Positions 1 to 64,000 of a stretch of 64,000 nucleotides of DNA are shown here, in pieces. The position numbers and the translations under genes were made by a program. Where the stretch lies: positions 124,001 through 188,000 of the forward strand of contig NZ_VTPX01000001.1 of assembly GCF_008298015.1 (NCBI RefSeq), given 5' to 3'. The first letter of the stretch is position 1; each line of letters opens with the position of its first letter. This stretch comes from Salinicola corii. Its GTDB lineage: Bacteria; Pseudomonadota; Gammaproteobacteria; Pseudomonadales; Halomonadaceae. The notes under the pieces are model-generated. The model was not told the DNA's origin. It worked only from the letters and a program-made list of their open reading frames with translations, and did no database searches.

Positions 1-1
1 C

Positions 2-550
2 CGAGGCGACTGGCTGGTTGGCAATCTCGACGTCGTGGCGATGGCGGCACCTCTCTATTTCGTGGGCTACGAAGTCAAGCGTCTCCAGGTCGACTGGGAG
101 CGTGGCTGGGCTTTGGCGGCCGTCATCTTATTCGCCTGCGCGGGCTGTGCGGCGCTGGCGGTCACCGACCTGGTCAAGGTCGACATGAAATATGCGCTCT
201 ATGGCATACCGGTATTCAGCTTCTGCTCCGCCATCGCCCTGACCGCGGTGACAGCCAGTCTGGCCAAGCGAATCGCCGAGATCTCGTCGCTCCGGCGTCT
301 GCTCGGACATCTCGGACGCGCTTCGATGACGATCATGTATCTGCATATCCCCGTTATCTACTTCTTCCGTCAGCATGAGGAGATGGGAAAAAGCCCGCTG
401 ATATTGGCCGCTGCGATCCTGATACCGCTGGCCGTTCACCATCTCATCGCACTGACGCCGCCGACACGGGCACTCTTCGCCGGTAGCGCCGTGGATTGGC
501 GGGCTTGCTTTGGCGCAGCCGGTCGTCATGCGTCTTCCAGTTTGCGGTAG
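2..550 (+). CDS. Membrane acyltransferase, acyltransferase-3-like (5' end missing)
   Basis: The reading frame is open from base 2, so the gene begins before the window and only its last 182 residues are visible. The visible part is hydrophobic with about four to five membrane segments. Near the end it has a GRASMTIMYLHIPV stretch, which resembles the closing helices of acyltransferase-3 (OafA/fucose 4-O-acetylase) proteins, where a Y-x-H motif sits in a late helix. Such proteins transfer acetyl or other acyl groups to surface sugars. The 3' end overlaps the end of the convergent response-regulator gene by 25 bases. The family call is a recollection of motif style; the substrate cannot be told. 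Confidence 0.55.
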   Translation, partial: RGDWLVGNLDVVAMAAPLYFVGYEVKRLQVDWERGWALAAVILFACAGCAALAVTDLVKVDMKYALYGIPVFSFCSAIALTAVTASLAKRIAEISSLRRLLGHLGRASMTIMYLHIPVIYFFRQHEEMGKSPLILAAAILIPLAVHHLIALTPPTRALFAGSAVDWRACFGAAGRHASSSLR

Positions 551-1881
551 AGCGTCTTGCGCGAGATGCCGAGTATTTCGGCAGTGCGACGTTTGTTGCC
601 CTCCGTGGCCTCGAGGACCTTGCGGATATAGCCGGCCTCGAGGCTCTTGAGCGTTTGCCAGTCGTTCGGTCTCTTTTCGACCTCGATGACAGTCTGACGA
701 TCGGCGTCGACCGGTTCGCGCATCCGCGAGGGCAGGTCCTCCGCCGAGAGAACGCCATCCACGGCGAGCGTCACGCAACGCGTAATGGCGTTCTCGAGTT
801 CACGTATATTGCCGGGAAAGGCGTAGTCGAGCAGTGCAGTGATCAATAAGGGATCCACTTCCCGGATGGCCTTGCCCTGCGCGCTCGCCAACGTTTCGAT
901 GAAATGATGGGCCAGAATTTCCTTGTCGCGACCGCGCTCGCGAAGCGGTAGAACCTTCAATGTCAGTGTCTCGAGGCGATAGAATAGATCCTGGCGAAAT
1001 TGATTCTCGGCAACGGCCACCTCCAACTGGCGGTTGGTTGCGGCGACGATACGTACGTCGACGCTCCGATCCCGATCTGCACCGAGCGGTCGGATCGCGC
1101 TCTCCTGAATGGCACGCAGCAGCTTCCCTTGCAGCGCCAACGACATCTCTCCGATCTCGTCGAGAAACAGCGTGCCCCCATCAGCCTCGGCGAAGTAGCC
1201 TTCCCTTTGGCTGGCGGCGCCGGTGAAAGCCCCTCGACGGTGGCCGAAGAACTCGCTCTCCATCAGCTCCGGCGAGATGCTGGCGCAGTTGACCGCAACG
1301 AACGGCCCTCGCTGACGGCGACTGTCGGCATGCAGGGCTCGAGCCACCAGCTCCTTGCCGGTGCCGCTTTCGCCCTGAACGAGGGTCGGTGCATCGCTCG
1401 CTGCCAGCTTGCCTATCTGGTCGAACAGGTTGTGCATCGCGGATGAGCCGGAGAGCATGCCGTGATACTCGCGTGTTGTGGCGGCGTGGCGTGAGCGGTC
1501 GAAGTGTGCCGTCACCGCGCGCCGCGTGAGAACGCGATCGATGGCGGTAGCGAGCTCGTCGAGTTCGATCGGTTTGGTCAGGAAGTCGTCGGCACCCAGG
1601 TGCAGACAGTGCACCGCCTGCTCGATGGTGCCGAACGCGGTGATGACGATGAAAGGCGGCGGTTCGGTCAGATCGCGGCTGCGCTGCAAAAGCTCGATGC
1701 CGCTCATCTCGCCGCTCAGTCTCACATCGCTGACCACCAGGTCGAACTGCCGTCCCGAGAGCTGCTTCAAGGCAGCTTCCGCTTCGGCGGTAACCACCGT
1801 CTCGTGGCCCTGGTCACGGACCTCCTCCTCGATCAACTCCGCCAGGGCCGCATCATCCTCGACCAGTAGTATCGTCGACAT
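526..1881 (-). CDS. Sigma54-dependent response regulator, NtrC/DctD type
   Basis: A 451-residue protein with three parts. A receiver domain covers residues 1-120, with the acidic pair at 9-10, the phospho-acceptor D52 in LVVSDVR and a TKP motif. A sigma54-activating AAA+ domain covers about 150-375, with Walker A GESGTGKE and the GAFTGA loop that contacts sigma54. A Fis-type helix-turn-helix closes the protein. I chose the ATG at 1881 because the residues before it do not look like a receiver domain. It overlaps the end of the sensor kinase gene by 29 bases, so the two form a translationally coupled pair. Its targets are unknown; the only good sigma54 promoter I noticed in the window is at 10062-10077. 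Confidence 0.9.
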   Translation of the reverse strand: MSTILLVEDDAALAELIEEEVRDQGHETVVTAEAEAALKQLSGRQFDLVVSDVRLSGEMSGIELLQRSRDLTEPPPFIVITAFGTIEQAVHCLHLGADDFLTKPIELDELATAIDRVLTRRAVTAHFDRSRHAATTREYHGMLSGSSAMHNLFDQIGKLAASDAPTLVQGESGTGKELVARALHADSRRQRGPFVAVNCASISPELMESEFFGHRRGAFTGAASQREGYFAEADGGTLFLDEIGEMSLALQGKLLRAIQESAIRPLGADRDRSVDVRIVAATNRQLEVAVAENQFRQDLFYRLETLTLKVLPLRERGRDKEILAHHFIETLASAQGKAIREVDPLLITALLDYAFPGNIRELENAITRCVTLAVDGVLSAEDLPSRMREPVDADRQTVIEVEKRPNDWQTLKSLEAGYIRKVLEATEGNKRRTAEILGISRKTLYRKLEDA

Positions 1882-3331
1882 CGTCTCTATCCTCTTCATG
1901 TGAAGGGGGCAGCACGAGCGTGAAAACGGCCCCTCCATGGTCGCCATCGCTTACCTCGACGCGACCGCCGTGATCTTCCAGGGTGCGGTGGGTAACGGAC
2001 AGCCCCAGGCCGCTGCCCTGGCCCACGGGTTTGGTCGTGTAGAACGGAGTGAAGAGTTGGGCGTGGTCGATTTCGCCGATCCCGTCCCCGCTGTCACTGA
2101 CGCTTATTCGCGCCGTGCCGCCGGTATCGATCTCCCCGTTGATCGTGACGCGTTCGTTGGGGCTGGCCTGCACCGCGTTCTTGATCAGATTGATCAGCGC
2201 TTGCTGGAAGCGCTCGCGGTCGACATGAATTTCGATATCCTTGTCGCGCAGCGGTGGTGCGAGGCAGACTTCCGTCGCCCGCTCGGCGACAAGGCCCTCC
2301 AGCAGCTTGCAGGCGTCCGTGACCAGCGCCTGGAGCGACGTCGGGCGTCGATTCAACTGGTGCTGTCGACCCAGGTTGATCAATTCGCGGATGATGCCGG
2401 TCATCCTGTCCACCTCGCTGTGGATTCGCGCCACGCGAAACTGTTGATCCGGAGGAACCTGCGGCGCGAGTCGACGTGCCTGACCTTTGATGACGGTCAG
2501 CGGAGAGCCGAGCTCGTGGGCCACTCCCGCTGCCAGGATGCCGATTTCGGCCAATTTTCGGGACTGGCGAAGCTCGCGTTCCAGCTCGATCTCCTTTTGC
2601 TGTCGATCGAGGACTTCACGATCGCGCTCGTCGATCGACTCCATCATCTGGTTGAAGACCGTGGCCAGTTCCCTGAATTCGGTTGCGCCAAGGAGACTCG
2701 CCCGCTGTCGACGGTCCCCCGTGGCGACGCGTCGCATGGTGTGATGAAGGTGTTTAAGAGGGTTGTCGATGTGGTGCTTGAAACCCCACCAGACGATGAA
2801 GATCACCCAACTGATGCCCGCGACAAAAATAAATAGCGCCACCAACGTGATCATATTGATATAGCTGTCGAGGGGGGACTCGACGCGATTGACTTGAAGC
2901 ACGCCGATCACCTGGCCGCGCTGATTGGTCAGTGGTGCCAGATAGGCGTAGAAGTTCAAACTTCCTTCGCTGACATGCTGGCCGAACTCCTCGTAGTGTT
3001 CGGCAACCCGGCGGATGGTATCCGGTTCGAAAGCGTTCTTTCCCATGCCGATCCCGGTCAGATGGCTACCGTCGGGAGCGAAGATATAGGCACCGTAGAT
3101 ATTCTGAAACTCGAACGTGGTGCTCAGCGACTTTTGCATGGCGTTGGAGCGATCGTTCTCCAATGCATAACTCAATGGAATGCGAATGGCATGGGTGATG
3201 GTCTGGACTTCGTTCTGGAGCCGATCCCTGGCGCTATTTTCCAGCATCCATAACGAGATGGCACTGAACAGGAAAAGCGAGGCGAAAAGCGGAAGGATGA
3301 CGATGCAGAGAAAGCGATTACGTAATTTCAT
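1853..3331 (-). CDS. Membrane sensor histidine kinase
   Basis: A 492-residue kinase that would phosphorylate the overlapping response regulator. Residues about 5-27 form a first membrane segment. A periplasmic region of roughly 140 residues follows, then a second membrane segment and a HAMP linker with a charged coiled-coil (RDREVLDRQQKEIELERELRQ). The HisKA box is VAHELGSPLTVIKG, and the ATPase domain has N box NLIKNAVQ, G1 box DSGDGIG and G2 box GQGSGLGLS. The start at 3331 places a short basic tail before the first membrane helix; an in-frame ATG at 3370 would add 13 residues and cannot be excluded. The periplasmic region has no motif from which I can name the signal. Confidence 0.88.
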   Translation of the reverse strand: MKLRNRFLCIVILPLFASLFLFSAISLWMLENSARDRLQNEVQTITHAIRIPLSYALENDRSNAMQKSLSTTFEFQNIYGAYIFAPDGSHLTGIGMGKNAFEPDTIRRVAEHYEEFGQHVSEGSLNFYAYLAPLTNQRGQVIGVLQVNRVESPLDSYINMITLVALFIFVAGISWVIFIVWWGFKHHIDNPLKHLHHTMRRVATGDRRQRASLLGATEFRELATVFNQMMESIDERDREVLDRQQKEIELERELRQSRKLAEIGILAAGVAHELGSPLTVIKGQARRLAPQVPPDQQFRVARIHSEVDRMTGIIRELINLGRQHQLNRRPTSLQALVTDACKLLEGLVAERATEVCLAPPLRDKDIEIHVDRERFQQALINLIKNAVQASPNERVTINGEIDTGGTARISVSDSGDGIGEIDHAQLFTPFYTTKPVGQGSGLGLSVTHRTLEDHGGRVEVSDGDHGGAVFTLVLPPSHEEDRDDVDDTTGRG

Positions 3332-3541
3332 TCCGACTCGACGGGAAGAGAGCGACTGGTAGCGAAGCATTCGCTACCTATTTAGTCATCGGAATGAAAC
3401 CATCGTTCATCAATCATCCTCGGGCAAGGGGCGTTGCAACGTCAATGAGGCAGAGAACGCAAATTTGAGCTATACCCATAAGCACGAACAACGAAACGGA
3501 AACGCCACCTTACGGGATGGCATCATTCAGGAGAACGAACG

Positions 3542-4132
3542 ATGACACATACTTCTCTCTGGCGTCGGGTCGCCTTGGCGATAACGGTCGGTGCCTTGCT
3601 CTCCGGTGGGCTGAGTGCCTGCACCACGACGACGACCTCCGACCGGGAAAGCCGCCTTTCGCAGCGCCAGCAGCTCGATCAGGACGTGCAGCAGACGCTG
3701 GATCGCCTCTATCGCTCGGTGCCGGAATCCCGGGCGCTGGCCGACCGCGCGGAAGGCGTACTGGTCTTCCCGGGCGTGCTGGGTGCCAGCTTTATCGTCG
3801 GCGCCAGTCACGGTGATGGCTCGCTGCTGATGGATGGCGCCAAGGCAGGTTACTACACCACTACCAGCGGTTCGATCGGCTTCCAGGCCGGTGCGCAGTC
3901 ACAGGCCATCGTCTACATGCTGATGACGGAGAAAGCGCTTAACCGCGTGCGTAGCGACAACGGCTGGTCGATCGGCGCGAGCGCCGGGGTCGCGGTGGCG
4001 GATATCGGTGCCAACGGTCAGATCACTAACGACACCGCCAACAAGGAAGTGGTGGCATTCGTGATGAACAATCAGGGCATTCAGGGCGGCGTTTCGCTGA
4101 ACGGTGCCAAGATCTCCAAAGTCAGGCCCTGA
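3542..4132 (+). CDS. SYLF/Ysc84-domain lipoprotein
   Basis: A 196-residue protein with a signal peptide ending in a lipobox (LSACTT, cysteine at about residue 28), so it should be lipidated and anchored in the envelope. The remainder matches the SYLF (Ysc84) layout: a helical region RLYRSVPESRALADRAEGVLVFP followed by a glycine-rich beta region (GVLGASFIVGASHGDG, YYTTTSGSIGFQAGAQ, ASAGVAVADIG). SYLF domains bind lipids or actin in eukaryotes; bacterial roles are poorly known. A good ribosome site (CAGGAG) lies upstream, and a strong terminator follows at 4190-4214. It is a stand-alone gene. Confidence 0.85.
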   Translation: MTHTSLWRRVALAITVGALLSGGLSACTTTTTSDRESRLSQRQQLDQDVQQTLDRLYRSVPESRALADRAEGVLVFPGVLGASFIVGASHGDGSLLMDGAKAGYYTTTSGSIGFQAGAQSQAIVYMLMTEKALNRVRSDNGWSIGASAGVAVADIGANGQITNDTANKEVVAFVMNNQGIQGGVSLNGAKISKVRP

Positions 4133-4189
4133 AGCGCCGGGGAAGCCGGTCCACAGAGGTCGGATGAGTCACCGGCCCATAAGCAGGAG

Positions 4190-4214
4190 ACCCACCGTGA
4201 GGTGGGTTTCTTTT
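4190..4214 (+). terminator. Rho-independent terminator after the SYLF lipoprotein gene
   Basis: A perfect 7-base stem (ACCCACC / GGTGGGT) with a GTGA loop is followed by TTCTTTT on the plus strand. It lies 57 bases after the lipoprotein stop codon. The minus-strand side has no U-run, so it probably serves only the plus-strand gene. Confidence 0.85.
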
Positions 4215-4245
4215 GGCGACCTGGAAAGTCGGCAGACCCGCCGGA

Positions 4246-4974
4246 TTAGGCGCTCTCGGGCAGCTCGGCGTTGTGGTAGACGTTCTGCACGTCGTCGAGA
4301 TCGTTCAGCATGTCGATGAGCTTCTCGAACATCGCCACGTCATCGCCTTCGACCGGCGTATGGGTCTGCGGCAGGAACTGGATCTCGTCGGCCTCGAACT
4401 CGAGTTCGCCGAAGGCATCGAGCAGCGCCTGCTTGGCCTTGGCATAGTCGGTGTGCGGCGCGAAGACCGTGATACGACCCTCCTCGCTCTCGATGTCGGT
4501 GACGTCGACATCGGCTTCCATCAGTGCCTCGAGCACGGCCTCCTCGTCGTCTCCGGCGAAAGCGAAGATCGCGCAGTGGTCGAACATGTGGCTGACCGTG
4601 CCCTGGGTGCCGATCTTGCTCTTGGTCTTGGTGAAGCAGCCGCGCACGTCGCCGAAGGTCCGGTTCGGGTTGTCGGTCAGGCACTCGACGATCACCATGC
4701 AGTTGCCGGGGCCGAAGCCCTCGTAGCGTGCCGAGGAGAAGTCCTCGCCACCGCTGCCCTTGGCCTTGTCGATCGCCTTGTCGATCACGTGCGAGGGGAC
4801 CTGGTCCTTCTTGGCCTTGTCGATCAGCCCGCGCAGCGTCAGGTTGCCGGAGGGGTCGGTGCCACCGGACTTGGCGCAGACATAGATTTCGCGGCCATAC
4901 TTGCTGTAGACCTTGGTCTTGGCATCGGCCGTTTTGGCCATGGATTCCTTGCGATTCTGGAAGGCCCTACCCAT
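4246..4974 (-). CDS. YebC/PmpR family protein, YeeN-like
   Basis: A 242-residue member of the YebC/PmpR family, with the family start [14 protein letters not shown], the central [15 protein letters not shown] block, [11 protein letters not shown], and the QNVYHNAEL end. YebC proteins are described both as DNA-binding regulators and, more recently, as ribosome-associated factors that help translation through difficult motifs; YeeN is the E. coli paralogue. I start it at the MGRA methionine (4974), two codons inside the longest frame, because that is the conserved family start. It stands alone between the SYLF gene terminator and dbpA. Confidence 0.9.
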
Positions 4975-5203
4975 TGTCACTACCTATCAGGTTGTCAACG
5001 ACGGGCGAGATTTTACGCAACATCGCGCCGATGTTGCAGGTTTATTTGGGCTTTTCCGCGCCAATTGACCACCCCCGGGCGACGAGACGGCGTCAATCTC
5101 GCCGTGCTCTGTTATCCTGCCGCGCCCGAGCATGACATGGCGAGACCGAGGCGTCCGCCGGTTGACTGCATCGATCCCTTCATCTCGACCAGGAGCGCCT
5201 GCC

Positions 5204-6652
5204 GTGCCCGATACCGACCCTCACCAGATGCCTCGCGGCGACAGTGACCCATCCGCGACGCACCAGCCCGAGGCGTTCTCCTCGCTGTCGCTGCCGTCGG
5301 CGCTGCAGGACAATCTGGCGTCGCTGGGCTATCTGGCGATGACGCCGATCCAGGCCGCCAGCCTGCCGCCGATCCTGCGCGGCAGGGACGTGATCGGCCA
5401 GGGCAAGACCGGTTCGGGCAAGACCGCGGCCTTCGGGCTCGGCCTGCTGTCGACACTCGAGGTCGCGCGATTCCAGGTGCAGGGCCTGGTACTGTGTCCG
5501 ACCCGCGAGCTGGCGGATCAAGTCGCCGAGGAACTGCGTCGGTTGGCCCGCATGCTCGCCAACGTGAAGATACTCTCGCTCTGCGGCGGCGCACCGCTGG
5601 GCCCGCAGTTGAACTCGCTCTCCCACGGCGCGCACGTTGTTGTCGGTACGCCGGGCCGCATCGAAGAGCATCTGCGCAAGGGGTCGCTGGATCTGTCTTC
5701 ACTCGCCGTGCTGGTGCTGGATGAAGCCGACCGCATGCTCGACATGGGATTCCAGGCCGCGCTGGACGCCATCGTCGCGGCCACGCCGACGACACGCCAG
5801 ACGCTGCTGTTCAGCGCCACCTACGGAGACAGCGTACGCCCGGTCGCCGAACGCCTGCTGCGCGAGCCGGTGACGGTCGAAGTGGCCTCGACCCACGACG
5901 AGCAGAGCATTCGCCAGCATTTCCACCAGGTCGCCGACGAGCCGGCCCGTCTCGCGGCCCTGCGCCAGTTGCTGCTGCACTACCGACCGGAATCCAGCGT
6001 GGTGTTCTGCAACACCAAGCGCGAGACCCAGGCGGTGGCGGACGAACTGGTCGCCATGGGATTCAGCGCCGAGGCGCTCCACGGCGATCTCGAGCAGCGC
6101 GATCGCGACCAGACGCTGATCCGTTTCGCCAACAAGAGCCTGTCGGTGCTGGTCGCCACCGACGTGGCGGCGCGCGGATTGGATATCGACGCGCTGGATG
6201 CGGTATTCAATTACCAGATCGCCCGTGAGCTCGAGGTGCACCTGCACCGGATCGGTCGAACGGGGCGTGCCGGTGCGCGCGGCGTGGCCTGCACGCTGTT
6301 GACCGAGAACGAGGCCTACCGGCTCGGGCGTCTCGAGGCGTTCCTGGGCGAACGCCTGCCGGTCGAGCCGTTGCCCGGCCGTGCCGACAGCGGACAGCAA
6401 CCGTTCCAGCCGCGCATGGCGACGCTCCAGATCGACGCCGGCAAGAAGCAGAAGATTCGTCCGGGCGACGTGCTGGGGGCCTTGACCAACGGTGACGATG
6501 CCATCGACGGCGATCAGGTAGGCAGGATCAAGGTGCTCGATCGCAGCGCTTACGTCGCGGTCGAGCGCGGCATCGCCAAGCAGGCGCTGACGACGTTGAG
6601 CGCCGGAAAATTAAAAGGGCGCAGCTGCCGGGTGCGCCGAATCGGACGCTGA
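5204..6652 (+). CDS. dbpA: ATP-dependent RNA helicase DbpA
   Basis: A 482-residue DEAD-box helicase. The core has Q-motif MTPIQAASLP, Walker [33 protein letters not shown] and [10 protein letters not shown]. The last 70 residues (KKQKIRPGDVLGALTN to the RRIGR end) form the DbpA-type RNA-binding domain that recognises hairpin 92 of 23S rRNA, so the role is large-subunit ribosome assembly. The likely start is the GTG at 5204, placed 8 bases after AGGAG (5191-5195); the frame continues upstream to an ATG at 5132, but those residues are not helicase-like. The RIO-type kinase gene follows 32 bases downstream. Confidence 0.92.
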   Translation: MPDTDPHQMPRGDSDPSATHQPEAFSSLSLPSALQDNLASLGYLAMTPIQAASLPPILRGRDVIGQGKTGSGKTAAFGLGLLSTLEVARFQVQGLVLCPTRELADQVAEELRRLARMLANVKILSLCGGAPLGPQLNSLSHGAHVVVGTPGRIEEHLRKGSLDLSSLAVLVLDEADRMLDMGFQAALDAIVAATPTTRQTLLFSATYGDSVRPVAERLLREPVTVEVASTHDEQSIRQHFHQVADEPARLAALRQLLLHYRPESSVVFCNTKRETQAVADELVAMGFSAEALHGDLEQRDRDQTLIRFANKSLSVLVATDVAARGLDIDALDAVFNYQIARELEVHLHRIGRTGRAGARGVACTLLTENEAYRLGRLEAFLGERLPVEPLPGRADSGQQPFQPRMATLQIDAGKKQKIRPGDVLGALTNGDDAIDGDQVGRIKVLDRSAYVAVERGIAKQALTTLSAGKLKGRSCRVRRIGR

Positions 6653-6680
6653 GGATAGCGAGGACCTGTGAGGATAGCGA
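6650..6680 (+). repeat. Duplicated Shine-Dalgarno-containing 12-mer
   Basis: The 12-mer TGAGGATAGCGA occurs at 6650-6661, overlapping the dbpA stop codon, and again at 6669-6680, just before the kinase start. The second copy supplies the ribosome site (GAGG) for the kinase gene. This looks like a small tandem duplication in the dbpA-kinase junction. Confidence 0.8.
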
Positions 6681-6684
6681 AAGC

Positions 6685-7545
6685 ATGAAAGTACCCAAGC
6701 GATTGCAGCCGTTGGTCGAGGATGGCCTGGTGGACGAGGTCGTCAGTCAACTGATGAGTGGCAAGGAGGCCCAGGTTTTCGTGGTTCGCTGCGGTGACGA
6801 GCTGCGCTGTGCCAAGGTGTTCAAGGAAGCCAAGCAGCGCAGCTTCAAGCAGGCGGTGGCCTACCAGGAGGGCCGCAAGGTGCGCAACAGCCGCCGCGCG
6901 CGGGCGATGTCGAAGAAGACCCGCTACGGCCAGCGCGAGCAGGAGTCGGCCTGGTTGAATGCGGAAGTCGACGCGCTCTACCGCCTCGCCGAGGCGGGCG
7001 TGCGGGTGCCGACGCCCTACGGCTTTGTCGATGGCGTGCTGCTGATGGAGATGATCGTCGATGCCGATGGCGACGTTGCGCCGCGTCTCGATGACGTCGA
7101 ACTGACGCCGGAGCTGGCGCTCGAATATCACCAGCGCCTGATCAGTGAAGTCGTACAAATGCTGTGTGCTGGACTGATTCATGGTGATCTGTCGGAATTC
7201 AATATCCTGGTGGGTGCCGAAGGCCCGGTGATCATCGATCTTCCCCAGGCGGTCGATGCCGCCGGTAACAACAACGCGCCCTGGATGCTGGTGCGCGACG
7301 TCGACAACCTGCGCAGCTACTTCGGCCGTTTCGCGCCGGCGCTGTTGAAGACCGACTACGGCAAGGAGATCTGGGCGCTCTACGAGGCGGGCGAGCTCCA
7401 CCCCGAGGTTCGGCTCACGGGGCGTTTCGTGCCGGATGCGACCCTCGTCGATGTCAGCGATGTCATGCAGGTGATCGACGCCGCCCGCGAGGAGGCGGCG
7501 GAGCGGCAGGCGCGCGAGCAGGATGACGACGAGCCGGCATGGTAG
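6685..7545 (+). CDS. RIO-type serine protein kinase
   Basis: A 286-residue RIO1-like protein kinase. Visible signatures are the nucleotide-binding SGKEAQVFVVRCGD with its invariant lysine in CAKVFKE, the catalytic loop HGDLSEFNIL, and the metal-binding IIDLPQAVD. Archaeal and eukaryotic RIO kinases act in small-subunit ribosome maturation. Bacterial copies of this type (as in Pseudomonas) are active Ser/Thr kinases of unclear target. Placement directly after dbpA, a 23S assembly helicase, suggests a ribosome-related role here too; this is inference from neighbourhood. The tail is acidic and alanine/glutamate-rich. Confidence 0.88.
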   Translation: MKVPKRLQPLVEDGLVDEVVSQLMSGKEAQVFVVRCGDELRCAKVFKEAKQRSFKQAVAYQEGRKVRNSRRARAMSKKTRYGQREQESAWLNAEVDALYRLAEAGVRVPTPYGFVDGVLLMEMIVDADGDVAPRLDDVELTPELALEYHQRLISEVVQMLCAGLIHGDLSEFNILVGAEGPVIIDLPQAVDAAGNNNAPWMLVRDVDNLRSYFGRFAPALLKTDYGKEIWALYEAGELHPEVRLTGRFVPDATLVDVSDVMQVIDAAREEAAERQAREQDDDEPAW

Positions 7546-7682
7546 CGGGGGCGAGGCGGTCGTCACACCGGTAGATAGCATCACGTCGTCGGCATGGCTT
7601 GATCGGTGCCAGAGTAGAGCGTCTACACTCTGAGCACACTATCAGGCGATCTTTCGAGGTCGTCGCGTTCAAGGAGTGCCGC

Positions 7683-8690
7683 ATGCAAGTCATCAATCTC
7701 AAGTCTCCCGGAGGCCTGGACCAACTCAAGCTGCACGAGGTCGAGGGGCCGGGAGAGCCGGGACCGGGAGAGATCCGCGTCCGCCTGCACGCCAGTTCGC
7801 TCAACTTCCACGACTATATCGTCGCCAGCGGGAAATCCCCGACCGAGGAAGGTCGCATCCCCATGGCCGACGGCGCGGGCGTGGTCGAAGCCTTGGGCAA
7901 GGGGGTCAATGAGTTTGCCACCGGCGATCACGTCGTCTCGACCTTCTTCCCCCACTGGCTCGATGGACCGGCGCGCGTGGCCGACTTCAAGACGGTGCCG
8001 GGCGACGGCGTCGATGGCTACGCCCGCGAGCAGGTGGTACGGCCCGCCCACTGGTTCACCCACGCTCCCGAAGGTTATACCCATGCCGAAGCGGCCACGC
8101 TGACCACGGCCGGCCTCACGGCCTGGCGCGCACTGGTGGTCGATGGCGGCCTCAAGGCCGGCGATACCGTGCTCACGCTGGGCACCGGCGGCGTCTCGAT
8201 CTTTGCGTTGCAACTGGCCAAGGCAATGGGGGCGAGGGTCATCTCGACGTCGTCCACCGAGGAGAAGATCGCCCGGCTCGAGGCGCTGGGCGCCGATCAC
8301 ACCATCAACTACCGCGAAGAGCCGGAATGGGGCAAGAGAGTCCAGGCGCTGACCGGTGGCCGCGGTGCCGATCACGTCATCGAGGTCGGCGGACCGGGCA
8401 CCTTGCCGCAATCCATCGACGCCGTGGCCATTGCCGGCCACATCTCGCTGATCGGTGTCCTGACCGGTCGCGGCGGCGATATTCCCACTTCCAAGCTGAT
8501 GGCGAAGCAGGCCAGACTGCGGGGGCTGATCGTGGGCAGCCGTCAACATCAGATCGAGATGATCCGCGCCCTCGAGATCACCGGACTCAAACCGGTCATC
8601 GATAGCTCGTTCTCGCTCGACCGGATCGCCGATGCCTTCCGTCATCAGGAGTCCGGGAAGCACTTCGGCAAGATCTGCCTGGAGTTCTGA
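7683..8690 (+). CDS. Zinc-free MDR-type NAD(P)-dependent alcohol dehydrogenase / quinone oxidoreductase
   Basis: A 335-residue medium-chain dehydrogenase/reductase. The N-terminal GroES-like domain includes ASSLNFHDYIV, and the Rossmann fold has the nucleotide motif LGTGGVSIFALQLAKAMGARVI and the GADHTINYRE block. The cysteine-rich structural zinc lobe of classic alcohol dehydrogenases is absent, which points to the zinc-independent quinone-oxidoreductase-like branch. The start at 7683 follows AAGGAG by 7 bases; the frame extends upstream without family similarity. It is a single-gene unit ending at a strong terminator (8736-8772). The substrate is unknown. Confidence 0.85.
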   Translation: MQVINLKSPGGLDQLKLHEVEGPGEPGPGEIRVRLHASSLNFHDYIVASGKSPTEEGRIPMADGAGVVEALGKGVNEFATGDHVVSTFFPHWLDGPARVADFKTVPGDGVDGYAREQVVRPAHWFTHAPEGYTHAEAATLTTAGLTAWRALVVDGGLKAGDTVLTLGTGGVSIFALQLAKAMGARVISTSSTEEKIARLEALGADHTINYREEPEWGKRVQALTGGRGADHVIEVGGPGTLPQSIDAVAIAGHISLIGVLTGRGGDIPTSKLMAKQARLRGLIVGSRQHQIEMIRALEITGLKPVIDSSFSLDRIADAFRHQESGKHFGKICLEF

Positions 8691-8735
8691 TCCATAGCAC
8701 CAACCATTGGTACGGACACCCGAGGCAAACCGCCA

Positions 8736-8772
8736 GCGCCGCCGGACAGATGACTGTCCGGCGGCGCTTTTT
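8736..8772 (+). terminator. Strong Rho-independent terminator (14-bp stem)
   Basis: A perfect 14-base inverted repeat (8736-8749 with 8754-8767) and an ATGA loop are followed by five T residues. It ends the oxidoreductase gene and sits just before the stop of the convergent binding-protein gene, so it may help terminate both. Confidence 0.9.
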
Positions 8773-8790
8773 CATCCCTTCCGATCGCTG

Positions 8791-9612
8791 TCAGCTATCC
8801 GTCTTGCGGGAAGCGGGGCGGAGGTCGTAGTCGAAATACTGGTGCATCAGGGTTTCGAACGTGCCGTCGGCGTAGACGCTGTCCAGCGCCTGGTTGAAGG
8901 CTTCGGCCAGCTCCTTGTCGCGGGGGCGAACCGCAATCGCGTTGCCCTTGCCGAAGATCGACTCCGGCCGGTCGATCCGCGGGCCGACCTGGACGAACTG
9001 GCTGTCGGCATTGCCGATCTCCAGCGAGTCCAGCGCGACCGGATAGTTGAGAAACGCCAGGTTCAGGCGCTGCGCCTCCAGGTCCAGGGCCACATCGGCG
9101 GCGGTGGCGTAGCGCTGAATGTCTAGCACGTCGGCGTATTGCCGAGTGATGTAGCTGTCCTGGGTGGTGCCGCGCTGCACGCCGACCGACAACCCCTTGA
9201 GCGAGGCGGGGTCGTCGAGATCGATCGTCTCGCCGCGACGGGCGACCCATACCTTGGGCGACATCGCATAGGGTCGCGTAAACAGCACCTGGCGCTCCCG
9301 CGCCGGGGTGATCCGCATCGACGACATGATGGCGTCGTACTTGCGCGAGAGCAGCCCGGGGATGATGCCATCCCACCCCTGAACCACCCACTCGCAGTCG
9401 AGCTTGGCTCGCTGGCAGAGGATGTCGCCTAGCTCGATCTCGAAACCCTCGAGCTCGCCGTTGGCGTTGCGGTACTCGAACGGCGGGTAGGGCACGTCTA
9501 CAGCGATACGCACTTGCTGTGGCGCGGCGGCCTGGGCGGTGGAGGCCAGGCCCAAGGCAACGGCCAGTGCCGCGAAAGGGGGAGCAAGGCGAAGGTTGAA
9601 ACGTTGTGTCAC
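8791..9612 (-). CDS. Periplasmic amino-acid binding protein, lysine/arginine/ornithine type (orphan)
   Basis: A 273-residue solute-binding protein of family 3 (HisJ/ArgT/ArtJ-like). A cleavable signal peptide ends near AAQAA. The mature start is VRIAVDVPYPPFEYRNANGELEGFEIELGD, a typical family-3 opening, and the GLSVGVQRGTTQDSYI and YDAIMSSMRITPAR blocks are typical of basic-amino-acid binders. No permease or ATPase gene lies next to it, so it either serves a transporter elsewhere or acts alone. The ligand is likely a cationic amino acid, judged only by family resemblance. Confidence 0.85.
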   Translation of the reverse strand: MTQRFNLRLAPPFAALAVALGLASTAQAAAPQQVRIAVDVPYPPFEYRNANGELEGFEIELGDILCQRAKLDCEWVVQGWDGIIPGLLSRKYDAIMSSMRITPARERQVLFTRPYAMSPKVWVARRGETIDLDDPASLKGLSVGVQRGTTQDSYITRQYADVLDIQRYATAADVALDLEAQRLNLAFLNYPVALDSLEIGNADSQFVQVGPRIDRPESIFGKGNAIAVRPRDKELAEAFNQALDSVYADGTFETLMHQYFDYDLRPASRKTDS

Positions 9613-9860
9613 TCGAAAAGTCCTTTGTCGATGGCCCTTTTGGATGGCCCTTTGTGCTTGTTGGTGGGTCTATCGATGCAGCCGCCATGTTTCACGCCGC
9701 CGCCAGGGCATGGTGGCGCAGGTATTGGGGAATGACCAGTCCGGGATAGCCATCGCGCCAGGCAACGGCGACGGTCTGGCGTGGGTGACGGCATGAAAAC
9801 TGCACTGAAATGGAGAGTACTGATCATTTTGATGCCGGCTTTACAAACGCTACCGGTTTG

Positions 9861-9879
9861 ATTCGCCGGTCAGGCGAAT
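9861..9879. promoter_or_regulatory. Palindrome, candidate upstream activator site
   Basis: ATTCGCC-GGTCA-GGCGAAT is a perfect 7-base inverted repeat with a 5-base spacer, about 220 bases before the predicted TRAP operon transcription start. Its size and distance suit an enhancer-binding regulator, but no regulator has been linked to it. Confidence 0.45.
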
Positions 9880-9948
9880 ACCCTCCCGAAGCCATCGTCG
9901 GTTTTGACATCCGATAGCGTGAAGTCGTTTCTCCCGCCAGTTGTCCAT

Positions 9949-9961
9949 TTCGAGCCTCGAA
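9949..9961. promoter_or_regulatory. Palindrome, second candidate upstream activator site
   Basis: TTCGAG-C-CTCGAA is a perfect 6-base inverted repeat around one central base, about 135 bases before the predicted TRAP operon transcription start. This is a common distance for sites bound by sigma54 activators. Confidence 0.4.
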
Positions 9962-10061
9962 CTGCGGCGCTAGCGTGGTGCGCGTGACGGTTCTGGTTGT
10001 GGACATGGGTTGTTGGAAATTATTAATGTAAAACAGTCGGTTGAATTGTTTTTTGGGGGTG

Positions 10062-10077
10062 TTGGCACGGCGCTTGC
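10062..10077 (+). promoter_or_regulatory. Sigma54 (-24/-12) promoter of the TRAP operon
   Basis: TTGGCACGGCGCTTGC fits the sigma54 consensus TTGGCACG-N4-TTGC exactly, including the essential GG at -24 and GC at -12 with correct spacing. Transcription should start near 10089, leaving a leader of about 50 bases before the dctP start. An enhancer-binding protein is therefore required; the NtrC-type regulator at 526-1881 is one candidate, with no direct evidence. Confidence 0.8.
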
Positions 10078-10140
10078 GAAGGGTTGTTCAGGACTTGACG
10101 ACCACAACACGGACAACCATTCGGTGGAGAGCACAGTGCA

Positions 10141-11232
10141 ATGACCTACAAACGACGGGATTTTATCAAGACAGGCGCCGGGGCTTTGGTGGGCTTGGCC
10201 GGGGCACCGATGATTGCGCGCGGAGCGGATGCGCAGCAATTCCACTGGCGCATGACCGGAGCTTACCCTGCCGGAGCACCTTTCTATTCCACCGGACCGG
10301 GATCGGCCAGCGACTTCGCCAAACGTGTCGAAGCGGCATCCGGTGGCCGGATGAAGATCGATTTCTTTCCGGCGGGCGAGCTGGTGCCGGCACTGGGTGG
10401 CTTCGATGCCGTACGCAGTGGCACCGTGCAGATGAACTGGGGAAATTCGTTCTTCTGGTCGGGACGCTCATTCGCCGCGCAATATTTCACCGCCGTGCCC
10501 TTCGGAATGGACGTCATGATGGTCAACGCGTGGCTTTACCACGGTGGCGGGCAGGCACTGTGGGACGAAGTCTATGCCGATTTCGGGCTCAAGGCGTTGC
10601 CGGTTGGCAATACCGGTATGCAGATGACCGGCTGGTTCAAGGAGCCGCTCGAAAGTATCGACAGCTTCAGCGGATTGCGCATGCGTATCGCAGGATTGTC
10701 GGCAAAGGTCTACGAGCAGTTGGGCGTCAATGTCAAAGTGTTGCCCGGCGGCGAGATATTCCCGGCGCTGGAGCGGGGCGTCATCGATGCTGCCGAATTT
10801 GTCGGTCCCTATCTCGACCGCCAGTTGGGCCTGCAGAACGCCGCCAGCAACTATTACACCCCCGGTTGGCACGAGCCGTCCAACGTCTCGGAGCTGCTGA
10901 TCAATGCCAGCGCCTGGGAGCAGTTACCGGAAGATCTCAAGGCCGTTGTGCAGAACTGTGCCGCTGCCTGCAACGAAATCAGCTTCGCCTGGTGCAATGC
11001 CAACAACTCCGAAGCGCTCAATGATTTGACTCAGAATCAGGGCGTGACGGTACATCAGTTACCCGATGGTGTGTTGCCGAAACTGCGTGAAGTCACCATG
11101 GATACCTTGTCGGCAGAGGCCGCGAAGGATCCCGTGGCCGCCAAGGTCAATACCGCTTACTTCGATTTCATGAAAACGGCGAAATCCTGGCTGGATGTCA
11201 GCGAAAAGGTCGTGCTCAACCTCGATCTTTGA
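10141..11232 (+). CDS. TRAP transporter substrate-binding protein (DctP type), Tat-exported
   Basis: A 363-residue periplasmic binding protein of a TRAP transporter. The N-terminus has a twin-arginine signal (KRRDFIKTGAGALVGLAG) rather than a Sec signal, as in the 2-oxo/amino-acid TRAP branch. The DctP core shows the conserved stretches SGGRMKIDFFPAGELVP, SGLRMRIAG, ALERGVIDAAEFVGPYLD and ELLINASAWEQLP. It delivers a carboxylate-type ligand to the DctQM membrane subunits encoded next. It is first in the operon driven by the sigma54 promoter. The downstream gamma-glutamyltransferase suggests a gamma-glutamyl compound or an amino-acid derivative as ligand; this is inference. Confidence 0.9.
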   Translation: MTYKRRDFIKTGAGALVGLAGAPMIARGADAQQFHWRMTGAYPAGAPFYSTGPGSASDFAKRVEAASGGRMKIDFFPAGELVPALGGFDAVRSGTVQMNWGNSFFWSGRSFAAQYFTAVPFGMDVMMVNAWLYHGGGQALWDEVYADFGLKALPVGNTGMQMTGWFKEPLESIDSFSGLRMRIAGLSAKVYEQLGVNVKVLPGGEIFPALERGVIDAAEFVGPYLDRQLGLQNAASNYYTPGWHEPSNVSELLINASAWEQLPEDLKAVVQNCAAACNEISFAWCNANNSEALNDLTQNQGVTVHQLPDGVLPKLREVTMDTLSAEAAKDPVAAKVNTAYFDFMKTAKSWLDVSEKVVLNLDL

Positions 11233-11314
11233 GCCGAGAGCTATCCGTTTGGCGAGTCCCTTGCCGAGAGGTTGGCGAGACTCGCCCTCTCGTTGTCCAG
11301 GAGATGTCGACTTC

Positions 11315-11887
11315 ATGAATACGATTGAAACCGATCATAACAGTCAGCCGTTCGCGCCTGGGCTGGTCCGCTGCCTGCGCGGCCTCGACCTCGGTATGGA
11401 ACGGCTAGGGTGCGCCACGGCGTGGCTGACACTGGTGCTGGTGCTGATGGTCGCCGGTGACGTGTTGTTCCGCTATGTCTGGCACATGGGGTCCGTGGCC
11501 GAGCAGGAGCTGCAATGGCATCTGTTGGCCGTCATATCGATGATCAGCGCCTCATATACCTTCCAGCAGAACGAGCACGTGCGCGTCGATATTTTCTATC
11601 AACATTACAGTGCGCGCACCAAACAAGTTCTCGATATCATCATCTCGCTGCTGATCGTCGTGCCGAGCATGCTGTTTCTGGCCTGGATGTGTCTGGATTT
11701 TGTCTACCAGTCCTGGTCGCTGGGGGAAGGATCTCCCGACCCGGGCGGACTGCCGGCTCGCTACGTGATCAAGGCATTCGTGCCGCTGGGGTTCGCCCTG
11801 GTGGCATGGCAGGGTGTCGTGCGGGGCTTGCTCGATCTGATCACGCTGATGGCGGGACGCTCGCCGGAGGTGCGTGATGGGGATTGA
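11315..11887 (+). CDS. TRAP transporter small membrane subunit (DctQ)
   Basis: A 190-residue protein with four hydrophobic segments and the DctQ-type motif around AEQELQWHLLAVISMISASYTFQQNEHVRVDIF. The start at 11315 follows CCAGGAG; the frame is open upstream to 11195 but that part is not DctQ-like. It overlaps the start of the large subunit gene, so the two subunits are translationally coupled and form the sodium-driven permease. Confidence 0.9.
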   Translation: MNTIETDHNSQPFAPGLVRCLRGLDLGMERLGCATAWLTLVLVLMVAGDVLFRYVWHMGSVAEQELQWHLLAVISMISASYTFQQNEHVRVDIFYQHYSARTKQVLDIIISLLIVVPSMLFLAWMCLDFVYQSWSLGEGSPDPGGLPARYVIKAFVPLGFALVAWQGVVRGLLDLITLMAGRSPEVRDGD

Positions 11888-13199
11888 AATGATGGCTGTC
11901 GGCATGGTGCTGGCGCTCTTTGCCTTGCTGTTGATCGGTATCCCTGTGCCGTTTGCGTTGGCCGCCAGCGGTATCGTATTCGGACTGTTCGGTTTTGGAT
12001 CCTCGCTGTTCGGACTTCTGCCCCTGCGCGTCTATGGGGTCGTCACCAACTATACGCTGCTTGCCATTCCGCTATTCGTGTTCATGGGCGTGATGCTGGA
12101 GAAGTCACGGCTGGCCGAGCGCATGCTCGATGTCATCGGCCATGTCGCCGGTGCGCGTCCCGGCGGAATGACCGTTGCCATTATCATCGTCGGTGTGCTG
12201 ATGGGAGCTTCCACCGGCATTGTGGCGGCCACCGTCGTCACGGTCGGGTTGATCAGCTTGCCCACGCTGCTGGCGCGTCGCTACAACAAGGCCCTGGCCT
12301 GTGGCACGATCTGCGCGGCTGGCACCCTGGGGCAGATCATACCGCCCAGCCTGGTGTTGATCGTGCTCGCGGACATCTCCGGAGAATCCGTCGGTACGCT
12401 GTTCGCGGGGGCCTTGATTCCCGGTCTGCTGCTGTCCGGGCTGTACGTGGTCTATCTGGTGATAATGGCCAAGTTGAAGCCGCACACGATGCCGCCGATC
12501 GATGCCTCCGAGCGCGCCGCCGTCGATACCCGCACGCTGATGATCGACCTGGCCAAGGTGGTCGCGCCACCGTTGGCACTGATCGTGCTGGTGCTGGGAT
12601 CGATCATCGGTGGTGTGGCGGCGCCAACGGAGGCGGCTTCCGTCGGTGCGATCGGCGCCATTGTTCTGGTGGCCTGCACCGGTAGACTGAATCGAAAAGT
12701 GATGAGCGAGACCGTCATCTCGACCTTCAAGATCACCGGCATGACGCTGTTCGTGCTGATCGCAGCGCAGGTGTTTAGCCTGGCATTCCGGGGATTGGGC
12801 GGCGATCGGCTGATCGATTCGCTGTTCGCGTTCCTGCCCGGTGGGGTCTGGGGCGGCATTCTGTTCATGATGGTACTGGTCTTTCTGCTGGGGTTCTTTC
12901 TCGACTGGATCGAGATCTCCTACATCGTGATGCCGTTGTTGTTTCCCTATTTTCAGGCCCAGGGGGTCGATCTTGCCTGGCTCTGCATTCTGGTGGCGAT
13001 GAACCTGCAGACTTCGTTTCTCACCCCGCCATTCGGATGGTCGCTGTTCTACCTCAAGGGAGTCGCGCCTCCGGAGATTTCCTCGCGCGACATTTATGTC
13101 GGTGTACTGCCATATATCGGTATCCAGTTCCTGACGCTGGCACTGTTATGCCTGATGCCTTCGCTGGTTACCTGGCTGCCCAAGGCAATCGGTTGGTGA
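11877..13199 (+). CDS. TRAP transporter large membrane subunit (DctM)
   Basis: A 440-residue, twelve-or-so-helix protein typical of DctM. It has the conserved segments YTLLAIPLFVFMGVMLEKS, GASTGIVAATVVTVG, CAAGTLGQIIPPSLVLIVLAD and FLTPPFGWSLFYLKGVAP. It overlaps dctQ by 11 bases; GTG at 11874 and ATG at 11877 are adjacent in-frame starts and I prefer the ATG. With DctP and DctQ it forms a complete secondary transporter. Confidence 0.92.
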   Translation: MGIEMMAVGMVLALFALLLIGIPVPFALAASGIVFGLFGFGSSLFGLLPLRVYGVVTNYTLLAIPLFVFMGVMLEKSRLAERMLDVIGHVAGARPGGMTVAIIIVGVLMGASTGIVAATVVTVGLISLPTLLARRYNKALACGTICAAGTLGQIIPPSLVLIVLADISGESVGTLFAGALIPGLLLSGLYVVYLVIMAKLKPHTMPPIDASERAAVDTRTLMIDLAKVVAPPLALIVLVLGSIIGGVAAPTEAASVGAIGAIVLVACTGRLNRKVMSETVISTFKITGMTLFVLIAAQVFSLAFRGLGGDRLIDSLFAFLPGGVWGGILFMMVLVFLLGFFLDWIEISYIVMPLLFPYFQAQGVDLAWLCILVAMNLQTSFLTPPFGWSLFYLKGVAPPEISSRDIYVGVLPYIGIQFLTLALLCLMPSLVTWLPKAIGW

Positions 13200-13267
13200 T
13201 TCCTTGGGTCGGGTACCGGGGAGCCGGCTTTTCAGCCAACACCCTGAACTTAGGAGCTTCACGATAG

Positions 13268-14851
13268 ATGCAGAATACTGCCAAGCCAGGTCGTGGCATG
13301 GTCGTCGCGCCCCACTATCTGGCTTCTCAAGCCGGCCGGGATATCTTGCACGAGGGCGGCAATGCCATCGAGGCGATGATCGCCGCCGCATCGACCATCG
13401 CCACCGTGTACCCACACATGAACTCGATCGGTGGCGATGGCTTCTGGCTCATCGCCGAACCCGGTAAGGCGCCGGTCGCGATCGAAGCCTGCGGTCCCGC
13501 CGCGCAGTTGGCTGATGCGGACTTCTATGCAGGACATGAACGTATCCCCACTCGCGGCCCACTGGCGGCTCTGACCACGGCTGGTACCGTTGGGGGGTGG
13601 GAGATGGCACTCATGCAGTCGCTTCGTTGGGGCGGCACTCTGCCACTGTCACGATTGTTCGAGGCGGCGATCGCTCATGCGCGGCAGGGGGTTTCGGTGA
13701 CACGGGGACAGGCGGCGTTGACTACGGCCAAGCTGGATGAGCTGGCCGCCGTTCCCGGCTTTGCCGATCATTTGCTTGACAATGGGAGAGCGCCGAGTCA
13801 GGGAAATACGTTTCGACAACCGACGCTGGCATCGACTTTCGAACGGCTGGCACGGGCTGGCCTGGGTGATTTCTATCGGGGCGAGCTAGGCACGGCGATG
13901 GGCGAGGAACTGGCGCGGCTTGGCAGCCCGCTATGCCGTGCCGATCTGGCGAGCTATGCGCCGCAAGCGGTCACGCCTCTGTCGCTGACGCTCAAGCAGG
14001 GACAGGTATGGAATTTGCCGCCGCCCACTCAAGGCGTCTCGTCGCTGATGATTCTGGGGCTCTTCGAACGCCTGGAAATCGCCGAAGCCGAGGGCTTCGA
14101 TTACGTTCACGCGCTCGTCGAGTCGACCAAGCAGGCGTTCCTGTTACGCGATCGCCATGTGTCCGATCCGTGCTGGATGAGCGTCGATGCGCGCACGCTG
14201 CTGGCGGATGATACTCTGGACCGAATGGCGGCGCGGATCGACCCGGCCCGTGCGCTGGCCTGGCCGCATGAGGGCGAACCTGGCGATACCATCTGGATGG
14301 GATGCATCGACGGGGAGGGGCGGGCGGTGAGTTTCATCCAGAGCACCTATTGGGAATTCGGGTCTGGCGTGGTGTTACCGTCGACTGGGGTGCTGTGGCA
14401 AAACCGGGGGATCGGCTTCTCACTCGATCCGCGTGCGCGCCAGGCGTTGGCACCAGGGCGCAAGCCATTCCACACACTCAACCCGGCTCTGGCGAGGCTC
14501 AACGATGGCCGTACCATGGTCTACGGCACCATGGGTGGTGAAGGGCAACCGCAGACCCAGTCGGCGGTCTTCACGCGACACGTCCTCTACGGCCAACCGC
14601 TACAGCAGGCCATCGATGCGCCGCGCTGGCTGCTCGGAAGAACCTGGGGGGAGGGCACGACCTCGCTGAAGTTGGAGTCGCGCTTCGATCCGACGCTGAT
14701 CACGGCATTGCGCCAGGCCGGACATCAGGTGGATGTCCTCGGCGCATACAGCGACACCATGGGGCACGCCGGGGGTATTTCCCGCCATGCCGACGGCACT
14801 CTGGAGGGGGGCGCGGATCCTCGCAGCGATGGCAGTGTCGAAAGCGACTGA
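13268..14851 (+). CDS. Gamma-glutamyltransferase family protein (Ntn hydrolase), cytoplasmic
   Basis: A 527-residue gamma-glutamyltransferase-like protein. The opening GMVVAPHYLASQAGRDILHEGGNAIEAMIAA is a family hallmark. The self-processing threonine should be T341 (GDTIWMGCID), giving a small subunit of about 187 residues; it aligns with the first threonine of the usual TTHFSVVD motif, although the following T and H are I and W here. The glycines of GTMGGEGQPQTQ near the end fit the gamma-glutamyl pocket. There is no signal peptide, unlike periplasmic GGT. It lies 68 bases after dctM with its own AGGAG site, so it probably acts on the compound imported by the TRAP system. Confidence 0.85.
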   Translation: MQNTAKPGRGMVVAPHYLASQAGRDILHEGGNAIEAMIAAASTIATVYPHMNSIGGDGFWLIAEPGKAPVAIEACGPAAQLADADFYAGHERIPTRGPLAALTTAGTVGGWEMALMQSLRWGGTLPLSRLFEAAIAHARQGVSVTRGQAALTTAKLDELAAVPGFADHLLDNGRAPSQGNTFRQPTLASTFERLARAGLGDFYRGELGTAMGEELARLGSPLCRADLASYAPQAVTPLSLTLKQGQVWNLPPPTQGVSSLMILGLFERLEIAEAEGFDYVHALVESTKQAFLLRDRHVSDPCWMSVDARTLLADDTLDRMAARIDPARALAWPHEGEPGDTIWMGCIDGEGRAVSFIQSTYWEFGSGVVLPSTGVLWQNRGIGFSLDPRARQALAPGRKPFHTLNPALARLNDGRTMVYGTMGGEGQPQTQSAVFTRHVLYGQPLQQAIDAPRWLLGRTWGEGTTSLKLESRFDPTLITALRQAGHQVDVLGAYSDTMGHAGGISRHADGTLEGGADPRSDGSVESD

Positions 14852-14871
14852 CTTCGTGCTATCTGCGGAAC

Positions 14872-15318
14872 TCAGATCTTGGCGCCCCCGCGTCCATGTT
14901 TGACACGGGAAAGTAGTGTGGTGCAGTTCACCGAGATGACCTCCGGACGCCCCAGGATATGCTCGCGAGCAAAACGGTCGAAGATTTCCTGGCTATCCGT
15001 CAAGGTATGCATATGCAGGCTGCGGAGGTCGCTCATGATGTAAAGGTTGATCACTTCATGGCACTCTGCGAGTTCTGCGGCCATCCCCTCGATGGCATGA
15101 GGTGCGACTTTGAGATCCACGAAGGTAGAGATGACCTTGCCAAGCTTCGATGGATTGACCACCGCGGTGAACTGTTCAATGACGCCGCTTTCCACCAATT
15201 GCTGTACGCGATCTCGGGCATGCGCGCGTGATATATCCAGCTCGCGTGCCATATCCGCATACGACATGCGGCCATCCTTGAGAAGCAGGTTAAGAAGGGC
15301 GTTATCGAGTTTGTTCAT
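14872..15318 (-). CDS. Lrp/AsnC family transcriptional regulator
   Basis: A 148-residue regulator: an AsnC-type helix-turn-helix in residues 1-50 (LDNALLNLLLKDGRMSYADMARELDISRAHARDRVQQL) and an Lrp ligand-binding (RAM) domain after it. Such proteins sense amino acids. It converges on the gamma-glutamyltransferase gene with only 20 bases between the stop codons, which makes local regulation of the TRAP/GGT genes plausible but unproven. Confidence 0.88.
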   Translation of the reverse strand: MNKLDNALLNLLLKDGRMSYADMARELDISRAHARDRVQQLVESGVIEQFTAVVNPSKLGKVISTFVDLKVAPHAIEGMAAELAECHEVINLYIMSDLRSLHMHTLTDSQEIFDRFAREHILGRPEVISVNCTTLLSRVKHGRGGAKI

Positions 15319-15546
15319 GGTCGGCAGGATATCAGTGCATCGGATAGGACTGATTCAACATACGCTCGCCCAAGACTTTCGGATAGCCCGGGCTTCCCTC
15401 CTGTCCGGCTGAGTACGCCGCTGATCCCCATGAACCAAGATTGACGCCAACTCGTCTCCCATGGCTAATAAACGGTCATTCTATTCTCGACGACCGACCC
15501 ATCGACGAAGTCGGTGCTATGGTCAATACAAAGGGAGATGAGGACC

Positions 15547-16011
15547 ATGAACTGTATTTTCTGCGATATCGTCGCCGGTCACGCGCCAGCTCACCGCATT
15601 TGGGAAGACGAATCGCATCTGGCTTTTCTCTCCATCTTTCCCAATACCGAGGGTTTTTCGGTGGTGATCCCCAAGGCGCATTACCCCAGCTATGCCTTCG
15701 ATCGCGATGACGAGGTATTGCGGCAGTTGATCGTCGCCACCAAGCAAGTGGCCAGGCGTCTGGATCGGGCGCTGGACGGCGTGGCGCGTTGCGGCATGTT
15801 CTTCGAGGGCTACGGTGTCGATCACCTGCACGCCAAGCTTTTTCCCATGCACGGCACGGGGGATGACGCCGCATTCAAACCGATCGAGTCCAGGGTCGAC
15901 AAGTACTTCGATGTCTACGAAGGCTATCTTTCCTCCCATGAATACCTGCGCGCGGACGATGCCGAGCTGGCAGCGCTCGCTGCCCGGATTCGTGCCGTGG
16001 CGGAGCGCTGA
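15547..16011 (+). CDS. HIT family protein with an incomplete histidine triad
   Basis: A 154-residue HIT-domain protein starting MNCIFCDIVAG, as many nucleotide-hydrolysing HIT proteins do. The triad region reads GVDHLHAKLFPMHG: the first two histidines of H-x-H-x-H are present and the third position is lysine. The middle histidine, normally the nucleophile, is thus kept. The start follows GAGGACC, and upstream in-frame residues are not conserved-looking. It stands alone between the Lrp regulator and lemA. Nucleoside phosphoramidase or dinucleotide hydrolase activity is the family expectation. Confidence 0.82.
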   Translation: MNCIFCDIVAGHAPAHRIWEDESHLAFLSIFPNTEGFSVVIPKAHYPSYAFDRDDEVLRQLIVATKQVARRLDRALDGVARCGMFFEGYGVDHLHAKLFPMHGTGDDAAFKPIESRVDKYFDVYEGYLSSHEYLRADDAELAALAARIRAVAER

Positions 16012-16147
16012 GTGCGGGGGAATTCACCTTCCCAAGCCGCTGGCCAACCTGTAACTTGGCGTCATCGTCGTTTCGATGTCTTCGCACCACCGTGACACGC
16101 TCGAGTTGTCGAAACGGCTTATTCTGAATTCTGATCGGGAACCTTTC

Positions 16148-16771
16148 ATGCAGACACCTGTGACCGCCTTGTCCGCCGCGACTCGCCAACCGTGGCGCTG
16201 GATGCTGCTGCTGGTAATGATGCTTTCGCTCTCCGGCTGCGGCATCAACAACATTCCGACGCTGGACGAGAAGGTGAAGTCGGCCTGGTCCCAGGTCGAG
16301 AACCAGTACCAGCGCCGTGCGGATCTGGTGCCCAACCTGGTGGAGACGGTGAAGGGCTTCGCCAGCCAGGAGCGGGAGACGCTGACGGCCGTCGTCGAAG
16401 CGCGCGCCAAGGCGACCTCGATCCAGGTCGACGCCGATACGCTGAACGATCCCCAGCAACTGCAGCAGTTCCAGCAGGCTCAAGGGCAGCTGACCGGCGC
16501 GCTGAGTCGGCTGATGGCGGTTTCCGAGCGCTATCCCGACCTGAAGTCGAACCAGAACTTCCTGGCGCTGCAGTCACAACTGGAAGGCACCGAGAATCGG
16601 ATCGCGGTGGCACGTCGCGACTTCATCCAGGCGGTCGAAGCCTACAACACCGAGATTCGAACGTTCCCCGGCAAGATCTGGCATAGCGTGCTCTACAGCG
16701 ATATGCCGATTCGCGAGAACTTCGAGGCCACCACGGAGAATGCCGACCAGGCGCCCAAGGTGGAGTTCTGA
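16148..16771 (+). CDS. LemA family protein, lipoprotein-like N-terminus
   Basis: A 207-residue LemA-family protein. A membrane segment at about residues 18-32 ends in LSGCGI, which reads as a lipobox. The helical core has the family motifs NQYQRRADLVPNLVETVKGFA, VVEARAKAT and the YNTEIRTFPG end. It is first of three overlapping or close genes with two TPM-domain proteins; lemA-TPM operons are widespread in proteobacteria, with an envelope-related but undefined role. Confidence 0.9.
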   Translation: MQTPVTALSAATRQPWRWMLLLVMMLSLSGCGINNIPTLDEKVKSAWSQVENQYQRRADLVPNLVETVKGFASQERETLTAVVEARAKATSIQVDADTLNDPQQLQQFQQAQGQLTGALSRLMAVSERYPDLKSNQNFLALQSQLEGTENRIAVARRDFIQAVEAYNTEIRTFPGKIWHSVLYSDMPIRENFEATTENADQAPKVEF

Positions 16772-17577
16772 TGCGCTGTCCGACGCGACGAACGTACACG
16801 CGTGCCATCTCGCTGACGCTGGGCCTCTGGCTACTGGCCTTCGCGTTGCTCGCCCAGGCGGCCCCGGACTTCCCCGAGTTGACCGGGCGCGTCGTCGACA
16901 ACGCCGAGCTGCTCGACGCTTCTACCCAATCCCAGCTGACCGACATGCTGGCGGCCCACGAGGAGGCGACCGGCGAGCAGCTCGTCGTGGTGACGCTGCC
17001 GGACCTTCAGGGAGAGCCCATCGAGGATTACGGCTACCAGCTCGGCCGCCACTGGGGCATCGGCCAGCAGGGCGAGGATAACGGCGCGCTGCTGATCGTT
17101 GCCGTGGACGAACGCGCCGTGCGGATCGAGGTGGGCTACGGCCTCGAGGGCCGGCTGACCGACGCCCGGACTTCCGCGATCATCAACCAGACCATCACCC
17201 CGGCGTTCCGCGAGGGGGATTACGCCGGCGGGATCACGGGTGGCGTCCAGGCGATGATCACCGCGCTCGGGGGCGATGCTCAGGCCGAGACGGCGCCGCA
17301 ACAGCCCGCCCAGCAGGAGTCCCGTCACCTGGGCGGTGCCGGGTTCTGGTTCTTCGCGCTGTTCATGATCGTCATGCTGATCGTGCGTAGTGGCGGCGGC
17401 GGTGGTGGGCGCGGCGGCAAACGGCGCCGGCGCGGCGGGTTCCTCGGTGGCGTGCTGATGGGTGGTGCGTTGGGCGGTGGATCCGGCGGCTTCGGTGGCG
17501 GCGGTGGTTTCGGCGGTGGCGGCTTTGGCGGCGGCGGCGGCGGTTTTGGCGGCGGCGGTGCCTCCGGTGGCTGGTAG
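16771..17577 (+). CDS. TPM-domain protein, YgcG-like, with Gly-rich tail
   Basis: A 268-residue secreted/membrane protein: signal peptide ending at AQAA, TPM (TLP18.3/Psb32/MOLO-1) domain in residues about 38-165 (GRVVDNAELLDAS, GEQLVVVTLPDLQG, IEVGYGLEGRLTDA), one membrane helix near 190-205 (GFWFFALFMIVMLIV), then a cytoplasmic tail made almost only of glycine with R/K and F. Its start codon overlaps the lemA stop (TGATG). TPM proteins in plants assist photosystem repair; bacterial ones are of unknown function. Confidence 0.88.
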   Translation: MRCPTRRTYTRAISLTLGLWLLAFALLAQAAPDFPELTGRVVDNAELLDASTQSQLTDMLAAHEEATGEQLVVVTLPDLQGEPIEDYGYQLGRHWGIGQQGEDNGALLIVAVDERAVRIEVGYGLEGRLTDARTSAIINQTITPAFREGDYAGGITGGVQAMITALGGDAQAETAPQQPAQQESRHLGGAGFWFFALFMIVMLIVRSGGGGGGRGGKRRRRGGFLGGVLMGGALGGGSGGFGGGGGFGGGGFGGGGGGFGGGGASGGW

Positions 17578-17596
17578 ACGACAGGAAAACGACAGC

Positions 17597-18232
17597 ATGG
17601 CTTTATTGAATGAAAGCGAACAACGGCAGGTCGGCGATGCGATCACGCGAATCGAGCGCGATACCGACGCCGAGGTCGTCACTGTCCTGGCGCGTCAGGC
17701 CGACGATTACACCTACATACCGTTGCTGTGGGCTGGTCTGACGGCACTTATCGTCCCGGGGACGCTGAGCGTCATTGCCAGCTGGCTGGGTGGGCTGGAC
17801 GGGGTCAGCGCCTGGTATCTGCTGCTGGTACAGTGGCTGGTCTTCATCGTGCTGGCGGTAGTGTTTCGGCTGCCGTCGGTACTCACGCGCCTGATTCCGC
17901 GTCACGTGCGTTTCTGGCGTGCTTCCAACCTGGCCCGGCGCCAATTCCTGGAGCAGAACCTACATCACACCGATGCCGGGACCGGCATGCTGATCTTCGT
18001 CTCCGAGGCCGAGCGCTATGTCGAGATTCTCGTCGACCGGGGCATCTCCGCACAATTGAGCGACGAAACCTGGCAGTCGATCGTCGAGGCATTCACCGCT
18101 CGCGTCAAAGCCGGCGAGACCCTGCAGGGCTTTCTCGACTGCATCGATAGCTGTGGCGAGCTGCTCGAGACCCATGTGCCGGCGACCCACGAGCGCAACG
18201 AACTGCCCAATCGGCTCGTCGTGCTCGACTGA
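17597..18232 (+). CDS. TPM-domain membrane protein, second copy
   Basis: A 211-residue protein that opens with the TPM half-domain ALLNESEQRQVGDAITRIERDTDAEVVTVLARQADDY, has two membrane helices (residues about 40-60 and 70-95), and ends with a second domain portion holding AEVYVEILVDRGI-like and FLDCIDSCGELLETHVPA stretches. The start at 17597 is 19 bases after the stop of the first TPM gene; a longer frame starting inside that gene is an overlap artefact. It resembles the YgcG/TPM partner normally found third in lemA operons. Confidence 0.85.
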   Translation: MALLNESEQRQVGDAITRIERDTDAEVVTVLARQADDYTYIPLLWAGLTALIVPGTLSVIASWLGGLDGVSAWYLLLVQWLVFIVLAVVFRLPSVLTRLIPRHVRFWRASNLARRQFLEQNLHHTDAGTGMLIFVSEAERYVEILVDRGISAQLSDETWQSIVEAFTARVKAGETLQGFLDCIDSCGELLETHVPATHERNELPNRLVVLD

Positions 18233-18271
18233 GTGCTGGGCACCGCGTCGGCGTGGATCCGACATCCGGAT

Positions 18272-18308
18272 ACGACAACGCCACCGTCAATGACGGTGGC
18301 GTTGTCGT
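18272..18308. terminator. Long hairpin between convergent genes, probable bidirectional terminator
   Basis: Two perfect 18-base arms (18272-18289 and 18291-18308) flank a single central base. The hairpin lies between the TPM gene (plus) and rhlE (minus), 40 bases after the former and 26 before the end of the latter. No good T-run follows on either side, so termination by the stem alone is an inference. Confidence 0.65.
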
Positions 18309-18333
18309 TTGGGGCTGGCCGGGAGGCCGGGGG

Positions 18334-19809
18334 TCAGACGTTGCCGTTGGGCGTGCCGCCGCCGCTGCGACGCTGACCGCCGCGCGAGCGCTGGCGGCGC
18401 TGGGCCGGTGCATCGCCGTTGCGGTTGCCCCGGTTACCGCTATCGATGCGGTTGCCACGGTTGTCGTCTTGGGACCCGCCCTGGCCCGAGGAGGCGCCAC
18501 GGCCTTCGCTGCGGCGTGAATCGCCACCGCGACCGCCGCCGTTACCTCGCCCGCCGGCACTGTTCCCGCGACCACCACCGTTGCCGCGACGCTGGCCGCC
18601 ATCGCCACGCCGTTGGCCGCCGCGGGGCTGGCGTCCTTCGTTCTCGTCGACCTTGGGGCCGCCACCGGGTGTGGGTTCGAAGCCAGCCACCGCCTCGCTG
18701 TTCAGGCGCTGGCTGATCAGGCGCTCGATGCCGGCCAGTTCCTTCTTCTCGTCCAGGCTCACCAGCGAGACGGCCTGGCCGCTGGCGCCGGCACGGCCGG
18801 TACGGCCGATGCGGTGGACGTAGTCCTCCGCCACGTTGGGCAGTTCGAAGTTCACCACCTGCGGCAGCTGATCGATATCCAGCCCGCGCGCCGCGATATC
18901 GGTCGCGATCAGGGCGCGGACGCCGCCGCTCTTGAAGTCGGCCAGTGCCTTGGTGCGGGCGTTCTGGCTCTTGTTGCCATGAATCGCCGCGGCCTCGATG
19001 CCCTGGCCCTCGAGATACTTGGTCAGGCGGTTGGCGCCGTGCTTGGTGCGGGTGAAGACCAGCACCTGTTGCCACTGGTGGGTCTGGATCAGGTGCGACA
19101 GCAGCGCCGGCTTGCGGCTCTTGTCCACCGGATGGACCCACTGCTTCACCGTCGCCGCGGCGGCGTTGCGCGGTGTCACCGAGATCTCGACCGGATCGTT
19201 GACCAGGCCCTTGGCGAGATTGCGGATATCGTTGGAGAAGGTCGCCGAGAACAGCAGGTTCTGGCGCTGCTTGGGCAGCACGGCCAGAATCTTGCGGATG
19301 TCATGGATGAAGCCCATGTCGAGCATGCGGTCGGCTTCGTCCAGTACCAGCACTTCGAGCTTGTCGAAGCGAACCACTTTCTGCTGGTAGAGATCGAGCA
19401 GGCGGCCAGGGGTGGCGACGAGAATGTCGACGCCCTGGCGCAGCGTGGCGATCTGCGGGTTGATCTTGACGCCGCCGAAGACCACGGCGCTTTTCAACGG
19501 CAAATGCTTGCCGTAGGTCGCCACGCTCTCGCCGACCTGCGCGGCGAGTTCGCGGGTCGGGGTCAGAATCAGTGCACGCACCGGAATCTGTGAACCGGCC
19601 CGGGGACGATCGCCCTGGGACAGGCGGTGCAAGATCGGCAGGGTGAACCCCGCCGTCTTGCCGGTGCCGGTCTGCGCGGCCGCCATGACGTCTTTTCCCT
19701 CGAGGACGGCGGGAATCGCCTGTGACTGGATCGGGGAAGGGGTGTCATAGCCTTGCTCGGCAACGGCTTTCAGCAACGGGGCGCTAAGGCCCAGTGAGGC
19801 AAAACTCAT
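18334..19809 (-). CDS. rhlE: DEAD-box RNA helicase RhlE
   Basis: A 491-residue RhlE-type helicase: Q-motif [10 protein letters not shown], Walker [51 protein letters not shown] and [10 protein letters not shown]. The last 110 residues are low-complexity, rich in R, G, N, Q and S, an RGG-like RNA-binding tail. RhlE acts in ribosome maturation and RNA turnover, often under cold conditions. It is the second DEAD-box helicase in the window (see dbpA) and stands alone. Confidence 0.92.
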
Positions 19810-20173
19810 TCGGTATTCTCTAGGTCGCGGCGAATGGCGAAGCGAAGCGGCTACGCTCTACCGGGGAATGCCAGTGCTGGCTGATGCGCCTGGAGGCGGC
19901 AAAATGGAGGGTCGTCGACTCTTTCAGCTTCGCGTGACGACGGTCAGACAGATAACGGCAATGGGCCCGCAGCTTAACGCATGTGCGCCGCCTCCGCCAT
20001 CCCGTTGCGACGACTGGCATGAATTGATTCGGGCCGGGGCGAACCGGGCTCGCGGCGAAGTGAGGACTGACTGGGGCGGTGGGCGTCGATCGGGGGAGGT
20101 CGTCGTGCCCGACGCTGGCTATGCTGGGGAGCGATACGCCTTTTGAATCTGCATAACGGAGAGGAGAACGACA
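19810..20173. other. 364-base stretch without a gene, upstream of rhlE and the VOC gene
   Basis: This divergent region should hold the promoters of rhlE and the VOC gene. I see no repeat, clear promoter consensus or credible coding frame in it. A 92-codon frame at 19868-20146 has no recognisable protein character. A good ribosome site (GGAGAGGAG) for the VOC gene lies at its right end. The long rhlE leader could be regulatory, as in cold-induced helicases; nothing specific is visible. Confidence 0.5.
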
Positions 20174-20548
20174 ATGCACAAGAGTCGTCTGGCGGGACTC
20201 GTCATCGACAGCCAGGGCGGAGAGAAGTCTTCCGCTATCGATTTCTGGGCTCGGGCACTGGGCTGGCCCTGTCACGAGACCGACGAGAAATACGGCAAGC
20301 TGGCCACGCCTCCGGATCAGCCCGATGTGTTGATACAGCAGGTGGATCACCCCAGTCGGGTTCATCTGGATATCGAAACCGACGATATCGAGGCGGAGGT
20401 TGCCCGGCTGGAGGGGTTGGGTGCGCAGGTGGTCGAGCGGCTGGAGCGCTGGACCATCATGGAGGCGCCGACCGGCCACCGATTCTGTGTCGTTCACCCG
20501 CAGCGGCCGGATTTCGAGGATGCCGACAACGTCAATGCCTGGGCGTGA
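20174..20548 (+). CDS. VOC/glyoxalase-like domain protein
   Basis: A 124-residue single-domain protein with the paired beta-alpha-beta-beta-beta layout of the vicinal-oxygen-chelate fold: SRLAGLVIDSQ, IDFWARALGWPCHETDEKYGKL, RVHLDIETDDIEAEVARLEGLGAQVVE, and the closing MEAPTGHRFCVVHPQ. This matches the glyoxalase-like subfamily often annotated as a VOC protein. Metal-binding H and E are plausible (HLDIE) but the reaction is unknown. The gene is monocistronic. Confidence 0.85.
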   Translation: MHKSRLAGLVIDSQGGEKSSAIDFWARALGWPCHETDEKYGKLATPPDQPDVLIQQVDHPSRVHLDIETDDIEAEVARLEGLGAQVVERLERWTIMEAPTGHRFCVVHPQRPDFEDADNVNAWA

Positions 20549-20553
20549 TCGCG

Positions 20554-20586
20554 GGCCACCCATCGCCATCTCGGCGATGGGTGGCC
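20554..20586. terminator. Hairpin between convergent VOC and nhaC genes
   Basis: A perfect 14-base stem (20554-20567 with 20573-20586) with a 5-base loop sits between the two stop codons, 6 bases after one and 8 before the other. No U-run is present on either side; it probably acts as a shared terminator or 3' end protector. Confidence 0.65.
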
Positions 20587-20593
20587 GGGAGAC

Positions 20594-22072
20594 TCAGCGG
20601 GGATCGCTGGCCGCGGAGGCCCCGGCGAATCGCGAGCGAGGCGGATTCTCCTCCGGCGTCAGCCGGCGGACGCCGAAATTGCCGGTCCAGGGCGCGGCGA
20701 TCGCCAGCAGCGCCGAGAACGCGATCCCGAGATAGTTGAACAGCGCCCAGGGGGCGTAGTCGAGCGTGGACACGCCGAGCGTTGCCGCCATGTAGACCGC
20801 CGAAACCGTCCATGGCGCGAGGGGCTCGGGGATCATGCCGCCATCTTCCAGGCTGCGCGAGAGGTTGAGCGGATGGAGTTCCTTCCTGGCGTACTGGTCG
20901 GCGAAGATCTCGCGGGTCAGGAAGAAGGTCACGTAGCTGTTGCCGGTGGCGAAGATGATGCAGAGGCCGGCGAGCAGCGAGGCGAGGATGGTGCCGCTGG
21001 CGGAACGCACGTGCTCCAGCGTCCGGTGGAGAACCACATGGAGCGCTCCCGAGGCCTCCAGCGCCGAGGCGAAGAAGAACGCGCAGAACACGAACAGCAC
21101 GGTGCCGTGCATGCTGTAGAGGCCGCCCCGTTCCAGCAGCGTCCGCAGCGTGTCGTGGATCTCTCCCGCCTGGACGGAGGGCAGCATGTCGACGCTGAAG
21201 CCAGAGACGGCGGCTTGGACCACGACCGACAGCGGCAGACCCTGCACCCACAGCGCCAGCAGCATGGCGCACAGCGTCGAAGCGAACAGCACCACCAGCG
21301 TCGGCTTCTTGAGTATCGAGCCGGTCACGATGATGACCGCCGGGAGCAGCAGGATCGGGTTGAGGGTGAACAGCTCGTCGATCTGGGCGGTGGTGGCGGC
21401 GATGGCTGGCGACTGGGCGTCGCCGTGGAGGCTGGTGCCCAGCATCCAGTAGGCGAGCGCCGCGACCAGGCAGGATGGCACCGAGGTGAACATCAGGTAG
21501 CGGATGTGGCGGTAGAGATCCACCTTGACCACCATCGAGGCCATGATCGTGGTATCGGACAGCGGCGATAGCTTGTCGCCGAAGTAGGCCCCCGAGATGA
21601 CGGCGCCGGCGGTGATCGCCAGGTTGATCTCCATGGCCCCCGCGATCCCCATGATCGCCACGCCGATGGTGCCTGCCGACCCCCATGAGGTGCCGGTGCA
21701 GGTCGAGACGATGGCGGTGGCGAAGAACGCCATGACGTAGAGATAACCGGGGTCGATCAGTTCCAGACCGTAGTAGATGAAGTAGGGGATGGCGCCGGCT
21801 ACCAGCCAGGTCCCGATGATCAACCCGATGCTGTAGAGCACCAGGATGGCGATGGTCGCGGTGCGGATCTTGTCCGCGAGGATGGTCATGATGTCGTCCC
21901 AGCGGCGGCCGTGGGCGACGGCGAACAGCGTCGACAGGACGCCGACGGTGATCAGGACCATCTCCGTTTCGTACGCCGCGATGACGATGCCGTAGATGAT
22001 GGTGGCGGCAATGACGAGCAGTAGTCCGAGCGAGGCGAGAAACCCGGGTTGTTGTTGTCGGGTGGTGGCCAT
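20594..22072 (-). CDS. NhaC-family Na+/H+ antiporter-like transporter
   Basis: A 492-residue, twelve-helix membrane protein of the NhaC family, recognisable by TCTGTSWGSAGTIGVA, GAVISGAYFGDKLSPLSDTTIMAS and ATGNSYVTFFLTREIF. Family members exchange Na+ for H+, and one branch (MetT) has been predicted by comparative genomics to carry methionine. The gene lies 28 bases after a trans-sulfuration enzyme gene on the same strand, so an organic sulfur amino acid is a fair guess for the substrate. Confidence 0.85.
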   Translation of the reverse strand: MATTRQQQPGFLASLGLLLVIAATIIYGIVIAAYETEMVLITVGVLSTLFAVAHGRRWDDIMTILADKIRTATIAILVLYSIGLIIGTWLVAGAIPYFIYYGLELIDPGYLYVMAFFATAIVSTCTGTSWGSAGTIGVAIMGIAGAMEINLAITAGAVISGAYFGDKLSPLSDTTIMASMVVKVDLYRHIRYLMFTSVPSCLVAALAYWMLGTSLHGDAQSPAIAATTAQIDELFTLNPILLLPAVIIVTGSILKKPTLVVLFASTLCAMLLALWVQGLPLSVVVQAAVSGFSVDMLPSVQAGEIHDTLRTLLERGGLYSMHGTVLFVFCAFFFASALEASGALHVVLHRTLEHVRSASGTILASLLAGLCIIFATGNSYVTFFLTREIFADQYARKELHPLNLSRSLEDGGMIPEPLAPWTVSAVYMAATLGVSTLDYAPWALFNYLGIAFSALLAIAAPWTGNFGVRRLTPEENPPRSRFAGASAASDPR

Positions 22073-22100
22073 CGTGGCGTCTCCGGTTGACGTGGCGGGA

Positions 22101-23264
22101 TTATTGCAGCGTGCGGAAGGCGCGCTCCAGATCGTCGAGCAGGGATTGCACGTCCTCCAGGCCGATCGCCAGGCGGATCAGGGCGGGGCCGGTGTCGTCG
22201 GGCTGGCGCTGGGAGATGGCCAGCGACTCGTAGCCGCCCCAGCTCACGCCGATGCGGAAGACGCGCAGGGTGTCGATGAAACCGGCGATGCGGACATAGG
22301 ACGGATCGACGATCTCGAAACTGAGCAGTCCGGCGTGGCCGCTCAGCTGTCTCTCGGCCCACGCCGCCGGCTCGCCGGTGGCGAGGCACGGGTGGTGGAG
22401 TCCCGCCACCGAGGGTTGGGTCGCCAGGTAGCGGATGACTTCCAGCACGTTGGCCTGGTGCTGGCGCATCCTGATCGGCAGCGTGCGCAGGCCGCGCAGG
22501 GCCAGGAAGGCGCTGTGGGGCGAGAGCGCCGCTCCCAGCAACTGGTGGCCGTGCTCGAAGATCGGTGCCACCAGCTCCCGCCGGCCGACGACGACCCCGC
22601 CGACCAGGTCGCTGTGGCCGCCGATGTACTTGGAGAGCGTGTGCAGGGTCAGGTCGATGCCGTGAGTCAGCGGCTTCTGGTATAGCGGGGTCGCCCAGGT
22701 GTTGTCGATGGCGGTGAGCACGCCCCGGCTTCGGGCCAGTTCGGCGATGCCGTCGAGATCGGCCAGCGCCATGCGCATCGACGAGGGGCTCTCGATGTAG
22801 ATCAACCGGGTATCGTCCCGCAGAGCCGTCTCGACCTCGCCGCGACTCCCGCCGGTCTCGCTGAAGCTCACGCCGAATCGTGCCATCTGCTCCAGCAGCT
22901 GGCGCGTCGGCCCGTAGGCCTGGTTGACCAGCAGCACATGGTCGCCTTGATCGAGCAGTGTCATCATCGTCGCGCTGATCGCACCCATGCCCGAGGCGAA
23001 GGCCTTGGCCATCTCTCCCCGCTCCAGCGCGGCCAGCTTGTCCTCGAGCAGCTTGACGGTCGGGTTGAGGCCGCGGCTGTAGACAAAATGGCTGCGCTCG
23101 TCGCGCATCACTTCGGTGAAGCGTTCCAGCGTCGGGAATGTGAACAGGCTGGTCTGATAGATGGGGGGAGCGATCGCCCCCTCATAGCGTTCGTGTTCCT
23201 CGAAGGCGTGAGTGCAGATCTCGGAATCCCGAGCGGCATCGGAGGCGTTGTCGGTGAGCGTCAT
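22101..23264 (-). CDS. PLP-dependent trans-sulfuration enzyme, cystathionine beta-lyase-like
   Basis: A 387-residue enzyme of the Cys/Met metabolism PLP family. The PLP lysine is K212 in LHTLSKYIGGHSD, with D187 (AIDNTW) as the ring-nitrogen partner and the YSRGLNPTV and ASGMGAISATM substrate/phosphate loops. The sequence is closest in style to cystathionine beta-lyases or methionine gamma-lyase-like proteins; the exact reaction cannot be fixed by eye. It is followed on the same strand by the NhaC-type transporter. The divergent GntR regulator and the palindrome at 23302-23318 probably control the pair. Confidence 0.85.
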   Translation of the reverse strand: MTLTDNASDAARDSEICTHAFEEHERYEGAIAPPIYQTSLFTFPTLERFTEVMRDERSHFVYSRGLNPTVKLLEDKLAALERGEMAKAFASGMGAISATMMTLLDQGDHVLLVNQAYGPTRQLLEQMARFGVSFSETGGSRGEVETALRDDTRLIYIESPSSMRMALADLDGIAELARSRGVLTAIDNTWATPLYQKPLTHGIDLTLHTLSKYIGGHSDLVGGVVVGRRELVAPIFEHGHQLLGAALSPHSAFLALRGLRTLPIRMRQHQANVLEVIRYLATQPSVAGLHHPCLATGEPAAWAERQLSGHAGLLSFEIVDPSYVRIAGFIDTLRVFRIGVSWGGYESLAISQRQPDDTGPALIRLAIGLEDVQSLLDDLERAFRTLQ

Positions 23265-23301
23265 GAAAATCGCCAGGGTCGGTGGGTAGGCAGTTTCAAG
23301 G

Positions 23302-23318
23302 TATCAGCCTGTCTGATA
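23302..23318. promoter_or_regulatory. Palindromic candidate operator between the lyase and GntR genes
   Basis: TATCAG-CCTGT-CTGATA is a perfect 6-base inverted repeat with a 5-base spacer, located 38 bases from the lyase start and about 100 from the regulator start. A site in a divergent region next to a FadR-type regulator is where its operator would be expected. Confidence 0.55.
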
Positions 23319-23419
23319 GGTAGGATTATCACAGCGCGACGGGCGCTTCAATTGAACCTAAGCGGGTTTGTGGTTACCGTTTTTGCCTACGGTCGCCCAG
23401 CGGCATCAGTGGAACAGTG

Positions 23420-24097
23420 ATGAAAAGACTCTACTTATCCGACACGGTGGCCGGTGAGATCGGCAGCTATATTGCCGAGCAACAGCTTTCGGCCGGGGAT
23501 CGACTGCCGTCGGTGGCGGAATGGATGCAGCGTCTGCAGGTAGGGCGCTCCACGCTGCGGGAGGGGCTGAAACGACTTGAAGCCGAGGGCGTGATTCAGG
23601 TCGTCAACGGCAAGGGGATCTATGTCAGCGACCAGCAGACCTTCCGTCTATTCTCGCGTCTGCATGTGACGGATGCGCGGCGCCACCTGCTGGAGATGCT
23701 GGATGTGCGCCTCGTGCTGGAGGAAAAGGCCGTTGCACTGGCCACCCGGCACGCCAGCGAGGTGCAGCTCGACGAGATGGGCCAGCACCTGTCGGATTAT
23801 CAGGTCGCCCGCGCGGCCGACGATTTCCTGCGCGTCCACGAGGCGGACTCGGCATTCCATCTCGCCATCTATCGCGCCAGTCACAATCAGGTGCTGGTCG
23901 AACTGATACGCTCTATTCACTCCGAACTCTACGTGTCGTGGCAGACGCCGCAGGATAGAAACCAGGTCTTCGATGCCAGTTTTCCGCATCACCTGACGCT
24001 GCTGGCGGCGATGCGTCGACGCGATGTCGAAGCGGCCGTGGCTGCTTTCGGCGAGTTGATGGCCGCCACGCGGCATAACGTGGAGATCATGCAGTAG
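23420..24097 (+). CDS. GntR-family regulator, FadR/FCD subgroup
   Basis: A 225-residue regulator with an N-terminal winged helix (LPSVAEWMQRLQVGRSTLREGLKRLEAEGVIQVVNGKGIYV) and an all-helical FCD effector domain containing HEADSAFHLAIYRASHN and the final H of MAATRHNVEIM. GTG at 23417 and ATG at 23420 are adjacent; I use the ATG. It is divergent from the lyase-transporter pair and should regulate it, sensing a small acid or amino acid. Confidence 0.87.
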   Translation: MKRLYLSDTVAGEIGSYIAEQQLSAGDRLPSVAEWMQRLQVGRSTLREGLKRLEAEGVIQVVNGKGIYVSDQQTFRLFSRLHVTDARRHLLEMLDVRLVLEEKAVALATRHASEVQLDEMGQHLSDYQVARAADDFLRVHEADSAFHLAIYRASHNQVLVELIRSIHSELYVSWQTPQDRNQVFDASFPHHLTLLAAMRRRDVEAAVAAFGELMAATRHNVEIMQ

Positions 24098-24139
24098 TAG
24101 ACCGTTCGCCACAGCACCCCGACAAGCACCGAGGAGACG

Positions 24140-25294
24140 ATGATGATCAAGGCGAAGCGACACTGGCTGCGGATCTGCGGCTTGAGCCTGATGCTGCCGT
24201 TCGCGGCCGCCCAAGGCGACAATGATGCGACCCCGCAAGGCTCGACGCTTTGCACCAAGATCCCGATCCCCTGCGATGCGGTGATTGCCCACCGGGGGGC
24301 GTCATACCAGGCGCCGGAATCGACCCGGCCTGCCTATCTTCTGGCGCGGGACCTGGGGGTCGACTATCTGGAGCTGGACCTGCAGCGCACCAAGGACGGC
24401 GTGCTGGTGGCCGTTCACGACAATACCCTGGGGCGCAACACCAACGTCGCCGAGGTGTTCCCCGACCGGGCCGATGCGCCGGTCTCGAGTTTCACGCTGG
24501 ACGAGCTCAAGCAGCTCGATGCTGGCAGCTGGTTCAACGCCGCCTACCCGGATCGCGCTCGCGACGGGTATGCCGGGCTCAAGATAATGACTCTGGACGA
24601 AGTGATCGATATTGCCGAAGGGGGGAAGAATCATCCTGGGCTCTATATCGAAACCAAGGTGCCCGAGCAGTTCCCGGGTATCGAGCAGGATTTGCATGAA
24701 AAGCTCGAGGCCCGCGGCTGGCTGGGTGATGAGACAAAGTCCCGGGCCGAGGCCGAACAGGGTGCCGTCAAGGTGGGCGACACGCCGGGACGCGTGGTGA
24801 TGCAGACCTTCTCCAAGGCCAGCCTGGCGTCCCTGGAAGAGACGATGCCGGACGTACCGCGCGTGTTGCTGCTGTGGTTGGGCGAGGGTGGCATCGACGC
24901 CGCGCCGAGCGAGCCGCAGGGTGAGGACGAGAGCAAGGCCGACTACTACGCACGCCAGAAGGTCGCTTCGCCCGAGGCATATCAATCCTGGCTCGACTTC
25001 GCCCGGGATCATGGCGCGATCGGTGTCGGCCCGTCGGCGGTCCAGACGGCACATGACGGCAAGTTCAGCAGCCAGTTCAGCTACATGGAGCTGGCCGAGC
25101 CATGGATGATCGGCATGGCCCATAACGATGGCATGCTGGTACATCTCTACACGGTCGACGAGCCGGCGGACTTCGAACGCTATCAGCAGCGCGGGGTCGA
25201 TGGCTTCTTCACCAATCGGCCGGAGCAACTGCTGGAGTTTTATGGTCATCCATCCCAGGATCAGGATGCCATTCTGACACGTTACGGTTTCTGA
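24140..25294 (+). CDS. Secreted glycerophosphodiester phosphodiesterase (GlpQ-like)
   Basis: A 384-residue enzyme with a signal peptide (residues about 1-26, ending AAA). The GDPD domain begins VIAHRGASYQAPESTRPAY and continues with the catalytic YLELDLQRTKDGVLVAVHD segment, giving the HRG, E/D and H residues of the family. It hydrolyses glycerophosphodiesters to glycerol 3-phosphate and an alcohol in the periplasm. The C-terminal FTNRPEQLLEF block is conserved in GlpQ. The start follows GAGGAG. No glp transporter lies nearby; the gene appears to be monocistronic. Confidence 0.9.
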   Translation: MMIKAKRHWLRICGLSLMLPFAAAQGDNDATPQGSTLCTKIPIPCDAVIAHRGASYQAPESTRPAYLLARDLGVDYLELDLQRTKDGVLVAVHDNTLGRNTNVAEVFPDRADAPVSSFTLDELKQLDAGSWFNAAYPDRARDGYAGLKIMTLDEVIDIAEGGKNHPGLYIETKVPEQFPGIEQDLHEKLEARGWLGDETKSRAEAEQGAVKVGDTPGRVVMQTFSKASLASLEETMPDVPRVLLLWLGEGGIDAAPSEPQGEDESKADYYARQKVASPEAYQSWLDFARDHGAIGVGPSAVQTAHDGKFSSQFSYMELAEPWMIGMAHNDGMLVHLYTVDEPADFERYQQRGVDGFFTNRPEQLLEFYGHPSQDQDAILTRYGF

Positions 25295-25371
25295 CGACCG
25301 TGATGAGACGCCGCGCGCCGGGGCTAGCCGCCGGCGCCGAACATTGCGATTTCTGCTCGAGGATGTGATCC

Positions 25372-25680
25372 ATGGAGACTTCACGGCCCCAGGCCCAGCC
25401 CCGCCCGCAGGCCCAATCGAACGTACAAGTTGATAACGACCGGGTCCGGGTCACCGAGTGGCGCTTCCCCCCGGGTGGCGAGACCGGCTGGCATGCGCAT
25501 GAATGCGACTATGTCGTGGTACCGCAGACCACCGGCAAGCTCGAGCTCGAGACACTGGACGGTCATACCTTCTCGACGCTGGAAGCGGGTGTTTCCTACT
25601 ATCGGGACAAGGGGGCGGAACATAACGTGGTCAATGCCAACGATGTCGAATTCGTGTTCGTCGAGATCGAGATCAAGTAG
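25372..25680 (+). CDS. Small cupin-domain protein
   Basis: A 102-residue protein with the cupin beta-barrel motifs: motif 1 PGGETGWHAHECDYVVVPQTTG has the metal-ligand histidines and a glutamate, while motif 2 (YRDKGAEHNVVNAND) has the final histidine. The first 20 residues are P/Q-rich and disordered. A ligand or enzyme activity cannot be assigned. It sits between the phosphodiesterase gene and the SEC-C gene. Confidence 0.85.
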   Translation: METSRPQAQPRPQAQSNVQVDNDRVRVTEWRFPPGGETGWHAHECDYVVVPQTTGKLELETLDGHTFSTLEAGVSYYRDKGAEHNVVNANDVEFVFVEIEIK

Positions 25681-25765
25681 CGGTCGTCGCGTCGGATAAT
25701 GGCGCTGCTTCGATTCGTGGAGGATAATCGCCTCGGTCATCCTCCCTTCGTCACGGTATCGCCAG

Positions 25766-25915
25766 ATGAATCAATCTCACGTCCACGGCCCGCACTGCCA
25801 GCATCACCACCACGAACCGCAAGCACCGGTGCGCAACACCTTCAAGGACGTTGGACGCAACGACCCTTGTCCCTGCGGCAGCGGCAAGAAATTCAAGAAG
25901 TGTCACGCTGGCTGA
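25766..25915 (+). CDS. Very small His-rich SEC-C motif protein
   Basis: A 49-residue open frame, easily missed because of its size. The N-terminal half is histidine-rich ([14 protein letters not shown]), and the C-terminal half is a complete SEC-C zinc motif, [19 protein letters not shown], as found at the end of SecA and in YchJ-type proteins. SecA tails bind zinc and SecB or ribosomes through this motif. Here it is free-standing. Its stop lies 6 bases before the end of the convergent LysR gene. No strong ribosome site is evident. The coding call rests on the intact motif and uninterrupted frame. Confidence 0.8.
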
Positions 25916-25921
25916 GGCCCG

Positions 25922-26836
25922 TCATGGCTTGCCGGCTTCCATCATCGCCTTGAGATGCTCGAGAAACGCCGCGGTCGCTGGCGGTAGGGTACGATTGGCC
26001 AGCGTCTGCAGCTCCACGTGCCGCGCGTCCATGCCGGCATCGCGGATCGGCACCGCGACCAGCCGGTCATGCAGGAGTCGATGGCGAATCGAGATCTCTC
26101 CGGCCAGGGCAATGCCGCCGCCCAGCATGGCGAAATTGACCAGCGCCTCGGTGTAATTGCTGGTGAAGATCGAATCGAAGATCAGGTTCTGTTGACTGCA
26201 GCAGATATCGAATAGTTGGCGCAGCGTGGTCTCCGGTGGCGGTAGAGCAACGGCGTGAGGCTGCAACTGCGCCAGCGTCACCTGGCGCCGGCACGCCAGC
26301 GGATGTTCGTGGGCCATCAGTGCCTGAATGCGCGAACGCTGGCGTGATTCCACCTGAATGTCGCGCTCCGGGGCGAGGCTGAAGGTCAAGCCGATATCCG
26401 CTTCTCCCTCACGCACCTTGTGCGTCACCTCGGCCGGCGAACTCACGCTGAGTCGGAACTGAATACCTTGATAGCGGCGTCGAAATTCGATGATCGTCAG
26501 CGGTATGAAATCCACCGCGAACCCTTCCGAACAAGCCAGACGCACCGTGCCGAGTTCGAGTCCTTGAAGTGCCTGAATCTCACCGGCCACGCGCTCGGTT
26601 TCCAGTTGCATACGCCTGGCATGCGCGGCCAGCAATTCCCCGGCGGCGCTCGGCACCATGCCTCTGGCTCGACGCTCGAATAGCTGAGTGTCGAGTTCAT
26701 GTTCGAGCCGGGTGATCTGCCGGCTGATCGCCGAGGCGGCGACATTCAGACGAACCGAGGCTTCGCTGATCGAGCCGCTTTTGACTACCGTCAGGAAATA
26801 GCGCAGTGCGGTTTCCTGCAGCGCGCGGCTATTCAT
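25922..26836 (-). CDS. LysR-family transcriptional regulator
   Basis: A 304-residue regulator. The N-terminal helix-turn-helix (FLTVVKSGSISEASVRLNVAASAISRQITRLEHEL) is followed by a periplasmic-binding-like effector domain (GTVRLACSEGFAVDFIP, SSPAEVTHKVREGEADIGLTF). It diverges from the peptide ABC operon, and an inverted repeat fitting a LysR box (26883-26897) lies between them, so it likely controls that operon. The frame also offers an ATG at 26842, two codons upstream. Confidence 0.88.
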   Translation of the reverse strand: MNSRALQETALRYFLTVVKSGSISEASVRLNVAASAISRQITRLEHELDTQLFERRARGMVPSAAGELLAAHARRMQLETERVAGEIQALQGLELGTVRLACSEGFAVDFIPLTIIEFRRRYQGIQFRLSVSSPAEVTHKVREGEADIGLTFSLAPERDIQVESRQRSRIQALMAHEHPLACRRQVTLAQLQPHAVALPPPETTLRQLFDICCSQQNLIFDSIFTSNYTEALVNFAMLGGGIALAGEISIRHRLLHDRLVAVPIRDAGMDARHVELQTLANRTLPPATAAFLEHLKAMMEAGKP

Positions 26837-26882
26837 CGCCATATCGACTCATGAAAACTTTCTCCGTTGTTTTTATTGTGGT

Positions 26883-26897
26883 TTGCCGAAACGGCAA
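26883..26897. promoter_or_regulatory. Inverted repeat, candidate LysR-type box
   Basis: TTGCCG-AAA-CGGCAA is a perfect 6-base inverted repeat with a T-N11-A core, the shape of many LysR-regulator sites. It sits 47 bases upstream of the LysR start in the divergent region before the peptide transporter operon. Confidence 0.55.
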
Positions 26898-27080
26898 CGA
26901 CTGATTCTAAACATTGTACTTGTGGCATGGGTAGGCGTTCGATAGCTTCAAGTGAAAGGGCGTTCTCTCGACAAGCGGATCCACAACACAAGAGCCTCCG
27001 CCAATGAGTCGCCGCCGGCGGTATTTCGGATGCTCGTCCAACAACACGCTCTCATCCAACAACACAACAATGAGGTTGAA

Positions 27081-28601
27081 ATGCGATCTAACCTGACGCT
27101 TCGCCACGTCGTGGCTGGCACGGCACTGTGCTGCCTGTCGCTACCCGCGCTGGCCAACAAGGCCAACGATACGCTGGTCTACGCTTCCGACAGCGAACCC
27201 GAGAACATCAGTCCGTATCACAACAATCTACGGGAAGGGGTGATCATCTCGCACCTGGCGTGGGATACGTTGATCTACCGCAACCCCGAGACCAACGACT
27301 ACGAGCCGATGCTCGCCACCGAGTGGCACTGGGTCGACGACACTACCCTGGAGATGACGCTGCGCCAGGGGGTGACCTTCCAGAATGGCGAGCCGTTCAA
27401 CGCCGATGATGTGGTCTTCACGTTCAACTATGTGGTGTCGCCCGACTCGAAGGTGGTCACGCGCCAGAACACCGACTGGATCAAGAGCGTCGAGAAGATC
27501 GACGACACCCATGTCCGCTTCCATCTCGACGGGCCTTTCCCGGCGGCACTGGAATATCTCTCCGGTCCGCTGCCGGTCTTCCCGGATCAGTACTTTCAGA
27601 AAGTCGGCCTCGAAGGTTTCAGCAAGCAGCCGATCGGCACCGGCCCATACCGGATTACCGAAGTGACGCCGGGGGAAGGCGTCAAGATGGTCCGCAACGA
27701 TGACTACTTCGCCGATAGCCCGATCGGCACGCCACATATCGGCAAGCTAGAGTTCAAGGTGATTCCCGATCAGGACTCCCGCGTGGCGCAGTTGATGACC
27801 GGTCAGGTCGACTGGATCTGGCGCGTCCCGGCGGATCAGGCCGAGCAGATGAAGGGAATGCCCAACCTGACCGTGGATAGCGGCGAGACCATGCGGGTCG
27901 GTTATATCTCCTTCGATGCCGCCAGGCGCGAGAACTCGCCGTTGAGTCATCTCGAGGTTCGCCAGGCGATCAATCACGCGATCAATCGACAGGGCATGGC
28001 CGACAATCTGGTGCGGGGCGGCAGTCGACCCCTTTATGCGCCATGCTTTCCAGCCCAGTTCGGCTGCGAGACCCAGGACGTGGTCGAGTATGCCTACGAT
28101 CCCGACAAGGCCCGTCAACTGCTGGCGGACGCCGGCTACGGCGATGGCTTCGAGCTGAATCTCTACGCCTACCGCGAGCGGGACTACGCCGAGGCGATGA
28201 TCGGCGACCTGCGCAACGTCGGCATTCGCGCCAATCTACGCTTCATGACCTCGCCGGCCCTGCTGGAGCAGCAGCGCGGCGGCAACACCGACATGTCGTT
28301 CAAGACCTGGGGCTCCTACTCGGTCAACGATGTCTCCGCGTTCACCAGTGTTTACTTCGGCGGCGGCGCCGACGATCACTGGCAGGACGAGCAGGTCCAG
28401 CAGTGGCTGCACGCCGGCGACACGTCCGTCGACCCCGAAGTCCGCAAGGAAAACTATCGCAAGGCGCTAAAGCGAATCTCCGAGCAGGCCTATTGGGCGC
28501 CGCTATTCTCCTACTCCACTTACTACGCCTACACCTCCGATCTGAACTTCACGCCCTATCCGGATGAGTTGCCGCGCTTTGCCGAGGCCAGCTGGAAGTA
28601 A
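27081..28601 (+). CDS. ABC transporter substrate-binding protein, family 5 (oligopeptide/dipeptide type)
   Basis: A 506-residue periplasmic binding protein of the DppA/OppA family. A Sec signal peptide ends at LPALA. Typical blocks are LVYASDSEPENISPYHNNL, LRQGVTFQNGEPFNADDVVFTFNYVV, GTGPYRITEVTPG and the ring HLEVRQAINHAINRQGMADNLV. The start at 27081 is preceded by GAGG; the frame extends upstream without sense. First gene of a seven-gene operon with two permeases, two ATPases and two M20 peptidases, which argues for peptides or acylated amino acids as substrate. Confidence 0.9.
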   Translation: MRSNLTLRHVVAGTALCCLSLPALANKANDTLVYASDSEPENISPYHNNLREGVIISHLAWDTLIYRNPETNDYEPMLATEWHWVDDTTLEMTLRQGVTFQNGEPFNADDVVFTFNYVVSPDSKVVTRQNTDWIKSVEKIDDTHVRFHLDGPFPAALEYLSGPLPVFPDQYFQKVGLEGFSKQPIGTGPYRITEVTPGEGVKMVRNDDYFADSPIGTPHIGKLEFKVIPDQDSRVAQLMTGQVDWIWRVPADQAEQMKGMPNLTVDSGETMRVGYISFDAARRENSPLSHLEVRQAINHAINRQGMADNLVRGGSRPLYAPCFPAQFGCETQDVVEYAYDPDKARQLLADAGYGDGFELNLYAYRERDYAEAMIGDLRNVGIRANLRFMTSPALLEQQRGGNTDMSFKTWGSYSVNDVSAFTSVYFGGGADDHWQDEQVQQWLHAGDTSVDPEVRKENYRKALKRISEQAYWAPLFSYSTYYAYTSDLNFTPYPDELPRFAEASWK

Positions 28602-28621
28602 CGCTTTCCGATATCCATAAC

Positions 28622-28660
28622 CAGCCCGCGCGGCCTCGACTCGATGAGGGCTGGGCCGCG
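28622..28660 (+). repeat. Two overlapping inverted repeats between binding-protein and permease genes
   Basis: CAGCCC (28622-28627) pairs with GGGCTG (28648-28653), and CGCGGCC (28629-28635) pairs with GGCCGCG (28654-28660). The two stems exclude each other. They lie in the 76-base gap before the permease ribosome site (GAGGAGG). Such hairpins commonly stabilise the upstream binding-protein message. Confidence 0.6.
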
Positions 28661-28677
28661 TGGCGTGAGGAGGTTCC

Positions 28678-29595
28678 ATGGGCACTTTCATCGTCCGCCG
28701 GATTCTGGTCGCGATGAGCGTGGCGCTGACCATCTCGATCGTCAGCTTCATGCTGCTGCATCTTTCCGGTGATCTGGCGACCTCGATCGCCGGGCCGGAG
28801 GCCACCGCCGAGCAGGTCGAGCAGATCCGCGTCGATTACGGGCTCGATCGGCCCATCGTCAACCAGTACCTGGATTGGCTGAGTGGCGCGCTGACCTTCG
28901 ACTTCGGCCGCTCCTATTACTACCAGAGCACGGTGATCGATCTGATCGTCGATCGCATGCCGATCACCTTGACGCTGGGTGGCCTCGCACTGGCGTTGGC
29001 AGTGGGCATCTCGATTCCGCTCGGCGTGCTGGCGGCGCTCAAGCGCGATACCTGGATCGATCGGCTGGCACTGCTGTTCGCCGTGGTCGGGCAGGCGATG
29101 CCGAGTTTCTGGTTCGGTCTGACGTTGATCGTGGTCTTCGCGGTGACGCTGCAATGGCTGCCGGCCGCCGGTAGCGACGGCTGGCAGCATTTCGTGCTGC
29201 CGGCGATCGCGCTGGGCTATTACGCCACGCCCGCGATGATGCGACTGACGCGGACCGGCATGCTCGAGGTGCTCGAGTCCGACTATATCCGTACGGCACG
29301 CGCCAAGGGGCTGCGCACGGGGTCGGTAATCTTCAAGCACGCGCTGCGCAACGCGATCATCCCGGTAGTCGCGCTGGCTGCCGTCGAGCTCGGTTTCATG
29401 CTCGGCGGTTCGGTGGTCATCGAATCGGTGTTCTCGCTCAACGGCCTGGGCCAACTGGCCTGGGATGCCATCTCGCGCAACGACTACCCCGTGGTGCAGG
29501 CCGTGGTGCTGATCATCGCGCTGTTCTACATCGTGCTGACGCTGCTGGCGGATGTCGCCAACGCCGCGCTCGATCCCCGCATTCGCACCCGCTGA
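28678..29595 (+). CDS. ABC peptide transporter permease (DppB/OppB type)
   Basis: A 305-residue inner-membrane permease with six helices and the DppB fold: an N-terminal FIVRRILVAMSVALTISIVSF helix and the EAA loop EVLESDYIRTARAKGLRTGSVIFKHALRNAIIPV that contacts the ATPases. The periplasmic entry motif VDYGLDRPIVNQYLDWLSG is typical. It pairs with the next permease to form the channel. Confidence 0.92.
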   Translation: MGTFIVRRILVAMSVALTISIVSFMLLHLSGDLATSIAGPEATAEQVEQIRVDYGLDRPIVNQYLDWLSGALTFDFGRSYYYQSTVIDLIVDRMPITLTLGGLALALAVGISIPLGVLAALKRDTWIDRLALLFAVVGQAMPSFWFGLTLIVVFAVTLQWLPAAGSDGWQHFVLPAIALGYYATPAMMRLTRTGMLEVLESDYIRTARAKGLRTGSVIFKHALRNAIIPVVALAAVELGFMLGGSVVIESVFSLNGLGQLAWDAISRNDYPVVQAVVLIIALFYIVLTLLADVANAALDPRIRTR

Positions 29596-29605
29596 GGAGA
29601 AGGAC

Positions 29606-30540
29606 ATGACGACTTCGAACGTTTCGCCAACCGTTTCTTCAGCATCGCCGTCCGGCACCGCTCTGGGCGAGATTCCGTTGCCGGCGCCGGCCTGGTCGCG
29701 AGTGACGCGGCGACTGTTCGGCCATCGTGGCTTGGCGATCGGCCTGATCGTGGTCGGGCTGGCGGTGCTTATTGCCATCTTCGCGCCGCTGCTGGCACCG
29801 CACGACCCGTACCACCAGGACATCGCCAATCGCATGGTCCCGCCGGTCTGGCATGCCGAGGGTTCATGGGAACACGTGCTGGGCACCGACAAGCTGGGCC
29901 GCGACACCTTGAGCCGTCTGCTCTTCGGCACCCGCATTTCGCTGACCATCGGACTGGTGGTCGCGCTGATCTCCGGCGTCATCGGCACCACGCTGGGCGT
30001 GCTGGCCGGCTACTTCGGCGGGCGCGTGGATGCGGTCATCAGCTACATCATCACCACGCGGCTGGCGATGCCGGTGGTGCTGGTGGCATTGGCGCTGGCC
30101 TCGCTGACCGGTGGCTCCTTGACCACGGTGATCCTGCTGCTGGGGCTGCTGCTGTGGGACCGCTTCGCGGTCGTCTCGCGTTCGGTCACCCAGCAGATGC
30201 GCGATGCCGAGTACGTCTACGCGGCACGCACGCTGGGCTGTTCGTTGCCCTACATCCTGCTGCGCGAAGTGCTGCCCAACATCGCCGGTTCCCTGATCGT
30301 GGTGATGACCCTGGAAATGGCTCACGCGATCCTGCTCGAGGCGACGCTGTCGTTTCTCGGCATGGGCGTGCAGCCGCCGCTGCCGTCATGGGGACTGATG
30401 GTCGCCGAAGGCAAGGCCTACATGTTCTTCCAACCCTGGGTCATCGCGATTCCCGGTATCGCGCTGTTCGTATTGGTGCTGGCGATCAATCTGCTCGGCG
30501 ACGGATTACGGGATCTCAACGCACCGGGAGGGCGCAACTG

Positions 30541-30541
<1 letters not shown>
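29606..30541 (+). CDS. ABC peptide transporter permease (DppC/OppC type)
   Basis: A 311-residue permease of the DppC family. A cytoplasmic tail of about 45 residues precedes the first helix (GLAIGLIVVGLAVLIAIFAPLLAPHDPYHQD). The HVLGTDKLGRDTLSRLLFGTRISL block is a signature, and the EAA loop reads EYVYAARTLGCSLPYILLREVLPNIAG. The start follows GGAGAAGGAC. The stop overlaps the ATG of the next gene (TGATG), showing tight coupling. Confidence 0.92.
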
Positions 30542-31556
<1,015 letters not shown>

Positions 31557-31560
<4 letters not shown>

Positions 31561-32600
31561 GCGCACATTCGACCACCGAGGTCGCCGGCTCTCGCCCTGC
31601 GCTGGAAATACCTGACCCGTCCATGGCGCCTCGGACTGCGCGAGCGTCGACGCCGGCCCTGGAGCTTTGCGGACTTTCGAAAACCTTCACGCTGGGCGCT
31701 GGACTGTTCAAGCGTGGACGCACGCTCGGTGCGGTCAGCGATGTTTCGCTGCGGATCCCGCGGGGGCAAGTCATGGGGCTGGTGGGCGAGTCGGGCTGCG
31801 GCAAGAGCACGCTGGCCAAGATGCTGCTGGGACTGACGACGCCGAGCGACGGCGACGTGCTGGTCGATGGCAAGCCGCTACGGGGGGCGAATCAGAAAGC
31901 GTTGGCGCGTCATATCCAGCCGATCTTTCAGGATCCTTACTCGTCGCTCAACCCGCGTAAACGAATCGCCCAGATCGTCGGATTGCCGTTGCAGGTGCAC
32001 GGCATCGGCACGTCCCGCGAGCGGGCGGCACGCGTCGCCGAAACCCTGGATGTGGTCGGGCTGCCCCGACGCGCCGCCGACCAGTTCCCGGGCCAGCTCT
32101 CCGGGGGCCAGCGCCAGCGCGTGGCCATTGCCCGCGCGCTGATCATGCGTCCGGACATCGTTATCTGCGACGAGCCGACCTCGGCGCTGGACGTCTCGGT
32201 CCAGGCGCAGATCCTCAACCTGCTGCTCGATCTCAAGGCCGAGTTCGGGCTGACCTATCTGTTCATCAGTCATGATCTGGCGGTGGTCGAGCATCTGGTC
32301 GATCGAGTGGCGGTGATGTATCTGGGGCGCATCGTCGAGGAGGGGACCCGGGAGCAGATCTTCGGCTCGCCGCGTCACCCTTACACCCGGGCGCTGCTGG
32401 ATTCCGCGCTGACTCCTGAGCCGGGGTTGGGCGTGCCGGATATCGGGCTGGGCGATGCTATGCCGGACCCGAGCGACCCACCGTCCGGCTGCGCGTTTCA
32501 TCCGCGTTGCCCCAAGGCGCAGGCGCTCTGCCGTCAAACGCGCCCGCGACTGGAAGATATCCAGGGCGATAACGCCCGAGTCGCCTGCCATTTTGCCTGA
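31557..32600 (+). CDS. ABC peptide transporter ATPase (DppF/OppF type)
   Basis: A 347-residue ATPase with Walker A GESGCGKSTL, Q-loop FQDPYSSLNPRKRI, signature LSGGQRQRV, Walker B IVICDEPTSALD and H-loop ISHDLAV, plus the C-terminal SGCAFHPRCPKAQALC block. It overlaps the DppD-type gene by four bases (ATGA). The two ATPases form a heterodimer that powers the transporter. Confidence 0.93.
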
Positions 32601-32661
32601 GTTCGTTCGTCGCGACCTGCGACCCGTTCACCCCTATTTCGTAGTCAACGAGGAGAGATTC

Positions 32662-34080
32662 ATGGCGCGACCACAAGCGCTGCAGCACGCCTGGCAAGCC
32701 TTCGACAGCGGCGAGTTTTTTCGCCAGCTTGATGCACGCGTCGCGGTGCGTAGTGAAAGCCAGGAGCCGGATCGTGGCAGCGAACTGCGACGTTACCTGA
32801 CCGACTTCGTGATTCCCGATATCGAGAAGTTGGGATTCACCTGGGAGATCGTGGATAACCCGGTTGCGGGCTTCGGGCCGTTTCTGCTGGCCGAGCGCAT
32901 CGAAGCCGAGGCGGCGCTGACACTGTTGACCTACGGCCACGGCGATGTGGTGCGGGGTTACGATGGGCAGTGGCGGGAAGGGCTTTCGCCCTGGCGGATC
33001 GTGGTCGAAGGCGAGCGCTGGTACGGGCGCGGCACCGCCGACAACAAGGGCCAGCACTCCCTCAATTTCGCGGCGCTGAAGAGCGTCATCGACGCGCGCG
33101 ATGGCAGGCTGGGTTACAACGTCAAGTTGATTCTGGAGATGGGGGAGGAGACCGGCTCGCCAGGTTTGAAGGCCGTCTGCGAAGCCTATCGTGATCGCTT
33201 GTCGGCAGATCTGTTCATCGCCTCCGACGGCCCGCGACTGTCGGCGGATTCACCGACGCTGTTCCTGGGGTCCCGCGGCTCGTTCAATTTCGACTTGCGC
33301 CTGCGTGCTCGCGACGGCGCTCATCACTCCGGCAACTGGGGCGGGGTCCTCTCCAATCCGGCCACCCGGCTCGCCAACGCCTGGGCGACGCTGGTCGACG
33401 CCCATGGCAAGATCCTGATCGACGGTCTGCGACCGCCGGCCATTCCTGCCGCAGTGAAGGAGGCCGTTGCGTCGCTCGAGGTCGGTGCGACGCCAGGCGA
33501 TCCGGAGATCGACGCGAGCTGGGGCGAGCCGGGACTGTTACCGGCGGAACGGCTGTTCGCCTGGAATACCCTGGAGCTGCTGGCGATCAAGGCAGGCAAC
33601 CCGGACGCGCCGGCCAACGCCATTCCCGGAGAGGCCTACGCGCACTGTCAGCTGCGCTTCGTTGTCGGCAGTGAGCGGGAACGCTTCCTCGATCATCTAC
33701 GTCAGCACCTCGACGCCCACGGCTTCGAGGATGTCGAGGCCAGCAGCGCGCGCATGTCGCAGATGAATGCGACGCGACTCGACCCGACGGATCCGTGGGT
33801 CAGTTGGGCACTGGCATCGATGCGTGAATCCAGCGGCAAGACGCCGACGCTGTTGCCGAATCTGGGGGGCTCGCTGCCCAACGATGTCTTCGCCGAGACG
33901 CTGGGGTTGCCCACGCTGTGGGTGCCGCACTCCTATCCGGCGTGTTCGCAGCACGCGCCGGATGAACACGCTCTGGCGAGCATCGTACGGGAAGGTCTGG
34001 GTATCATGGCCGGGTTATGGTGGGATCTGGCCGAACACGGGCAGGACATACTAAAGGAGCGCGAGCAATGGCATCGCTGA
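32662..34080 (+). CDS. M20-family metallopeptidase (dipeptidase/deacylase type)
   Basis: A 472-residue dizinc peptidase. Metal ligands fit YGHGDVV (H and D), GRGTADNKGQ (bridging D), EMGEETGSPG (general base E and ligand E), SDGPR (D) and the C-terminal CSQHAPDEH (H). There is no signal peptide, so it works on imported substrate in the cytoplasm. The start at 32662 follows AGGAGAG; the longer frame runs into the preceding ATPase gene. The last 13 bases overlap the next M20 gene. Confidence 0.9.
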   Translation: MARPQALQHAWQAFDSGEFFRQLDARVAVRSESQEPDRGSELRRYLTDFVIPDIEKLGFTWEIVDNPVAGFGPFLLAERIEAEAALTLLTYGHGDVVRGYDGQWREGLSPWRIVVEGERWYGRGTADNKGQHSLNFAALKSVIDARDGRLGYNVKLILEMGEETGSPGLKAVCEAYRDRLSADLFIASDGPRLSADSPTLFLGSRGSFNFDLRLRARDGAHHSGNWGGVLSNPATRLANAWATLVDAHGKILIDGLRPPAIPAAVKEAVASLEVGATPGDPEIDASWGEPGLLPAERLFAWNTLELLAIKAGNPDAPANAIPGEAYAHCQLRFVVGSERERFLDHLRQHLDAHGFEDVEASSARMSQMNATRLDPTDPWVSWALASMRESSGKTPTLLPNLGGSLPNDVFAETLGLPTLWVPHSYPACSQHAPDEHALASIVREGLGIMAGLWWDLAEHGQDILKEREQWHR

Positions 34081-35264
34081 CCGAGGCGGAGACGATGATG
34101 GCGACGGCCTGCGACTGGCTGGCCGATCAGCAGGCAGAGATGGTCGACTGCCTGCAGACACTGGTCGATATCGATTCCAACAGCTATGACAAGGCCGGCA
34201 CCGACGCGGTGGCGGACGTCATTGTGGGCTGGCTGGAAGCCGACGGGATTGCCGTGACGCGCACGCCGCGCCCGGACGCTGGCGATATTCTCGAGGCGCG
34301 GCTGGAAGGGGATGGCAGCGATGCGAGCGTCGGTCACGTGCTGATGATGGGGCATCGCGATACGGTGTTCCCGACCGGCACCGTCGCCGAGCGCGGCTTC
34401 ACCCGCGAGGGCGATACCGCTTTCGGTCCTGGTGTTGCCGACATGAAATCCGGGCTGGTGCTCAATATTTTCGTACTGCGGGCGATCAAGCGGCTGGCGC
34501 CGTTGCGGTTTCCAGTGCGTGCGCTGTTCACGGCGGACGAGGAGATCGGCTCGCGGGATGGCACGGCGTTCATTCGCGAAGCGGCCAGCGGCGCACGTGC
34601 CGTGCTCAACGCCGAGCCCGGCAGAATCAGCGGCAACGTGGTCACCGGTCGCAAGGGCGGAGCGGCCTTTCTGATCGAAGTGACCGGCAAGGCGGCGCAC
34701 TCCGGTGTCAGCCATGCCGACGGCGCCAGCGCCATCGAGGCGCTGGCGCGCAAGATCGTCAAGCTGCACACGCTGACCGACTACGACAGCGGGGTGACCA
34801 CCAACGTTGGTCTAATCGAGGGGGGCGTCTCGCGCAATACCGTGGCGCCTCGGGCTACGGCACAGCTGGATACGCGCTTCGTGACCAACGAGCAGCGCGT
34901 CCACCTGCTGGCGGCGATCGAGACGATCATCGCCGAGGAGGAGATTCCCGGCACCCGGGCGACGATCCGTCAGACCTCCGGCTTCCTGCCGATGGAGCCG
35001 GCCATGAGCGAGGCGCTGTTCACGCGCTACCGGGCCCAGGCCGAGAAGCTTGGCTTCAACGTCGGCGGCGAGTTCACCGGCGGCTGTTCGGATGCGGGGA
35101 CCACGGCGAGCCTCGGTATTCCTACGCTCTGCGGCACCGGCCCGGTGGGCGCCAAGATGCACACCGACGACGAGTACTGCCGGCTGGAAACGTTGGTGCT
35201 GCGGGCGCAGGCCGTTGCGGCGACGATCATCGATCTCGCGGTCGAGGAGACGATGCCGGCGTGA
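34068..35264 (+). CDS. M20-family metallopeptidase (carboxypeptidase G2-like)
   Basis: A 398-residue M20 peptidase of a different subgroup from its neighbour: metal ligands in GHRDTVFPTG, GPGVADMKSG, TADEEIGSRDG, NAEPG and the closing PVGAKMHTDDEY; the GCSDAGTTASLGIPT block resembles carboxypeptidase G2. That family removes a C-terminal glutamate from folates or acyl-glutamates. Together with the ABC system the pair suggests import and trimming of glutamyl or acylated peptides. The start at 34068 lies inside the preceding gene's 3' end. Confidence 0.88.
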   Translation: MASLTEAETMMATACDWLADQQAEMVDCLQTLVDIDSNSYDKAGTDAVADVIVGWLEADGIAVTRTPRPDAGDILEARLEGDGSDASVGHVLMMGHRDTVFPTGTVAERGFTREGDTAFGPGVADMKSGLVLNIFVLRAIKRLAPLRFPVRALFTADEEIGSRDGTAFIREAASGARAVLNAEPGRISGNVVTGRKGGAAFLIEVTGKAAHSGVSHADGASAIEALARKIVKLHTLTDYDSGVTTNVGLIEGGVSRNTVAPRATAQLDTRFVTNEQRVHLLAAIETIIAEEEIPGTRATIRQTSGFLPMEPAMSEALFTRYRAQAEKLGFNVGGEFTGGCSDAGTTASLGIPTLCGTGPVGAKMHTDDEYCRLETLVLRAQAVAATIIDLAVEETMPA

Positions 35265-35503
35265 ACCACGACGTCCGGGTGGTTCGTCAATCGGCGTGAC
35301 GTATCTTTAGGTTACGCCCTATGACGGTTCGTTTTCATTGTGTCGATCAATGACACGTTTCGGCTCCCTCGCGGCGCTTGCGACGTTTCATAATCGAGTT
35401 CGTCCCCGTTGCACGGGGAGCCAGCAGAATGCGCGAGGTTCATGCCGATGTCATGGAACCGCGCCAAAATCATCGAAACGAACTTCTGCCAGGGGAAAAA
35501 CCG

Positions 35504-35956
35504 ATGTCTACTGTGACACCGACGGGTGACAGTCCCGCCAACCAGCCTTCTTCCTTCTCTTCCTTCGAAGATCAACTCACCGTCGCCCAGTCCAGCAAGA
35601 TCCTTGCGGACTACGTGAAGAACCATGGTGGGGCGGTGTGGAAAAGCGATCTCGAGGCGCTGGCCAACGACACCAGCGGCGATACGCCGCCGGAGGTTTC
35701 CGCAGCCGCCAGCTATATGCTGAGCCACCCCGATGTCTACACTGCCATCGAGACCCTCGACAATCCGAACGCGGATGGTCTGTCCGGTCACTGGAACTTT
35801 CAGGACGCCGCCAATGGTGCGCTGGGCAGTACCGGGACAATGGCTGACCTGAAAGACGTCTTCGACCGCGCCATCAAGAGTTCTGCCGAGATCACCAAGC
35901 TAACCACCGAGAAAAAGACGGGGCTCGACGCCACCAAGCAACGCCCCCAGAACTGA
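35504..35956 (+). CDS. Small soluble protein, faintly HrpF/NolX-like
   Basis: A 150-residue acidic protein without signal peptide or membrane helix. A Ser/Pro-rich N-terminus (residues 1-25) is followed by a helical region with QSSKILADYVKNHGGAVWKSDLEALAND and AASYMLSHPDVYTAIETLDN, then ADGLSGHWNF. From memory this resembles the short domain repeated in type III secretion translocon proteins HrpF/NolX/HrpK; I cannot verify it. The start at 35504 follows AGGGGAA. A strong terminator follows. No secretion-apparatus gene is nearby, so its role is open. Confidence 0.65.
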   Translation: MSTVTPTGDSPANQPSSFSSFEDQLTVAQSSKILADYVKNHGGAVWKSDLEALANDTSGDTPPEVSAAASYMLSHPDVYTAIETLDNPNADGLSGHWNFQDAANGALGSTGTMADLKDVFDRAIKSSAEITKLTTEKKTGLDATKQRPQN

Positions 35957-35971
35957 GTCGGCACGGCTCGC

Positions 35972-36004
35972 AAGAACGGGAAACTGCCAGCTTCCCGTTC
36001 TTCA
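35972..36004 (+). terminator. Terminator between the small protein and prolyl aminopeptidase genes
   Basis: An 11-base perfect stem (35972-35982 with 35992-36002) with a 9-base loop ends in TTCTTCATT on the plus strand; A-rich bases (AAGAA) on the left side give a U-containing tail for the minus strand too. It likely serves both convergent genes. Confidence 0.75.
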
Positions 36005-36037
36005 TTCGTGTCCATGGTCGCGCCCCACGTCCCCGAA

Positions 36038-37024
<987 letters not shown>

Positions 37025-37108
37025 TCATATTGGTGTAGCGCAAGCATAAAGGCCGTGCGGCGAAGGAGCCAGAGACGCCGCGTCGATTGGGACACCGTGA
37101 GTCGAGAG

Positions 37109-37120
37109 CGTTACGTAACG
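37109..37120. promoter_or_regulatory. Perfect 12-base palindrome between pip and dgkA
   Basis: CGTTACGTAACG is fully self-complementary and lies 110 bases before dgkA and 115 before pip, in their divergent region. It could be a regulator site; no matching regulator is recognised. Confidence 0.4.
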
Positions 37121-37229
37121 GCGATGATGTCGTCATGCGGCTCTGCTACCATCGTCGCCTATACTCGGCAGCGCGCCGATACTCGGTCACGTTAGAGGGC
37201 AGTCGCCAACCCGACTGCAACGGACATCC

Positions 37230-37601
37230 ATGAAATCTCGCGATACCGGTTTTCGCCACCTGATCTACTCCACCGGATACTCACTGAAGGGGCTGGTGGC
37301 GGCATTCCGCAACGAGACCGCCTTCCGCCAGGAAGTGGCGCTCTGCATCGTGCTGCTGCCCTTTGCCTGGTGGATCGGCAAGAATCCCGTCGAGTGGCTG
37401 GTGCTTGTCGGCAGCTGCATCTTCGTGCTGATCGTCGAGCTGCTCAACAGCGCGGTGGAAACCGTGGTCGACCGGATCGGCCCGGAACATCACGAGCTTT
37501 CGGGACGCGCCAAGGATATCGGCTCGGCGGCGGTGATGCTGGCGCTGGGAATGGCGGCGGTAACTTGGGGGCTGCTGGCCTGGGACAAGTTCTTCGGCTG
37601 A
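37230..37601 (+). CDS. dgkA: Diacylglycerol kinase
   Basis: A 123-residue trimeric integral membrane kinase that phosphorylates diacylglycerol for lipid recycling. It has the normal three transmembrane helices and the signature ELLNSAVETVVDRIGPEHHELSGRAKDIGSAAV, with the catalytic glutamate and the N-terminal FRNETAFRQE amphipathic region. Length and motifs match E. coli DgkA. It converges with the molybdenum-cofactor gene 13 bases downstream. Confidence 0.95.
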   Translation: MKSRDTGFRHLIYSTGYSLKGLVAAFRNETAFRQEVALCIVLLPFAWWIGKNPVEWLVLVGSCIFVLIVELLNSAVETVVDRIGPEHHELSGRAKDIGSAAVMLALGMAAVTWGLLAWDKFFG

Positions 37602-37614
37602 CAGAACGTCGCCT

Positions 37615-38226
37615 TCATGGCGGACCGTGCAAGTCCTGCGGCGTATCGATATCCCGCCAGATGCCGTCGTCGCCGACATCGACGACCGATACGGCCTGCT
37701 GATTGGCCTGCACGACGTTCCTGGCGCCCTCGCCACCTTGCAGCTCGGCGAGCATCGGCCAGAAGTCTCGCCCGAACAGCACTGGGTGGCCGCGTCTTCC
37801 TTCATGGCAGGGGAGGACGATGCGTTCGGCACGGGCGTGATGATTGAGTTGCCCACAGGTGGTGGCTTGCAACCACGGCATGTCCGCCAGGATCACGGCA
37901 GCCGCGATCGCCGTTTCGCCCTGCACCAGCAGATGGCGAAATGCGTCACCAAGGCTCCCCCCCAGCCCGTTCCGCGCATGGTCGGCGGCCAGTCGCCGGT
38001 GCGTGCCGGGCCCGAACGCCGCGCCCAGTGCCAGGTCATCTTCCGGACGCGTGACTAGCCACCAGTGGGGATAGACCCTGGCGACCATCGTCAGCGTGGT
38101 TTCCAGCAGGGTTCGACCATCCTTCAGCCTGACCCTGCGCTTGTCCTCGCCGAAGCGCCGGGAGACGCCGGCCGCCATGACCAGCGCCATGACGGCTATC
38201 TGTTCGGACTGTGGTTCAGAGTTCAT
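37615..38226 (-). CDS. Molybdenum cofactor NTP-transferase, MocA-like
   Basis: A 203-residue MobA-like nucleotidyltransferase: nucleotide-binding start ALVMAAGVSRRFGEDKRRVRL, metal-binding ILADMPWL, and GRRGHPVLFGR. MocA attaches CMP to molybdopterin for enzymes of the xanthine-dehydrogenase family. It starts inside the xdhC gene end (11-base overlap) and follows it in the same operon, so it would prepare the cofactor for the neighbouring molybdoenzyme. The start at 38226 was taken because upstream codons run in an xdhC shadow frame. Confidence 0.82.
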   Translation of the reverse strand: MNSEPQSEQIAVMALVMAAGVSRRFGEDKRRVRLKDGRTLLETTLTMVARVYPHWWLVTRPEDDLALGAAFGPGTHRRLAADHARNGLGGSLGDAFRHLLVQGETAIAAAVILADMPWLQATTCGQLNHHARAERIVLPCHEGRRGHPVLFGRDFWPMLAELQGGEGARNVVQANQQAVSVVDVGDDGIWRDIDTPQDLHGPP

Positions 38227-39187
38227 GGCGCGACTTGCCGCGCCGCACGCGGAGCACATCGGCGACGACGGCGAGGGCGATCTCGGCGGGCGTCTTGCTA
38301 TCGAGGTGGAGCCCGATCGGCATGTGGATGCGCGCGATGGCGTCGTCATCCAGCCCGCCTGAGCGCTTGAGGCGTTTGGCCCGCTTTTCGGAAGTGCGTT
38401 TCGAGCCCATCACGCCGATGTAGAACGCTGGCGTTCGCACGGCTTCGATCATGGCCAGATCGTCGATCCGAGGGTCGTGGGTCAGCGCGACGATGGCGGT
38501 GGCGGCATGAGCTGCGCCGGAACCGATGAACAGCGATGGCAGCACCGACTGCAGCTCGATACCCTCGATAGAAAAATCGCGCCGGGACTCTTCCCTGGGA
38601 TCGCAGACGATCACCTCGAAGCCCAGCGCACGGGCGAATTCGGCGCAGAAGCGGGAAACCGGCGAGATCCCGGCGATGATCAGGCGTAGCGCGGGCCCCA
38701 CGCGAAGGTGTATGACCTCGCCATCGCGCTCGACACGAGGGCCGTTCTCGCCGGCTTCGACGAAGCGTTTGCGACCGCTTTCCAGATCGATTCGGCGCAC
38801 CAGCGAGCGCTGGCCGAGTAGGGTCGAGTGAAGCACTTCCAGCTGTGTCAGGGTCTCGACATCCGGCGTCAGGCGCTCGACGAGCACATCCAGAATCCCG
38901 CCGCAGGGCAGCGAGACCTGGGGCGATTCGTCGGCCCCTTCGCCGTAGCGAACCACCGACAGCGCTTCGCCGAAATGTCCTTCGGCGATCCTGCCGAGAA
39001 AATCTTCCTCGATGCAGCCGCCGGAGAGCGAGCCGACATGGCTGCCTTCCGCTTTCGCGACCAGCATCGAGCCCGGTTCGCGCGGCGATGAGCCGAACGT
39101 CGCCAGAACGCTGCAGAGCCAGATCGTTTTGCCGTCATTGGCCCATTCGAGAGCCGCCTCGAGGACCTGGAGATCAATGTGTTGCAT
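38216..39187 (-). CDS. XdhC-family molybdenum cofactor insertion/sulfuration protein
   Basis: A 323-residue XdhC/CoxI-type chaperone: N-terminal half with ATFGSSPREPGSMLV, SLSGGCIEEDF and VSLPCGGILDVLVE, C-terminal Rossmann half with LIIAGISPVSRFCAEFARALGFEVIVCDPR and IGVMGSKRTSEKRAKRL. XdhC proteins bind the molybdenum cofactor, have it sulfurated and insert it into xanthine-dehydrogenase-type enzymes. It lies 50 bases downstream of the molybdopterin-binding subunit gene. The start at 39187 (MQHIDL) precedes the conserved domain; the frame is open upstream to 39259. Confidence 0.88.
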   Translation of the reverse strand: MQHIDLQVLEAALEWANDGKTIWLCSVLATFGSSPREPGSMLVAKAEGSHVGSLSGGCIEEDFLGRIAEGHFGEALSVVRYGEGADESPQVSLPCGGILDVLVERLTPDVETLTQLEVLHSTLLGQRSLVRRIDLESGRKRFVEAGENGPRVERDGEVIHLRVGPALRLIIAGISPVSRFCAEFARALGFEVIVCDPREESRRDFSIEGIELQSVLPSLFIGSGAAHAATAIVALTHDPRIDDLAMIEAVRTPAFYIGVMGSKRTSEKRAKRLKRSGGLDDDAIARIHMPIGLHLDSKTPAEIALAVVADVLRVRRGKSRHEL

Positions 39188-39237
39188 GGGGGGAACGTAT
39201 CCTTGGTGACCGATCGGCAAGCTTTCGAGGCTGGTGC

Positions 39238-41514
39238 TCAAACCGCGGTGGTAACACACTCATTGGCACAGAGGATATTCCTGACTCGCTCCGGCGTGAA
39301 CGGTGGTTGGCGAAAACGTGCACCCGTCGCGTCATATAGTGCCGCTGCGATTGCCGGAGCACCCGGCAGCGAGGCGGATTCGCCGACGCCCAGCGGTTCC
39401 CCGTTGGCATTATCAAGCAGCAGCACATCGATCGGTGGCACTTCGTCGAAGCGCAGAATCGAGTAACCGCCCCATTCGCGACTGATCGGTAACCCCTTTT
39501 CGAAGCTTACCTGCTCCTTGAGCGTGCGGCTCAGTGTCTGAATGACGTTACCGTGCACCTGATGACGTACACCAGCCGGATTGATCATCAGTCCAGCATC
39601 TTGTCCCACGACAATCCGGGTGATGCGAATGCGTCCGCTCTCGCGATGGACCTTTAAGGTAACGGCCCAGGCCGCGTAGGCTGCGCCAAAGCCCGGAAAC
39701 TTGCTATGGACATAGTGGCCATAGGCAAAGCCATGCCCTTCAAACCAACCTTCCTCCTGCTCGCTGCGAGAGCGATCGAACCAACGCGTACGCTCGGCGA
39801 CTGCCCGTACCAGGCCCTGCGGCCGGGGTTCCAGATAGCGTAGCCGATATTCTACCGGATCGACGCCAGCGCGTTCGGCCAGTTCATCGATGAAGCTCTC
39901 GTGGGCGAAACAGTTGGGGAGCGCAGATACCCCGCGCAACCAAGAGGCCCGCACGATCGGCGCGACGTCGTCGCAGGCGACTCTCAGATTCGGGTAACGA
40001 TAAGGAGGAACGGAGGTTCGATCTCCCATCTGAAAAGGAATATCGCTGGGTTGTCTGGCGCCGGTCAACAACAACGCCAGCGTCGGTGCATCGTTGGATG
40101 GATAGCGGGTCACGAAGTCATAGGCACAAAGCGCGCCGTTGTCGTCGGCACCACCGCGAACGTCCATCAACTGCGCGGTTCCCTTCGGCTCCCACCCGTG
40201 TTCCTGAGCGCGATCCAGCTGCACGCGCACCGGCCGGCCCACAACGCTTGACAGCAGAGCGGCATCGGCGCCGACGTCATCGGCGCAATTGCGCCCGTAA
40301 CAGCCGGCCGCCTCATGGCGCTGGATTTCGATGCGGCTTTCGTCCATCGACAGCAGCATGGCGAGATCGGCGCGCAGGCTATGGGGATTCTGGGTGCCGG
40401 AATGGAGCGTCAGATGACCGTTGCGATAATCGGCGACCGAGCAGGAGGGACCGATCGATCCGTGCAGTTGATAGGGCCAGACATAGGTGCGTTCGAGCAC
40501 TGTCGATGCCGAGGCCAGCGCCGCATCGACATCGCCCTGTTGCGTCAGCGGGCGATGTTTGGCCGGTTGGCGGCGCAGCGCGGTTTCGAGATCGTCGAGA
40601 TCGGGAAGTTCCGGCAACGGGCGCCAGCGAACCTTGAGTCGCTTGGCGGCGAGCGCGGCCTGTTCTTCTCGCTCGGCCACCACGCCGACGAAGTCTCCTT
40701 CGACGACCAAGGCAACGAAGCCAGGCAGGTCCCGCACCGACGCCTCGTCGGCTTCGATCAGGCCGTGACCGACGAAAGTGCCCAGATCATGCCCTACGTA
40801 AGGTGCGCGCACGACGCGTCCGTGAAGCATGCCGGGCAGGCGGACATCGTGGACGTAGATGAACTCTCCGCTGGCCTTGGCCGGGATATCGACCCGCGGT
40901 GTGCTTCGTCCCACCACTCGATAGTCACGACTGGCTTTGGTGGGAACTTCGGTGTCGACCTTGAGTGCGATGCGTTCACCGGCCAGCAGTGACTCGTAGC
41001 GCAGCATGCGGGTTACGTCGTCGGTCGCACGGCTGGCGTCGTTCTCCAGTACATGAACGACGCCGTCGTCGACATGCAACTGTTCCACCGGCATCTCGAG
41101 GCGCCGGGCAGCCAGCGCCAACAGGTGTCGCCTGGCCTGGGCGGCAGCGCAGCGCAGAGGGGTGGCGGAAATCTGAATGGTGGCGCTGGCAATGGTCGGC
41201 CCCTGGTTCGGCACCTCGAATGGATTGCCCAGTACCATGTGGATGCGCTCGACGCCGACATCGAGCTCTTCAGCGACGATCTGTGTCAGCGCGGTACGGA
41301 TGCCGGTGCCCAGATCGACATGGCCGTTGAAGGCAAGAAAGCGACCGTCGGCAAGCAAGGCGATGAACAGCTCCGGCTCGGTAGGTATGAAATCCGAGCG
41401 CGTACCTGGCTGACCAGCGGCGGGTTTCGGCGGTACGACCGGGTCGCGATAGATCACCAGCATATCGGCGCCCTGCAGTAGATGCTCTCGAGTGGGTAGG
41501 GGGGGCGATGTCAT
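39238..41514 (-). CDS. Molybdopterin-binding dehydrogenase subunit, NicB/IorB-like, catalytically intact
   Basis: A 758-residue molybdenum hydroxylase large subunit of the isoquinoline 1-oxidoreductase/NicB layout. The GTGIRTALTQIVAEELDV motif lies near residue 70 instead of in the C-terminal half. Cofactor motifs are intact: AAGCYGRNCADDVGADAALL, VVGQDAGLMINPAG, and GVGES, whose E712 should be the base catalyst. No signal peptide is seen. The partner genes xdhC and mocA follow, but no iron-sulfur or FAD subunit gene is adjacent; nicA and the cytochrome subunit lie 8.5-12 kb away in the same region. I infer that it supplies the active site for nicotinate hydroxylation to 6-hydroxynicotinate. 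A different N-heterocycle substrate is possible. Confidence 0.78.
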   Translation of the reverse strand: MTSPPLPTREHLLQGADMLVIYRDPVVPPKPAAGQPGTRSDFIPTEPELFIALLADGRFLAFNGHVDLGTGIRTALTQIVAEELDVGVERIHMVLGNPFEVPNQGPTIASATIQISATPLRCAAAQARRHLLALAARRLEMPVEQLHVDDGVVHVLENDASRATDDVTRMLRYESLLAGERIALKVDTEVPTKASRDYRVVGRSTPRVDIPAKASGEFIYVHDVRLPGMLHGRVVRAPYVGHDLGTFVGHGLIEADEASVRDLPGFVALVVEGDFVGVVAEREEQAALAAKRLKVRWRPLPELPDLDDLETALRRQPAKHRPLTQQGDVDAALASASTVLERTYVWPYQLHGSIGPSCSVADYRNGHLTLHSGTQNPHSLRADLAMLLSMDESRIEIQRHEAAGCYGRNCADDVGADAALLSSVVGRPVRVQLDRAQEHGWEPKGTAQLMDVRGGADDNGALCAYDFVTRYPSNDAPTLALLLTGARQPSDIPFQMGDRTSVPPYRYPNLRVACDDVAPIVRASWLRGVSALPNCFAHESFIDELAERAGVDPVEYRLRYLEPRPQGLVRAVAERTRWFDRSRSEQEEGWFEGHGFAYGHYVHSKFPGFGAAYAAWAVTLKVHRESGRIRITRIVVGQDAGLMINPAGVRHQVHGNVIQTLSRTLKEQVSFEKGLPISREWGGYSILRFDEVPPIDVLLLDNANGEPLGVGESASLPGAPAIAAALYDATGARFRQPPFTPERVRNILCANECVTTAV

Positions 41515-41862
41515 GTCGCATGGCCTCTGTTGTTATGGGTGAAATTGTTGCCGAAATTCTCGTCAACGAATTCTCGGAAAATGCGTGTAGTCGTTGTTTC
41601 TGACTTCATCGATGATTTCTTGTCTGTGGCATCGATGTAAGATTAATTAATATAAAACAGCAAGATGTAGAATTTTTATATTTGAAGGTGGATAGAGTTT
41701 GACCAGATGGTGTAACATTTTTCCAGGAAATTACGGCGACTGCGCCTGAAATTACAGCCATGCACGAACCTTTTCTTTTGTGTGCCAAGCCGGTCGTCGT
41801 GACGAAATCGACGGCGCTCGGAGAACGGCGCTTCGAGAGTGGTGCTTAGATAGAGTGACATC
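41515..41862. promoter_or_regulatory. 348-base AT-rich divergent control region
   Basis: There is no credible gene here. The region is markedly AT-rich (41640-41720). It holds the palindrome ATTAATTAAT (41642-41651), the 15-mer ATTAATATAAAACAG (41646-41660) that recurs with one mismatch upstream of the TRAP operon, and a GTGCTTA element (41842-41848), 14 bases before the MarR gene, which matches part of the palindrome upstream of nicA. It should contain promoters for the molybdopterin subunit (minus) and marR (plus). Confidence 0.6.
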
Positions 41863-42369
41863 ATGTCGAATTCCTTCAGTCGTGCCTTCGGTGATCCGGA
41901 TACCTTCGATTCGGAGCCGACAGCGACCGCGACGCCCCACCAGCAGGATTACGAATTCTCCGAGCAGGTCGGTCATCTCCTGCGACGAGCCTATCAGAGG
42001 CATACCGCGATATTTCAAAGCCAGAGCTGCGACAGGCAACTCACGGCCATTCAATTTGTCACGTTGTGTACGATTATGGACAACGGCCCCAGCGCGCTGA
42101 CCGATCTGGTCAAGGCGACGGCCATCGATCCCGCGACCATCCGTGGTGTGATCAAACGGCTCAAGACGCGCGACTGGATTTCGCTGTCTTCCGACCCGAG
42201 CGATCAACGCAAGGTGATCGTTGACATCACGCTGGCCGGTCGCGAGCTGGTAGCGACGATGGTTCCTCGAGCCAAGCGTATCTCCGACATGACGATGGGC
42301 AGGCTCAACCCTGCCGAGCGTGTTGCCTTGATGCACCTGCTGGAAAAGATGAACGCCTCCGAGAGCTGA
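41863..42369 (+). CDS. MarR-family regulator, NicR-like
   Basis: A 168-residue MarR-type regulator. The winged helix region is LTAIQFVTLCTIMDNGPSALTDLVKATAIDPATIRGVIKRLKTRDWISLSSDPSDQRKVIVDITLAG, preceded by an approximately 35-residue acidic tail. In Pseudomonas putida the nicotinate genes are repressed by the MarR protein NicR, which responds to 6-hydroxynicotinate. The location between the molybdopterin subunit and the other nic-like genes makes this the probable equivalent. Likely targets are the palindrome at 49879-49908 and its own promoter (partial match 41842-41848). Confidence 0.8.
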   Translation: MSNSFSRAFGDPDTFDSEPTATATPHQQDYEFSEQVGHLLRRAYQRHTAIFQSQSCDRQLTAIQFVTLCTIMDNGPSALTDLVKATAIDPATIRGVIKRLKTRDWISLSSDPSDQRKVIVDITLAGRELVATMVPRAKRISDMTMGRLNPAERVALMHLLEKMNASES

Positions 42370-42477
42370 CAGTGTTGACCCGGGATACGTCCTTGGGATA
42401 TTTGGGTTGCCTATCCCTTGCCGACAGTGATGTCGCTATAGCTGCTGTCGACGGCGGCGAGCAATTAGCATCCGCGT

Positions 42478-43650
42478 TCATGATTGCGATACCCCGCCGT
42501 GTTCGATGACGCGCTGACAGAAATCCTCGAAGCGGCCACTGAAATAGTGCTCACGCGGCCAGCCGGTACGTGGCAGATAGAAGAACATCTCCTCCAGCCG
42601 CGATTTGATGGTGGCGTGATTCTTGGTGTCGATGACAAAAACGTGCTTGCCGGTAGCGTCGAAGGGGCTTTCGGCCAGTTGGCGCAGGATGAAACGCACT
42701 AGGGAATCTTCCTGCGGCATGCTGTAGCCGACGATCACCAGTACGTCGGTCTCGCGCAGCAGACGCACGGCCTTGGGGAAGACCTGATGGAAGTAGGGCT
42801 CGTCGTAGTCCTGTACCTGGGATGGCAGGATCAGCAACGGTGGCTCTTGGCGAATTTCGGCGTCGCTGCGCTGGCGATACTCGAAGTCGAAGCCTTGCGC
42901 GGTCGGCAGAATCTCGAATCCGCCATTGATCTTGATCACGTTGCGGTCGACGGTACGCGGTAGATGCTCCCAGATCGTGCCGCCACAGATACGCTGTGGT
43001 GTCACCCCGCGATAGAGGCGACCGAAGACTGGCGCATCCTGGCGATAGACGTGTTCCAGTATCGTCTCGATAGTGAAGTCGTAGTTCGTGGTCAGGAAAT
43101 GGTAAAGCGGCCAGTTGGTACCCAGATCCACGCTGCTCGCATGGTCTTCCAACGCGGCGAAGAAGTGGGTAATGGCACGTTGGCCCCGGCTATCGTAGGG
43201 CGAGGTAAAGCGCAGGCTGTCATCGTCGACGTTATGGATATCGCAGGCGGCGGTGAAGCGGCGCATGACTAGCGTCCGCAACTCGTTGATGCTCAGGCGC
43301 AAGTTCTGATCGTCGAAATAGCGGTTGCGAATATCGGGGTAGCGCACCTGCATGTCGAGCACGTAGCGTAGGTTCTTGAACCGCTCGAAGTCCAGGTGGC
43401 GGTAATCCTCCCAACCGATGACATGCATGAGGTGCTGCAGGTTGGGAAAGTCACGGATGTCATCCAGATCGATGGCGAACAGCTCACCGTCGGTGGGGGA
43501 GCGCGGATCCCATGCCTTGGAGAACCCGGCGCCACACCAGAATGTCACCACGGGTGGTTTGCGCTCCTCGAGATTCTGGCCGAGCAGGTTGCCGATCAGG
43601 CGCCCGAAGGCGTCGACCGTGGCGGCGTTACTTACGTCCGTCGACGACAT
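42478..43650 (-). CDS. SIR2-like (SIR2_2) protein, putative NAD-binding enzyme
   Basis: A 390-residue protein of the SIR2-like superfamily. Visible motifs are WCGAGFSKAWDPRSP (residues 39-53, NAD-binding GAG loop), FLTTNYDFTIE (185-195), IKINGG (239-244, place of the usual L-H-G) and LVIVGYSMPQED (304-315). Zinc-binding cysteines of protein deacetylases are not evident, so it is nearer to SIR2 domains that bind or cleave NAD, including those in phage-defence genes. It starts 7 bases after the fusion gene with a good AGGAG, so it is third in the nadC operon; a role in NAD breakdown feeding nicotinate catabolism is an inference. No defence partner gene lies next to it. Confidence 0.75.
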   Translation of the reverse strand: MSSTDVSNAATVDAFGRLIGNLLGQNLEERKPPVVTFWCGAGFSKAWDPRSPTDGELFAIDLDDIRDFPNLQHLMHVIGWEDYRHLDFERFKNLRYVLDMQVRYPDIRNRYFDDQNLRLSINELRTLVMRRFTAACDIHNVDDDSLRFTSPYDSRGQRAITHFFAALEDHASSVDLGTNWPLYHFLTTNYDFTIETILEHVYRQDAPVFGRLYRGVTPQRICGGTIWEHLPRTVDRNVIKINGGFEILPTAQGFDFEYRQRSDAEIRQEPPLLILPSQVQDYDEPYFHQVFPKAVRLLRETDVLVIVGYSMPQEDSLVRFILRQLAESPFDATGKHVFVIDTKNHATIKSRLEEMFFYLPRTGWPREHYFSGRFEDFCQRVIEHGGVSQS

Positions 43651-43657
43651 GGCATCA

Positions 43658-45718
43658 TCACTCCTGTTGCAGCTCGAAGGCATTGCCCGTCAGGGCAAAG
43701 GCGACGACCCTGTCGAGTGTGCTCTGGCTGGAGGTATAAAGGCGGTAGAGCGGCTGCCCGACTTCGACCCGCTTCCCCTTGTTGGCGATGAGATCGAGTC
43801 CGGCCAGTGTGTCCCCTGGCGCGCCGGTGAGTCGAGCGATCGAATTGAGTCGCCAGATATCGATATGATCAATGCGTCCGGAAGTCGGCGCGGTGATATC
43901 GGCATGAAAAGGTCCGGGAGCGGCTGGAAGTGCACGTCGTCCCTGCAGATCAACGATGCGTTCGAACTGAGCTTTTGCAGCACCACCGCTGAGAAGGGCC
44001 TCGGCACGCACACGGCCCTTGCCCGGTGCCACATCCGGTGCCCAGTCGAGCAGTGCACCGGCGAAATCGAGCGCCTTGTCACGCAGATCTCTCGGTGCGT
44101 CGGGTTCGTTGCCGAGCACTTTCAGGATATCGCGCGCCTCCAGGTTGGGGCCGATGCCTCTGCCCACCGGCTGGGTACCATCGGTGATCCGCGCCAGTAC
44201 CCGCATGCCGAGCGCCGCACCCACCGATTCCATCAGTTGCTTCAGCTCCTGCGCTTTTCCCTGGTTCTGCAGTTTGGCCTGGGGGCCGGTCGGTAGATCG
44301 ACGACCAGATGGGTCACGCCGGCGGCCAGCTTTTTGGACAGGATAGAGGCCACGCTCATTCGCGCCGAGTCCAGATCCAGCGGGCGCACGATGGCGTTGG
44401 TCATGTCGTCGAAAGGCGTATGCGACAGACGTCCGTTCCAGACGATACAGCCGTTGGCCCCGTTGACGACACGGCGGACATCGTCCGGCCCGAGTTCGAC
44501 GTCGGCGAACAGCGCCATGGTGTCGGCCGTGCCCGCCGGTGAGGTAATCGCGCGTGAGGAGGCTTTGGGGATGATCAGGCCATGGGCTGCGACGATCGGA
44601 ATCACGATCAACGTGATGCGGCTGCCGGGCAACCCGCCCATCGAGTGCTTGTCGACCACCATCGGACGGTCCCAGTGCAGCGTCTGGGCAATACGCGCGC
44701 GGGCGCGGGTCAGCTCGATAACCTCGTTGTCGTTGAGGTGATTGGCCAGACTGGCCAGAAACGCCCCGGTCGACGCTTCGTCGAAGCGATTGTCGGCGAT
44801 GTCGTGGACCACGCTGGAGAACTCGTCCTCGTTCAACGAATGGCCGCGGAGCTTGCGCCGAAGCGCCGGTGCGCCGACGGGCGGCGGTGCCGGTTGCAGC
44901 TGCAGTGGCATGCCGGCGATCAGCCCGAGCCGGGATAGGGTGGCGCGAGCTAGGCCGATGGCATTGGGAGCCAGCCAGCGGTCGTCGTCTACCCACTGCA
45001 CTTCCAGCACTAGCGGCCGACCGAGAATGTCGACCTCGACGCGAGGTGCGGGTAGCGCCTGGATAGCATCGTGCAACGGATGGCGGAGCGAGAGAAAGCC
45101 GATCAGCCGAGGGCCGGTATCGATTGGCAGATGATGAATTGGCGTGTCGCCACCGCAGGCACGGGCCAGGGCGATGAGGAAGCGTTCGATGCCGGTATTC
45201 AGATCGACACCGTTATCGACGCGATAGTGGTCGATACCGTTCGGTGCCTGCCAATCCAGCGCCTGAAGGCGGCCGAGAATGTCGCTGGTGGTTTCGCGCC
45301 CGCGAGTCGACAGGCGCTGCGCGCGAATTTCGCGCGATGCCGTGACTTCGATCACCGCGATCGGCAAACGCAGTTCGGCAATGGTGCCTACGACCTTGCG
45401 CGACACGTTGGCCAGCACCGTACGCCCACGCGCGAGATCGTCGCGAATATCCGCACGTAGTGCATAGCGCAAGCCGTGAGCGTGCCAGTGAATCAGAAAA
45501 TCGCCGGTCTTCAGTGCCGTGTCGAAATCCGACTCGCTCATGGACTGATGATCTTCACCGCCCGCATCGGCGGGGCGGGTAATGATCCGCCGGGTCAGGA
45601 TTATATGTTGAGTGCAGGCGTAGTCGGCCAGCGCGCGCTCCATCAGGGTATCCTTGCCGGCCCCGCTGGGGCCGACAATCAATACCAGTAAACCGCATGG
45701 TGGATTATCCGAACGCAT
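43658..45718 (-). CDS. Fusion: PhnN-type ribose 1,5-bisphosphate kinase + AMP/thymidine phosphorylase
   Basis: A 686-residue two-enzyme fusion. Residues about 1-190 match PhnN, the kinase that turns ribose 1,5-bisphosphate plus ATP into PRPP: P-loop VGPSGAGKDTL at 15-25, RRIITRPADAGGEDH, FLIHWHAHGLRYAL and VLANVSRK. Residues about 192-686 are a full-length archaeal-type AMP phosphorylase/thymidine phosphorylase: VVDKHSMGGLPGSRITL, SSRAITSPAGTADTM, NGCIVWNG, DLPTGPQAKL and QPVGRGIGPNLEA. AMP phosphorylase releases base plus ribose 1,5-bisphosphate, the very substrate of the fused kinase. The start (45718) lies 5 bases after the nadC stop. I know of no described fusion of this kind. Base preference (adenine, nicotinate or other) is unknown. 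Confidence 0.85.
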   Translation of the reverse strand: MRSDNPPCGLLVLIVGPSGAGKDTLMERALADYACTQHIILTRRIITRPADAGGEDHQSMSESDFDTALKTGDFLIHWHAHGLRYALRADIRDDLARGRTVLANVSRKVVGTIAELRLPIAVIEVTASREIRAQRLSTRGRETTSDILGRLQALDWQAPNGIDHYRVDNGVDLNTGIERFLIALARACGGDTPIHHLPIDTGPRLIGFLSLRHPLHDAIQALPAPRVEVDILGRPLVLEVQWVDDDRWLAPNAIGLARATLSRLGLIAGMPLQLQPAPPPVGAPALRRKLRGHSLNEDEFSSVVHDIADNRFDEASTGAFLASLANHLNDNEVIELTRARARIAQTLHWDRPMVVDKHSMGGLPGSRITLIVIPIVAAHGLIIPKASSRAITSPAGTADTMALFADVELGPDDVRRVVNGANGCIVWNGRLSHTPFDDMTNAIVRPLDLDSARMSVASILSKKLAAGVTHLVVDLPTGPQAKLQNQGKAQELKQLMESVGAALGMRVLARITDGTQPVGRGIGPNLEARDILKVLGNEPDAPRDLRDKALDFAGALLDWAPDVAPGKGRVRAEALLSGGAAKAQFERIVDLQGRRALPAAPGPFHADITAPTSGRIDHIDIWRLNSIARLTGAPGDTLAGLDLIANKGKRVEVGQPLYRLYTSSQSTLDRVVAFALTGNAFELQQE

Positions 45719-45723
45719 CCCGT

Positions 45724-46596
45724 TCACTCCGCATCGTCGAGACCGATGTCCAGCGCCGGCGAGGACTGCGTGATGCGCCCGACCGAAATGAAATCGACGC
45801 CGGTCTCGGCGATGGCGCGGATGGTCTCCAGACGCACGCCGCCGGAAGCCTCCAGCAGGACGCGACCATCGACCATGGTCACGGCGCGCTGCATCTCTTC
45901 CACCGACATGTTGTCGAGCATGATCACGTCGGCGCCGGCGGCCAGCGCTTCCTCCACTTGATCGAGACGGTCGCACTCGACCTCGACCTTGGTCAGTACC
46001 GGCACGCTGGATTTGGCTCGGGCAACGGCGACGGTGATGCTGCCGCAGACGGCGATGTGGTTGTCCTTGAGCATGATGCCGTTGTCCAAACCCAGGCGGT
46101 GATTGCGCCCACCACCGCAGGCCACGGCATGCTTTTCCATGGCACGCAGGCCCGGCGTGGTCTTGCGTGAGTCGATCAGTTGCGCCCTAGTGCCGGCGAT
46201 ACGCTCGATGTAGGTAGTGGTGACGGTGGCGATGCCGGAAAGGTGTTGGGCCAGATTCAGTGCCGTACGCTCGGCGGTCAGGATGCTGCGCGCCGGTCCT
46301 TCGATCTTGAGCAACGTGGTGCCTTTGTCGACCTGCTGGCCATCCTTCGCCAGCACTTCGACCTTGATGCTGGCATCGTAGAAGGTGAACACGCGAGCGG
46401 CAGCAGCAAGGCCAGCCAGCGTCATCGGCTCGCGGGCGCGCATCTCGAAGCGGGCGGGCAGCTCGGCGTCGATCAGTAGCGTGGCGGTGAGATCGAAATA
46501 GCCGATGTCTTCGCGCAGGAAAGCGCGGATCTGGTCGTCCAATACCAAAGGATCGAGCTGCCAGGCTTGGGGGACGTTGCGATTTTCTGGGGTCAT
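45724..46596 (-). CDS. nadC: Quinolinate phosphoribosyltransferase (nicotinate-nucleotide pyrophosphorylase, carboxylating)
   Basis: A 290-residue NadC. It converts quinolinate and PRPP to nicotinate mononucleotide, CO2 and pyrophosphate in NAD synthesis. Family residues are intact: R110, R144-K145 in DSRKTTPGLR, R167 in GGGRNHRLGL, K177 in LKDNHI, E205/E207 in KVEVECD and D228 in MLDNM. ModD, a NadC relative near molybdenum genes, was considered, but the sequence reads as NadC. It is first of three tightly spaced genes (nadC, kinase-phosphorylase fusion, SIR2-like), none of which includes nadA or nadB. That placement in a nicotinate-degradation region suggests a specialised or second copy. 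Confidence 0.87.
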   Translation of the reverse strand: MTPENRNVPQAWQLDPLVLDDQIRAFLREDIGYFDLTATLLIDAELPARFEMRAREPMTLAGLAAAARVFTFYDASIKVEVLAKDGQQVDKGTTLLKIEGPARSILTAERTALNLAQHLSGIATVTTTYIERIAGTRAQLIDSRKTTPGLRAMEKHAVACGGGRNHRLGLDNGIMLKDNHIAVCGSITVAVARAKSSVPVLTKVEVECDRLDQVEEALAAGADVIMLDNMSVEEMQRAVTMVDGRVLLEASGGVRLETIRAIAETGVDFISVGRITQSSPALDIGLDDAE

Positions 46597-46830
46597 GGCT
46601 CGAATGTCCTTATTGGTTTTTGTCCTGGTTTCGTCGTAGAGATAGCGCACTTTGAGCGCGGGCGCTGAGAGTACCGTCACGCAACCGGGCTACCAGAGTG
46701 GCACGGAGGCCTGCGCTATCTCCAAAACGCGACTTGGCAGCGTGCCATCTAGGGCGGTGTCAAGGCCGTCGATATGGCATGGTAGGAGATGGTACTCCTC
46801 GCGGCACGGAGTAAGAACAGAACGAGCGGT

Positions 46831-48141
46831 TCAACGGTTGACCTGATGTTTGGGCAGGGCAATGACCAGCAGGCAGGCCAGCAGCAGAGTCGCCGCGAAG
46901 CAAAGCAGGGCGATCACGTTGCTCCCGGTGAGGTCGAGAATCCAGCCCATCAGCGAATTGCTGACCAGGCCGGCAATGTTGGCCAGCGAGCAGGCCAGCG
47001 CGAACCCCGTCGCCGCCGCTTGCCCCTTGAGGAAGGTCGCCGGCAGGCTGAAAAAGACCGGGATCGCTCCCATGATCGCGCAGGACGCGATGGCGAACAC
47101 GATCACGGTCGCCACGGCGTCGTGGGCAAATAGCGTGCTCAGTGACATCGCCGTCGCGCCGATCAGAAACGGTACGATGATGTGCCAACGGCGTTCACGG
47201 TGGCGGTCCGAACTGAAGCCGACCAGCAGCATGCCGATCAGTCCGGCCAGGCTGGGAATCGAGGTCAGCCAGCCAATGGTCGAAGCTTCGGTCACGCCGG
47301 CGTTGCGGATGAACGTTGGTAGCCAGAAACCGATGGCGTAGGCGCTCAGCAGAATGGCGAAATCGATACCACCCAGCATCCACACCTTCAGATTGAAGAA
47401 ACCGTCGTGAAAGGTGGTCTGCTGGCTCGGGTTGGTGGCATTGTCGCGGGCCAGCTCCCGCGCCAGGATGTCGCGCTCGTCGTCGCTTAGCCATTTGGCC
47501 CGATGCGGGGTATCGGGTAACGCGATCAGCAATATCAGTCCCAGTAGAACGGTGGGAATCGCTTCCAGCAGGAATAGCCATTGCCAGCCGGACAGCCCGT
47601 GCCAGCCATCCGCATGGGCCATGATCGAGCCGGAGACCGGCCCGCCGACGAGGCTTGAGAGTGGCAGACCGATCATGAATAGGGCGATGATGCGGCCTCG
47701 GCGCCAAGAGGGGAACCAGCCGGTCAGATAGAACAGCACACCGGGCAGGAATCCAGCTTCCGCCGCACCCAGCAAGAAGCGCAATAGATAGAACTGCCAA
47801 GCCTGGGTTACCAGCATCGTCAGACCGGAGAGGATGCCCCAACTGATCATGATGCGGGCGAGCCATAGCCGTGCGCCGACCTTCTCCAGCACGACGTTGC
47901 TTGGCACCTCGAACAGGATGTAGCCGACGAAAAACAACCCGGCGCCGAGACCGTAGGCGGTCTCGCTGAACGAAAGCTGCTCGGCCATCTGCAGCTTGGC
48001 GGAACCGATGTTGATCCGATCGAGATAGGCCGTCAGATAGCACAATCCCAACAGCGGAATCAGGCGCCAGATCACGCGTTGGTAGAGTTCGTCATGGGAT
48101 GACACCTCTGCAGTGCCGCCCACCGAGGAGGGGATGGACAT
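46831..48141 (-). CDS. MFS transporter, ACS family, NicT-like
   Basis: A 436-residue, twelve-helix major facilitator of the anion:cation symporter (ACS) family, seen in YLTAYLDRINIGSAKLQM, LGAGLFFVGYILFEVPSNVVLEKVGAR, GAAEAGFLPGVLFYLTGWFP and the long central loop. ACS members carry organic acids. In P. putida the nicotinate cluster includes an MFS gene, nicT, and this gene sits between nicC and nadC on one strand, so nicotinate or a hydroxylated intermediate is the likely substrate. I start at 48141 (MSIPSS); an in-frame ATG at 48153 exists. Confidence 0.82.
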   Translation of the reverse strand: MSIPSSVGGTAEVSSHDELYQRVIWRLIPLLGLCYLTAYLDRINIGSAKLQMAEQLSFSETAYGLGAGLFFVGYILFEVPSNVVLEKVGARLWLARIMISWGILSGLTMLVTQAWQFYLLRFLLGAAEAGFLPGVLFYLTGWFPSWRRGRIIALFMIGLPLSSLVGGPVSGSIMAHADGWHGLSGWQWLFLLEAIPTVLLGLILLIALPDTPHRAKWLSDDERDILARELARDNATNPSQQTTFHDGFFNLKVWMLGGIDFAILLSAYAIGFWLPTFIRNAGVTEASTIGWLTSIPSLAGLIGMLLVGFSSDRHRERRWHIIVPFLIGATAMSLSTLFAHDAVATVIVFAIASCAIMGAIPVFFSLPATFLKGQAAATGFALACSLANIAGLVSNSLMGWILDLTGSNVIALLCFAATLLLACLLVIALPKHQVNR

Positions 48142-48412
48142 AGCGATTCCCAATCGTTGTTGTTGCTATTGTTGTTTGCCACCGCCAATCTGATGCGATC
48201 GTCGAGCTGGCAGCCGTGGCGCCGGATCTTCATCGTGCTGCCATGAGAGCTTCGGGCGGCATCGAATCTTCGTTGTCATTTGTTCTTGTTGGTACCTTTC
48301 CTGCCTTGTCCGGTCATCGCTCCCGGACTTTTCGTACAGAGCCTGGAGATCGCCGATGCTCTGGCCGATGTTATTTTGCCTGGGTTTCAGCCATGGCTGT
48401 GGGGCAAGGCGA

Positions 48413-49591
<1,179 letters not shown>

Positions 49592-49827
49592 TTAGGCAAT
49601 GTTTCGCGGTCAGGCATGACTTGGTCGAGCGCCCGACAAGACTCAGCTCTTGCGATTACTGTTTTGTGCAGCAAGCGTTTTACTTTCTAAAAAGAACGTA
49701 TACGCTGGTTTTTTATAAGTCAACAATTCCTTGTCAGAGCGTTACGGGAGTCGGTTTGAACATTGGGTTTTGTGTAAATTGCTGTTTTTGTTGTTAAATA
49801 TAAAAAATTGCGAGTTTTTCAAACACC

Positions 49828-49857
49828 TTGTTTTACGCTCCTGGAGGATGGTATAAA
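49828..49857 (+). promoter_or_regulatory. Putative sigma70 promoter of nicA-nicB
   Basis: A -35-like TTGTTT (49828-49833) and a -10-like TATAAA (49852-49857) are separated by 18 bases. Transcription would start near 49865, just before the palindrome at 49879. It fits the consensus moderately; the -10 differs by one base. Confidence 0.5.
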
Positions 49858-49878
49858 TTCAAAACGCGTCATTTAAGG

Positions 49879-49908
49879 CGTAAGCACTATAAATGCACAG
49901 TGCTTACG
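49879..49908. promoter_or_regulatory. 30-base palindrome, candidate operator of nicA-nicB
   Basis: Perfect 10-base arms CGTAAGCACT and AGTGCTTACG flank a 10-base AT-rich spacer. The site lies about 15 bases after the predicted transcription start and 52 bases before nicA, ideal for a repressor that blocks transcription. The nearby MarR protein is the natural candidate to bind; part of the arm (GTGCTTA) recurs before its own gene. Confidence 0.65.
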
Positions 49909-49960
49909 AGTTTGCACCACGGTAGTGCCAAATCTACGAACAATCCCAATCGAGAGCGGC

Positions 49961-50455
49961 ATGACGGACAGCATTGCTTTGCGGGTCAATGGTGAAATGC
50001 GGCATCTGCCGCTCGACCCTGCGACGCCATTACTTCAAGTTTTACGCAACGACCTCTGTCTCAATGGCCCTAAATACGGTTGCGGTCTGGGGCAGTGCGG
50101 TGCCTGCAGCGTTCTGATCGAAGGGCGCGTGGCCCGCGCCTGTGTGATATCTCTGGGCGCCGTGGCTGGTCGCGATGTCGTCACGCTCGAGGGCCTAGGT
50201 GAATCGGGGCAGCTCGATCCGGTGCAGACCGCTTTCATCGATTGTCAGGCGGCGCAATGTGGCTACTGCCTCAACGGTATGATCATGACGGTGCGAGGTC
50301 TGCTCAATCACTGCATGCGACCGTCGCGTGAAAAGATTGTCAGTGCGCTCAATTATAATCTCTGTCGCTGTGGAACCCATGTCGAAATTCTTGAAGCCGC
50401 CATGCTGGCTGCCGAGCTCGATGCAGCCGGCATGGCGCCGAGCGAGGTCGAATGA
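49961..50455 (+). CDS. nicA: Nicotinate dehydrogenase small subunit, [2Fe-2S]
   Basis: A 164-residue iron-sulfur subunit. The plant-type cluster motif is GCGLGQCGACSV, and the second cluster uses CQAAQCGYCLNG and NYNLCRCGTH, as in all xanthine-dehydrogenase-type small subunits. Its size and domain order match NicA of P. putida. It passes electrons from the molybdenum site to the cytochrome subunit. The start at 49961 follows GAGAG. Its stop overlaps the next gene's ATG (ATGA), so nicA and nicB are translationally coupled. Confidence 0.9.
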   Translation: MTDSIALRVNGEMRHLPLDPATPLLQVLRNDLCLNGPKYGCGLGQCGACSVLIEGRVARACVISLGAVAGRDVVTLEGLGESGQLDPVQTAFIDCQAAQCGYCLNGMIMTVRGLLNHCMRPSREKIVSALNYNLCRCGTHVEILEAAMLAAELDAAGMAPSEVE

Positions 50456-53400
50456 GGTCGCCGTCTGCTTCGCGTGCCGGGCGTCCGCCACTTCCTGGTC
50501 ACTTCGACGATCGGCTCGGTCTTCTGCGCTACGCCGTGGTCATTCGACCACCCTCGGTCAGTTTTCACCAAGGGGACTTCAACTGCTCGAGGTTGCTGGA
50601 TATCGACCACGCCTCGCTAGGCGAATGGTCGGCCCAAGTCGCCGTTGTCGAGCTCGGCAATTTTGTGGCGGTCGTTGCGGCCGATCCGGATCTAGCGCGA
50701 CATGCGGTTCGACGTCTGCGTTTGCACTGGGAGGCGTCGTCTGCACTGGCCGATGTCGCGGGTCAGGCCGATAGAAACGAAGGCGAGAATGGCTCGACGC
50801 TGAACGCTCACCGGCCGGGTACGATGGCAAGGCGCTACGGCTGGCCCAATCGATTGCGTTGGGGTGAGCGTGCCGGCTGGGTCGTCGCCGATGTGTTGCC
50901 GACTCGGGCCAGTCTCTGGGTTGACACTGCCACGTCGGACGCGCTACGCGATGATCTCTCTACATTGCTGGCGTTGGCACCGGCGGCGATCTCTCTGTTC
51001 AGCGAGCGCAGCGATCATGGCGGGCTGAGCCTTGGCCGTCTCGCCTGTGACGATGCCGCGGCGGATGCCGCTTTGATCTCGCGACACATCGAGGCGCCGA
51101 TCGCGATCTGGCTGGATGCCGATTATCAACGTGACGTCGACGCTCTTGGCTTGGCCGAGACGTGGGACGTGGAGGCCAGCGGTGCGCATGCCCTGGATGC
51201 TGTGTCGCAGCAGTACGGAATGGCGAGGCACGCACCCGCCATGGCACTGTTGCTGACCGGCCTCACCGAGCTCGAAAGAAGCCCGGCACCCGCCAGTCGG
51301 CCAGCAGAATCCCCCTATCGGCGTGCCAATCCCGTTGTAAAAGTCGGCGATCAAGGCGGCGGAAGCGATGGCATGCGTGTCTTCGCCGAAGAGTCATTCT
51401 TGGACGAATGGAGTCGGCAGCAAACCAGCGATCCGCTCGAGTTACGCTTGCGGCATCTCGATGACAGTCGCGGTCAGGCCCTGATCGAGGCGGTACGTCA
51501 GCGTGCTGAATGGCGTCCTGTACCGACCTCCGGCGCAACCATTGATTGCTCGACGCCGCTGACAGGCCGGGGCTTTGCTTACTGTCATTTGCCAGATACG
51601 AATGGGGAGTGGGAAAGCGGGACCCGTTCCGCTTGGATTGCCGATGTCACCGTCGATCCGGTAACGGGAAACGTGCAACTGACCCGTCTAGTGGTGGGAC
51701 AGGATGCCGGTGAGTCGGTCAATAGTGAGGCGCTGACTTCAGCGCTGCGGCAGCAATTACTGCCTGAGTCATCATTGCTTCTCCGGCACGATGGAGGCAT
51801 CGACGAATGGGGGGATCCAACCGTCACTCCCCGTTCGATGCTGCCGGCCATCGATACCCTAACGCTGAATACCTCCGGTGTGCCTCCCGCTGTCACGACC
51901 GACGCCTTGACGCCCGGTGGCGTTGACAGCGGATGGGTTGACGCAAGGGCCCACTTCAATGCACAGACCCTGGCTCCGGGAACGGCGGCCATCGCCAACG
52001 CACTGTGCGATGCGACGGGGCTGCGCTTTCGTGAGCCACCTTTCACTGCAGCGCGAATCCGAGCGGGGCTGCGTGAGCAGGCGGCCGCTGATTCTGATCA
52101 AGCCCCCGACTTTGGTCGACGGCCTGAATCGACACTCTTTGGTACGAGACGACGGCGTCGGAGAAGGTGGACCAGCGCTGTCGTGGCCTCGCTGCTAACG
52201 CTTGGCGGTGCGGCGGCGACGGTATTGCCGTGGAAGGCATCGATCGCTCCGATTCCGCGCCCCGCATCGGATCTCTACTCCGAGGCTGCCATTGAGCGCG
52301 GCCGATTGGTCGCCGAGGCAGGTGACTGCGCAGTCTGCCATACCGCTGATGAAGATGGGGTGGCCAACGCAGGTGGTCGAGCCTTCGAGACGCCGTTTGG
52401 TACCGTCTTCAGCACCAATATCACCCCCGACGAAGCGACGGGTATCGGCAATTGGTCCTTTGGTGCGTTCGAGCGTGCCATGCGCCACGGCATTAGTCGC
52501 GACGGACATCATCTCTATCCGGCCTTTCCCTACACAGCGTTCGCCAAATTGAGCGATACAGACATGCAGTCGCTCTACGCCTACTTAATGACGCAGCCGG
52601 CGGTTCCATCCAGGTCCATCGAAAACGATATACGCTTCCCGTTCAATATCCGCGGATTGATGGCGGGCTGGAATCTGTTGAACCACGATCCCAAACCATT
52701 CACGCCGGACCCGACGCAGAGCGCGCTGTGGAATCGCGGTGCTTATCTGGCCGAGGGCGTAGGGCACTGTAGCGCCTGCCATTCGCCGCGTAATGCCATG
52801 GGGGCGGAAAAGCGTGGCGATGACTACTTTGCCGGTGCGCTGATCGACGGCTGGGAGGCGCCGGCGCTGAGTCAGTTGTCGAAGTCGCCGGTGCCATGGA
52901 GCGAAAGTGCCTTGTACGATTACCTACGCACGGGTCGCGCGGCGCAGCATGGTGTTGCCGCTGGGCCGATGGCGCCGGTGGTGGCCGGTCTGGGGGAATT
53001 GCCAGAGAGTGATGTCCGCGCTATCGCCCACTACGTGGCGTCGTTCATGCCGACTGCGATCGATGCCGCGCAGGCGTCCGATCTGGCTGATGAACATGTG
53101 GCGCTCACGGCTGCTGCGCCGCCGGGTTTTGATGCCGGAGAGCGGCTCTATCGTGGCGCTTGTGCCTCCTGTCATGAAGGTGGCGACGTGCCGGTTTATT
53201 CCCGGGCGGAGACGTCGCTGGCGCTCAACACGAATTTGCATAGCGATCGCCCGGACAATGTCATCCAGACGATTCTCGATGGTGTCGTGGCGCCCCATTC
53301 ACGCGCTGGCAACGCTGGCGACATGCCGGGGTTTCGTGCCGATTTCAGCGATAGCCAACTGACAGCACTGGTGAGTTATTTACGTGGCCGTTTCGCACCT

Positions 53401-53466
53401 GATCAGCCGGCCTGGGAGCATCTTTCCGAGAGAATCGGCGAACTGCGCGGCGAGGCAGTACCGTGA
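50452..53466 (+). CDS. nicB: NicB-like subunit: degenerate molybdopterin domain + membrane anchor + triple-heme cytochrome c
   Basis: A 1004-residue fusion. Residues about 15-545 resemble the C-terminal two thirds of the 758-residue molybdopterin subunit at 39238-41514 (compare FVAVVAADPDLARHAVRRLRLHW, LVVGQDAGESVNS, and ALCDATGLRFREPPFT), but the first 210 or so residues of the domain are missing. The cofactor loops are eroded, and the expected catalytic glutamate is alanine (A504). A basic stretch (RRRRRRR, 566-572) and a membrane helix (about 574-595) follow, then a triple cytochrome c: CAVCH 626-630, CSACH 773-777 and CASCH 904-908. Normal NicB combines an active molybdopterin domain with the cytochrome. 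Here the hemes likely pass electrons to the respiratory chain, while catalysis comes from another subunit. Confidence 0.85.
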   Translation: MRSPSASRAGRPPLPGHFDDRLGLLRYAVVIRPPSVSFHQGDFNCSRLLDIDHASLGEWSAQVAVVELGNFVAVVAADPDLARHAVRRLRLHWEASSALADVAGQADRNEGENGSTLNAHRPGTMARRYGWPNRLRWGERAGWVVADVLPTRASLWVDTATSDALRDDLSTLLALAPAAISLFSERSDHGGLSLGRLACDDAAADAALISRHIEAPIAIWLDADYQRDVDALGLAETWDVEASGAHALDAVSQQYGMARHAPAMALLLTGLTELERSPAPASRPAESPYRRANPVVKVGDQGGGSDGMRVFAEESFLDEWSRQQTSDPLELRLRHLDDSRGQALIEAVRQRAEWRPVPTSGATIDCSTPLTGRGFAYCHLPDTNGEWESGTRSAWIADVTVDPVTGNVQLTRLVVGQDAGESVNSEALTSALRQQLLPESSLLLRHDGGIDEWGDPTVTPRSMLPAIDTLTLNTSGVPPAVTTDALTPGGVDSGWVDARAHFNAQTLAPGTAAIANALCDATGLRFREPPFTAARIRAGLREQAAADSDQAPDFGRRPESTLFGTRRRRRRRWTSAVVASLLTLGGAAATVLPWKASIAPIPRPASDLYSEAAIERGRLVAEAGDCAVCHTADEDGVANAGGRAFETPFGTVFSTNITPDEATGIGNWSFGAFERAMRHGISRDGHHLYPAFPYTAFAKLSDTDMQSLYAYLMTQPAVPSRSIENDIRFPFNIRGLMAGWNLLNHDPKPFTPDPTQSALWNRGAYLAEGVGHCSACHSPRNAMGAEKRGDDYFAGALIDGWEAPALSQLSKSPVPWSESALYDYLRTGRAAQHGVAAGPMAPVVAGLGELPESDVRAIAHYVASFMPTAIDAAQASDLADEHVALTAAAPPGFDAGERLYRGACASCHEGGDVPVYSRAETSLALNTNLHSDRPDNVIQTILDGVVAPHSRAGNAGDMPGFRADFSDSQLTALVSYLRGRFAPDQPAWEHLSERIGELRGEAVP

Positions 53467-53598
53467 GCGATGCCCGCACCGAGGATTCGACGGCAGTAGA
53501 CAGCATGCGTTTAGTGGCGTGAGTGCAGCCGCGTGAATTCGGCAGTATGAGTTTGACAACGATGATTTCGACAACAATAGCAACAAAGGAGTGACGCA

Positions 53599-53787
53599 AT
53601 GAATCCCCGCCGCTGGATATGGGTTGTCTGGGCGCTGGTCCTGCTGTGTTACGTGGTGCCCTACGGGCTGCTCGGACAGGTGCAGGCCTGGTACGGCAGT
53701 TTTTTGTTCTGGTGTGTCGTCGGCGTACTGGTCATCGTCGCCAACATCATGATCACCCAGGGTTTCAAAGACGAGTCGGAGGGCTGA
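53599..53787 (+). CDS. Small two-helix membrane protein, partner of an SSS symporter (DUF3311-like)
   Basis: A 62-residue protein with two membrane helices (residues about 6-27 and 33-53) and a short charged tail (GFKDESEG). Small proteins like this commonly precede sodium:solute symporter genes. It has a good ribosome site (AAGGAG), and its stop is 3 bases before the symporter start, so the two are coupled. It may be an accessory subunit of the transporter. Confidence 0.78.
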   Translation: MNPRRWIWVVWALVLLCYVVPYGLLGQVQAWYGSFLFWCVVGVLVIVANIMITQGFKDESEG

Positions 53788-53790
53788 GCC

Positions 53791-55320
53791 ATGAGTACCG
53801 GTCTGATCTGGGGGGCAGTCCTCATCTATCTCGTGGTGGCCGTGGTGGTCGCCTATCTGTCGCGGGGCGAAGCGACCAACGGTAAAGGCGTCGACATGTC
53901 CGGGTATTTTCTCGGCAACCGGCAGATGAACGGCTTCGTCTCGGCGTTGAGCTACAGCGCGACGACCTACAGCGCCTTCATGATGGTAGGGCTGGCAGGG
54001 CTGACCTATGCCGGTGGCGTCGGGGCGTTCGGCTTCGAGATCGTCTACTTCGCCGGCGTGTCGCTGGTGGCGATCTTCGGGCCCAAGTTCTGGGCGGTGG
54101 GCAAGCGCTTTGGCTACGTCACCCCCAGTGAAATGCTGGGACACCGCTACGCTGATAAGAAGGTCGCGGTAGCGACCGCCGTCGCCAGTTGCCTGTTTCT
54201 TATCCCGTACGCGGCGGTGCAGCTGGCAGGTGTCGGTTATCTGCTGGCGGGGATGAGTGGCGGGGCGATCTCGTTCACCACCGGCGTGGTGGTGGCGACG
54301 ATCCTGGCGATCCTGTTTTCCTATATTGCCGGGATTCGTTCGGTGATGTGGACGGACTCGCTGCAGGCGCTGTTCATGATCGTCGCCTCGACGCTGGTCG
54401 CGCTGCTGGTGGTGCACTCGCTTGGCGGCTTCTCGGCGCTGTTCGATACGCTCGCCACGGAGCATCCGACCTCTCTCACCGTGCCCGGGCCGGGGCTGTT
54501 CAGCTTCACGACGTTTCTGGGGCTAACGATTCCGTGGTTCTTCTTCAGCCTCTCTAACCCTCAGGTGAGTCAGCGGCTGTTCATGCCGGCGTCGCTCAGA
54601 TCGATGCGCCAGATGCTGATCGGCTTTCTGATCTTCGGCTTCATCTACACCCTGGTCTCGGTGCTGTGGGGCTTCTCTGCGCTGGTGGCGTTCCCCGATC
54701 TGGCCAAGTCTGATCTGGCGACGCCAACGCTGCTGGCCTCCGAGCACGTGCCGCCGGTGCTGGGCGTGATCGTGATGGTGGGTATTCTGGCGGCCGCGGT
54801 GTCGACCATCGATTCGATCATGCTGACGCTCTCCTCGATGCTGTCGCGGGATGTCTACGCCAATGTGGCGACCGGCGCCAGCGAGGCGAAACAGCTCAAG
54901 GTAGGCAAGTGGGTACTGCCGATCATCGCGATTCTCGCCTTTCTGTTCGCGGAGCTGCAGCTCAGCCTGATCGCGGTGCTCTCCGTGGCGGCGTCCACTG
55001 GCCTCGTCGTCATCGTGCCGGCGATCATCGGCGCCTTCTACTGGAAGCGTGGGACGTCGGCCGGTGCGCTGGCCAGCATCGTGATCGGCGGCCTGGTCGT
55101 CATCGGTCTCTACGTGAGTGGCGCCACACCGCTGGGGCTGCCGGCGGGCATCTGGGCGCTACCGGTCGCCGTGGTGCTGTTCGTGGTCGTGAGCCTGATG
55201 ACCAATTCGAACCGAGAGTCGGCCGCTGAGTTCATGAGAACAGCGGGCACGGCCACGTTGACTGGTGTGAGTAGCCGCGCTGACGTCAGTTCCGGCGTCT
55301 CGCCCGACAGTCGCATCTAA
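53791..55320 (+). CDS. Sodium:solute symporter (SSS family)
   Basis: A 509-residue transporter with about 13 helices. Family features are YFLGNRQMNGFVSALSYSATTYSAFMMVGLAG, VTPSEMLGHRYADKKVAV, and GIRSVMWTDSLQALFMI, with the sodium-site region ILAAAVSTIDSIMLTLSSMLSRDVYANV. SSS members couple Na+ to uptake of carboxylates, amino acids, sugars or bases. It follows nicB by 130 bases on the same strand, so a link to nicotinate or its products is possible. A terminator lies 29 bases after the stop. Confidence 0.88.
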   Translation: MSTGLIWGAVLIYLVVAVVVAYLSRGEATNGKGVDMSGYFLGNRQMNGFVSALSYSATTYSAFMMVGLAGLTYAGGVGAFGFEIVYFAGVSLVAIFGPKFWAVGKRFGYVTPSEMLGHRYADKKVAVATAVASCLFLIPYAAVQLAGVGYLLAGMSGGAISFTTGVVVATILAILFSYIAGIRSVMWTDSLQALFMIVASTLVALLVVHSLGGFSALFDTLATEHPTSLTVPGPGLFSFTTFLGLTIPWFFFSLSNPQVSQRLFMPASLRSMRQMLIGFLIFGFIYTLVSVLWGFSALVAFPDLAKSDLATPTLLASEHVPPVLGVIVMVGILAAAVSTIDSIMLTLSSMLSRDVYANVATGASEAKQLKVGKWVLPIIAILAFLFAELQLSLIAVLSVAASTGLVVIVPAIIGAFYWKRGTSAGALASIVIGGLVVIGLYVSGATPLGLPAGIWALPVAVVLFVVVSLMTNSNRESAAEFMRTAGTATLTGVSSRADVSSGVSPDSRI

Positions 55321-55338
55321 CCCATAGAAGCTTGCCTT

Positions 55339-56553
55339 TCATCTTTCGAGCCCGGCTTCGCGCCGGGCTTTTTCCTGGTGCATGTTCTGTCGCAGCACCA
55401 GCAACACGAGCCACATGCTCATGACCAGCGGTATCAGCATCAGGTTGAGGGTCTGCCAGCCGAGCCAGGCATTCAGTGGGCCGGCCAGCAGTGCGGAGAG
55501 GGTCGTCAGTGAAAAGACCGCGCAGTCATTGATGGCCTGGACGCGGGGTGCCTCGCCGGGTCGATAGGTGGTGGTCAGCCAGGCGCTGGCGGGCAGGAAG
55601 GTGAAGTTCCAGCCCACTCCCAGCAGGAAAAGCCCGATGGAAAACGTCCAGAATGACGTGGGCAGCAAGGCACAAAACAGGCTGGCGAGTAGACTCAGCG
55701 AACCCACGATGATCATCCGTTGGTGTCCGTAACGCCGGGTCAGGTCACCGGTGATGAACGAGGGCGCGAACATTGCCAGGATGTGCCATTGAATGACATT
55801 GGTGACATCACCGAAGGTGTGCCCTGCATGCGTCATGGCCAGTGGTGTCGCGGTCATCGCCAGGTTCATGGTGGCGTAGCTCAAGGTGGCGATCACGATT
55901 GCCGTCACCAGCTTTGGCTCGCGTAGCAGGGCGCCGAGCTGGCGAGCAGGCTCGTGACCGGCGGCGCCTCGCGGCAAAGGAAGCTTCAGCATCGAGAGCA
56001 ATAGCAGCGCCAGCATATAGAGCCCGGCAAGACCGACGAAGCAGCCGAGAAAAGGGATCTCGAAGCCTTGCTGTGAAGCACGTGCCAACCAGGGACCGAG
56101 AAAAGCTGCGATGACGCCACCGGCCATCACCAGGCCGAGCGCGCGATCACGCTGAACGGGGCTGGCTGCGTCGATGGCGGCAAAACGATACAGCATGCCG
56201 GCGCCGATGCTCATGCCGATGGCGAAGGTGCCGAGATTGAATAGAGAGAACGCGGAGAGCTTCAGCGCCAGCACGCAGATGGCGATACCGACGAGCCCGA
56301 TGCCGTTGGCGATGATGAAAGTTCGCTTGCGCCCCAGTCTGGCGGTCAGCCAACCGGACGGCAGGGTTGCCGCCGTCAGTCCGAGGAGTTGCATGGCCAC
56401 GGGTAACGTACTCCAGTCGGCACTACCTGATAGTTGATTACCCACCAGCGGTGAAACGGCGATGAGCAGAATGTTGCCGCTGACCAACAAGGCCTGACAT
56501 AGCGCCAGGCCCCAGACGGTGAGCGGCAGACGCCGAGAAATGGCGGTCGTCAT
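55339..56553 (-). CDS. MFS transporter
   Basis: A 404-residue, twelve-helix major facilitator with the loop 2-3 motif GWLTARLGRKRTFI and the RYGHQRMIIVGSL motif in the second half. No substrate-specific residues are recognised. It begins inside the stop of the GlxA-type regulator gene (ATGA, 4-base overlap), so the regulator controls or accompanies it; an efflux or uptake role is open. Confidence 0.85.
   Translation of the reverse strand: MTTAISRRLPLTVWGLALCQALLVSGNILLIAVSPLVGNQLSGSADWSTLPVAMQLLGLTAATLPSGWLTARLGRKRTFIIANGIGLVGIAICVLALKLSAFSLFNLGTFAIGMSIGAGMLYRFAAIDAASPVQRDRALGLVMAGGVIAAFLGPWLARASQQGFEIPFLGCFVGLAGLYMLALLLLSMLKLPLPRGAAGHEPARQLGALLREPKLVTAIVIATLSYATMNLAMTATPLAMTHAGHTFGDVTNVIQWHILAMFAPSFITGDLTRRYGHQRMIIVGSLSLLASLFCALLPTSFWTFSIGLFLLGVGWNFTFLPASAWLTTTYRPGEAPRVQAINDCAVFSLTTLSALLAGPLNAWLGWQTLNLMLIPLVMSMWLVLLVLRQNMHQEKARREAGLER
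55349..55373 (+). terminator. Terminator after the sodium symporter gene
   Basis: AGCCCGGC-TTCGC-GCCGGGCT forms an 8-base GC-rich stem followed by a run of five T. It lies inside the 3' end of the convergent MFS gene. Confidence 0.88.
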
Positions 56554-57560
56554 GAGGCATCTCGCGTTTCAAGGTTGCCCACGGCACGGCCGAACCGGGC
56601 ACGATAGGCACTCGGGGCCAAGCCGTAGCGACGTTGAAACTGGCGGCGCAGTTGCTCGGTGCCACCGATGCGGCAGTGCTCGGCGATCTGTGTCAGCGGG
56701 GCGTCGCTCTCTGCCAGCAGCCGACGAGCGGACTCGAGCCGCAGGCGGGTCAGGAACTCGATCGGCGTCATCTGCAACTGCTGGCGAAACAACCGCTGGA
56801 AGTGGCGCGGGGTCACTGCTATCGCTTGCGCCATGCGTTCACTGTTCCAGTTGGCCAGTGGATCGTTCAGCACCTGGTCGATCAGCGTCCGTAGCCTGCC
56901 TTGACTGGCGATCTGGCAATGCAACCCTTCGCTGAACTGCGCCTGATCACCGGGTCGATGCAGAAACATCACCAGTTCGCGTGCCACTTCTCCGGCAAGG
57001 CGGTGATCGTGATCTGCCGCGACGAGTGCGAGCGCCAGATCCATGCCCGCGGTGACGCCGGCGCTGGTATAGATCCCGGCACTTTCCCGGTAGAGCGCAT
57101 CGGCGGCGACGTCGATCTCGGGAAACTCCCGCGCCAGCCGTTCGGCCTGGCGCCAGTGCGTTGTGACGCAGCGACCATCGAGCAGGCCGGTTCGGGCCAG
57201 TGCAAAAGCGCCGGTGCAGATCGATCCGACACGCGCCGTGGCTGCCGCCCGCTCGGCAAGCATCTGAATGACCTCGTCGTCGAGATCGTGAACGCCGTGA
57301 CCGCCGGCTACCAGCAGCGTATCGGCGGGGTGCGTCGTGACCGACGAACGGCTGGTCGATGTGAGCGTGCTCAATGCATGAGTGGCGACCAGCGTCATGC
57401 CGCCATTGGTGCGGACTTCACCGGGTTCGACGGCGTTGAGCCGCAGCTCGTAGTGAGGTCGACCCAGCAGGGTGTTGGCGCTGGCGAAGACCTGCCAAGG
57501 TCCGCTGGCATCCAGCAATTGGCAGTCTGGATAGATAAAGAGATCGACGGTATGCGGCAT
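56550..57560 (-). CDS. GlxA-family AraC-type regulator (DJ-1/PfpI domain + AraC HTH)
   Basis: A 336-residue protein. Residues 1-190 are a DJ-1/PfpI-like domain (VDLFIYPDCQLLDASGPWQVF, VGSICTGAFALARTGLLDGR with the elbow cysteine, and TSAGVTAGMDLALALV). Residues 225-325 are a tandem AraC helix-turn-helix (ERMAQAIAVTPRHFQRLFRQQLQMTPIEFLTRLRLESARRLL). GlxA-type regulators often control catabolism of quaternary amines or other nitrogen compounds. The overlapping MFS gene is its probable target. Confidence 0.88.
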   Translation of the reverse strand: MPHTVDLFIYPDCQLLDASGPWQVFASANTLLGRPHYELRLNAVEPGEVRTNGGMTLVATHALSTLTSTSRSSVTTHPADTLLVAGGHGVHDLDDEVIQMLAERAAATARVGSICTGAFALARTGLLDGRCVTTHWRQAERLAREFPEIDVAADALYRESAGIYTSAGVTAGMDLALALVAADHDHRLAGEVARELVMFLHRPGDQAQFSEGLHCQIASQGRLRTLIDQVLNDPLANWNSERMAQAIAVTPRHFQRLFRQQLQMTPIEFLTRLRLESARRLLAESDAPLTQIAEHCRIGGTEQLRRQFQRRYGLAPSAYRARFGRAVGNLETRDAS

Positions 57561-57701
57561 GGAATCATCCTCGAAGGCTGAAGGTCAGTCTGCGAGAACG
57601 ACGCCATGTCGGCAACGACGAGGATCCCACCGAAAGCGTCATTGCGTGACGGCATCACGAATGGCGAATGGCAACGGGAGTCGTGGAGGAGAATACGGAC
57701 G

Positions 57702-57733
57702 AAAAAACGCCGCCGGAGTGGCTCCGGCGGCGT
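57702..57733 (-). terminator. Terminator of katG
   Basis: A perfect 12-base stem (57707-57718 with 57722-57733) with a 3-base loop; on the minus strand it is followed by six U residues (A-run at 57702-57707). It lies 24 bases after the katG stop codon. Confidence 0.9.
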
Positions 57734-57756
57734 CGGTCTGGCTAGGGAGCGGCCGA

Positions 57757-60272
<2,516 letters not shown>

Positions 60273-61571
60273 ATGGCAGATGCCACGTCACGGGTTATCG
60301 GAATCGGCGGCTTGTCGGCGATTTTATTGGGCAGTCTTGGGGTGATGGGTTCCGCGCAGGCGTACTCGGCTTTTTCTCCGGATTCCCCCTACATGCTGGG
60401 AGATTGGGGCGGGGAGCGCACCGCGCTGGAAGAGGCCGGGGTATCCTTCGACTTCGACTACGTGGGTGAAGCGGCGACCATTCTCGATGGCGGTTATCAC
60501 GACAGCCACGTGAGCAAATACGCTGACCAGTTCGCGGTCGGGGCCAATTTCGATCTGGATCGCTTGCTGAGCATTCCGGATGCGGAATTTCAGGTCACCG
60601 TTACCAACCGTAACGGACACAGCGTCAACGACCGCCTTGGGGATCCCGGTGCGACAGTCGGGGGATCCAATGTGCAGGAAGTACAGGGGCGCGGGCCGGT
60701 GACGCGGCTGACACAGTTCTGGTACCGCCAGCGCTTCTTCGACGATGCGCTGGCCGTCAAGCTGGGTCGAATTCCTTTCGGCGATGACTTCGCCACCATC
60801 GACAGCAACTTCCAGAACCTGGCTTTCGGTGGCGCGCAACCCGGTAACTGGGGCAACAATATCTACAACTGGCCGATCGCCCAGTGGGCCGCGGTGATCC
60901 GCGCCAATGTCACGCCCGAGTGGTATGCCCAGGTCGGGGCTTTCAACATCAACGATAGCAATCTGGAGAACGATAACGGCTTCGATCTGCGCACCAGCGG
61001 CACCGAGGGCACCCTGTTCCCGGTGGAACTGGGTTATACCCCGACGCTGAACGGCATGGCCGGCGCCTACAAGCTCGGGTTCTACACCCAGAACGTCGAC
61101 AACCGCGCCTATGGCGATGGTCCGGCGGATCGCACCAGCGATACCAATACCGGGCTCTACTACGTGGTCCAGCAGCAGGTAACGACACGCGATGGCAGCC
61201 CCGATCGCGGGCTGACGCTGTTCAGCATGGGCAATACCAACCATGGCGATACCGCGGGTATCGATCGCTATGTCTCGGTCGGCGCAACCTATCAGGGGCC
61301 GTTCGATGCGCGTCCGCAGGACGATGCCGGCATCGGTTTGGCCTATCTGCACGTCAACGACTACGTCGATTATTACAACGCCACGACGAGCGGTTCGCTC
61401 TCGCCGCTGCCGCGTCAGGGCCACGAGTACGACGCCGAGGTCTACTACAGCTTCAACCTGACCGGCTACCTGACGCTGCGGCCCAACCTGCAGTACGTGG
61501 CCAATCCGTCGGCCGTGGATTCGGTCGACAATGCCTGGGTCGCGGGTACCACGGTCAAGGCGAGTTTCTGA
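60273..61571 (+). CDS. OprB-family carbohydrate-selective porin
   Basis: A 432-residue outer-membrane porin. A signal peptide (about residues 1-31, ending SAQA) precedes the mature start, followed by LGDWGGERTALEEAGVSFDFDYVGEAATI, a hallmark of OprB porins, and alternating beta strands to a terminal aromatic residue (KASF). OprB channels admit glucose and other sugars. The start at 60273 follows GGGAGG; the frame begins five codons earlier with a TTG. It stands alone, upstream of a convergent sugar-kinase-type module. Confidence 0.88.
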   Translation: MADATSRVIGIGGLSAILLGSLGVMGSAQAYSAFSPDSPYMLGDWGGERTALEEAGVSFDFDYVGEAATILDGGYHDSHVSKYADQFAVGANFDLDRLLSIPDAEFQVTVTNRNGHSVNDRLGDPGATVGGSNVQEVQGRGPVTRLTQFWYRQRFFDDALAVKLGRIPFGDDFATIDSNFQNLAFGGAQPGNWGNNIYNWPIAQWAAVIRANVTPEWYAQVGAFNINDSNLENDNGFDLRTSGTEGTLFPVELGYTPTLNGMAGAYKLGFYTQNVDNRAYGDGPADRTSDTNTGLYYVVQQQVTTRDGSPDRGLTLFSMGNTNHGDTAGIDRYVSVGATYQGPFDARPQDDAGIGLAYLHVNDYVDYYNATTSGSLSPLPRQGHEYDAEVYYSFNLTGYLTLRPNLQYVANPSAVDSVDNAWVAGTTVKASF

Positions 61572-61679
61572 GCATGTAGACAATGGTCGGTATTCAAGGA
61601 TGAGGTCAATGCTCGACTTTGGCCTCAGAAGTGACTCGATGGTCCTGTTCGACAGCTTCGTTTCGATGACGTTTTTCGA

Positions 61680-62621
61680 CTAACTTGCGCGGTGGGTCAT
61701 GAGATAGCGCTCCAGCTCCTCGCGATGGGGGGCTGTTGCCGGTCCTCGGCGAGAAACGGCAATAGCGGCCGCGGCATTGGCGGCGACACAAGCGTCATGA
61801 AGGCTCACGCCTTCGGCCAGCGCGGCTATCAGAACGCCGGTATGGGCATCTCCTGCACCGTTGGTGTCGATGGCCTCGCTAGGGAATCCAGCGATCAATT
61901 CGGCTTTTCCTGCTTCGCGAAGCCAGCAGCCACGCGGACCGTCGCGCACGACGATCCTCGCCGTTTCGGATAAACGATGGGCGATCATCGACAATGATTC
62001 GTCGAGGCCGACGATGCCGGTGAACTGACGTGTCTCGTCGGCATTGCTGCTCCATAGCGTGATGCGTGGCAGCAGCTGCTCGAGCAGCGTGGGAACGATC
62101 CGGGCCAGCATCGGGCCAGGATCGAAGACGACGGGAATGTCTCGGGTCAGACTGTCGAGCCAGTCGAGCAGTGGTGCAGCCTTGTCGGCATATGCCAGGC
62201 TATATCCGCTGACGTAAATCCAGTCCTGCGCCATGAGTGGAACGGCGTCGAGCGTCTCGATGTCGATTCGACTCTCGACTCCCGCTTGGGAAACGAAGGT
62301 GCGCTCGCCTTGGCCATCGATCAGCGCCACGCAGAAGCCGCTGTCGCCATGCTGGTCGGTATCGCTGGCGAGTATCACGTCCTCACTGCGTAGCGCCTCG
62401 CGAACCCTCTCTCCCATCGGTCCGATACCGTGACCGCCGGCATAGACCACGCGCATGCCATAACGACGCGCGGCCGTCATCACGTTGAAGCCACCGCCAA
62501 CGTGATGTTCGGTCGAACTGGCCATGACGTCGCTGCCGGGCGTCGGAACAGCCTCGACGGTCATGACGATATCGACGATTGCCTGGCCGGTGTGCCATAG
62601 CTTGGGCGAGGTGTCGGTCAT
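61680..62621 (-). CDS. PfkB-family carbohydrate/nucleoside kinase, YegV-like
   Basis: A 313-residue PfkB kinase: N-terminal HTGQAIVDIVMTVEAVP, glycine motif HHVGGGFNVMTAARRYG and the C-terminal catalytic signature DTNGAGDAHTGVLIAAL, with the base aspartate in GAGD. It lies 3 bases after the ADP-ribosylglycohydrolase gene. The same pair with a GntR/UTRA regulator forms E. coli yegU-yegV-yegW. The substrate is unproven; a ribosyl or nucleoside product of the neighbouring hydrolase fits. Confidence 0.87.
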   Translation of the reverse strand: MTDTSPKLWHTGQAIVDIVMTVEAVPTPGSDVMASSTEHHVGGGFNVMTAARRYGMRVVYAGGHGIGPMGERVREALRSEDVILASDTDQHGDSGFCVALIDGQGERTFVSQAGVESRIDIETLDAVPLMAQDWIYVSGYSLAYADKAAPLLDWLDSLTRDIPVVFDPGPMLARIVPTLLEQLLPRITLWSSNADETRQFTGIVGLDESLSMIAHRLSETARIVVRDGPRGCWLREAGKAELIAGFPSEAIDTNGAGDAHTGVLIAALAEGVSLHDACVAANAAAAIAVSRRGPATAPHREELERYLMTHRAS

Positions 62622-62624
62622 GTT

Positions 62625-63647
62625 TTATGCACCTTCACGCAGGGCAAGCAGGGCGTCGATTGTTGGCTCGAACTCGAGTCGATTGACCTGTTGGACCTGA
62701 GCGATCAGATTGCTCGGCAGCGCGTTCAGGCCTAGGCAGGCACCCAACATGGCGCCGAGGATGGCGGCGATGGTATCGGTGTCGCCGCCCAGGCTAGCGG
62801 CAAGGCAGAGCGCGCGTTCCGGGTCGTCACCGGCATGTTCGGCAAGGGCGAAGGCGGCCACCACCGATTCCTGCGCGAGTACCGAGGTGCCGACCAGATC
62901 GTTGAGATAAGTGATGGCTTCGGCATCGCTGGTTTCCTCCAGTAGCCGCCGCGCCCAGCCAATGCGGGGCGCGATACGCGCGCCGGCGAACCAATGACCG
63001 CAGGCTCCGCCCCGTTCGGCGAAGTCGATGCCGACTTGAATCGCCTCGGACAAACTCGCGCCGTTGAGTCCGGCGGAAATCGTCGCTGCTACCGCCGCGG
63101 CGCTGGCGATACCGAGCCCGGTATTGTGAGTCACGCTACTCGCAGCCTGGACAGCCGCGAGAAAAAGCTCGGGTGCGCGCACATCAAATGCGATGCCGAC
63201 CGGCGTGATGCGCATCGCCGCGCCGTTGGTGGCGCCGAAGCGTCCTGCTTCTTCGGGCGCGATCCCTTCGGTGATACGTTCCAGCGCGCGCTTGGTGGAC
63301 GGGCCGAGCAGATCCAGCGATCCGCGCGTGCGCATGTCGTCCTCCCAGGCGATAAGGCGCCGGGCGAAATCAAGCGGGGCGATGCTTCCACGGCCCTCGA
63401 TCAACAGATCCGCCACCAACATTGCCTGTTCGGTATCGTCAGTAATGCTACCCGCCGGCATATCGGGGGCGATGGGTTGGTCGGCGCGGGCATCGACCAG
63501 CGTGGTTATCTCGCCGAATGTTTCGACGATCTGAGCGCGGCTCAGTGATTGGGTCGGCATGCCCAGAGCATCGCCCAAGGCGAGCCCGTAGAAAGCGCCG
63601 AGCGCGCGCTGGCGAGTCGAGTTAGCGTGATCGGCGGCGTCGGGCAT
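62625..63647 (-). CDS. ADP-ribosylglycohydrolase-family protein, YegU-like
   Basis: A 340-residue all-helical ADP-ribosylglycohydrolase. The magnesium-binding residues are in GSITDDTEQAML and SLGGDTDTIAAILGAMLGA, with the opening GLALGDALGMPTQS. Family members remove ADP-ribose or related groups from proteins, dinitrogenase reductase or small molecules. It sits 2 bases downstream of the regulator gene stop and 3 bases from the kinase gene, giving a tight three-gene unit. Confidence 0.88.
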   Translation of the reverse strand: MPDAADHANSTRQRALGAFYGLALGDALGMPTQSLSRAQIVETFGEITTLVDARADQPIAPDMPAGSITDDTEQAMLVADLLIEGRGSIAPLDFARRLIAWEDDMRTRGSLDLLGPSTKRALERITEGIAPEEAGRFGATNGAAMRITPVGIAFDVRAPELFLAAVQAASSVTHNTGLGIASAAAVAATISAGLNGASLSEAIQVGIDFAERGGACGHWFAGARIAPRIGWARRLLEETSDAEAITYLNDLVGTSVLAQESVVAAFALAEHAGDDPERALCLAASLGGDTDTIAAILGAMLGACLGLNALPSNLIAQVQQVNRLEFEPTIDALLALREGA

Positions 63648-63649
63648 GA

Positions 63650-64000
63650 TCAGATTCCAAAATGCAGGTGAAGTCGAAAATGGGTCGGATCGAGCAGGCT
63701 CACCACGTGCTCGACCAGTGAGCCGTCATGGCTGAAGGTCGTTCGCGTGGAGCGTAGAAAAGGCGCGCCGACGTCACGTGCCAGCAGGGTGGCGTCTTCG
63801 GTGTCGAGATAAGCGATATCGACACTCTGCTCGCCGCGTTCGACCTCTAGCCCTGCGGATTTGAGTGTGGCGGTCAAAGAACCATCAATCAGGCCGCGTT
63901 GCGGAAGATCTGCCAGCGCTGGTAAAGCGGGTATGCGCGAGCGTTCCAGCGAGACGAACTGGCCGTCGCCGGTGAAGCGCCGACGATCCACGGCAATACA
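63650..64000 (-). CDS. GntR/UTRA-family regulator, YegW-like (5' part outside window)
   Basis: The last 116 residues or so of a UTRA effector domain are visible: FVSLERSRIPALPALADLPQRGLIDGSL, IAYLDTEDATLLARDVGAPFLRSTRTTFSHDGSLVEHVVSLLDPTHFRLHLHF. The frame is open to the right edge, so the helix-turn-helix half lies outside. UTRA regulators sense sugars or similar ligands. It probably controls the adjacent hydrolase-kinase genes. Confidence 0.85.
   Translation of the reverse strand, partial: CIAVDRRRFTGDGQFVSLERSRIPALPALADLPQRGLIDGSLTATLKSAGLEVERGEQSVDIAYLDTEDATLLARDVGAPFLRSTRTTFSHDGSLVEHVVSLLDPTHFRLHLHFGI

What the first reader, a model, noticed from the sequence alone, without database searches (positions are those of the whole stretch)
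43658..45718. Fusion of a ribose 1,5-bisphosphate kinase (PhnN) to an archaeal-type AMP/thymidine phosphorylase
Seen: a single 686-codon frame joins a complete PhnN-type P-loop kinase (residues 1-190) to a full-length phosphorylase of the AMP phosphorylase family. Known: AMP phosphorylase makes base plus ribose 1,5-bisphosphate; PhnN converts ribose 1,5-bisphosphate plus ATP to PRPP. Inference: one polypeptide would carry a nucleotide to free base and PRPP with a channelled intermediate. In archaea the same intermediate goes to an isomerase and RuBisCO III; here it would be recycled to PRPP. I know of no description of this fusion.
Basis: partly seen in the sequence, partly recalled or inferred. 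Interest (0 to 1): 0.9.

Follow-up and report, generated by a model that had tools for sequence, protein, structure and literature searches.

The report
Sugar-recycling route from quinolinate to nicotinate
A two-headed bacterial enzyme, nearly always encoded right after the quinolinate enzyme NadC, appears to strip the sugar phosphate off NadC's product and rebuild it into NadC's co-substrate, so that quinolinate becomes nicotinate (often next to genes that consume nicotinate) while the sugar is reused.

Summary
The fusion is real: one 686-codon frame holds a PhnN-type ribose 1,5-bisphosphokinase (residues 9-184) and a full phosphorylase of the bacterial AMP/"putative thymidine" phosphorylase family (195-682). 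It is a conserved family: 28 loci examined across alpha-, beta- and gammaproteobacteria, 22 fused and 6 as adjacent phnN-phosphorylase genes, form one clade. nadC lies directly upstream in 26 of 28. In a separate draw of 398 Pseudomonadota genomes, 4 of 4 fused loci (the window's own included) have nadC upstream, while 26 of 26 stand-alone phosphorylases examined have a PRPP-synthase gene beside them and no nadC. The linked NadCs are a distinct lineage. Neighbours include Bug27-type binding proteins (Bug27 binds quinolinate in vitro) or other transporters, and, in 11-13 of 31 loci, genes of two different nicotinate-degradation routes. I therefore read the substrate as NaMN rather than AMP: quinolinate + PRPP -> NaMN (NadC); NaMN + Pi -> nicotinate + ribose 1,5-bisphosphate (phosphorylase); R15P + ATP -> PRPP (PhnN). 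PRPP would be catalytic. No activity was measured. The main rival is PRPP supply for NAD synthesis; many host genomes without nadA keep only this nadC, which fits that rival.

The parts
43658..45718 (-). fusion protein PhnN-phosphorylase, 686 aa
45149..45718 (-). PhnN-type ribose 1,5-bisphosphokinase domain (residues 1-190), Walker A GPSGAGKD
   Evidence: TIGR02322 above cut-off; Walker A motif found in 28 of 28 loci
43661..45148 (-). phosphorylase domain (residues 191-686), N-domain plus core, AMP/thymidine phosphorylase fold; proposed NaMN phosphorylase
   Evidence: NF003338 and TIGR02645 above cut-off; fold match 4ga5; clade-specific residues
45724..46680 (-). nadC, quinolinate phosphoribosyltransferase, 5 bp upstream of the fusion; operon-type lineage and the only nadC found in the genome
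   Evidence: TIGR00078 329 bits
46831..48153 (-). MFS transporter; the same family lies near the fusion in L006, Pseudomonas and Pandoraea loci
   Evidence: PF07690
48413..49567 (-). NicC, 6-hydroxynicotinate 3-monooxygenase
   Evidence: PDB 5eow E 1.3e-170
49925..50455 (+). NicA-like 2Fe-2S subunit of nicotinate dehydrogenase
   Evidence: Fer2_2 and Fer2; the Nic name is inferred from context
50452..53466 (+). NicB-like subunit: reduced molybdopterin region plus cytochrome c domains
   Evidence: PF00034, PF13442, weak PF20256 below cut-off; name inferred from context
39238..41514 (-). molybdopterin-binding subunit homologous to the first part of full-length NicB-like proteins
   Evidence: PF20256, PF02738; 53% to the 1236-aa NicB-like protein of L026
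38216..39259 (-). XdhC-like molybdenum-enzyme maturation factor
   Evidence: PF13478, PF02625
37615..38349 (-). MocA-like molybdenum cofactor cytidylyltransferase (start uncertain)
   Evidence: TIGR03310 100.5 bits, below its cut-off of 186.45
41863..42369 (+). MarR-family regulator, candidate regulator of the cluster
   Evidence: PF01047
42478..43683 (-). SIR2-like protein directly downstream; linked to nadC in Salinicola with or without the fusion
   Evidence: PF13289

Best explanation
NadC and the fusion form a closed, PRPP-recycling route that decarboxylates quinolinate to nicotinate. (1) NadC: quinolinate + PRPP -> nicotinate mononucleotide (NaMN) + CO2 + PPi. (2) Phosphorylase half: NaMN + Pi -> nicotinate + ribose 1,5-bisphosphate. 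(3) PhnN half: ribose 1,5-bisphosphate + ATP -> PRPP + ADP, returned to NadC. Net: quinolinate + Pi + ATP -> nicotinate + CO2 + PPi + ADP. The phosphoribosyl group acts as a removable activator that makes the C2 decarboxylation possible. Nicotinate then enters the adjacent NicA/B/C pathway, or the reductive enamidase pathway in other hosts. Shown here: the genes, fusion, conserved order, distinct clades and neighbours. Step 1 is established NadC chemistry and step 3 established PhnN chemistry, both assigned here by family only. Inferred: step 2 on NaMN, any channelling between the two halves, and growth on quinolinate.
For: nadC on the same strand directly upstream in 26 of 28 linked loci, 0 of 17 stand-alone phosphorylase loci. 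Separate draw: 4 of 4 fused loci have nadC (one is the window's own); 26 of 26 stand-alone loci examined have prs beside them and no nadC (30 of 46 matches examined, flanks about 1.3-1.5 kb). Fused and split forms make one clade, 100/99. Linked NadCs together with 12 other Salinicola NadCs form a clade (40 rows, 100/100) apart from 15 NadCs of the window's order and 6 other NadC copies of fusion-bearing genomes. Nicotinate-catabolism genes in 11 of 31 linked loci, or 13 counting two with a candidate 6-hydroxynicotinate reductase; none in 17 stand-alone loci or 12 fusion-less Salinicola nadC loci. They belong to two different pathways: NicC 5eow, NicD 4l0c, NicE 4fq7 against enamidase 2vun. Fusion and NicC occur in the same 4 of 18 Salinicola genomes. 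The L022 binding protein matches Bug27 2qpq at E 3.6e-132, and Bug27 binds quinolinate in vitro (PMC11452294 passages). Clade-specific N441 aligns to active-site Tyr199 of human thymidine phosphorylase.
Against: No activity on NaMN is shown for any member. 18 of 31 linked loci have no counted nicotinate-catabolism gene nearby; two of these (L007, L024) have only distant NicA- or NicC-like hits. Only 8 of 23 host genomes have a NicC ortholog at 50% identity or more, one of them in two pieces. 15 of 23 host genomes lack nadA over the cut-off (one has two partial matches, several are small MAGs), so their nadC may serve NAD salvage. The window genome has nadA and this nadC alone, so an NaMN-degrading partner would compete with NAD synthesis unless regulated. 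Two Pseudomonas loci lack nadC next to the fusion. Of three further fused loci from the draw only one has candidate nicotinate genes. Bug27 was earlier reported to bind nicotinate, nicotinamide and citrate as well (PMC11452294 passage). Two of the seven clade-marking residues, S359 and L431, are shared with AMP phosphorylase. The stand-alone sister clade also pairs with a PRPP-forming enzyme, so coupling to PRPP alone does not single out NaMN.
Confidence: 0.7

Rival explanations
1. PRPP supply for NAD synthesis: the phosphorylase half degrades ordinary nucleotides (AMP, CMP, UMP), PhnN turns the R15P into PRPP, and NadC uses it to make NaMN for NAD from imported quinolinate.
For: 15 of 23 host genomes lack nadA over cut-off, and 14 of these 15 have a single nadC over cut-off. 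PMC11452294 reads the phnN neighbour as PRPP source for NadC (passages). AMP phosphorylase is the closest solved structure.
Against: Does not explain the repeated nicotinate-degradation neighbours of two pathway types, nor why the nadC-linked clade separates from the other phosphorylases with its own base-site residues. The hosts should already make PRPP with Prs (general knowledge, not tested).
Confidence: 0.2
2. Pyridine nucleotide turnover: the phosphorylase recovers nicotinate (or nicotinamide from NMN) from NAD breakdown products, with PRPP saved; quinolinate is not the catabolic substrate.
For: A SIR2-like gene sits beside nadC in Salinicola and an FRG-domain gene in 10 of 31 linked loci; both could act on NAD (speculative).
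Against: nadC would not be needed as the near-constant partner; the SIR2-like gene is linked to nadC also where the fusion is absent; Bug27-type transport points to outside quinolinate.
Confidence: 0.07
3. One reading: a general AMP/NMP salvage enzyme making free base plus PRPP.
For: Family membership and fold.
Against: Below the AMP phosphorylase equivalog cut-off; nadC linkage unexplained.
Confidence: 0.03

Closest known systems
Archaeal AMP (NMP) phosphorylase and pentose bisphosphate pathway (T. kodakarensis TK0352; PMC9700705 passages)
   Same: Same fold (4ga5, target TM 0.92) and same product R15P expected.
   Different: Here R15P would go to a fused PhnN and PRPP rather than to an isomerase and Rubisco; N428, H433 and N441 stand where all 17 stand-alones and AMP phosphorylase have G, L and I; AMP_phos cut-off not met.
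PhnN ribose 1,5-bisphosphokinase of E. coli
   Same: Same family, TIGR02322 above cut-off; reaction R15P -> PRPP (PMC9700705 passage).
   Different: Fused to a phosphorylase and placed after nadC; no phosphonate genes in the two annotated fusion loci, not searched elsewhere.
nadC-phnN-bug27 neighbourhood noted in PMC11452294
   Same: Same kind of loci (Variovorax, Jezberella): nadC, 'phnN', bug27.
   Different: That text (passages read; 0 hits for 'phosphorylase') treats phnN as PRPP supply; the phosphorylase half, and hence the cycle, was not found in it.
Prs-linked stand-alone 'thymidine phosphorylase family protein' of bacteria
   Same: Nearest relatives of the phosphorylase half in the tree.
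   Different: Beside prs (26 of 26 and 8 of 8; 7 of 9 plasmid loci) and on the plasmids an MBL hydrolase (9 of 9); nadC in none of the loci examined; placed outside the linked clade.
Plant route quinolinate -> NaMN -> nicotinate (recalled, no call)
   Same: Decarboxylation through NaMN, then release of nicotinate.
   Different: There the ribose phosphate is lost by hydrolysis (recalled); here R15P would be kept and remade into PRPP for one ATP.

Membership tests
PhnN, ribose 1,5-bisphosphokinase (TIGR02322) | model score above curated cut-off | tested here: met
   164.4 bits against 156
PhnN, ribose 1,5-bisphosphokinase (TIGR02322) | kinase activity R15P -> PRPP | not testable with these tools
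   Walker A motif in 28 of 28 loci is consistent only
bacterial/archaeal phosphorylase family NF003338 / TIGR02645 | model scores above cut-offs | tested here: met
   553.1 against 434 and 453.1 against 434.6
AMP phosphorylase equivalog (TIGR03327) | model score above cut-off | tested here: not met
   377.7 against 535
AMP phosphorylase equivalog (TIGR03327) | phosphorolysis of AMP, CMP, UMP | not testable with these tools
   bench assay needed
thymidine phosphorylase DeoA (TIGR02643) | model score above cut-off | tested here: not met
   129.7 against 570.7; the genome has another, DeoA-like locus 33% identical to the phosphorylase half
NadC, quinolinate phosphoribosyltransferase (TIGR00078) | model score above cut-off | tested here: met
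   329.2 against 198.4
nicotinate catabolism (nic) cluster | NicC ortholog in the cluster | tested here: met
   5eow E 1.3e-170
nicotinate catabolism (nic) cluster | NicD and NicE in the genome | tested here: met
   adjacent on contig C1, 56% and 72% identity to the Pandoraea proteins
nicotinate catabolism (nic) cluster | NicX and NicF in the genome | not tested
   no search made
archaeal pentose bisphosphate pathway | R15P isomerase and Rubisco III alongside | not tested
   no genome-wide search made

The most novel reading that the evidence does not exclude
A catabolic cycle, undescribed as far as these searches show, in which PRPP is a catalyst: quinolinate is ribosylated so that it can lose CO2, the ribose is taken off phosphorolytically by a dedicated NaMN phosphorylase and re-energised by a fused kinase with one ATP per turn. 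The module (operon-type NadC plus PhnN-phosphorylase) moves between alpha-, beta- and gammaproteobacteria, plugs into two unrelated nicotinate-degradation pathways, and in Salinicola appears to have displaced the ancestral nadC.
Probability: 0.62. Interest if true: 0.9.

Novelty: new variant of a known kind. Interest (0 to 1): 0.8.

Why it matters
If true, it gives a function to a group of bacterial 'thymidine phosphorylases' and a role for PhnN outside phosphonate use, reveals a route by which bacteria could consume quinolinate (a neuroactive tryptophan product) without hydroxylating it first, and shows a sugar phosphate used as a recyclable activating group for a hard decarboxylation. It also warns that a 'nadC' gene need not mean NAD synthesis: the linked NadCs form their own lineage. 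The prediction is concrete and testable with two purified proteins.

Tried and rejected
Assembly error or chance join: rejected, the fusion is conserved in other genomes. Simple thymidine or AMP phosphorylase: model cut-offs not met. SIR2-like neighbour as part of the system: set aside, since it stays with nadC in 12 of 12 fusion-less Salinicola loci. The first gene calling was spoiled by antisense frames in GC-rich DNA and was replaced. One attempted yardstick (E. coli pncB) hit pepN instead, so PncB was not tested; the E. coli nadA and nadB loci were fetched but not used. NCBIfam, PDB and Pfam gave no name for the 490-aa protein near the enamidase gene; calling it 6-hydroxynicotinate reductase is a guess from context and recalled size. 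Aligning H433 with Leu148 of human TP was considered and dropped: Leu148 aligns with I391 and H433 with Leu191. R202 of human TP falls one residue from R445, so no claim is made on it.

Paper searches: PhnN with AMP phosphorylase (one paper), PhnN with thymidine phosphorylase (none), nicotinate degradation with nadC (none), quinolinic acid degradation gene cluster (nine), quinolinate catabolism with nadC (16 papers, 15 listed), human TP residues (two), quinolinate growth (eight), 6-hydroxyquinolinic acid (none), quinolinate with PhnN (one), mononucleotide phosphorylase or quinolinate degradation (23 papers). Only open-licence PMC papers are covered. Passages were read of PMC11452294, PMC9700705 and PMC2719695; every other paper was seen only in listings.

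Full report
OBSERVATION. The frame at window 43658-45718 (minus strand) encodes 686 residues without a stop. Residues 9-184 match PhnN above its cut-off and 195-682 match NF003338 above its cut-off (TIGR02645 too, 218-682), while the AMP phosphorylase equivalog is missed (377.7 against 535 bits). The best solved relative by sequence is T. kodakarensis AMP phosphorylase 4ga5/4ga4, and the predicted model (pLDDT 86.2, pTM 0.73) agrees (target TM 0.92).

SETTING. The gene lies 5 bp after nadC (45724-46680) on the same strand. Upstream lie an MFS transporter, NicC (6-hydroxynicotinate 3-monooxygenase, PDB 5eow E 1.3e-170) and NicA- and NicB-like genes; downstream a SIR2-like gene, a MarR regulator, a molybdopterin subunit, XdhC and a MocA-like gene. 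NicD and NicE orthologs are adjacent on another contig of the same genome. The closest named relatives of the fusion are Salinicola.

CONSERVATION. A pattern-based scan of one genome for each of 84,980 species gave 24 loci (a lower bound), and the plasmid collection gave 3 more with both halves among the 40 of 322 records listed. With the window that is 28: 22 are fused and 6 (L010, L012, L013, L014, L017, L028) are separate phnN and phosphorylase genes in the same order. nadC is directly upstream on the same strand in 26 of 28; the exceptions are two Pseudomonas loci, L015 and L016. In the 19 fusions aligned, 7 keep the phosphorylase N-domain and 12 lack it. The Walker A motif is present in 28 of 28.

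CONTROL. Seventeen stand-alone phosphorylase loci have no nadC (0 of 17). In an even draw of 398 Pseudomonadota genomes, 43 have a match at E <= 1e-90 (46 matches) and 4 matches span the PhnN part, one being the window's own, so the fusion is uncommon. Of the 30 loci given for these matches, the 4 fused ones have nadC upstream and the 26 stand-alone ones have a prs gene adjacent and no nadC within the roughly 1.3-1.5 kb of flank held; 16 matches were not examined. Eight stand-alone loci of relatives also have prs (8 of 8). In nine stand-alone plasmid loci, taken from the 37 such rows listed, an MBL hydrolase is annotated nearby in 9 and prs next to the gene in 7.

TREES. Fused and split phosphorylases form one clade (28 rows, 100/99, branch 0.48) against 17 stand-alone sequences and AMP phosphorylase. 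Linked NadCs and 12 other Salinicola NadCs form one clade (40 rows, 100/100) apart from 15 NadCs of the window's order and 6 other NadC copies of fusion-bearing genomes (one row, L094, was dropped by the program, and the bootstrap had not fully settled). Window NadC is 38-48% identical to the 15 NadCs of other genera of its order but 71-76% to the 12 other Salinicola, whose nadC sits at the same syntenic place without fusion or nic genes. The simplest reading is that the module's NadC displaced the ancestral one in Salinicola and the rest was later lost in many species; a later gain of the rest is not excluded.

PARTNERS. In 31 linked loci (28 plus L124-L126), 11 carry nicotinate-catabolism genes: NicC with NicA- and NicB-like genes in WIN, L005, L006, L018, L019 and L020, with NicD and NicE in four of these; NicA- and NicB-like genes in L026; the cytochrome part of the NicB-like protein at contig ends of L023 and L025; enamidase in L021 and L027. 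L009 and L124 carry a candidate 6-hydroxynicotinate reductase, making 13. Of the three new loci from the even draw, one (L124) has such genes. L007 and L024 have only distant NicA- or NicC-like hits and are not counted. Identities by solved structure were checked on one protein each: NicD 4l0c, NicE 4fq7, enamidase 2vun. These markers are absent from 17 stand-alone loci (7-13 kb) and 12 fusion-less Salinicola nadC loci (about 17 kb), where only SIR2, XdhC, MarR and one distant Bug27 hit appear; the linked loci span 7-32 kb. Within Salinicola, fusion and NicC occur in the same 4 of 18 genomes; since they share a locus this may be one event. NicC also occurs in 4 other relatives without the fusion, as expected of an upstream add-on. 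Transport genes: Bug27-type in 9 of 31, TRAP in 8, NMT1-type ABC in 3, the window's MFS family in 7, L006 having two kinds. One of the nine (L022) was compared with the PDB and matches Bug27; Bug27 binds quinolinate with submicromolar affinity (PMC11452294, passages), though earlier work cited there found nicotinate, nicotinamide and citrate binding too.

RESIDUES. Seven positions are fixed or nearly so (at least 96%) in the linked clade and rare or absent in the stand-alone clade: R340, S359, M360, N428, L431, H433, N441; S359 and L431 are shared with AMP phosphorylase. N441 and S359 align with Tyr199 and Ser117 of human thymidine phosphorylase, while Ser217 and Lys221 are kept as S458 and K462; these human residues lie in or at its active site (PMC2719695 passages). 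This fits a changed base pocket but does not show which base.

MECHANISM. NadC makes NaMN and needs PRPP; the phosphorylase family turns nucleotides into base plus R15P; PhnN turns R15P into PRPP. Put in one operon the three close a cycle whose only net change is quinolinate to nicotinate plus CO2 at the cost of one ATP and the PPi. Two different nicotinate-degrading pathways next to it, and quinolinate-type transport, point to the same input and output. Energetics and the need to ribosylate the ring nitrogen before decarboxylation are inference from known NadC chemistry.

AGAINST. Fifteen of 23 host genomes lack nadA over cut-off and 19 of 23 have a single nadC over cut-off (in the two Pseudomonas that single copy is not the linked kind), so NAD salvage from quinolinate is a live rival, and 18 of 31 loci have no counted catabolic gene nearby. 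The genome of L009 was not held and not searched. The window genome has nadA and only this nadC, so NaMN must be shared with NAD synthesis. No enzyme assay was available.

PRIOR ART. PMC11452294 notes bug27 beside nadC and phnN in Variovorax and Jezberella and reads phnN as PRPP supply (passages). No paper found links PhnN with a phosphorylase in this role (open-licence PMC only).

VERDICT.

Noticed in passing
window 42478-43683; L065-L076: A SIR2-like gene (PF13289 in the window copy) is directly linked to nadC in 12 of 12 Salinicola nadC loci that lack the fusion; an unexplained nadC-SIR2 pair.
   Followed up: partly
L007, L021-L026, L033, L035, L125: An FRG-domain gene of unknown role lies near nadC or the fusion in 10 of 31 linked loci.
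   Followed up: no
L077-L093, L098-L123: Stand-alone bacterial 'thymidine phosphorylases' are regularly paired with a PRPP synthase homolog, and on plasmids with an MBL-fold hydrolase; what this sister system does was not pursued.
   Followed up: partly
window 39238-41514 and 50452-53466: The nicotinate dehydrogenase seems split in two: a molybdopterin protein and a cytochrome c protein that keeps a diverged molybdopterin-like region (30% identity between them).
   Followed up: partly
L017 and L028: In Defluviicoccus the nadC-phnN-phosphorylase genes are flanked by two genes of one cluster whose scanned member is a UbiD-family decarboxylase.
   Followed up: no
G009 and G014 (Salinicola): Two Salinicola genomes gave no match to nadA or nadC at the thresholds used.
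   Followed up: no
G040 (Variovorax sp. E3): nadA and the nicC ortholog each appear as two adjacent pieces; sequencing error or decay.
   Followed up: no
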